This document shows, one piece after another, positions 1 to 25,460 of a DNA stretch of 25,460 bases; position 1 is the stretch's first letter; each line of letters opens with the position of its first letter. This stretch comes from a virus. The stretch spans positions 1 to 25,460 of the IMG/VR virus record IMGVR_UViG_3300029266_000585; one strand, written 5' to 3'. The notes under the pieces were generated by a model that was not told the origin of the DNA, did no database searches, and was given only the letters and a program-made list of their open reading frames with translations. A program made the translations under genes and the position numbers.

Positions 1-210
1 AGCGCAGTTCTTGGCAAGCGTGCTCAAAGACAAGCACGTAATCAGATGGCTAAAAAGTTCACTAAAGATGTACCAAAGGCTGATTTAAGTCCTGCAAGAA
101 AAGCTGCAATTGAGAAACGCTTAGATAAGATGAAAGGACGCATTAATAGAATAGCCAAGAAATTGGTTAAAGACGTCCGTAAAAAAGAAATTGAAAGAAA
201 GCGCGGCTAG
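1..210 (+). CDS. C-terminal end of a Lys/Arg-rich phage protein (5' truncated)
   Basis: The first 69 codons are open in frame 1 from the window edge to a TAG at 208-210. The visible part is very basic (repeated KK, RR and KR pairs) and should be mostly helical. It contains GKRAQRQARNQMAKK near the edge and ends in ERKRG. It lies four bases before the nucleotidyltransferase gene in a block of virion-like genes, so a structural or nucleic-acid-binding role is possible. The N-terminus is missing and I do not recognise the family. Confidence 0.7.
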   Translation, partial: SAVLGKRAQRQARNQMAKKFTKDVPKADLSPARKAAIEKRLDKMKGRINRIAKKLVKDVRKKEIERKRG

Positions 211-213
211 ATT

Positions 214-1158
214 ATGAAGTATAGTTTTTCTGACTATTTAATTGAAGCAGAAGGTGCGGTATATTTTACCTTTGGTAGAATGAATCCACCGACTGAAGGT
301 CATGGTAAGTTACTTGATAAATTATCAAGTTCTGCCAGAAACGCTCCTTATATGGTATTCCTATCTCAAACAAATGATAAGAACAAAAACCCACTACAGT
401 ATAAAGATAAAATTAAATTTGTTAGAAAAATGTTTCCAAAACATGCACGACAAATTATACTTGATACCAAAATTAAAACTCCAATGCACGCCTTAGACCA
501 CTTATATAACAAAGGTTATAAAAAAGTTGTTATGATTGCAGGTAGTGATAGAGTAGTAGAATGGGATCTGCGCCTTAATAAGTATAACGGACAAAAGAGA
601 CACGAAGGTTTCTATAATTTTGAAGGTGGTATTAAAGTTGTATCAGCTGGAATTAGAGACCCAGACTCAAAAGATGTAGAAGGTTATTCTGGTACTAAGC
701 AAAGAGAATCAGCTAAGGCCAATGACTTTCAAACATTCTCACTAGCACTTCCAAGAACAATGTCTGATAAAGATGCTAAAACTCTTTTCAATACTGTTCG
801 GACTGGCATGGGTCTCAAAGAAGAAAAAGCATTTAAAAACCACGTTGAATTTAACCCTGTTTCAGAAACTCGTGAGGCATATGTCTCTGGAGATTATCTG
901 AAAGAAGGCGATAAAGTGATTGTTAAAGATAGTGAAGAGATTTGCAAAGTTACTATGTTAGGTGCAAATTATGTTATAGTAGAATCCAGTTCAGGTAAAA
1001 GATCACGTAAGTGGCTTGATGCAGTAGAATTGTTAGAAGAAAAGAAAAAAGAACAACCTGAAGAAGGAACTCCTGCAGCCACAGAAAAAATGAAAAAAGC
1101 TGTAGCTGGTCAGAAATCATTTAAAGCATATATTGGAGCAACAAATGAAAAAGTTTAA
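214..1158 (+). CDS. Cytidylyltransferase-like nucleotidyltransferase with extra C-terminal domain
   Basis: A 314-residue protein. Residues about 14-190 form a nucleotidyltransferase fold of the HxGH superfamily, which includes NMN adenylyltransferase and other cytidylyltransferase-like enzymes. GRMNPPTEGH (21-30) carries the T/HxGH nucleotide-binding motif, and SGTKQRE (159-165) is in the place of the family's ISSTxxR motif. A separate C-terminal part (about 228-275, YVSGDYLKEGDKVIV onward) looks like a small SH3/KOW-like beta barrel, followed by a charged Glu/Lys tail. The reaction is likely nucleotidyl transfer from NTP to a phosphorylated small molecule; the substrate (NMN or other) cannot be read from sequence. 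The N-terminus MKYSFSDYLIE resembles a T4 capsid-targeting peptide with an LxE cleavage site. It overlaps the next gene by 14 bases. Confidence 0.85.
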   Translation: MKYSFSDYLIEAEGAVYFTFGRMNPPTEGHGKLLDKLSSSARNAPYMVFLSQTNDKNKNPLQYKDKIKFVRKMFPKHARQIILDTKIKTPMHALDHLYNKGYKKVVMIAGSDRVVEWDLRLNKYNGQKRHEGFYNFEGGIKVVSAGIRDPDSKDVEGYSGTKQRESAKANDFQTFSLALPRTMSDKDAKTLFNTVRTGMGLKEEKAFKNHVEFNPVSETREAYVSGDYLKEGDKVIVKDSEEICKVTMLGANYVIVESSSGKRSRKWLDAVELLEEKKKEQPEEGTPAATEKMKKAVAGQKSFKAYIGATNEKV

Positions 1159-1309
1159 AAAATTTATGGATGAGGGTGAAAAAGGCGGACTATGGGATAA
1201 CATTCATAAGAAACGTGCACGTATTAAAAAAGGTTCAGGCGAAAAGATGCGTAAACCTGGATCAAAAGGCGCACCAACTAATGCAGATTTAAAAGCTGCA
1301 CAGGACTAG
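1145..1309 (+). CDS. Small conserved phage protein, 54 aa
   Basis: A short gene starting inside the end of the nucleotidyltransferase gene and ending at TAG 1307-1309. The protein begins MKKFKKFMDE, then has GLWDNIHKKRARIKKGSGEK and a GSKGAPTNADLKAAQ tail. I recognise this NIHxKRxRIKxGSGExMRxPGxKGAPT pattern as a small protein found in many T4-like marine phages, without known function. The ten-residue start has the same length and pattern as the T4 internal-protein capsid-targeting peptide. It was too short for simple ORF calling, but its family pattern and tight packing between two genes support it. Confidence 0.8.
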   Translation: MKKFKKFMDEGEKGGLWDNIHKKRARIKKGSGEKMRKPGSKGAPTNADLKAAQD

Positions 1310-1311
1310 AC

Positions 1312-1584
1312 ATGAAAACCTTTAAATCTATTAGAGAAAAAGATAAGCATTATCGTTCCACTAAGTCTGGAGCAGGTATGACACAAAAAGGTGTTGATGC
1401 TGTAAATAGAAAGACTGGTGGAAACTTACAAACTGCAGTAACTGGTAAAGCTAAAGCTGGCTCTAAAGATGCGGGTAGAAGGAAATCATTCTGTGCTAGA
1501 ATGGGTGGAATGGAAGGTCCTATGAAGGACGATAAAGGCCGCCCTACAAGAAAAGCTATGTCACTAAAAAGATGGAAATGTTAA
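1312..1584 (+). CDS. DUF6321-like small basic phage protein
   Basis: A 90-residue basic protein: MKTFKSIRE start, GAGMTQKGVDAVNRKTGGNLQ, a LQTAVTGKAKAGSKDAGRRK stretch, then KSFCARMGGM and a C-terminal SLKRWKC. The LQTAVT...RRKSFCARM...RKW.C pattern is a well-known phage small-protein family of unknown function; the name DUF6321 is from memory. The conserved Cys in SFCARM and the terminal Cys could form a metal or disulfide site. It starts two bases after the previous stop, and its first nine residues again fit the capsid-targeting pattern, with IxE at 7-9. Confidence 0.8.
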   Translation: MKTFKSIREKDKHYRSTKSGAGMTQKGVDAVNRKTGGNLQTAVTGKAKAGSKDAGRRKSFCARMGGMEGPMKDDKGRPTRKAMSLKRWKC

Positions 1585-1588
1585 GACA

Positions 1589-2131
1589 ATGATGAAATTC
1601 AATACATTTAACGAGTCGGCCCTGTCCGCGCTTAGAACAGCCACTAAAGCACATGCTGGACAAACTAGAAAAAGCGGCGGTGCGTATATTAACCACCCTA
1701 AAGAAGTTGCCCGCTTTGTAAAACAATTTAAAAAGTCGAATAACTTATCAGCTATGATTCAAGCTGCTTATCTTCACGACACTCTTGAAGATACTGATAC
1801 AACATATCAAGACCTAGTTAAACAGTTCGGCGCTCTTGTAGCTGATATGGTCCAAGAATTAACTACCGATAAAGCAGCATCTGATGCAATTGGTAAAGGT
1901 GAATACATTGCAAATAAAATGGCTAAAATGTCCAGTTGGGCACTAGTTGTTAAGTTAGCAGACAGACTTGCCAATGTGCAAGATATAGATACAAGACCAG
2001 CAGACTTTCAAAAGAAGTATGCAGCTCAAACTACATTAGCAATTAAAAAATTAAGAAGTGATCGGTACTTGAGCAAAACTCATAATAAAATTATTTCTGC
2101 GATTGAGAAGAAAATCAAAGAATATGTGTAA
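1589..2131 (+). CDS. Single-domain HD (p)ppGpp hydrolase, MESH1/SpoT-HD-like
   Basis: A 180-residue protein matching the hydrolase half of RelA/SpoT enzymes. Visible catalytic elements: HAGQTRKSGGAYINHP (22-37, metal-ligand His36), HD at 63-64 in AAYLHDTLEDT with Glu67/Asp68, and KLADRLANV (122-130, Asp125). These match the metal-binding set of animal MESH1 and SpoT, so it should remove the 3' pyrophosphate from ppGpp, or act on a related nucleotide such as NADPH, as reported for MESH1. It has no synthetase, TGS or ACT domain; its length is that of free-standing small alarmone hydrolases. Two ATG codons (1589, 1592) lie in tandem. From the second, the start reads MKFNTFNE, another capsid-targeting-like N-terminus. 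Confidence 0.85.
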   Translation: MMKFNTFNESALSALRTATKAHAGQTRKSGGAYINHPKEVARFVKQFKKSNNLSAMIQAAYLHDTLEDTDTTYQDLVKQFGALVADMVQELTTDKAASDAIGKGEYIANKMAKMSSWALVVKLADRLANVQDIDTRPADFQKKYAAQTTLAIKKLRSDRYLSKTHNKIISAIEKKIKEYV

Positions 2132-2132
2132 G

Positions 2133-2140
2133 TATAAATA
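2133..2140 (+). promoter_or_regulatory. T4-type late promoter box TATAAATA
   Basis: An exact TATAAATA lies in the short gap between the HD hydrolase stop and the gene at 2160. This is the whole consensus of T4 late promoters, read by phage gp55/gp33 with host RNA polymerase. A start about 6 bases downstream would leave a leader of about 15 nt containing GGGG as ribosome site. Confidence 0.65.
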
Positions 2141-2159
2141 AATTTAATGGGGCACTACT

Positions 2160-2441
2160 ATGGCTGAGGAAAACAACCAGGTTAGATTAGACCGAATAGA
2201 ACAGAAGTTGGATAAGTTGGCGGAAGCACTAATCACAATCGCACGGTTTGAAGAAAAAATGGATGCTTATAATGAGTATCGTCTGAACTCGTGGGAACGA
2301 ATGAACAAGTTTTCAGAAAAATTAGATAATATAGAGAAAAAAGTTGATGAAAATGCTCACACAGTTACTGTTATTAACAAACTGTTTTGGGTGGCAATAG
2401 TTGCGGCGTCTGGCGCCATAGCAGCACAAGTATGGATGTAA
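2160..2441 (+). CDS. Coiled-coil protein with C-terminal membrane anchor
   Basis: A 93-residue protein. Residues about 6-70 have heptad-like spacing (RLDRIEQKLDKLAEAL, MNKFSEKLDNIEKKVDENA), predicted as coiled coil. Residues about 73-92 (NKLFWVAIVAASGAIAAQVW) form one membrane helix near the C-terminus, so it is probably a tail-anchored inner-membrane protein. Many marine phages carry a similar small gene of unknown role. It could act in lysis or in membrane/virion assembly, but nothing here proves either. It directly follows a late promoter box. Confidence 0.75.
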   Translation: MAEENNQVRLDRIEQKLDKLAEALITIARFEEKMDAYNEYRLNSWERMNKFSEKLDNIEKKVDENAHTVTVINKLFWVAIVAASGAIAAQVWM

Positions 2442-2453
2442 AAGGAAAAACCC

Positions 2454-3479
2454 ATGAAACATAATAACAGTCTGAGTGCCATACTATTGTCACTTAAAGA
2501 GAAAAAACTTCACCCTAACCAAAAAGAGTTAGACAAAGATGGTGATGGTGATATCGACCCTAAAGATTTTGCTATGCTTAGAAAGCAAGCAGGCAAGATC
2601 AATAAGAAAAAAGATAAAGAAGAAGTTGAAGAAGAATCAGTCACTGAATTGGATAAGAAAACTCTTGGTAGATATGTTAAAAAAGCCTCGGGTGATATGG
2701 CTGTCGGCGCCGACAAAGGCGACATGAGAAAAGTTGGCAAGCGAGGTCAGGGTATTAGCAAAGCTGTTGATAAAATGACTAAAGAAGACACAACTAAAAT
2801 CAATGAATTGAGCAAGAAAACTCTTGGTAGTTATGCCAAGAAAGCTATGTCTGATACAGATACACAAAAGAAAGCCGCCACCGACTTTGAAAAGCGTGGA
2901 ATGGCAGCTAAAAGCACTGCAGTGCAGGACAAGAATTTCAAAAAAGCAAACCGTGCGGATGATAAGTTCAGTAATCGTAAAAAAGGTATTAACACAGCTA
3001 TTGATAAACTGACTAAAGAATCCAATAAATCAAATATGTCGGCTGATAAAAAACCAGAAGAATATACTGATGAAAAAGGTATGAAGCGGACTAGAATGGT
3101 TCCTGTAGACAAAGAAGTTGTAAAAGAAGCAATGCCTTCACAAGCTGATGCAATTAAAGCGTTGAATAAAAAGACTGCTGCTCAGAAAGCTAAAAATACA
3201 GCTAAACTTAAAGCTGCGGGTAAGATGATGCCTACTAAGGAATCAACTGACTGGCCTATCTATAAAAGAATTATGGAAAAAGCTAATCATACATCTGATC
3301 CAAAAACATCCGAGCCAATGGATAGTAAACTACAGCCATTTGAGAAAAAAATGGTAGATGCCCATGTTGGTGTTACTCCTCCAAATGAACTTGTAGATGT
3401 GCATAAAGCAATTGAAAAAAATCTAAAGACCCTGTCTACAGCACCTATTAAACAAGCTGCTAGACCAAACGGTCAATAA
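2454..3479 (+). CDS. EF-hand, lysine-rich repeat protein (probable virion/capsid-associated)
   Basis: A 341-residue, very charged protein. One canonical calcium loop lies at 27-38 (DKDGDGDIDPKD, ligands Asp27, 29, 31, 33, 38). Two imperfect repeats follow. The first begins TELDKKTLGRYVKKASGDM (about 64-82) and the second NELSKKTLGSYAKKAMSD (about 117-134), and each ends in a GI.xAxDKxTKE element. The ELxKKTLGxYxKKA repeat is common in structural-region proteins of T4-like marine phages. The C-terminal part contains ESTDWPIYKRIMEKA. No enzyme motif is seen. The basic, disordered composition suggests a capsid-internal or scaffold-like role; this is inference. Confidence 0.75.
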   Translation: MKHNNSLSAILLSLKEKKLHPNQKELDKDGDGDIDPKDFAMLRKQAGKINKKKDKEEVEEESVTELDKKTLGRYVKKASGDMAVGADKGDMRKVGKRGQGISKAVDKMTKEDTTKINELSKKTLGSYAKKAMSDTDTQKKAATDFEKRGMAAKSTAVQDKNFKKANRADDKFSNRKKGINTAIDKLTKESNKSNMSADKKPEEYTDEKGMKRTRMVPVDKEVVKEAMPSQADAIKALNKKTAAQKAKNTAKLKAAGKMMPTKESTDWPIYKRIMEKANHTSDPKTSEPMDSKLQPFEKKMVDAHVGVTPPNELVDVHKAIEKNLKTLSTAPIKQAARPNGQ

Positions 3480-3490
3480 AGGATAGTTAA

Positions 3491-3619
3491 ATGATTAATG
3501 ACCCAAGCACAGCTAAAATAGCAGATGCGTATAGAAAGATGGTAGAGGACAGAAACAAGCCTGCTCCAGCACCTACAGCTACAGAACCTACGCCTGCTCC
3601 AATTACAGAGGAAAAATAA
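3491..3619 (+). CDS. Small Pro/Ala-rich protein, 42 aa
   Basis: ATG at 3491 to TAA at 3617-3619, with the next gene's ATG sharing the last A (TAATG). The protein reads MINDPSTAKIADAYRKMVED followed by a Pro-Ala-Thr tail (APAPTATEPTPAPI). It has a short helix plus a disordered tail. Similar short helix/Pro-rich proteins occur before the LEM-like gene in other phages. Function unknown. Tight coupling to both neighbours supports translation. Confidence 0.65.
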   Translation: MINDPSTAKIADAYRKMVEDRNKPAPAPTATEPTPAPITEEK

Positions 3620-3933
3620 TGTTAAAAGCCCCACCATGGTGTGAAAATGCCATTCCAACTCCAGAAGGATGGACTGACCCAGATACAGGTGAAGTTTATG
3701 TTTCTACTAATTTTACTGCTGAACAAATGAATACCTGGAACTCTAAGGGTAAACCTGCTCCTGCTCCAGAACCCGTAGCTGTAGTTGAAATGTTAACTGA
3801 AGCACCTGCTTCTCAGAGCCTTTCTTCTATGAGTAAAATTGAACTTGAAGCACTGGGACGTCAGCATGGTATTGAATTGGATCGGAGAAGTTCCAAGCCA
3901 GCACTTATAAGTAGATTAAACGAGGTAATTTAA
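3619..3933 (+). CDS. Phage protein with C-terminal SAP/HeH-LEM-like domain
   Basis: A 104-residue protein. Its N-terminal part (LKAPPWCENAIPTPEGWTDP, then DTGEVYVS) is a pattern common in T4-like marine phages. A Pro-Ala linker follows (PAPAPEP, about 49-55). Residues about 68-104 (LSSMSKIELEALGRQHGIEL then SSKPALISRLNEVI) look like a helix-extended-helix SAP/LEM/Rho-N type domain, which usually binds DNA. The start overlaps the previous stop by one base. The stop codon lies inside an 11-bp inverted repeat. The function in the phage is unknown; a virion DNA-binding or head-completion role is possible. Confidence 0.75.
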   Translation: MLKAPPWCENAIPTPEGWTDPDTGEVYVSTNFTAEQMNTWNSKGKPAPAPEPVAVVEMLTEAPASQSLSSMSKIELEALGRQHGIELDRRSSKPALISRLNEVI

Positions 3934-3944
3934 ACTTATAAGTG
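3902..3944. repeat. 11-bp perfect inverted repeat around a gene end
   Basis: CACTTATAAGT at 3902-3912 is matched by its exact reverse complement at 3934-3944, with 21 bases between. Each arm also contains a self-palindrome (ACTTATAAGT). The pair straddles the stop of the LEM-like gene and ends 12 bases before the next ATG. It could be an mRNA hairpin or a protein site. It is AT-rich with no T tract, so not a normal terminator. Confidence 0.55.
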
Positions 3945-3955
3945 AAGTAGACATA

Positions 3956-4312
3956 ATGGAATTGAATCAAAGTAATTTTTATCTGTATGCAGCTAAAAAC
4001 TATTATAACCCTTTAGGCGTTGATCATGATGAATTTAGTGAAGACTTAAAAAGATTTAAATATGTGAAGCGATTAGTTAACAGATATCTGGAAACAGGTC
4101 AGTTATCTGATCGCCTCATTTTAAATCATTTAATTGTTATTCATAATGTATTTGGTATAGAAGCCTCAGTTGAAATGATGGCATTAAAGTTACAAGGGAA
4201 CCAATGGCCAGTGATTAAGCCTTTCTTAATTTTTCTTAGGTATATTACCAATGAAGAATTAACAGGTATTGATCTGGACAAAAAAGTTGTAGAAAGATTA
4301 AGGGAAATTTAG
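3956..4312 (+). CDS. Conserved T4-like phage protein, 118 aa, unknown function
   Basis: An all-alpha-looking protein with LYAAKNYYNP near the start, EDLKRFKYVKRLVNRYLETG, an LILNHLIVIHNVFG helix, and EASVEMMALKL. The KNYYNP...F.EDLKR.KY.KRL..RY pattern is one I know from T4-like phages, where it has no assigned function. No signal peptide or catalytic motif. It is directly followed, without a gap, by the next ATG, so it is surely co-translated with it. Confidence 0.75.
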   Translation: MELNQSNFYLYAAKNYYNPLGVDHDEFSEDLKRFKYVKRLVNRYLETGQLSDRLILNHLIVIHNVFGIEASVEMMALKLQGNQWPVIKPFLIFLRYITNEELTGIDLDKKVVERLREI

Positions 4313-4873
4313 ATGGGAATATTAACAAGAGCAGCAGACATTACATATACGCTAAGGTTTCTGCGTCTGTTGACAACACCATTTGATAAGACTACAGCAT
4401 TTGAGTTAGGTATCATTGACGAGAAGGGTAAAAAGATCCGTAAGCCAACAACGATAGCTGATCTTGCTGCCTATAACGCATTTCATAGACTTGTATTTAA
4501 TATCAAAAAGCTAATACCTGGTAAGAGATTGGGAAGCTATGTAGCTGCACTCTTTTTACTTAAAGAGAAATATGGTGTTACAATTAATAAAAAGATATTG
4601 GCTGCATCTGGAATAGATCCACTTGATCTACTATCAGAACAGACAGAATGGTTTATATTAGAGAATAAGCAACTATCACCTGGCGTGTATAGAATACATA
4701 ATGAAAAAGTTTTAAATAATGATTGCGAAGATTTGGTAATGATGAGGGATAAAGTTCGGATTCCAGAAGATTGTTTTCCAGTTGGAGATATTTACGGTCT
4801 TGATGTATATGAAGCAATTCACTTTAGAAGCAATAAAAAAATATTCATTACAGCTGGAGAGTTATTAAGATGA
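4313..4873 (+). CDS. Conserved T4-like marine phage protein, 186 aa (possible virion assembly)
   Basis: Starts immediately after the previous stop. It contains YTLRFLRLLTTPFDKTTAFE, LGIIDEKGKKIRKP, AYNAFHRLVFNIKKLIPGK and SYVAALFLLKEKYG, a set repeatedly found in T4-like marine phages next to head and core genes. The C-terminal half (about 110-186, with FILENKQLSPGVYRIHNEKV and AIHFRSNKKIFITAGEL) looks like a beta-rich domain. I recognise the family but not a proven role. Its ATGA overlap couples it to the next small gene. Confidence 0.75.
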   Translation: MGILTRAADITYTLRFLRLLTTPFDKTTAFELGIIDEKGKKIRKPTTIADLAAYNAFHRLVFNIKKLIPGKRLGSYVAALFLLKEKYGVTINKKILAASGIDPLDLLSEQTEWFILENKQLSPGVYRIHNEKVLNNDCEDLVMMRDKVRIPEDCFPVGDIYGLDVYEAIHFRSNKKIFITAGELLR

Positions 4874-5043
4874 AGAAAAAGAAAGTCGAAGAAGATGCCC
4901 CAACTAATGCAGTTGCTCATGGCAAGGTTCCTATGGGTCCGTTTGGTAAAAGACCTGACGTTGTCGACGTCACAGACAAAAGAAGAAAAAAAGATAAACC
5001 GCCAGTAGTCCTAAAACGGTTTAGAGCATATATCAATACATGA
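4870..5043 (+). CDS. Small basic protein, 57 aa
   Basis: ATG at 4870 overlaps the previous TGA (ATGA), and the gene's own TGA overlaps the i-spanin ATG at 5040 in the same way. The protein is charged: MKKKKVEEDAP, then NAVAHGKVPMGPFGKRPD, VVDVTDKRRKKDKPP and VVLKRFRAYINT. There is no membrane segment or signal peptide. Function unknown; the double ATGA overlap strongly suggests a translated gene. Confidence 0.65.
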   Translation: MKKKKVEEDAPTNAVAHGKVPMGPFGKRPDVVDVTDKRRKKDKPPVVLKRFRAYINT

Positions 5044-5417
5044 TTAGAATTTACATAGCCATAGCAATATTTACTCTTGTTGGAGGTACCTGTTATGGTG
5101 CTTATGTGACATGGAATAAAATGCAAGCTAAAATAGAATACCAAGCAGAAGTGATAGCAACACAAAAAGTTGCTCTTGTTTCATCAGCAAAAACTATTAC
5201 TGATCTAAAAAATAATGCACAAGAACAAGAAAAAGCAAATCGTGACTTAGCTATTAATTTACAAAAAGCTGAAGCAAGCACTGATGATTTAAGACAGAAA
5301 TTGTCTGATCATGATTTGACTAGATTAACATTAAAGAAACCGGGTTTAATTGAAAGGCGAGTCAATGGTGCTACGCAATCTGTGTTTAGCGAGCTTGAGT
5401 CTATTACTGCTAAGTAA
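5040..5417 (+). CDS. i-spanin (Rz-like inner-membrane lysis protein)
   Basis: A 125-residue protein with one N-terminal membrane helix (about 3-22, IYIAIAIFTLVGGTCYGAYV). A long periplasmic coiled-coil domain follows (about 25-95, rich in Lys, Glu, Gln, Ala). This is the architecture of the phage inner-membrane spanin. Its 3' end hosts the start of a lipoprotein gene in another reading frame, the classic Rz/Rz1 nesting. In lysis it would pair with the outer-membrane partner and fuse the two membranes of a Gram-negative host. No endolysin or holin is visible in the window. Confidence 0.8.
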   Translation: MIRIYIAIAIFTLVGGTCYGAYVTWNKMQAKIEYQAEVIATQKVALVSSAKTITDLKNNAQEQEKANRDLAINLQKAEASTDDLRQKLSDHDLTRLTLKKPGLIERRVNGATQSVFSELESITAK

Positions 5418-5733
5418 TTGTACGGTCCCTGAGCCTGAAATAATAACGAATATAGAATATGTTGAAAAGAATATTCCCATTCAAGCTAGGCCAAAAGCTG
5501 TTAACATGGCCGGAGTTGAATGGTATGTTATTACTGCAGACAACTTAGATGAAGTTATTGAGAAAATTAAATCTGATAACGGCCAACTTGCTGTAATGGC
5601 TACCTCTGTTAGAGGTTATGAAAATCTTGCCCTCAATGTATCCGAACTCAAAAGATATATACTCCAACAGCAGGAGATTATAGTATATTACGAAAAACAG
5701 GCTGCGTCAAAAGATACTGAAGAAAAACCTTAA
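5365..5733 (+). CDS. o-spanin (Rz1-like outer-membrane lipoprotein)
   Basis: From ATG 5365 the protein starts MVLRNLCLASLSLLLLSNC, a lipoprotein signal peptide with a lipobox ending in LSN-Cys19. Asn at -1 is unusual but tolerated in some lipoproteins. A TTG at 5350 would add five residues; ATG is preferred because the signal peptide then begins normally. The mature part (about 100 residues, larger than lambda Rz1) ends in a helical stretch (NVSELKRYILQQQEIIVYYE). It overlaps the i-spanin gene by 53 bases in a different frame. Together they form a two-component spanin. Confidence 0.75.
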   Translation: MVLRNLCLASLSLLLLSNCTVPEPEIITNIEYVEKNIPIQARPKAVNMAGVEWYVITADNLDEVIEKIKSDNGQLAVMATSVRGYENLALNVSELKRYILQQQEIIVYYEKQAASKDTEEKP

Positions 5734-5751
5734 AAATAGCGTTTTAAGCTA

Positions 5752-5780
5752 TTTACAAGATCACTGTTTTAATATATAAT
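5752..5780 (+). promoter_or_regulatory. Sigma70-like promoter TTTACA-N17-TATAAT upstream of nrdB
   Basis: TTTACA at 5752-5757 and a perfect TATAAT at 5775-5780, separated by the ideal 17 bases, in the gap after the spanin stop. Transcription would start near 5787. It is one of five sites in the window with the same -35 sequence and the same spacing. Confidence 0.75.
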
Positions 5781-5808
5781 ACTACCAATCAAGATAATTT
5801 AAATAGAA

Positions 5809-5829
5809 ATCGCAAAGTCCGTTTGCGAT
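5809..5829 (+). promoter_or_regulatory. Perfect 8-bp hairpin in the nrdB leader
   Basis: ATCGCAAA at 5809-5816 and its exact reverse complement TTTGCGAT at 5822-5829 enclose a 5-base loop (GTCCG). It lies in the predicted 5' leader, two bases before the AAGGA ribosome site (5832-5836) of nrdB. It could stabilise the mRNA or control nrdB translation. There is no T tract, so it is not a terminator. Confidence 0.6.
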
Positions 5830-5846
5830 ATAAGGATGTTTTACAG

Positions 5847-6818
5847 ATGCTATTCGAAGAACAAATTTCAAGAAAACCAGATTTATACCCATGGACCAAA
5901 CAGTTCATTGAAGCTATATGGAAAGGGTTTTGGACACCAGAAGAATTTAATTTCCGTTCGGACTATTCCCAATTTAAAACAGATTTAAGTCCAGAAGAAC
6001 GAGAGATTGTAGTTAAGACAATGTCTGCTATCGGACAAATAGAAATTGCTGTTAAATCTTTTTGGGCTGATATCGGTAATCATTTACCTCATCCATCTAT
6101 TAAAGATTTAGGCTATGCTATGGCCAACTCAGAAGTTATCCATAATATGGCATATGAGAAAATTCTCGACGTGTTGCATTTGACGCACGTCTTTGAAGAA
6201 AACTTAAATGTTGATGTGATTAAAGGACGTGTAGATTATCTGCGCAAGTATAACAAGAAAGTGTATGCTGACGACAAGAAGCAATACATCTATTCTATTA
6301 TGTTGTTTACTTTGTTTGTGGAAAATGTTAGTCTGTTCTCACAGTTCTATATTATTATGCATATGAATCGGAATAAAGCAGTGATGAAAGATTGTGCTCA
6401 GCAAGTACAATATACACGTAATGAAGAAATGCTACACGCTCAAGTCGGCATTAAGTTGATTAATACGTTGCGTGAAGAATATCCAGATCTGTTCGATGAC
6501 GAGTTAGAAACACGTGTTAGGGAAGAATGTATTGATGCTCTTAAAGCTGAGAGTAAAGTGATTGATTGGATTATGAGTGGATATACAATTCCTGGTTTAT
6601 CATCTCCTATTCTTAAATCATTCATTGCAAAGAGAATGACAGAATCCTTAGATCAAATTGGATTTGATAGTAGTGAAATTAAGTATGACCCAGACTTGTT
6701 ACATGAGACACTCTGGTTTGATGAAGAATTGCTAGGCGCTAATATGACCGACTTCTTTCAAAAGCGCCCGGTAGAATATGCTAAAGGTAAAGGCATTAGC
6801 GCTGATGATTTATTTTAA
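5847..6818 (+). CDS. nrdB: Class I ribonucleotide reductase, small (beta) subunit
   Basis: A 323-residue R2 protein that holds the metal cofactor and radical for dNTP synthesis. Metal ligands read as Glu66 (GQIEIAVK), Glu96 and His99 (SEVIH), Glu159 (FVENVSLF), and Glu194 and His197 (EEMLH). Tyr103 sits four residues after His99, the radical-tyrosine position. The first ligand appears to be Glu where E. coli has Asp84. The C-terminal tail ends in DDLF, likely for docking to NrdA. ATG 5847 is chosen because AAGGA lies ten bases upstream and the upstream TTG (5823) sits inside the leader hairpin. nrdA follows after 11 bases. Confidence 0.95.
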   Translation: MLFEEQISRKPDLYPWTKQFIEAIWKGFWTPEEFNFRSDYSQFKTDLSPEEREIVVKTMSAIGQIEIAVKSFWADIGNHLPHPSIKDLGYAMANSEVIHNMAYEKILDVLHLTHVFEENLNVDVIKGRVDYLRKYNKKVYADDKKQYIYSIMLFTLFVENVSLFSQFYIIMHMNRNKAVMKDCAQQVQYTRNEEMLHAQVGIKLINTLREEYPDLFDDELETRVREECIDALKAESKVIDWIMSGYTIPGLSSPILKSFIAKRMTESLDQIGFDSSEIKYDPDLLHETLWFDEELLGANMTDFFQKRPVEYAKGKGISADDLF

Positions 6819-6829
6819 AGGATTATATA

Positions 6830-8470
6830 ATGACATTTAAATGGGCTAACGATGACTCAAGAACATTTCTGAGTAGAGGTTATATTGATGGAAATATGAC
6901 CGTTGAGGAGAGGGTAAGAACAATTGCCCAAACCGCTGAATCAATCCTTGAAATAGAAGGCTTTGGTGACAAATTCTATGACTATATGAGCAAAGGTTAT
7001 TATTCTCTTTCCTCTCCAGTATGGTCAAACTTCGGTACAAAGAAGGGTTTACCTATCTCTTGTAACGGAGTCAAGATTGAAGATAATATGGAATCAATTC
7101 TGCTTAAAGTAGCGGAAGTTGGAATGCAAACTAAAATGGGTGCTGGAACATCTGGTTACTTTGGTGCTTTGCGTTCCCGTGGAGAACCTATTAAATCAGG
7201 TGGCACAGCCGATGGACCAGTTCACTTTATGAACTTAACTGAAACTACAGTAGATGTAGTTGCTCAGGGTAATGTCCGAAGAGGTTCTTTTGCTGGTTAT
7301 CTTGATATTGAATCTCCCGACATTTATGAGTTTCTTGACTGTCGTGAAGAAGGTTCTTCCATTATCAATATGAGTTTAGGCGTTTGTATCGGCGATGATT
7401 GGATGAACTCCATGATTCACGGTGATCAAGAAAAGAGAACACTATGGGCAAGAGTATTGCGCAAGAGACGTGAGAGCGGTTACCCATATCTATTCTTTAA
7501 AGATACTGTAAACAATAATAAACCACAAGTTCTTAAAGATCAAGAGATTCCTATTTGGGCATCTAATCTATGTTCTGAGATTTGTTTACCGTCAAGTGAA
7601 GAATGGTCTTTTGTTTGTAATCTAGCATCTATGAATTGTCTCACGTATGATGAATGGAAAGAGACAGATGCTGTGGAAGTAATGACTTACTTCCTTGATG
7701 CCGTAATGGAAGAATACATTGAAAAGACAGCCGATATTCCGTTTATGAAATCAGCTCATGACTTTGCTTTACATTGGCGTGCACTTGGTCTAGGACAACT
7801 CGGATGGCATTCTTATCTACAAGCAAATAACATTGCATTTGAATCATTTGATGCTCATATGAAAGCTGTTGAGATTAGTAGATTTATTGATGAAAGATCA
7901 CTTATTGCTTCTCAAGAACTAGCTATTGAATATGGTGAGCCAGCTGGTATGTTGGGATATGGAGAACGTAATTTAACAAGAACAGCTGTTGCTCCAACTA
8001 CAAGTTCATCATTTATTCTTGGACAAGTTTCTCCATCTATTGAACCACTAGCATCTAATTACTTTACAAAAGATTTGGCTAAAGGAAAGTTTACTTATCG
8101 TAACCCATATTTGGCCACAGTATTTGAGAAATATGGTAAGGGAGAAGAAACTTGGATGGACGTGTTAAAGCACGGCGGATCAGTACAACACTTAGACTTC
8201 TTGGATGAGCATGAAAAGAATATGTTTAAAACTTTCTCAGAAATATCACCATTAGTTATTGTACAACAAGCTGCAGCAAGACAGAAATATATTGATCAAG
8301 CACAATCTCTTAATATTATGATTGGACCAGATGTGCCAGCTAAAGATGTTAATGCTCTATTAATAGAAGGTTGGAAACTAGGAGTCAAGACATTCTATTA
8401 TCAACGTAGTTCTAATCCTGCTCAAGAGTTGGTTAGAGATATTATGAACTGTGCGAGTTGTGAAGCATAA
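6830..8470 (+). CDS. nrdA: Class I ribonucleotide reductase, large (alpha) subunit
   Basis: A 546-residue catalytic subunit that reduces ribonucleotides to deoxyribonucleotides. Active-site residues: Cys78 (LPISCNG) and Cys263 (FVCNLASMNC) as the redox pair, and Asn246, Cys248 and Glu250 (SNLCSE) as the thiyl-radical site. The radical-transfer tyrosines are Tyr523/Tyr524 (FYYQR). The C-terminal NCASCEA gives the shuttle cysteines 541 and 544. It is much shorter than the 761-residue E. coli enzyme and has no N-terminal ATP-cone, so dATP overall inhibition should be absent. Short, cone-less forms are known from phages. It is in an operon with nrdB. Its stop shares one base with the next ATG (TAATG). 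Confidence 0.95.
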   Translation: MTFKWANDDSRTFLSRGYIDGNMTVEERVRTIAQTAESILEIEGFGDKFYDYMSKGYYSLSSPVWSNFGTKKGLPISCNGVKIEDNMESILLKVAEVGMQTKMGAGTSGYFGALRSRGEPIKSGGTADGPVHFMNLTETTVDVVAQGNVRRGSFAGYLDIESPDIYEFLDCREEGSSIINMSLGVCIGDDWMNSMIHGDQEKRTLWARVLRKRRESGYPYLFFKDTVNNNKPQVLKDQEIPIWASNLCSEICLPSSEEWSFVCNLASMNCLTYDEWKETDAVEVMTYFLDAVMEEYIEKTADIPFMKSAHDFALHWRALGLGQLGWHSYLQANNIAFESFDAHMKAVEISRFIDERSLIASQELAIEYGEPAGMLGYGERNLTRTAVAPTTSSSFILGQVSPSIEPLASNYFTKDLAKGKFTYRNPYLATVFEKYGKGEETWMDVLKHGGSVQHLDFLDEHEKNMFKTFSEISPLVIVQQAAARQKYIDQAQSLNIMIGPDVPAKDVNALLIEGWKLGVKTFYYQRSSNPAQELVRDIMNCASCEA

Positions 8471-8676
8471 TGGCTCGGCATAGTCCCGCGTATGTACGTG
8501 AGAAAATGGCCGAACTAATGGAACCTATTGATCGTCAGATTATGATGACTGATGATCAAGAAGAAATACTTATGTTTGCTTGTACTATGTTGCAACGTGT
8601 AAGAACAATACTAGATAGTCAGATAGGCCCGACTGGTAGAAAACAAATCTTGCAAGATGCTATTGACAAGGATTAA
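8470..8676 (+). CDS. Small phage protein, 68 aa, downstream of nrdA
   Basis: Starts on the last base of the nrdA stop codon, so its translation is coupled to nrdA. The protein (MARHSPAYVREKMAELMEPI..., then DDQEEILMFACTMLQRVRTI and QIGPTGRKQILQDA) should be all helical. The SPAYVRxKMAELMEPIDRQ start is familiar from marine T4-like phages in the same place after nrdA, without known function. A role linked to RNR is possible only by position. Confidence 0.7.
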   Translation: MARHSPAYVREKMAELMEPIDRQIMMTDDQEEILMFACTMLQRVRTILDSQIGPTGRKQILQDAIDKD

Positions 8677-8698
8677 ATGAAAAGAGAACACTAAATGA

Positions 8699-9049
8699 AT
8701 GACGTATTTAGTAACTGATAATTGCATTAAGTGTAAGCACATGGACTGTGTCGAAGTATGTCCAGTAGACTGTTTCTACGAGGGTGAAAATACTTTGGTG
8801 ATTAATCCAGACGAATGTATCGACTGCGGAGTATGTGAACCAGAATGTCCAGTAGATGCAATTGTGGCAGACAACGAATTAGAGGGTGATGAACTTGGAT
8901 ATTGGCTAAAGATTAATACCGATGCATCCGCTATATGGCCAAACATTACATTAGCAAGACCAGAAGACGTTCCAAAGGATGCTGCAGAATGGGATGGCGT
9001 ACCAAACAAGAGAGAACTACTTTCAATGAACCCAGGAAAAGGAGATTAA
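8699..9049 (+). CDS. fdxA: 7Fe ferredoxin, FdxA type
   Basis: A 116-residue ferredoxin. Cysteines 9, 12, 17, 21, 25, 40, 43, 46 and 50 reproduce the Azotobacter-type FdxA spacing, with the [3Fe-4S] site from Cys9/17/50 and the [4Fe-4S] site from Cys21/40/43/46. The N-terminal [19 protein letters not shown] and the long C-terminal arm (about 60-116, with LNPN-type turns and [13 protein letters not shown]) are also typical of the bacterial family. It is a soluble one-electron carrier. It lies in the nrdBA operon, so donation to the RNR metal cofactor or Fe-S enzymes of the host is plausible. The sequence is close to alphaproteobacterial FdxA by memory, suggesting host origin. The ribosome site is weak (AAGAGA, about 12 bases upstream). 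Confidence 0.92.
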
Positions 9050-9295
9050 ATGATTAATACACACGGGTTTGAAGTAGAAGAAAATGAACATGCTGGTGAG
9101 AAAAAAGTCTATGACGATATCGTCCCGAGACCAGTGCTATCTGAATTTGTTCGGTCGTTAAAGAATCAAGCGGGTGAAGAATGGAAGTCCAGATGCACTG
9201 ACCACTATGCTTGGAAAGCTGCCGAACATATTGAATTTCTTGAAAATACAATAAGAAAGTATCAGATAAGTAATGACCCGTTTACAAAACTTTAA
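9050..9295 (+). CDS. Hypothetical protein, 81 aa
   Basis: Begins directly after the ferredoxin stop, with GGAG seven bases before ATG inside the ferredoxin gene end. The protein has an acidic start, then DDIVPRPVLSEFVRSLKNQA, EEWKSRCTDHYAWKAAEHIE and a short C-terminal helix. It looks mainly helical. No family recognised. It overlaps the next gene by 23 bases. Confidence 0.65.
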   Translation: MINTHGFEVEENEHAGEKKVYDDIVPRPVLSEFVRSLKNQAGEEWKSRCTDHYAWKAAEHIEFLENTIRKYQISNDPFTKL

Positions 9296-9476
9296 GGCTT
9301 GGTTCAAACATTTAAAACAAGAAGGTATCAGAATGTATGGTGAAGATCAAAGTGATCTCGCTTGGTATGGAAAATATAACAATATGAATTGTTGTATATG
9401 GGCTTTCCATAATTCCGGCACTCACTTCACTGACGGTACATATTTTAAAAAAGGAAAAAGAATTGAGCAAAAATAA
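9273..9476 (+). CDS. Hypothetical protein, 67 aa
   Basis: Starts within the end of the previous gene. It begins with a basic helix (RLQNFKAWFKHLKQEGIRMY), followed by an aromatic-rich part (DLAWYGKYNNMNCCIWAFHN) and a basic tail. The adjacent cysteines CC in an aromatic setting are notable, but no family is recognised. Overlap at both ends fits the dense style of the region. Confidence 0.6.
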   Translation: MTRLQNFKAWFKHLKQEGIRMYGEDQSDLAWYGKYNNMNCCIWAFHNSGTHFTDGTYFKKGKRIEQK

Positions 9477-9615
9477 AATACATCACTTGGTTTGTCCAGT
9501 ATGTGAATATGAATGTTATGTAGAACCTATCAACGATAAAGATCCGCCCGAACACTGTCCTATGTGTGCTGCTGTAATTTCAATGGAATCAGATGACGAA
9601 GACGATTGGGAATAG
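9463..9615 (+). CDS. Small zinc-ribbon-like protein with TTG start
   Basis: From TTG 9463, with AAGGA about seven bases upstream, to TAG 9613-9615; 50 residues. It has two Cys pairs, CPVC (11-14) and CPMC (about 33-36), flanked by HHLV and EHC, the pattern of a zinc ribbon or rubredoxin-like knuckle, and an acidic tail ESDDEDDWE. There is no ATG near the N-terminus, so TTG is inferred. Small phage zinc ribbons often act as transcription adaptors or are unknown. It overlaps the neighbouring genes slightly. Confidence 0.6.
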   Translation: MSKNKIHHLVCPVCEYECYVEPINDKDPPEHCPMCAAVISMESDDEDDWE

Positions 9616-9632
9616 CCAGTATAGATAATTAC

Positions 9633-10061
9633 ATGTGGATTTATAATGAAAAAGAATTTAAGCCTACACAAGACGATTTACAGTCTTGGGTAGGTTTTGT
9701 GTATCTGATTACTGATACCGCTAACAGTAAAAAGTATATTGGTAAAAAACTATTTTGGTCTACAAGGAGACTAAAACCATTAAAGGGAAAGACACGAAAA
9801 CGGGTTCAAGTTAAAGAATCAGATTGGACGACATATCATGGCTCAAGCGAAGAAGTGAAAGCATTAGTTGAAAACTCTGACCCTTCAAGATGGAAACGTG
9901 AAATAATTAGACTTTGCAAAGTAAAAGGGGAGATGAGTTACTATGAAACTAAAGAACAATTTGATAGACACGTGCTATTTTCTGATGAATATTACAATGA
10001 ATTTATTGGTTGTAAAATTCACTCGCGCCATGTAAAGGGTAAGTGTGATGATCCAATATGA
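9633..10061 (+). CDS. SegE-type GIY-YIG endonuclease-like protein
   Basis: A 142-residue protein from ATG 9633 (a TTG at 9606 would add nine residues; relatives as I recall them begin close to WxYxxKEF, so ATG is preferred). GFVYLITDTANSKKYIGKK (21-39) is the GIY-YIG motif in VYLI...YIG form. ESDW and YYETKEQFDR add the conserved residues of the family, and the C-terminal SDEYYNEFIGCKIHSR is typical. T4 Seg proteins are homing endonucleases with this domain; here no separate DNA-binding region is present, so it may be a freestanding nuclease or a domesticated one. It lies between small genes in the RNR operon. Confidence 0.8.
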   Translation: MWIYNEKEFKPTQDDLQSWVGFVYLITDTANSKKYIGKKLFWSTRRLKPLKGKTRKRVQVKESDWTTYHGSSEEVKALVENSDPSRWKREIIRLCKVKGEMSYYETKEQFDRHVLFSDEYYNEFIGCKIHSRHVKGKCDDPI

Positions 10062-10329
10062 CTGTGGGATTCAAGGCATGGGCCCAGAAGAAATAAAAGA
10101 AGCCAATCGTTTAATGTGGCTTGTCAAAGGACAACTTTGTCCGTTAGAGTACAGTAAAAAAGATATTCACGGTGTATTTCGAGGGTATTTTAAAAGACTT
10201 TGGTGTAACAATGAAAGAGTTGTATATGGTGAAGAAGGATTTGAAGATGCTTGGAACCAAAGACAATGGGCCCAGGAAGCAAAAGAACAAGAAGAAATAG
10301 ATAAAATATGTATCAGATCAATGGATTAG
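10048..10329 (+). CDS. Hypothetical protein, 93 aa
   Basis: Starts at ATG 10048, inside the end of the SegE-like gene; a GTG at 10045 is in frame just before it. The protein contains CGIQGMGPEEIKEANRLMWL, KKDIHGVFRGYFKRLWCNNE and a C-terminal helix rich in Gln/Glu. No known family. It is the last gene before the promoter at 10333. Confidence 0.65.
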   Translation: MIQYDCGIQGMGPEEIKEANRLMWLVKGQLCPLEYSKKDIHGVFRGYFKRLWCNNERVVYGEEGFEDAWNQRQWAQEAKEQEEIDKICIRSMD

Positions 10330-10332
10330 GTG

Positions 10333-10361
10333 TTTACATATACTTTTTTATGTAGTATAAA
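10333..10361 (+). promoter_or_regulatory. Sigma70-like promoter TTTACA-N17-TATAAA
   Basis: TTTACA at 10333-10338 and TATAAA at 10356-10361 with 17 bases between, just after the stop at 10329. The start would be near 10368, about 29 bases before the ATG at 10397. Confidence 0.7.
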
Positions 10362-10396
10362 AGTTATAGCAAAACAACTTAAAGAGAGACAAGAAA

Positions 10397-10828
10397 ATGT
10401 TTGACCTAATCTCAGATCTCCACAAAGAAGTTTACGGATTCCGCCCTACTCAAGATTGGTGGGCTGATTGGAATGCCTCTTCAGATTCCCAGAAAGAAAA
10501 AGTCTGGGATGAATATAATCGTGTTAATGACTTACAGATAGCAGACCTGACCCATAGTGAAGAAACAAACTTGCAGGCTTTTAAATCTAATATTGCAAAG
10601 ATGATGCTTGATTATGACTTGACTAAATTAGATGCCGTCCGTTGGTGGATTGAAGCTGAAGGTTTAAATGAGACTGATCTTCGGTATGGGTCAAGCTACA
10701 TTAACTACCGCAACAGTCTGCCATATCAGAATGATATGAATGAGATTATGGACGAAGCTTGTTCAGATCAATTGCGTGAAACCCAAGCCGCTGAGGAAGC
10801 AGAATATTCAGCTTTACAATACTCTTGA
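10397..10828 (+). CDS. Conserved phage hypothetical protein, 143 aa
   Basis: Begins MFDLISDLHKEVYGFRPTQD and continues with Trp-rich WWADWNASSD, then acidic helices (MMLDYDLTKLDAVRWWIEAE and QLRETQAAEEAEYSAL). The LHKxVYGFRP start is a pattern I have seen in many phages, without assigned function. It has its own promoter 36-64 bases upstream and the -35 box of the next promoter lies inside its last codons. Probably cytoplasmic. Confidence 0.7.
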   Translation: MFDLISDLHKEVYGFRPTQDWWADWNASSDSQKEKVWDEYNRVNDLQIADLTHSEETNLQAFKSNIAKMMLDYDLTKLDAVRWWIEAEGLNETDLRYGSSYINYRNSLPYQNDMNEIMDEACSDQLRETQAAEEAEYSALQYS

Positions 10829-10841
10829 ATTGTGTTATAAT
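10813..10841 (+). promoter_or_regulatory. Sigma70-like promoter TTTACA-N17-TATAAT
   Basis: TTTACA at 10813-10818 lies inside the end of the upstream gene and a perfect TATAAT at 10836-10841 lies after its stop, spacing 17. It should drive the gene at 10862 and the RNase H gene. Confidence 0.75.
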
Positions 10842-10861
10842 AAGATTATAGGAGATACACA

Positions 10862-11017
10862 ATGGAATGGACTATAAAAGCATACCACTGGATAGATGGA
10901 TCCAATCGCATGGTTCAGTGGGCTAGTGGATTAAGTCACTCTCATGCAGCAAAGATGTTTAAACGGCTGCATGATCAGAAAGAATTTGCAATGATAACTA
11001 TGAAAGAAAAGAAATGA
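10862..11017 (+). CDS. Small protein ahead of RNase H, 51 aa
   Basis: ATG 10862 with AGGAGA at 10850-10855, and an ATGA overlap with the RNase H start at 11014. The protein (MEWTIKAYHWIDGSNRMVQW, then ASGLSHSHAAKMFKRLHD and a basic tail) looks like a small alpha/beta fold. Unknown function. A strong ribosome site and a promoter of its own support it as a real gene. Confidence 0.65.
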   Translation: MEWTIKAYHWIDGSNRMVQWASGLSHSHAAKMFKRLHDQKEFAMITMKEKK

Positions 11018-11865
11018 TTTTACTTGATTTTTCAGGCGTGTCTATTGCGCCTATTGCTATGGGAGCTGCTAAGGTAGACGAGCATCTAATTCGTCATATG
11101 GTTCTAAACAGTATTCGTATGTATAAGCAAAAGTTTAAAGAATACGGAGATATGGTTATTGTATGCGATGCTGGTGGTAACTGGCGCAAAGATGAATACC
11201 CAGAATATAAAGGCAATCGTAAAAACTCCAGACAGGAATCAACTATTGACTGGGACGAGGCTTTCCGTATTCTTAATATGGTAAGAGATGAGATTGCCGA
11301 GAACCTTCCATATAAAGTAATCCATCAATGGGGCTGTGAAGCAGATGACTCAATTGCCGAGATTGTTAAATGGACTCAAGAGTTTGGTAACTATGAAGAA
11401 GTTATGATTGTATCAGCTGACCGTGACTTTAAACAGTTGCAGAAGTTTGATAATGTGAAGCAGTATTCTAATATTACTAAAAAGTTTGTTAAAGAACCAA
11501 ATCCACGTTTGTTCTTACAAGAACATATCTTGACTGGCTGCAGTGGTGATGGTGTACCAAATGTTTTATCTGATGACGATACACTAATTAATCCAGATAA
11601 GCGTCAACCACCATTAACTAAAAAGAAGAAAGAAGCGTTACTTGAAGACCCTCGGGCTCTTGGTGATACTGTATATAGAAATTACTGCCGAAACAAGAAG
11701 ATGATTGACTTGACAGAAGAGTCACAGTGTCCAGAAGTAGTAAAAACAGAAATTATAAATACTTTTGAATCACAAGACTTTGTGTCTAAAAAGAGTAAGG
11801 TTTTACCATACTTGATTCAAAAGAGATGTAGATTATTAATTGAATGTGTAGAGGAATTTTTTTAA
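11014..11865 (+). CDS. rnh: T4-type RNase H, 5'-3' FEN-family nuclease
   Basis: A 283-residue member of the FEN-1/5'-nuclease family; T4 RNase H (305 aa) removes RNA primers from lagging-strand fragments. Acidic metal-site motifs: LLDFSG (Asp5), VCDAGGNWRKDEYPEYKGNR (51-70, Asp52 and the basic arch), CEADDSIAE (Glu109, Asp111, Asp112), SADRDFKQL (Asp136, Asp138), and TGCSGDGVPNVL with the helix-hairpin-helix Asp. The C-terminal part has basic stretches (LTKKKKEALLED) for DNA contact. A TATAAATA at 11754-11761 inside it may be chance. Its stop overlaps the next ATG by one base. Confidence 0.92.
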   Translation: MILLDFSGVSIAPIAMGAAKVDEHLIRHMVLNSIRMYKQKFKEYGDMVIVCDAGGNWRKDEYPEYKGNRKNSRQESTIDWDEAFRILNMVRDEIAENLPYKVIHQWGCEADDSIAEIVKWTQEFGNYEEVMIVSADRDFKQLQKFDNVKQYSNITKKFVKEPNPRLFLQEHILTGCSGDGVPNVLSDDDTLINPDKRQPPLTKKKKEALLEDPRALGDTVYRNYCRNKKMIDLTEESQCPEVVKTEIINTFESQDFVSKKSKVLPYLIQKRCRLLIECVEEFF

Positions 11866-12317
11866 TGAAATTGGTTCATGAAGTGTTAGAGCTGTTACAT
11901 AAGCAGCAAACAAAACAAGAAAAAGTCGACGTGCTAAAGTCCAATGAGACTTGGGCACTAAAGGATATATTAAGAGGATCTATTGACAGTACAGTAGAGT
12001 GGGCGGTGCCAGCAGGCCCGCCTCCCTATGTCGCAAATAGACCAGAGTCCACCCCATCAAACTTACTCAAGCAGAATGTAAAATTTAAATATTTTGTAAA
12101 GGGTGGACAATACGAGAATATGAAACAGGTAAAGCGTGAGAAACTCTTTATTGAAGTGCTTGAGTCAATTCACCCTAAAGATGCAGCATTAGTTGTCAAT
12201 ATGGTCTCTAAGCCTGAGGCTAAGGGAGGATGGTATGATCTGGGTTCCTGCAAAATTACTAGACCTATGATTAATGAAGCCTTTCCCGATTTGCTGCAAG
12301 ATAACAATAAGGAATGA
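11865..12317 (+). CDS. Conserved phage protein, DUF6433-like, 150 aa
   Basis: Starts at ATG 11865 on the last base of the RNase H stop, with GAGGA at 11851-11855. Pattern: MKLVHEVLELLHKQQTKQEK, LKSNETWALKDILRGSIDST, VEWAVPAGPPPYVANRPEST, KFKYFVKGGQYE and LFIEVLESIHPKDAALVVNM. The WALKDILR...VxW.LPxGxPPY...LxxE.LHPxDAxLV layout is a common phage family; the DUF6433 name is from memory. Function unknown, but in T4-like marine phages it commonly sits with replication genes. Confidence 0.75.
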   Translation: MKLVHEVLELLHKQQTKQEKVDVLKSNETWALKDILRGSIDSTVEWAVPAGPPPYVANRPESTPSNLLKQNVKFKYFVKGGQYENMKQVKREKLFIEVLESIHPKDAALVVNMVSKPEAKGGWYDLGSCKITRPMINEAFPDLLQDNNKE

Positions 12318-12324
12318 CAAATAC

Positions 12325-12498
12325 ATGGTATCAGCTCAAATTGAAAGATTGAAAAAAGATTCAAGGGAACTAAGTCAGTACTCAAGAAAATTAGAGAAAA
12401 AAGGAAGACACGATTTGAAACACAAAATTGACGTAAAACAAGATTACTTAGATCAAGTCATTGCTGATATCGAGGAACAAAAGAATACTTTTAATTAA
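12325..12498 (+). CDS. Small coiled-coil protein, 57 aa
   Basis: ATG 12325 with AAGGA at 12309-12313; longer in-frame starts exist upstream (12274) but lie within the previous gene and lack a ribosome site. The protein is one long charged helix (QIERLKKDSRELSQYSRKLE, then KHKIDVKQDYLDQVIADIEE), probably a coiled coil. No family recognised. Confidence 0.6.
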   Translation: MVSAQIERLKKDSRELSQYSRKLEKKGRHDLKHKIDVKQDYLDQVIADIEEQKNTFN

Positions 12499-12501
12499 GG
12501 G

Positions 12502-12530
12502 TTTACAATCAACATTATAGCTGATATAGT
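12502..12530 (+). promoter_or_regulatory. Sigma70-like promoter TTTACA-N17-TATAGT
   Basis: TTTACA at 12502-12507, TATAGT at 12525-12530, spacing 17, in the 62-base gap before the gene at 12561. Same -35 and spacing as the other four sites. Confidence 0.7.
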
Positions 12531-12560
12531 TAATTTAACAAAACAGCAACAGGTGAAAAC

Positions 12561-13124
12561 ATGAATATATTTGTATTAGATAATAACCCTATAAAAGCAG
12601 CACAACTGCAGTGCGATAAGCACGTAGTAAAAATGATCGTGGAGAGTGCACAGATGCTCTCCACGGCTCATCGTATGCTAGATGGTATAGAAACCAAAAA
12701 GTTGTCTAAATCAGGCAAACGTATGGTAAAATATTGGACTATGGAAAACGAGCTGAAAGAAAATACTTTGTACAAGGCAGTTCACTTTGCTCATCCTTGT
12801 ACTGTATGGACTATGGAATCAGTCCAAAATTACATCTGGCACTACGATCACTTTGATGCTCTTTGCATCGAGTACACATATCGCTACCGAAAAGTTCACG
12901 CAACTCAAACCAAGCTTGCAGATATGTTATCTATTCCCCCACGTAATTTGCCATCGGTAGGTCTTACTCCATTCCGTATGGCTATGCAACACCAACCACA
13001 GTGTATCAACGAGGCTGATCCAGTACAGTCTTACAAAGATTATTATCAGACCAAGCAAGAGAATTTCAAAATGGCTTGGACTGGTCGTAATGTCCCGGAG
13101 TGGTTTAATGTGGCAGCAGCCTGA
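12561..13124 (+). CDS. Conserved phage protein with CDKHVVKM motif, 187 aa
   Basis: The protein starts MNIFVLDNNPIKAAQLQCDK and has the HVVKMIVESAQMLSTAHRML helix, a central HPCTVWTMESVQNYIWHYDH, and NLPSVGLTPFRMAMQHQPQC. It ends with YKDYYQTKQE and VPEWF. I know this family from many T4-like and other phages, where it is mostly annotated as hypothetical. The conserved Cys, Asp and His residues look like an active or metal site, but I cannot name an activity. It is first in an operon that continues to PhoH and the exonuclease, so a DNA-related role is possible. Confidence 0.8.
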   Translation: MNIFVLDNNPIKAAQLQCDKHVVKMIVESAQMLSTAHRMLDGIETKKLSKSGKRMVKYWTMENELKENTLYKAVHFAHPCTVWTMESVQNYIWHYDHFDALCIEYTYRYRKVHATQTKLADMLSIPPRNLPSVGLTPFRMAMQHQPQCINEADPVQSYKDYYQTKQENFKMAWTGRNVPEWFNVAAA

Positions 13125-13350
13125 TTATATAACTATAGATGAAATCAAAATCGGTAAGATAGTGGGTCCAAATGGTCCACTGCCTTATCCAAAGAAACTT
13201 GGTACTCATTTAAGGCTCGTGGAAACGGAGACAGGGAAGAGATATATACAACTATATTCAACCCTTTCAAAGCAATGGAATATAATGTATAGATATGAAA
13301 TAGAAGCATCTTGGAAACAATGGAAAAAACATGCCAACATACACGATTAG
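13108..13350 (+). CDS. Hypothetical beta-rich protein, 80 aa
   Basis: ATG 13108 with GGAG seven bases upstream; it overlaps the previous gene by 17 bases and the next by 20. The protein (ITIDEIKIGKIVGPNGPLPY, THLRLVETETGKRYIQLYST, then MYRYEIEASWKQWKK) looks like a small beta barrel with a terminal helix. Unknown. Confidence 0.6.
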   Translation: MWQQPDYITIDEIKIGKIVGPNGPLPYPKKLGTHLRLVETETGKRYIQLYSTLSKQWNIMYRYEIEASWKQWKKHANIHD

Positions 13351-13561
13351 AGATGACAGAACAGGTACTGAAGAAACTGTAATTTGTTCTTGGAAAGATT
13401 TACAAGCAATAACTAATTCAGACCACATCACGCAGGTCTTGAAACCTATCAAAATAGTTTCTAGTACAGGAAGTCTTGGATCCAAACGACCCGATGGATT
13501 TACAGACGTTCTTAAAGAAATGAAGAAATCAGCTGGCCGTGGAAACACTATAAAGATTTGA
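13331..13561 (+). CDS. Small conserved phage protein preceding phoH, 76 aa
   Basis: Begins MPTYTIRDDRTGTEETVICS, continues WKDLQAITNSDHITQVLKPI, and ends in TGSLGSKRPDGFTDVLKEMK and SAGRGN. The MPTYxxxDxxTGExxEVxCSWxELQ pattern is a small protein found next to PhoH in many T4-like marine phages. It resembles FmdB-type zinc ribbon starts but lacks the Cys pairs. Function unknown; conserved position beside phoH is the main clue. Confidence 0.75.
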   Translation: MPTYTIRDDRTGTEETVICSWKDLQAITNSDHITQVLKPIKIVSSTGSLGSKRPDGFTDVLKEMKKSAGRGNTIKI

Positions 13562-13569
13562 GAAGTATT

Positions 13570-14262
13570 ATGAGCAGAAAAACTACTAAGTCAATGACTA
13601 TTCGTCTTGACGATCTACCTTCTTTCGAACCAAAAACAGAGAATCAAAGCATTGCATGTGATTCTTGGGATGAGAATGATAATCTAATACTAGCTGGATC
13701 GGCTGGTACTGGTAAAACATATCTCGCTATGTCTTTAGGACTTGAAGAGGTATTAGACAAAGAAACTCCATACAAAAATTTAACCATCGTGAGATCAATT
13801 GTTCCGACACGAGACATTGGTTTTCTACCTGGTAATGAAGATGAAAAGAAAGATGCTTACACAGCACCATATCGTGGAATCCTAACAGAAATTTTAGGTG
13901 ATAAGGACGCTTGGAGTAAACTTAATCAAACTGGTTCTATATCATTTGAATCAACATCATTTATTCGTGGTATTACATTTACCGACTCGATTATCATTGT
14001 AGATGAAATGCAGAATTTAACATTTCATGAACTTGACTCAGTGATAACACGTCTAGGTGATAATTGCAGAATTATTTTCTGCGGTGATTATCAGCAATCA
14101 GATTTTCGCTTTAAAGACGAGAAGGAGGGTTTAGTACCGTTTATAAACATTTTAGAGCAACTGAAACACTTCACACTAATTAGTTTTGGCTGGGAAGATA
14201 TTGTGCGGTCGGGAATCGTGCGAGATTATATCATGACAAAGGAGATGATGGGAATAGTCTGA
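13570..14262 (+). CDS. phoH: PhoH-like ATPase
   Basis: A 230-residue P-loop ATPase. Walker A is GSAGTGKT (43-50); Walker B is IIIVDEMQN with the Gln-Asn typical of PhoH. Other family motifs: TIVRSIVPTRDIGFLPG, APYRGIL, and FCGDYQQSDFR with sensor residues. PhoH-like proteins are ATPases with proposed RNA/DNA helicase or nuclease-linked roles; they are common in marine phages and their role there is open. ATG 13570 is preferred over a TTG at 13558 that overlaps the previous stop. The stop overlaps the next gene's ATG (TGATG). Confidence 0.92.
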   Translation: MSRKTTKSMTIRLDDLPSFEPKTENQSIACDSWDENDNLILAGSAGTGKTYLAMSLGLEEVLDKETPYKNLTIVRSIVPTRDIGFLPGNEDEKKDAYTAPYRGILTEILGDKDAWSKLNQTGSISFESTSFIRGITFTDSIIIVDEMQNLTFHELDSVITRLGDNCRIIFCGDYQQSDFRFKDEKEGLVPFINILEQLKHFTLISFGWEDIVRSGIVRDYIMTKEMMGIV

Positions 14263-14453
14263 TGTCCAAATTTAGTAGATTCGATCCAAGAAACAAAAAG
14301 AAGAACAGAAACAAGTATAATTCATTAGAAAAACTTATGCCTAAAATTAAAGATCAACGGGCAGAAGTGAGAAAGTTAAATTATGAAATTCTTACACCAG
14401 AAAATACCGTTGGGGTATCTGGACCTGACGGCGGAGACCCTTCCAAAGGGTAG
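14262..14453 (+). CDS. Small basic protein, 63 aa, between phoH and exonuclease
   Basis: ATG on the last base of the phoH stop. The protein begins MSKFSRFDPRNKKKNRNKYN, a MSKFxRFDPRNKKK pattern I recall from other T4-like phages, and has a helix KIKDQRAEVRKLNYEILTP. Its last 71 bases overlap the exonuclease gene in another frame. Basic N-terminus suggests nucleic-acid contact; no function known. Confidence 0.65.
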   Translation: MSKFSRFDPRNKKKNRNKYNSLEKLMPKIKDQRAEVRKLNYEILTPENTVGVSGPDGGDPSKG

Positions 14454-15054
14454 AACATATACCGATCCAGATGGTAACCAATATCCGAGTATCACTACTG
14501 TCCTTGGTATTCTTTCACGTGACTCCATCGCAGCATGGAAAAAACGTGTTGGAGAAGAGGAAGCAAATAAAATTTCTTATAAAGCATCTAGTCGTGGTAC
14601 TGCTGTTCACGACATTGTAGAGAAATATTTGAACAACGAGGATACAGGTAAAACCATGCCACATATCCAAGCCAGCTTGGCTAATCTAAAGCCTATTTTA
14701 AATAGAATTGATGTTATATATGGTCAAGAAGTACCACTATATTCTAAGCATCTTGGAGTTGCTGGTAGAGTTGACTGTGTTGGTAAGTTTGATGGTGTTC
14801 CATCCATAATTGACTTTAAAACATCCAAAAGAGTAAAGAAGCGAGAATGGTGTAAAGGTTACTTTATGCAAGAAGCAGCTTATGCTATTATGTGGGAAGA
14901 AAGAACTGGAATGCCTATTCCAAATCTAGTTACCATAATGGATGTAGATAATGAGGATCCACTGGTCTTTATAGAACATAGAGATCAGTGGGTACCAAAG
15001 CTATTTGAAACAATTGAATTATATAAGTCTGATATGAGAAAAAGGCCACTTTAA
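14383..15054 (+). CDS. PD-(D/E)XK exonuclease, MGME1/RecB-like
   Basis: A 223-residue nuclease. After a short leader it has TYTDPDGNQYPSITTVLGIL, the family's entry motif. His76 in RGTAVHDIVEKYL, Asp131 (GRVDCVGKFDG), Asp144-Phe-Lys146 (SIIDFKTSKR), and Gln163 (MQEAAYA) give the complete PD-(D/E)XK active site of the Cas4/RecB/MGME1 branch. It likely digests single-strand DNA ends during replication or recombination. It overlaps the previous small gene by 71 bases, and later ATG codons would remove conserved residues, so the start at 14383 is kept. Confidence 0.88.
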   Translation: MKFLHQKIPLGYLDLTAETLPKGRTYTDPDGNQYPSITTVLGILSRDSIAAWKKRVGEEEANKISYKASSRGTAVHDIVEKYLNNEDTGKTMPHIQASLANLKPILNRIDVIYGQEVPLYSKHLGVAGRVDCVGKFDGVPSIIDFKTSKRVKKREWCKGYFMQEAAYAIMWEERTGMPIPNLVTIMDVDNEDPLVFIEHRDQWVPKLFETIELYKSDMRKRPL

Positions 15055-15057
15055 CTG

Positions 15058-15086
15058 TTTACAAACCTTTCATATTATAGTATAGT
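15058..15086 (+). promoter_or_regulatory. Sigma70-like promoter TTTACA-N17-TATAGT
   Basis: TTTACA at 15058-15063 and TATAGT at 15081-15086, spacing 17, in the gap after the exonuclease. The start would be near 15093, about 16 bases before the next ATG. Confidence 0.72.
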
Positions 15087-15108
15087 TAATTATCAACAGA
15101 GAAAGAGA

Positions 15109-15306
15109 ATGACTATGACTTATGAAGCAGCAGTACAAGATGAGATTAGCCGTATCAATGCGTTAGTAACAACTGGTTCTCAGCAAGGTGTGATTGAGAA
15201 AGAGTTTTTTGAATGGGCTGTAGATGCAGGTGTGTGGGTTCCAGGCGGTCCGTCACATACTGAAATTATGAAACAGTTTGTAGAATACAAAGGATGGACA
15301 GAATGA
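15109..15306 (+). CDS. Hypothetical protein, 65 aa
   Basis: Two in-frame ATGs (15109 and 15115); an AAAGAG seven bases before the second makes MTYEAAVQDE an equally good start. The protein has a helix (AAVQDEISRINALVTTGSQQ), then EFFEWAVDAGVWVPGGPSHT and a final helix. The WAVDAGVWxPGGPSH part may be a small fold of its own. Not recognised. Its TGA overlaps the next ATG. Confidence 0.65.
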   Translation: MTMTYEAAVQDEISRINALVTTGSQQGVIEKEFFEWAVDAGVWVPGGPSHTEIMKQFVEYKGWTE

Positions 15307-15533
15307 TTAAACCAGTTTGGATTATGTTTGCAGTATTTTTTGGTGGCCTAGGTATTTGGCTTATTTTACTAGATGAGTTAATGCTTGGTTACTTAATGTG
15401 TGTAGCTGTACTAGGTTGGTTGTTTGTAGCAAACAATACAGGCCGATTGTTTACTGAAGAAGATGATGAAGAAGTTACAAACACCAAGAAGAATGGTTCT
15501 GGGTGGTTTGCCGATAATGATGAGGAAGATTAA
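15303..15533 (+). CDS. Small two-helix membrane protein, 76 aa
   Basis: ATG 15303 overlaps the previous stop (ATGA); an earlier ATG at 15294 is in frame. Two membrane helices (about 5-23, VWIMFAVFFGGLGIWLILL, and 27-45, MLGYLMCVAVLGWLFVANN) form a hairpin, followed by a soluble acidic tail (TEEDDEEV) with NGSGWFADNDEED at the end. The role is unknown; small phage membrane proteins of this kind include holins and superinfection-exclusion factors, but no family match is claimed. Confidence 0.65.
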   Translation: MIKPVWIMFAVFFGGLGIWLILLDELMLGYLMCVAVLGWLFVANNTGRLFTEEDDEEVTNTKKNGSGWFADNDEED

Positions 15534-15536
15534 ATT

Positions 15537-16133
15537 ATGTATGACTTAGAAAAAGTAATCCTAACAGATTGCGATGGTGTATTCCTTAATTGGGAATATG
15601 CTTTTATCACCTGGATGAATCAGCGTGGTTATGAGGAAGTTCAGACTACAGGTACAGCAGCATATGATGTATCAAAGCGGTTCGGTCTATCTCGTGAAAG
15701 AGGTAAAGAGTTGGTAAAATTCTTTAATGAATCGGCTGCAATTGGTTTTCTCCCTCCGTTACGTGATGCAATGTATTATGTAGATTTGCTTCATAGAAAG
15801 CATGGCTACCAATTTCATATGATCACATCACTGTCTCTTGATAAGAATGCGCACCAACTCCGTATAAATAACATTAAGAAGTTATTTGGAGAAACTGCAT
15901 TTTCTGAATATATCTTCTTGGATACAGGTGAAGATAAGGATCGGATTCTCAGTCAGTATGAAGGTACTCACTACCTTTGGATTGAAGATAAAGTTGAGAA
16001 TGCTATCTGTGGTGCAAAATACGGACTTGAGTCAGTCCTTATGGAACACGGACACAATATGGACAATACTGAATTCCCATTAATGGTTAACTGGAAAGAA
16101 TTATATGAATATATCACTGGCATGTCTGCTTAA
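15537..16133 (+). CDS. HAD-superfamily phosphatase, 5'-nucleotidase-like
   Basis: A 198-residue HAD protein. Motif I is LTDCDGVFLNW with Asp11 as nucleophile and Asp13 as acid/base. Motif II is MITSLS (Thr/Ser). Motif IV is in the WIEDKVENA region. A cap-like helical insertion (about 25-80, with AYDVSKRFGLSRERGKELVK) lies after motif I. Phage relatives are usually annotated as HAD or 5'(3')-deoxyribonucleotidase-like enzymes. A role in dNMP or other phosphate ester hydrolysis fits the nucleotide theme. A TATAAATA inside the gene (15863-15870) has no matching downstream start and is probably chance. Confidence 0.8.
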   Translation: MYDLEKVILTDCDGVFLNWEYAFITWMNQRGYEEVQTTGTAAYDVSKRFGLSRERGKELVKFFNESAAIGFLPPLRDAMYYVDLLHRKHGYQFHMITSLSLDKNAHQLRINNIKKLFGETAFSEYIFLDTGEDKDRILSQYEGTHYLWIEDKVENAICGAKYGLESVLMEHGHNMDNTEFPLMVNWKELYEYITGMSA

Positions 16134-16359
16134 CTTACGCTACCAATGGGAAAACATTGTAGAAAATTTTAAATTTCCCGATGAAGAAAATTATAATGGT
16201 ACTCTAAATAATTTGGCATGGTTTCTAAAAGATGGACACAAGTCCAATAGTTTAAGACCAGGCTTTGATAATGCGATACACTTGTCGGAACAAATCATAA
16301 AGGAGTGCCGACATGGCAGCAAAAAGCCTAGAAAAAGGGTCACAATGGGAACATCTTGA
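16105..16359 (+). CDS. Hypothetical protein, 84 aa, overlapping both neighbours
   Basis: ATG 16105 with GGAAAG nine bases upstream, inside the HAD gene. It covers the 179-base stretch otherwise left empty and ends within the EF-hand gene. Its middle part (LNLRYQWENIVENFKFPDEE, LNNLAWFLKDGH, GFDNAIHLSEQIIKECRHG) looks like a true helical protein, while the last 16 residues, in the overlap, are less convincing. Unknown function. Confidence 0.55.
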   Translation: MNISLACLLNLRYQWENIVENFKFPDEENYNGTLNNLAWFLKDGHKSNSLRPGFDNAIHLSEQIIKECRHGSKKPRKRVTMGTS

Positions 16360-16690
16360 CGTAGATGGTGACGGAATAGTTAGTGATGAGGAGATAGCAA
16401 TGGAACGACAGATGATCGAACTAGCTGATCTAAAGTCAGACATGGAGAATGAAGATAAGAAACAAGACGCACAACGGAATATGGCATGGTTTGCTTTATT
16501 CGGTATGCTATTATATCCATTCTCAGTTGTCTTGGCCGTACTATTAAGCCTAACACAAGCAGCCGAAATTCTTGGAGATATGGCTGCAGTTTACTTTGTA
16601 TCAGTTGCGGCTATTGTAGCTGCATTCTATGCTAAAGAAGGTTTAACTCAAAAGAAGAAAGCGAAGCCGCCGGTTAGCGATAGTAGATAA
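16313..16690 (+). CDS. EF-hand membrane protein
   Basis: A 125-residue protein, with AAGGAG before ATG. A canonical EF-hand loop lies at 16-27 (DVDGDGIVSDEE, ligands Asp16, 18, 20, Glu27) after LEKGSQWEHL. Two hydrophobic helices follow (about 60-80 and 86-110), then a basic tail. The KGSQWEHLDxDGDGxVxDEE start is one I know from other T4-like marine phages. It probably sits in the inner membrane with the calcium loop in the cytoplasm; the function is unknown. A second EF-hand protein lies at 2454. Confidence 0.78.
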   Translation: MAAKSLEKGSQWEHLDVDGDGIVSDEEIAMERQMIELADLKSDMENEDKKQDAQRNMAWFALFGMLLYPFSVVLAVLLSLTQAAEILGDMAAVYFVSVAAIVAAFYAKEGLTQKKKAKPPVSDSR

Positions 16691-16704
16691 AATGGAATTT
16701 TATA

Positions 16705-17490
16705 ATGAAGAGATTAATATATCAGGTTTATGTCGGTAAGCGATCTAAACTATATGATCACTGTGTAAAGTCAGTACAGGATTATTGTGAGAAAAATGGA
16801 ATTGATTATCATATCCAAACTCAACCAAAGCTGAGAATCACGCCTGATGTTTTCTCTACAAATCGTAGCCCGGAGTCCTATGGACGTCTGGGCTACTTGC
16901 CTATTTATGAGAAAGAAAATGCTTTTGAATACTTAGATAAGTATGATCAAGTTGCAATCATTGATTCAGATGTTTATATTAGACCAGACGCACCTAATGT
17001 ATTTGATACAATAAGTAAAGATGTTGATTTTGCAGGTGTTCTTGAAAAAGAAATGCCTGTTACTAACGAATACTTGCGTAAAATTATGAATTATTCAAGA
17101 ATGCAATACGCACAACCAAAGACCCTACATAACTTAATGGACTGGAGCAATGGGTGTGCTGATTTCTATAATATGGGAATTATGATCTTGAATAAATCTA
17201 TCGATAGGTTTATCTTTCCAGATAGTCCATTATCATTTATTAGACGACCACTGTTTAAACCTTTTGTAGATGGTCTTGGAGCATGGAAGTGGTCTACAGA
17301 TCAGACATTACTAAATTTCTGGGTAAAGAGAACCAATATGAAAGTTCAAAACTTATCTTATAAATGGAATGGTTTATATTCTGCAATACCAAAAGATAAG
17401 ATTGAACAAGCACATTTTGTACACTTTTTCTTAAAAGATAAATTACCAGAACGTGGTGAGAATGTCACGGAGTTAATGAAGAATGTCTAA
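16705..17490 (+). CDS. GT-A glycosyltransferase 1 (GT8-like)
   Basis: A 261-residue glycosyltransferase-like protein. It begins with a beta strand LIYQVYVG, has a DxD metal/nucleotide-sugar motif at Asp87-Ser-Asp89 (VAIIDSDVYIRPD), a WSNGCADFYNMGIMILN acceptor-site region, WSTDQTLLNFW with the conserved Asp-Gln, and a late HFVHFF His. This is the GT8/glycogenin type layout. The sugar and acceptor are unknown. It is the first of three paralogous genes with overlapping ends; it overlaps the next gene by eight bases. Confidence 0.85.
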   Translation: MKRLIYQVYVGKRSKLYDHCVKSVQDYCEKNGIDYHIQTQPKLRITPDVFSTNRSPESYGRLGYLPIYEKENAFEYLDKYDQVAIIDSDVYIRPDAPNVFDTISKDVDFAGVLEKEMPVTNEYLRKIMNYSRMQYAQPKTLHNLMDWSNGCADFYNMGIMILNKSIDRFIFPDSPLSFIRRPLFKPFVDGLGAWKWSTDQTLLNFWVKRTNMKVQNLSYKWNGLYSAIPKDKIEQAHFVHFFLKDKLPERGENVTELMKNV

Positions 17491-18160
17491 AAATATTATC
17501 CTACAACACTTTGATGGTGAGTTAAGAGAACTCGACAAACTATCAATGGAAAATATTAAAGTATATGCAGAGAGTGTTGGCGCAGATTATCAGTTGGTTA
17601 CAGGAAAGCCATTTAGAGAACATTTAACATCTCCGTGTCAAAAAGTATTTATGATAGATGAGAAATGGGACGAATACGACCAGGTTTTAATGTTAGACAT
17701 TGATATGTTTGCAACTAAAAAGTGTCCAGATATATTTACAACTGAAAAAGGTATTGGTCTTTATAATCCTATACAACAGGGTTTGCATAGAAAGATTGTA
17801 AATCAATACGGAATGCAATCATCCAGAGCGGCTCCATATTGGGGCGGCGCAATCTATAAAATACATAAACATATGCGCCAGAGTTTTCGTAAATGTTTAG
17901 GTGGAAACGAACAGTGGATGAATGCATATAATCAACCTTATCACTTTGAAGATGAAGGAATCTTTCATACTCTTGCTATGAGAGCAGGCATTGGTTATAT
18001 TCCTACAATGAATATGGATCCACGTTGGTGTTATGATAACTATCTGCCCGAACCAGAGAGTGCATATATGATACACATTAGAACTAAAATTGCACCAAAT
18101 GGACCGAAACAAGAAAAGATTAAAAACTACCAAGAAATGGTTAAACGAGGTGTATTATGA
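17483..18160 (+). CDS. GT-A glycosyltransferase 2
   Basis: A 225-residue paralogue of its neighbours: IILQHFDGELRELDKLSMEN at the start, VGADYQLVTGKPF, DxD at Asp72-Ile-Asp74 (VLMLDIDMF), YWGGAIYKIHK, HFEDEGIFHTLA as the catalytic/acceptor segment, and MIHIRTK at the end with the metal-binding His. A GGAG ribosome site lies in the end of the previous gene. ATG of the next gene overlaps its stop (ATGA). Confidence 0.82.
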   Translation: MSKNIILQHFDGELRELDKLSMENIKVYAESVGADYQLVTGKPFREHLTSPCQKVFMIDEKWDEYDQVLMLDIDMFATKKCPDIFTTEKGIGLYNPIQQGLHRKIVNQYGMQSSRAAPYWGGAIYKIHKHMRQSFRKCLGGNEQWMNAYNQPYHFEDEGIFHTLAMRAGIGYIPTMNMDPRWCYDNYLPEPESAYMIHIRTKIAPNGPKQEKIKNYQEMVKRGVL

Positions 18161-18957
18161 AAAACCTAATCTATCAAGTTTGGGCTGGTGAATTAAGACC
18201 AGGCTGTAAACACTCATCTAAACTTATGAAAGCCTATGCCGATAGAATTGGTGCAGACTATAGACTAGACATTGATCCAAACATTGCTTCGGCAGTATGT
18301 GATGTGCCAATGTATTTTGAATGGTTGAATCCTATGCTTGACGATTCCTTTTTAGACTATGATAATGTTCTAGTCGTGGACTTAGATGTATTTCCGACAA
18401 CTAACTGTAGAAATATATTTGAAGAGGCTTACTTGGACGTTGGTATTTGCACTGAACCATTTCAAGGTAGATATAGAGCGTCTACAATTATTGGTGGGCA
18501 CATAGGAATAGTTAACGAAGAAAAGTGGTTTACATCTGTCCAAAAACAGTATAATATAAATCTACCGAGAGATGCCGATGGTTATCTTAAAGTGTATAAT
18601 GCTGGAATGGTTCTATTCTCTAATAAAGGTTTACAGAAATGTAGAGAAAAGTTTGAAACTTTCCAGAAATATATTAACTATATGAGAACACAAAAACTAG
18701 GAAGATTTTATACTGTAGACCAAAATTACTTTCATGTAATGATGTGTCAACATTTAGATTATACCGAGATGAGTAACGAATGGAATTGCTATATACACTA
18801 TACAAGGGGTCCTCTTGGACTAACAGAGCCTATTCATGATGGCAGAGGAACCGACCCGCAGTTTGTACACATACAACTATCGGGAGCAGACTTTTTTAAA
18901 GATAAACAACTCGACCTAATTACCAATTCAACACAGGAACATTGGGGTTTAAAGTAA
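18157..18957 (+). CDS. GT-A glycosyltransferase 3
   Basis: A 266-residue third paralogue. It starts KNLIYQVWAGELRPGCKHSS and IGADYRLDIDP, closely like genes 1 and 2, with DxD at Asp75-Leu-Asp77 (VVDLDVFP). It also has IIGGHIGIV, VYNAGMVLFS, FYTVDQNYFHVMM and FVHIQLSG near the end. It belongs to the same GT8-like group. Three diverged copies in a row suggest successive sugars on one glycan, or different acceptors. A TTTACA/TATAAT pair inside (spacing 15) was judged chance. Confidence 0.83.
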   Translation: MKNLIYQVWAGELRPGCKHSSKLMKAYADRIGADYRLDIDPNIASAVCDVPMYFEWLNPMLDDSFLDYDNVLVVDLDVFPTTNCRNIFEEAYLDVGICTEPFQGRYRASTIIGGHIGIVNEEKWFTSVQKQYNINLPRDADGYLKVYNAGMVLFSNKGLQKCREKFETFQKYINYMRTQKLGRFYTVDQNYFHVMMCQHLDYTEMSNEWNCYIHYTRGPLGLTEPIHDGRGTDPQFVHIQLSGADFFKDKQLDLITNSTQEHWGLK

Positions 18958-18958
18958 C

Positions 18959-19684
18959 GTGGACGGATGGGAACTATTTAGAAAAAGGATACACCAAGAA
19001 TGGCAGGGCTGTTCTGATTTTTTAAGATGCCGATATGTAAAGCAATGCTTGCATCCATCTGAAATGGGAGTAGCTAATAATGTATATAATGAATTGTATG
19101 ACACGATTATACATGTCGATCACGAGTATGGTAATCCAAGGAGACAAGTAGGAGGCAATAGTTCTGTTAATTTACAACATCACTATTATGTAGCCATGAT
19201 AAAGAAGTTTTTTGGATCTATTAGTTTTACCCATGTACTGGACATTGGTGGCGGGTATGGTAACCAGTATAGAGTTTTTAATAAAATGGGATTTCTTGGG
19301 GCATGGGAAATAGCAGACTTTCCAGAGATGCTTGAGATACAAAAAGATTTTATAGGTAAAACTTGTGTAAATCCTTTTGTAACATATAGCTCACTACATA
19401 ATTGTTGGCACGATAGAGCAAAGCAATTATTACTTGCAACATTTAGTCTTAATGAAATGCCACTAGAGGACAGAAAAGTTGTTGAGAAAAATATTAGAAA
19501 ATATTCACATATTTTTATAACACATAACCATGAATTTGAGGGTATAGATAACTATGAATATTTCAGAAAATTAAAGGGTAGACTTCGCAAAGAATATGAT
19601 ATAAAACACTTTAAAGATCCTTTATATAAATCAGCATGGTTTTGGATAGCAACTAGGAAAATAAATGGCAACCCAGTTACATAA
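18959..19684 (+). CDS. SAM-dependent methyltransferase (putative sugar O-methyltransferase)
   Basis: GTG start one base after the previous stop; no better ATG lies near it, so the exact N-terminus is uncertain. It has a class I methyltransferase motif at 92-101 (HVLDIGGGYG), an acidic strand end (AWEIADFPEM), and ATFSLNEMP as post-motif region. The size and ELYD...SVNLQHHYYVA context recall putative sugar O-methyltransferases found with glycosyltransferases. Position directly after three glycosyltransferases supports a glycan substrate. Confidence 0.75.
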   Translation: MDGWELFRKRIHQEWQGCSDFLRCRYVKQCLHPSEMGVANNVYNELYDTIIHVDHEYGNPRRQVGGNSSVNLQHHYYVAMIKKFFGSISFTHVLDIGGGYGNQYRVFNKMGFLGAWEIADFPEMLEIQKDFIGKTCVNPFVTYSSLHNCWHDRAKQLLLATFSLNEMPLEDRKVVEKNIRKYSHIFITHNHEFEGIDNYEYFRKLKGRLRKEYDIKHFKDPLYKSAWFWIATRKINGNPVT

Positions 19685-19814
19685 TAATGAAGATCCGACA
19701 AGACTCGAACTAACCAAAATGTTTAATAAGATGAAACTAGAATATCATATCAAGAGTGACGTAGACGGACTTTTAAACGTATATTTTATAGTTAAGCCAG
19801 AAAGCAAGAAATAA
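19665..19814 (+). CDS. Small protein between the two methyltransferases, 49 aa
   Basis: ATG 19665 with AGGA about eight bases upstream, ending at TAA 19812-19814 directly before the next ATG. The protein is MATQLHNNEDPTRLELTKMF, then KMKLEYHIKSDVDGLLNVYF and a short tail: a helix followed by a beta hairpin. Unknown. It fills the gap exactly, which supports it. Confidence 0.55.
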   Translation: MATQLHNNEDPTRLELTKMFNKMKLEYHIKSDVDGLLNVYFIVKPESKK

Positions 19815-20387
19815 ATGATTAATGTAGATTTGAGCCACGTGAAAAGCGTAGCAGAGTTTTATAAAGATATAAGAGCAGGGCAAGAAGCAGAACACGGAAA
19901 AGATTATTGTGCACAACATGACGCAATTAGAAAGTATTTTAAACTCGGTTATGGTTGTACTTCCTATAAAGAATTAGGAGTACATCAAGGCGGTACCGCA
20001 GCAAATGCTATGTTGATGGGTGCAAAGTATATTGATCTTGTAGATATTAGTATGGTCAAATACAATAAGTATCTAAGGCCACTGGCTGCTCAGTATTGTA
20101 AAGATAATGATATTGAACTTGTAGTTAAAGAGGCTGACTCAACTGGTCTTGGTTCTATTGGAAAAGCAGTAGATATGATGCTAATTGATTCAGTACACAA
20201 ATGGTTCCATACCGAAAAAGAATTAACTCTCCACGCCAATAATGTAAAAAAGTATATTGTGTTTCACGATACTGCAACCTGTCATGATATTGCTACTGGA
20301 CTTGAACATTGGTGTGAGACTAAGCCGTGGAAGATTATTGAAATCGGAAAAGCAAACGTAGGCTACACAGTAATAGAAAGAATGTAA
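19815..20387 (+). CDS. Class I methyltransferase, CmcI/Methyltransf_24-like
   Basis: A 190-residue protein. YKELGVHQGGTAANAML (51-67) is motif I, where an ELG.xxG replaces the usual DxGxGxG. DLVDIS marks the second strand and MMLIDSVHKWFHTEKEL holds the Asp/His seen in CmcI- and Methyltransf_24-type enzymes. YIVFHDTATCHD is the late strand with the metal-binding HD. These enzymes often methylate sugars or glycan ends. It is in the glycosyltransferase cassette. Its stop overlaps the next ATG by one base. Confidence 0.8.
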   Translation: MINVDLSHVKSVAEFYKDIRAGQEAEHGKDYCAQHDAIRKYFKLGYGCTSYKELGVHQGGTAANAMLMGAKYIDLVDISMVKYNKYLRPLAAQYCKDNDIELVVKEADSTGLGSIGKAVDMMLIDSVHKWFHTEKELTLHANNVKKYIVFHDTATCHDIATGLEHWCETKPWKIIEIGKANVGYTVIERM

Positions 20388-20614
20388 TGTTTACTGTAGA
20401 ACACGAATTTGACTACACTAGTGTTACTATTTTGGATAATGAAGCCAGATCTGACGATGTGGAATTAATCTTTGATGATGAATATGTTTACATAAGACAG
20501 TATGACGATGAAGGTGATTTCAACATTGTCGTGATCACAAATTCTCAGTTTGAAGAAATGATTGCATCTTATTGTAGCCCTGAGGGTGCTTTCATGACAA
20601 GGGATAAATCATGA
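20387..20614 (+). CDS. Small acidic conserved phage protein, 75 aa
   Basis: TAATG start. The sequence alternates beta strands with acidic turns (EHEFDYTSVTILDNEARSDD, VELIFDDEYVYIRQYDDEGD, NIVVITNSQFEEMI) and ends in SPEGAF. A similar FTVEF...VxLxDxxxxDDVExI...VxIRQ pattern occurs in many T4-like marine phages, function unknown. It overlaps the next gene by ATGA. It is probably a general phage gene separating the two glycan-related parts. Confidence 0.7.
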   Translation: MFTVEHEFDYTSVTILDNEARSDDVELIFDDEYVYIRQYDDEGDFNIVVITNSQFEEMIASYCSPEGAFMTRDKS

Positions 20615-21303
20615 CTGCTCATATTATAACAATCCAAGGTCATCCTATATCAGAAAATGCCGCCCATGAGTGTATAAAGTCCTCTTGGAGTAGAAATAAT
20701 GAATTTAAATGTAAATCGTTTAAGGCAACCACACCTGGAGAAGCAGAACAAGAGTTAGCAGATTTCAAACTTAAATGGAATTACCCGTGGGAAGGATCAA
20801 TAATAGACCTTGAGACTGGACTCACAAAGTCTGCATATAAAACTAGAAATCAGCTTGCTCGTGTAGCATGTGCATTGAGTCACTTTAGACTATGGGTCCA
20901 ATGTTTTGAAACAAGAGAACCAATTATAGTATGTGAGCATGATGCTATTTGGACCAATAAACTTCCATTACAAAAACTATTAGAGAATAGGTTCCATATT
21001 ATCGGAATCAATAACCCTCTCGGCGCAACACGTAGGTCGAGACAATACCACGATGCGATCCAGTCATCATTAGCAGAAGTACAAGAAGTGCCATGGATAG
21101 ATGAAAAGAATATCCCTCAGGGGTTAGCTGGTAATTCAGCATATATCCTAAAGCCAGAAGGTGCTGAAGCATTAATATCGGCCGCATATAGATATGGGTT
21201 GTGGCCCAATGATGCACTGATGTGTAAACAGTTAATAAGATACTTAGGCGTGACACGCACGTTTTACACAGGACTACAGAAAACCCTATCAACAACTACT
21301 TAA
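20611..21303 (+). CDS. Glycosyltransferase family 25-like (LPS-type)
   Basis: A 230-residue protein. VACALSHFRLW (86-96) and the acidic EHDAIW (109-114, the EDDA motif of GT25 with His in the second place) are the family hallmarks. GLAGNSAYILKPEGAEALI and WPNDALM are the later GT25 motifs. GT25 enzymes act on lipooligosaccharide or procollagen hydroxylysine sugars. Together with the three GT8-like genes and two methyltransferases it makes up the cassette. Ends 22 bases before the BMP gene. Confidence 0.8.
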   Translation: MTAHIITIQGHPISENAAHECIKSSWSRNNEFKCKSFKATTPGEAEQELADFKLKWNYPWEGSIIDLETGLTKSAYKTRNQLARVACALSHFRLWVQCFETREPIIVCEHDAIWTNKLPLQKLLENRFHIIGINNPLGATRRSRQYHDAIQSSLAEVQEVPWIDEKNIPQGLAGNSAYILKPEGAEALISAAYRYGLWPNDALMCKQLIRYLGVTRTFYTGLQKTLSTTT

Positions 21304-21325
21304 TAGAAAGAGAACATATAATAAA

Positions 21326-22384
21326 ATGATTAGAGTTTTAACAATCGTAGCAGCGGCCATGTTAGCAACAAGCGCATGGGCTGGGGATAAAGTTAAAGTA
21401 GGTTTCATTTACGTTGGACCAACTGGAGATCATGGTTGGACTTATCGTCATGATATCGGCCGTCAAGACGTTGAAGCACATTTTGGAGATCAAGTAGAAA
21501 CATTTTATGTCGAAAGTGTTGCAGAAGGACCCGATGCTGAAAGAGTTATTCGTGGTATGGTTATGCGAGGCGCTGATATTGTATTTACTACTTCCTTTGG
21601 TTACATGGAAGCAACAGCTAAACTCGCAGCTCAGTATCCCGATGTAAAGTTTGAGCATGCAACTGGTTATAAACGGTCTGCAAATATGTCTAGTTATGCA
21701 CTCCGTTTGTATCAAGCACGTCACATTCAAGGTGTGATTGCGGGTCTTATGACTAAAAGCAATAAGATTTGTTATATCGGAGCATATCCAATCCCAGAAG
21801 TTATTCGTCACATCAACACATATTTTATGGGCGCTCGAAGTGTAAACCCTGATGTTGATATGGATATTATTTGGGTAAACACTTGGTATAACCCTGGTAA
21901 AGAATCAGACGCAGCTAAAGTTCTAATGGCACAGGGTTGTGACATGGTAGCACAACATACTGACTCACCTGCTCCCATTCAGGCGGCTGAGCAACAAGGT
22001 AAATTTGCATTTGGCCAAGCATCGGATCAAATTAGATTTGCACCAGCAGCACAGCTAACTGCAACTATTGATAATTGGTCTCCTTACTACATTCGCAAGG
22101 TCCAAGCTGTTATCGATGGTAACTGGGAAAGTGAAAACTATTTCGGTGGAGTAGCAGGCGGCGGAGTTGTTATGGCTCCATTTACTAATATGCCTGATGA
22201 AGTACGTGCTCAAGCAGCTGATCTTTTACAGCAGATTAGTGACGGAGAGTATTTTGCCTTTACTGGACCCATCAAAGATCAAGCTGGAGTGATTAGGATT
22301 CCAGAAGGTCATGTGGCTACAGATATGGAACTAAATAGTATGGATTATTATGTCGAAGGTATTTCGGCAAAGTTTCCTCTGTAA
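21326..22384 (+). CDS. BMP-family ABC transporter substrate-binding protein (PnrA/Med-like)
   Basis: A 352-residue secreted protein: signal peptide 1-19 (MIRVLTIVAAAMLATSAWA), then a type I periplasmic-binding fold. Family landmarks: KVKVGFIYVGPTGDHGWTYR, VESVAEGPDAERVIRGMVMR, IVFTTSFGYMEAT, YPDVKFEHATGY, IGAYPIPEVIRHINTYFMGA, VNTWYNPGKESDAA, QHTDSPAPIQAAEQ, and GPIKDQAGVIRIPEG. In bacteria these proteins bind nucleosides or purines for an ABC importer. No permease or ATPase lies here, so it must use the host's transporter or bind ligand alone. Length is complete and no frame is broken. A strong terminator follows. Probably acquired from a proteobacterial host. Confidence 0.9.
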   Translation: MIRVLTIVAAAMLATSAWAGDKVKVGFIYVGPTGDHGWTYRHDIGRQDVEAHFGDQVETFYVESVAEGPDAERVIRGMVMRGADIVFTTSFGYMEATAKLAAQYPDVKFEHATGYKRSANMSSYALRLYQARHIQGVIAGLMTKSNKICYIGAYPIPEVIRHINTYFMGARSVNPDVDMDIIWVNTWYNPGKESDAAKVLMAQGCDMVAQHTDSPAPIQAAEQQGKFAFGQASDQIRFAPAAQLTATIDNWSPYYIRKVQAVIDGNWESENYFGGVAGGGVVMAPFTNMPDEVRAQAADLLQQISDGEYFAFTGPIKDQAGVIRIPEGHVATDMELNSMDYYVEGISAKFPL

Positions 22385-22392
22385 AAATATTA

Positions 22393-22418
22393 GGGGGGCA
22401 GTTATCTGCCTCCCTTTC
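22393..22418 (+). terminator. Rho-independent terminator after the BMP gene
   Basis: GGGGGGCAG (22393-22401), loop TTAT, CTGCCTCCC (22406-22414), then TTTC. The stem has nine pairs with one G-U. It is the only clearly GC-rich terminator seen in the window and isolates the BMP gene from the next one. Confidence 0.8.
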
Positions 22419-22440
22419 ACCACCTAATAAGAGAATTATT

Positions 22441-23286
22441 ATGATTGATAAAATTTATATACCAACTGCCTGTAGAGTTGATAAGCAAATAACATATAAT
22501 AACTTACCAAAAGAGTTGCAAGATAAAGTTGTGTTTGTTGTACAAGAGTGGGAAAGGGATCAGTATACACTTGATGCCGAGTACCTGGTACTTCCACCAG
22601 AGATTACACTTACTTCTAAAAATGCTTTGTCACGTACTCGTAAGATTATCTATGAGACTGCTAAAGATACCCGTTATGCAATGCTAGATGATGATATGCA
22701 TTTCCAACGTAGGAATTCAAAGTATTGGAACGGTGTTTCTAATATGGAGAAATCATGCCAGAAATGTACTGATGATGATATTATTGAAATGTTTGAATTA
22801 TTTGATAGTTGGTTAGATCAAGGTTTTACTTTTTGTGGTCCAGCTCAAAAGAATAATCCACCCACAGGAAATTTATACCAAGATAATTGTTCTATGTCTG
22901 GCTTCTATGTATTTAATGGATATGATTGGAAAGACATAATTGATGATCTAAAGGTAGATCAAGTAAGAGTTGCAGAGGATGTTCTACTTATCATAGGACT
23001 ATTAAACCGTGGGTATTCTAATCGTACAAGCCAAGAGTTTATTCAAAGCAATCAGAGTTATGCTTCTAAGTCGGAGAAATCAGTCCTTTGGGATAAAACC
23101 GAAGTTGCTGAAGTCAATGAGAATCATATTTTTATTAATAGTATGTACCCAAAATATTTTAAAATTTTACGTGATGAAAAAGGTGATAGGATACCAGGCG
23201 GCTTCAGAGACGTTGGTAAAACCAAAATTAGCTGGAGTCAAGCCTATAAGGACTCCCAACACAATTCTTTATCGGAGTTCTTTTAA
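22441..23286 (+). CDS. TET-associated-type glycosyltransferase (GT-A fold)
   Basis: A 281-residue protein starting IDKIYIPTACRVDKQITYNN and LPKELQDKVVFVVQEWERDQ, which resembles the start of phage TET/JBP-associated glycosyltransferases (IYIPSRGRxxxQxTxxxLP). It has a DxD-type motif at Asp83-85 (AMLDDDMHFQRRN), NALSRTRKII before it, CGPAQKNNPP, NCSMSGFYVFNG and RVAEDVLLIIGLLNRGY as acceptor side. In phages such enzymes are predicted to glucosylate modified DNA bases; no TET or base-modifying partner is in the window, so a glycan role is also possible. Its stop overlaps the ATT start of the next gene. Confidence 0.7.
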   Translation: MIDKIYIPTACRVDKQITYNNLPKELQDKVVFVVQEWERDQYTLDAEYLVLPPEITLTSKNALSRTRKIIYETAKDTRYAMLDDDMHFQRRNSKYWNGVSNMEKSCQKCTDDDIIEMFELFDSWLDQGFTFCGPAQKNNPPTGNLYQDNCSMSGFYVFNGYDWKDIIDDLKVDQVRVAEDVLLIIGLLNRGYSNRTSQEFIQSNQSYASKSEKSVLWDKTEVAEVNENHIFINSMYPKYFKILRDEKGDRIPGGFRDVGKTKISWSQAYKDSQHNSLSEFF

Positions 23287-23702
23287 TTACACATTTATTT
23301 CAAAAGTTTGAGTTTACAAGCCACGCAGGTCTTCCCCTGACATGGAAAATTGAATGCGATGCTATTGCACCAGAAGAGTGGATATGCCTTGCTATGATGA
23401 TTAGGGAAATGGAACCACAAAATTGGCAGAAAGCAGTTGGCATCCCACGTGGAGGTGTTGAACTAGGAAAGGCACTAGATGCATATAGTACAGGTGTTTC
23501 AACAGATCCTGTTCTAGTAGCTGATGACGTTTATACAACAGGTATGAGTCAAAAAGAATATAAAGAGGAACATTATCCAAATCAAGCAACTCTACACTGG
23601 GTAGTATTCTCTCGTGAACCAACAGTCGGTAGAGTTAAATCACTTTTCACAATGCCTAATAGGGCTAAACACAAATCTACAATACCCGCAATATACCAGT
23701 AA
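23286..23702 (+). CDS. Phosphoribosyltransferase with probable ATT start
   Basis: A 138-residue PRTase. The PRPP-binding motif is VLVADDVYTTG, preceded by AVGIPRGGVELGKALDAY, as in phage and bacterial PRTases that join a base to PRPP. The N-terminal FTSHAGLPLTWKIECDAIAP followed by EEW matches the conserved start of phage relatives and lies upstream of the first ATG (23394). That frame is open back to 23250 but has no ATG, GTG or TTG. An ATT at 23286 overlaps the previous stop (TAATT) and has GGAG eight bases upstream. The ATG at 23394 would delete the conserved N-terminus. Substrate unknown; purine salvage is plausible. Confidence 0.72.
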   Translation: MTHLFQKFEFTSHAGLPLTWKIECDAIAPEEWICLAMMIREMEPQNWQKAVGIPRGGVELGKALDAYSTGVSTDPVLVADDVYTTGMSQKEYKEEHYPNQATLHWVVFSREPTVGRVKSLFTMPNRAKHKSTIPAIYQ

Positions 23703-23729
23703 ACTATCAAAAGTATAGTTGGGAGATTG

Positions 23730-23737
23730 TATAAATA
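23730..23737 (+). promoter_or_regulatory. T4-type late promoter box TATAAATA
   Basis: Exact TATAAATA in the gap after the PRTase stop. A start about 6 bases downstream gives a leader of about 20 nt with GGGAG at 23750-23754 before ATG 23763. Confidence 0.65.
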
Positions 23738-23762
23738 CTACTACCAAATGGGAGCCAGATTT

Positions 23763-24323
23763 ATGCACAAGCTATTGATACTGATACTTTTATTATTACC
23801 GACATTTGCTATGTCACAAACCGTTGTAAATACTACAACTGACAGTAACTCAGATGTAGATTCAAAGGGAAGAACTATTGTTATTTCCCCACCGCCCTCG
23901 GCTATCAGTCCGGGTATTAGTGGTAATAGTCAAGACTTATGTACAGTTGGTATATCCGGTGCTGTACAAACCCAAATTTTAGGTATCTCCACTGGCGAGA
24001 CCATAAGAGATGCTAATTGTGAAAGACTAAAAATATCCAAAACCTTATATGATTTCGGTATGAAAGTTGCCGCGGTATCAGTATTGTGTCAAGATAGACG
24101 AGTACATGATGCTATGGGAATGGCTGGGACTCCATGCCCTTTCAACGGAATGATCGGAGAGGACGCTACTGCTAGTTGGAAGAAACCATCTGGCAAGAAG
24201 AAAATTCCTCCACATCTATATATGGAGACAAAGAAAGATGTTCAAAAGAGACAGTGGGAACAGAACAGCTCTGTTATCGGTGGTGCTTTGTTGTTTATCA
24301 TTATGCTTGCCGTCGGCGGCTAA
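23763..24323 (+). CDS. Secreted/membrane phage protein with C-terminal helix
   Basis: A 186-residue protein from ATG 23763 (GGAG eight bases upstream; earlier TTG 23727 and ATG 23748 overlap the promoter or ribosome site). It has a signal peptide MHKLLILILLLLPTFAMSQ, a Thr/Asn/Asp-rich linker, then IVISPPPSAISPGISGNSQD, LCTVGISGAVQTQILGISTG, DANCERLKISKTLYDFGMKV and AVSVLCQDRRVHDAMGMAGT with PCPF; the four Cys may form two disulfides. A C-terminal membrane helix (SVIGGALLFIIMLAVGG) ends it. The PPPSA.SP...CTVG.SGAVQTQ.LG...RD.NCERLK pattern is common in marine T4-like phages next to tail genes. Function unknown. Confidence 0.78.
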   Translation: MHKLLILILLLLPTFAMSQTVVNTTTDSNSDVDSKGRTIVISPPPSAISPGISGNSQDLCTVGISGAVQTQILGISTGETIRDANCERLKISKTLYDFGMKVAAVSVLCQDRRVHDAMGMAGTPCPFNGMIGEDATASWKKPSGKKKIPPHLYMETKKDVQKRQWEQNSSVIGGALLFIIMLAVGG

Positions 24324-25460
24324 TACTCAAACAACTACTAACCCTGACACAACTCCCGATGTATCCTTTGAAACAGACGGTATTATTACAAACGGTTTGT
24401 GTCACGCTGATACAAACTCACACGTTAATATTCTAACAGGTGATGTCCATAATTGGGGTGCAGGTGATGTATTACAGTTTGGAGCATGTAATGATACTTT
24501 TGCTATAGCAATAGGAATTAATGCCGCACTAGCAGAAGCTGGTAGCGGCATTTCTTTGGATAAAGTACACTATAAATGGCAATGGATTAACGGCTGCTTT
24601 AATGTAACAAAGCCTGATGGTTCTATTATCTATTGCGATACCGACATTGGAACTAGATTAGATGAAAACTTTAAACCGACAGGTGAATATGCCGATCAGT
24701 TTGATGATTTAAAAGTTGTAGTGACTATTACTGATGCTAGTGGTGGTCTGGTTGAAACTAGGACTTATGACTATGATACATGGTTTCACTGGCACGAAGA
24801 AAATGCTCACAGTGATAATGAAGTACAAGAAGGCAACTCTATCTGGCAGATAACCGAAGATGTGATAGAACTATTTAATCACTCAACTGGTTCTGGTACA
24901 ATATATTCTCCTTCTCAACTAGGCAATTTAACTTTTGTAGTCACTTCTTCCGATAACGGAAACCAAGATGGTTACTATGGACCAGTTGTAAAAGGCGGAG
25001 ATGCTTGGTTTACCTATAGAGCAAATCCTTGTGACTTAGATACATTATATAATCCATCATGCCCTGGTTACGCACAAGCGTATGCAACTTATCTCTACAA
25101 TCAAAACTGTACAGCTAGTCCATTATATGATATTGGCTGCCCTGGTTATGCGTTAGCATTTTATAATCAACAGTGTCAAATTGATTCAACATATGATGCT
25201 GGTTGTCCTGGTTATGAAAATGCTTATCTATATAAACAATGTAAGATAGACATATTCTATAGTTCATCATGTGAGGGATATGATGCAGCTTATCTATCTC
25301 AGCAATGTGCAATAGATGATCTTTATGATAAACAGTGTCCAAATTATATGGCTGCTTACTTAGATCAACAGTGTACTTACGATTCGTTATATGATATTCA
25401 ATGCCCAATGTATCAAGTTGCTTTATTTAATCAACAATGTGAGTTGGATCCTCAATCAGA
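24238..25460 (+). CDS. Secreted Cys-repeat protein, probable tail fiber or virion adhesin (3' truncated)
   Basis: ATG 24238 (GGAG and AAAGAAAG upstream) opens a frame running past the window end, 407 codons so far. A signal peptide is seen (RTALLSVVLCCLSLCLPSAA, cut before NTQTTT). Residues about 30-255 are beta-rich with Cys and Asn-Gly turns. From Cys265 the protein has at least six tandem units of about 22 residues, with the pattern C-x9-CPGY-x8-C (for example LYDIGCPGYALAFYNQQC). Similar CPGY/QQC repeats occur in virion proteins of marine phages, likely fibers or surface-binding modules. The first 86 bases overlap the previous gene in another frame. Confidence 0.75.
   Translation, partial: MFKRDSGNRTALLSVVLCCLSLCLPSAANTQTTTNPDTTPDVSFETDGIITNGLCHADTNSHVNILTGDVHNWGAGDVLQFGACNDTFAIAIGINAALAEAGSGISLDKVHYKWQWINGCFNVTKPDGSIIYCDTDIGTRLDENFKPTGEYADQFDDLKVVVTITDASGGLVETRTYDYDTWFHWHEENAHSDNEVQEGNSIWQITEDVIELFNHSTGSGTIYSPSQLGNLTFVVTSSDNGNQDGYYGPVVKGGDAWFTYRANPCDLDTLYNPSCPGYAQAYATYLYNQNCTASPLYDIGCPGYALAFYNQQCQIDSTYDAGCPGYENAYLYKQCKIDIFYSSSCEGYDAAYLSQQCAIDDLYDKQCPNYMAAYLDQQCTYDSLYDIQCPMYQVALFNQQCELDPQS
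25030..25460 (+). repeat. Tandem 66-bp (22-residue) Cys-Pro-Gly-Tyr repeats
   Basis: The repeats are clear at the protein level but have diverged at the DNA level. Units read xLYDxxCPGYxxAYxxQQC, with Cys at 10- and 12-residue spacing. The first unit has four extra residues (AYATYLYNQNC) and the fourth has CEGY, the fifth CPNY and the sixth CPMY. The array continues beyond the window edge. Confidence 0.8.

Follow-up and report, generated by a model that had tools for sequence, protein, structure and literature searches.

What a phage might do with a periplasmic substrate-binding protein, and which ligand such a protein would capture, are the questions raised by a BMP/PnrA-family gene in a 25,460-base IMG/VR virus record, a genome fragment that we refer to, at its full length, as the window. 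Its genes are phage-like and include PhoH, ribonucleotide reductase (RNR) subunits, exonucleases and glycosyltransferases. We consider it probable that the protein captures purine bases in the periplasm for a host permease, feeding the phage nucleotide pools. This reading draws on the protein family, predicted fold, pocket residues, leader-like N-terminus, phage context, selection, permease absence and gene linkage, from which we infer the ligand, export, delivery to the host permease, timing and benefit to the phage.

The BMP gene is an intact, full-length reading frame (Table 1), whose product matched the Pfam Bmp profile PF02608 over positions 1–290 of 301 with 163.5 bits (cut-off 24.1), in line with the complete, signal peptide-bearing BMP-family binding protein of the initial annotation. 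Read by eye, its leader (MIRVLTIVAAAMLATSAWA before the predicted cleavage point, G after it) follows the Sec signal peptidase I pattern without a lipobox Cys, and the BMP proteins of relatives start with similar leaders. The only NCBIfam model matched was that of a putative vitamin B6 binder (NF047927), at 51.4 bits against a cut-off of 400, and PHROGs yielded no family for the window protein. An AlphaFold2 model, built from a 26-row alignment of the window and locus proteins, had a mean pLDDT of 90.8 and the two-lobed periplasmic-binding fold (TM 0.90 to 3S99), its low-confidence end comprising most of residues 1–18. Codon comparison with the closely related locus L002 indicated purifying selection on the gene (dN 0.053, dS 0.413, dN/dS 0.13).

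Table 1. Features at and around the BMP gene, in window coordinates.
Feature	Coordinates	Strand	Remarks
Glycosyltransferase family 25 (GT25) gene	20611..21303	+	22 bp upstream of BMP, co-oriented; Pfam
BMP/PnrA-family substrate-binding protein gene	21326..22384	+	352 aa, ATG to TAA; AtzT/3S99 (purine-base) branch
Putative Sec-type leader	21326..21382	+	Residues 1–19; predicted cleavage after AWA; no lipobox; by eye
Predicted ligand pocket span	21437..21964	+	Contacts W38, S90, F91, E158, W187, H211, D213; second shell H162; from AtzT mapping
Hairpin, possibly a weak intrinsic terminator	22392..22415	+	Just 3' of the BMP stop codon
TAGT/HMC-glucosyltransferase-like gene	22441..23286	+	Occupies the place of the 2OG oxygenase in L021, L049, L059
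Short PRTase-like ORF	23394..23702	+	Open frame reaches 23337; motifs GIPRGG and PVLVADDVYTTG read by eye

The hairpin after the stop codon has 10 bp, and the 71-nt stretch containing it folds at −22.2 kcal/mol (z −3.4). The gene had been credited with a strong terminator of its own; the hairpin is indeed present, but its T-tract is poor (CCCTTTCACC), which makes it weak in the window, where a terminator scan did not call it. Since L002 and L051 carry a similar hairpin ending in TTTTT, and L003 a different hairpin with TTTTT at the same place, a terminator role is nonetheless plausible. Scanning 54 distinct regions upstream of BMP genes for NATAAATA, which we take to be the T4-type late promoter motif, gave one occurrence (L054) and none in the window.

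The gene lies in a bona fide phage genome. L002 (a 151-kb record) and L051 (43 kb) are near-copies of each other whose BMP proteins are 91% identical to that of the window, and all 15 window genes tested keep their order in both, 12 at 91–100% amino acid identity and three at 70–87%. The T4-type major capsid gene gp23 is present in the record of L002, for which reason we call the window phage T4-like, and is absent from the window record itself. A join to a host contig, which would have undone the initial annotation, is excluded, as both flanks of the gene are kept in L002 and L051. Mislabelling of bacterial contigs as viral, considered as a general reading, was likewise rejected given the absence of a BMP-type permease from all 82 records searched, many of them fragments, the finding of gp23 in five of 50 viral records, and the T4-type neighbours in viral loci, namely lysozyme (by Pfam) and polymerase-like and clamp-loader-like ORFs (by eye). 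Within the window, the BMP gene sits in a glycosyltransferase cluster, away from the RNR genes, and GT25 relatives also precede BMP in L002–L007, L009–L011 and L051. The run of glycosyltransferase-like and methyltransferase-like genes around BMP extends over 16705–23286, several of them named by eye, GT25 and TAGT by Pfam, and one HMC-glucosyltransferase-like gene by PHROGs. Behind the RNR genes, at 8699–9049, lies a small ORF that looks ferredoxin-like by eye, having two motifs of the CxxCxxCxxxC type.

As to the ligand, a PDB sequence search returned 3S99 as the best match (E 5.7e-121), then AtzT (E 1.1e-97), the next reaching only 9.7e-21. The AlphaFold2 model gave the same ranking: base binders came first (3S99, TM 0.90, 54% identity; AtzT, TM 0.90–0.91, 44–45%), with fold and length alike, and nucleoside binders were more distant (guanosine-bound Lbp, TM 0.77, 24%; nucleoside-bound PnrA and BmpD, 0.72–0.74, 15–16%). 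In the available text of PMC6834077, AtzT from Pseudomonas sp. ADP is described as binding guanine at 0.11 μM (110 nM), adenine at 2.5 μM and pyrimidine bases at 620 μM or more weakly, and adenine is modelled in 3S99, a Brucella basic membrane lipoprotein. All eight residues of the AtzT guanine site named there could be mapped onto the window chain without conflict, and the base-sandwiching aromatics, Ser/Phe-N, Glu and the polar pair of that site are present in the window protein. At the seven contact positions, the window protein is identical to 3S99 throughout, whereas AtzT differs at three, with Tyr45, Asn218 and Asn220 in place of W38, H211 and D213 of the phage protein. The seven contacts are invariant in all 81 viral copies compared (window included) and in the six SAR116-type rows (L082–L087). 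In 74 other cellular rows they are almost invariant (F91 and W187 each in 73), the deviating rows being L090, which contains unknown bases, and L126.

Given the 44–54% identity and the same pocket, against 15–24% for nucleoside binders, the evidence from sequence and model points to a free purine base (the 3S99/AtzT branch) rather than a nucleoside. Of the 'nucleoside or purine' initially proposed as ligand, the purine type is thus likely and the nucleoside disfavoured, the nearest structures and pocket being those of base binders. That the protein works as a nucleoside binder in the manner of PnrA/BmpD seems to us decidedly improbable: it shares their Pfam family, and guanosine-bound Lbp, PnrA and BmpD are among its structural matches, but at the lower identities just given and with the base-binder contacts conserved. 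Variation is found in the second shell, where position 162 (Asn169 in AtzT, Gly in 3S99) is Glu in 78 of 81 viral and all six SAR116-type rows but in just three of the 74 other cellular rows (L088–L090), the remaining 71 having Gly. His occurs only in the window, L002 and L051, and with H162 replacing Glu the ligand of the window lineage may differ.

The initial annotation also described the gene as lacking its transporter, and this agrees with what we found: no BPD_transp_2 permease occurred in 50 viral records (window included) or in 32 more, many of them fragments, and a complete BMP-type ABC importer in the same element was seen in none of these 82. AtzT differs here, as its gene lies within an ABC-transporter operon according to the accessible part of PMC6834077, and the phage gene does not. 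In L042, the stretch separating BMP from the oxygenase (9176–12634) contains genes for a binding protein of NMT1/THI5 type, a BPD_transp_1 permease, an arylsulfotransferase-like protein and, named by eye, an ABC ATPase. Together they look like a second, complete ABC importer carried by a phage contig, and a phosphoribosyltransferase (PRTase) gene lies further on. More generally, ABC transporters are reported as common among genes of marine Proteobacteria viruses, with a suggested aid to nutrient uptake and nucleotide synthesis, in the portion of PMC5504273 at hand.

One could imagine a non-nutritional surface or periplasmic role, for example keeping other phages out by occupying a host permease or receptor, for which the glycosyltransferase surroundings of the window gene and the absence of a permease from the phage records searched might be cited. 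A role independent of binding would not, however, call for contacts that never vary among the 81 viral copies compared, and the gene is linked to those of enzymes, so that we regard such a role as very improbable.

Further phage copies, whose search the initial annotation had advised, proved numerous. Searched with the window protein, IMG/VR yielded 240 stretches that encode relatives, and the analysis covers the best 80. The 80 loci of each scan are the best of 240 (BMP), 222 (oxygenase) and 141 (cellular) and hence biased to close relatives; many are near-copies, and the two viral sets overlap. Among 50,697 GenBank phages, from which records very near the window genome were possibly excluded, no BMP or oxygenase exceeded 40% identity: 12 records, all unannotated human faecal 'Bacteriophage sp.', had a distant BMP (best 38.8%), and there was one 25% match to the oxygenase. 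Among the matches listed in open-licence PMC for SAR116 phages, purines, salvage and binding proteins of phages, we saw no paper that dealt with a phage BMP, alone or together with an oxygenase, and the available portions of PMC11360552, PMC5332604 and PMC3861242 hold nothing on phage BMP.

In most relatives the BMP gene has a partner, a 286-aa 2-oxoglutarate (2OG) oxygenase, usually on its 3' side, which was found in 76 of the best 80 loci by tblastn and in 74 by clustering of ORFs called with a simple longest-ORF rule. It lies within 4 kb in 76 of the 78 loci having sequence beyond the BMP gene, directly adjoining it in 70 and 0.9–3.7 kb on in six; the four loci lacking it are L002 and L051, where the sequence continues for 8 kb, and L008 and L022, where it stops within 13 bases. 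The linkage also holds in the reverse direction, since the oxygenase profile retrieved 222 stretches, and 77 of the best 80 contained BMP, immediately upstream in 76 and at 3.5 kb in L197. Of the other three, L231 offers about 650 bases of upstream sequence and L234 5 kb, both without BMP, and L191 only about 100 bases before the oxygenase, so that presence of BMP there is not judgeable. At the level of whole records, the oxygenase is present in nine of 12 and absent from those of the window, L002 and L051, which therefore lack the BMP–2OG pair: the window lineage is an exception to the pairing. Very large viral records with the pair include L027 (328 kb, with gp23 in the record) and L194 (316 kb).

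The oxygenase has the Pfam domains DIOX_N and 2OG-FeII_Oxy, and its best PDB match, of modest similarity, is thymine-7-hydroxylase (E 1.5e-28), a fungal 2OG oxygenase of free bases. When its residues were compared, through a phmmer alignment, with those named in the accessible part of PMC4787775, iron ligands and 2OG contacts were kept except for one L to I change. Four of the six base contacts are shared (N87, R190, Y217 and F292), whereas E122 is replaced by N and N294 by D in eight of eight sequences. These residues suggest that the partner, missing in the window record, is plausibly a free-base or N-heterocycle oxygenase.

Other genes occur around the pair. GTP cyclohydrolase I (FolE) homologues, starting about 1.8–4.7 kb before the BMP end, lie upstream in 11 of 80 loci (L018–L024, L027, L029, L042, L049); that of L018 matched in Pfam and fell below the cut-offs in NCBIfam. 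A 7-deazaguanine route was considered for these loci and rejected, QueC exceeding its cut-off in one of 20 records, through a 55-residue stretch, and falling below it in one more. A stand-alone class II synthetase-like protein (L003 9655–10473 and relatives), tRNA-synt_2 by Pfam and AsnA/AsnRS/LysRS-like below NCBI cut-offs, lies near the pair in 25 of 80 BMP and 35 of 80 oxygenase loci.

Salvage enzymes form a further part of the neighbourhood. An adenine phosphoribosyltransferase (APRT) homologue was found in 30 of 80 BMP loci, 3–142 bp behind the oxygenase in 27 of these, and the one member scanned (L014) passed two NCBI cut-offs (171.5 against 170, and 163.3 against 125). L067, L072 and L073, three loci with identical BMPs, have a PRTase of a second type upstream of that gene. 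Searching with PF00156 revealed a phosphoribosyltransferase in 11 of 22 viral records, all outside the window's clade, and none in the eight records of that clade (the window and its seven closest). In the window, the short PRTase-like ORF (Table 1) had no Pfam match; profile comparison matched it to the second, PF00156-type PRTase cluster with 95.7% probability and more weakly to APRT (23.9%, E 8e-4), three unrelated control clusters giving 0.2–0.4%. Homologues of this ORF follow BMP at 864–881 bp in L021, L049 and L059, with the oxygenase in between, and at 907 bp in L002 and L051, with the TAGT glycosyltransferase in between. A salvage partner of the window's own is thus weakly suggested by the profile match of this ORF.

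These associations raise a special case that is compatible with purine-base capture, in which the E162 BMP would import a methylated or otherwise N-substituted purine, the 2OG oxygenase would strip or oxidise the substituent, and APRT or xanthine phosphoribosyltransferase (XPRT) would capture the base; the H162 lineage without oxygenase would then have gone back to plain bases or to another ligand. Such salvage of modified bases is possible, if on balance doubtful. The linkage is near-complete both ways (76 of 78 BMP loci; 77 of 80 oxygenase loci, adjacent in 76), most base contacts of thymine-7-hydroxylase are kept in the oxygenase along with the ligands of iron and 2OG, APRT follows the oxygenase in many phages and XPRT in the SAR116 locus L082, and H162 is confined to the three records without oxygenase. 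All 68 of the 76 BMP matches at oxygenase-found loci that cover the position have E162, in a set that overlaps the first viral set. Some purine N-demethylases are Rieske enzymes, and L088, which has E162 and no 2OG oxygenase in its locus, carries Rieske/VanA_C demethylase-type genes after BMP. Against this, the substrate of thymine-7-hydroxylase is a pyrimidine and the similarity to it modest, the locus of L090, which has E162, shows neither type of oxygenase, and the coincidence of H162 with oxygenase absence counts as a single event because the three records form one lineage.

The closest cellular BMPs, found by a scan of 84,980 species genomes that reaches close relatives only (141 stretches, best 80 used), are those of SAR116, at 68–69% identity. 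Five SAR116 rows and L087, from a genome of the same order, have the BMP–2OG pair, the same two adjacent genes as in phages, and in the order to which the L082 genome belongs the oxygenase was found at E 1e-60 in six of 136 genomes, the same six. In the place where many phages have APRT, the SAR116 pair is followed by XPRT in L082 (242 bits against a cut-off of 138), by hydantoinase A and B in L084 (Pfam), with the same two clusters in L085, and in L083 by a GuaD-like amidohydrolase that was below all NCBI cut-offs shown. Each of the five SAR116 genomes has two BMP genes, and two permeases adjoin the other one and none the phage-like one (contigs and positions by eye). Over the 80 cellular loci, BMP occurs with a permease-type cluster in 50 and an ATPase-type cluster in 44, and a search of the L088, L089 and L122 genomes confirmed PF02653 beside BMP. 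ORFs named by eye comprise amidohydrolase/guanine-deaminase-like (21 loci), XdhB (18), XdhC (18), adenosine/adenine-deaminase-like (13) and PuuD-like (eight). In the Rhodobacteraceae locus L088, XdhB-, XdhC-, ATPase- and permease-type ORFs precede BMP, and the Rieske and VanA_C genes directly after it (7257–8866) might serve the same purpose as the 2OG oxygenase in phages.

Neighbours of this kind could also speak for a supply of nitrogen or carbon, with the base degraded for ammonia and the oxygenase starting ring catabolism. Hydantoinase A/B after the pair in L084/L085, the amidohydrolase in L083, the purine-catabolic-looking genes often near cellular relatives and the AsnA/AsnRS-like gene in the neighbourhood of the viral pair (25 of 80 BMP and 35 of 80 oxygenase loci) would fit; yet the nameable viral neighbours are phosphoribosyltransferases, FolE, lysozyme and similar, and in the viral clusters that were inspected, without a family-level search, we came across neither a deaminase nor a xanthine dehydrogenase. 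We judge this supply role unlikely.

The phylogeny with cellular BMPs that the initial annotation had called for placed SAR116 copies inside the viral rows. In unrooted trees of 160 and 53 rows, whose root was not inferred, viral, SAR116, L087 and Rhodobacteraceae L088/L089 rows form one group apart from other cells (support 100 in the 160-row and 100/100 in the 53-row tree), and L082, L085 and L086 of SAR116 fall among viral rows, with support of 95/86 and 97/94 on the enclosing branches and 89/93 on the nearest. The smaller tree held 36 of 81 viral rows (the others being at least 95% alike in a crude end-anchored comparison), four of six SAR116-type rows (L082, L085, L086, L087) and 13 of the 73 remaining cellular rows, namely L088, L089 and 11 chosen by hand; L090 was omitted from both on account of its unknown bases. 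The AU test rejected a single clade of viral copies (p 0.0033), a group that we had defined once the first tree was known. Because SAR116 rows nest in viral rows and the viral clade is rejected, BMP genes would, under these trees, have moved between phages and cells more than once, phage-to-cell transfer into SAR116 being the simplest reading, though not a proven one.

Under the preferred reading of purine-base capture, the BMP protein would be made during infection and secreted to the periplasm, where it would capture a free purine base of adenine or guanine type, or a close derivative. The base would pass to the BMP-type ABC permease of the host, import continuing while host expression is shut down, and phosphoribosyltransferases (host-made, and phage-made in many relatives) would turn it into a nucleotide, which, with the phage RNR whose genes are in the window, would enter phage DNA synthesis. 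In most relatives examined, the neighbouring 2OG oxygenase would act on the imported base before salvage. More tentatively, SAR116/Roseobacter-type phages might carry a mobile import–oxidise–salvage module for (modified) purine bases, made up of a periplasmic base binder with an acidic second-shell residue, a free-base 2OG oxygenase and an adenine phosphoribosyltransferase. Such a module would have a long viral history of its own, and cellular copies would nest within the viral ones; the window lineage would have lost the oxygenase and retuned the pocket.

PnuC is an integral-membrane transporter. The PnuC/NadR system for NAD salvage in KVP40-type vibriophages likewise comprises phage genes for nucleotide-precursor uptake and salvage, but its substrate is another one and no periplasmic binding protein is named in the available part of PMC3468402. 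Cyanophage PstS, invoked from the outset as a precedent, is an apt one in being a phage binding protein without its permease, for a ligand, phosphate, that differs from ours: host-derived, it is thought to use the host PstABC, as we propose for BMP and the host permease, and of 18 cyanophages at low phosphate the 17 without pstS showed delayed lysis and the one with pstS did not (accessible text of PMC10976474). Ligand class and hosts differ between the two, and it is the relatives of BMP that are tied to an oxygenase and phosphoribosyltransferases.

The idea of a phage binding protein is known, and the proposed ligand class and the gene association appear to be new. Phage binding proteins have so far been thought to use a host transporter for phosphate; if the reading proposed here is true, infected cells would draw DNA building blocks from outside, beyond their intracellular stock, and the link to BMP would offer a testable substrate for a group of 2OG oxygenases common to phages and some SAR116 cells.
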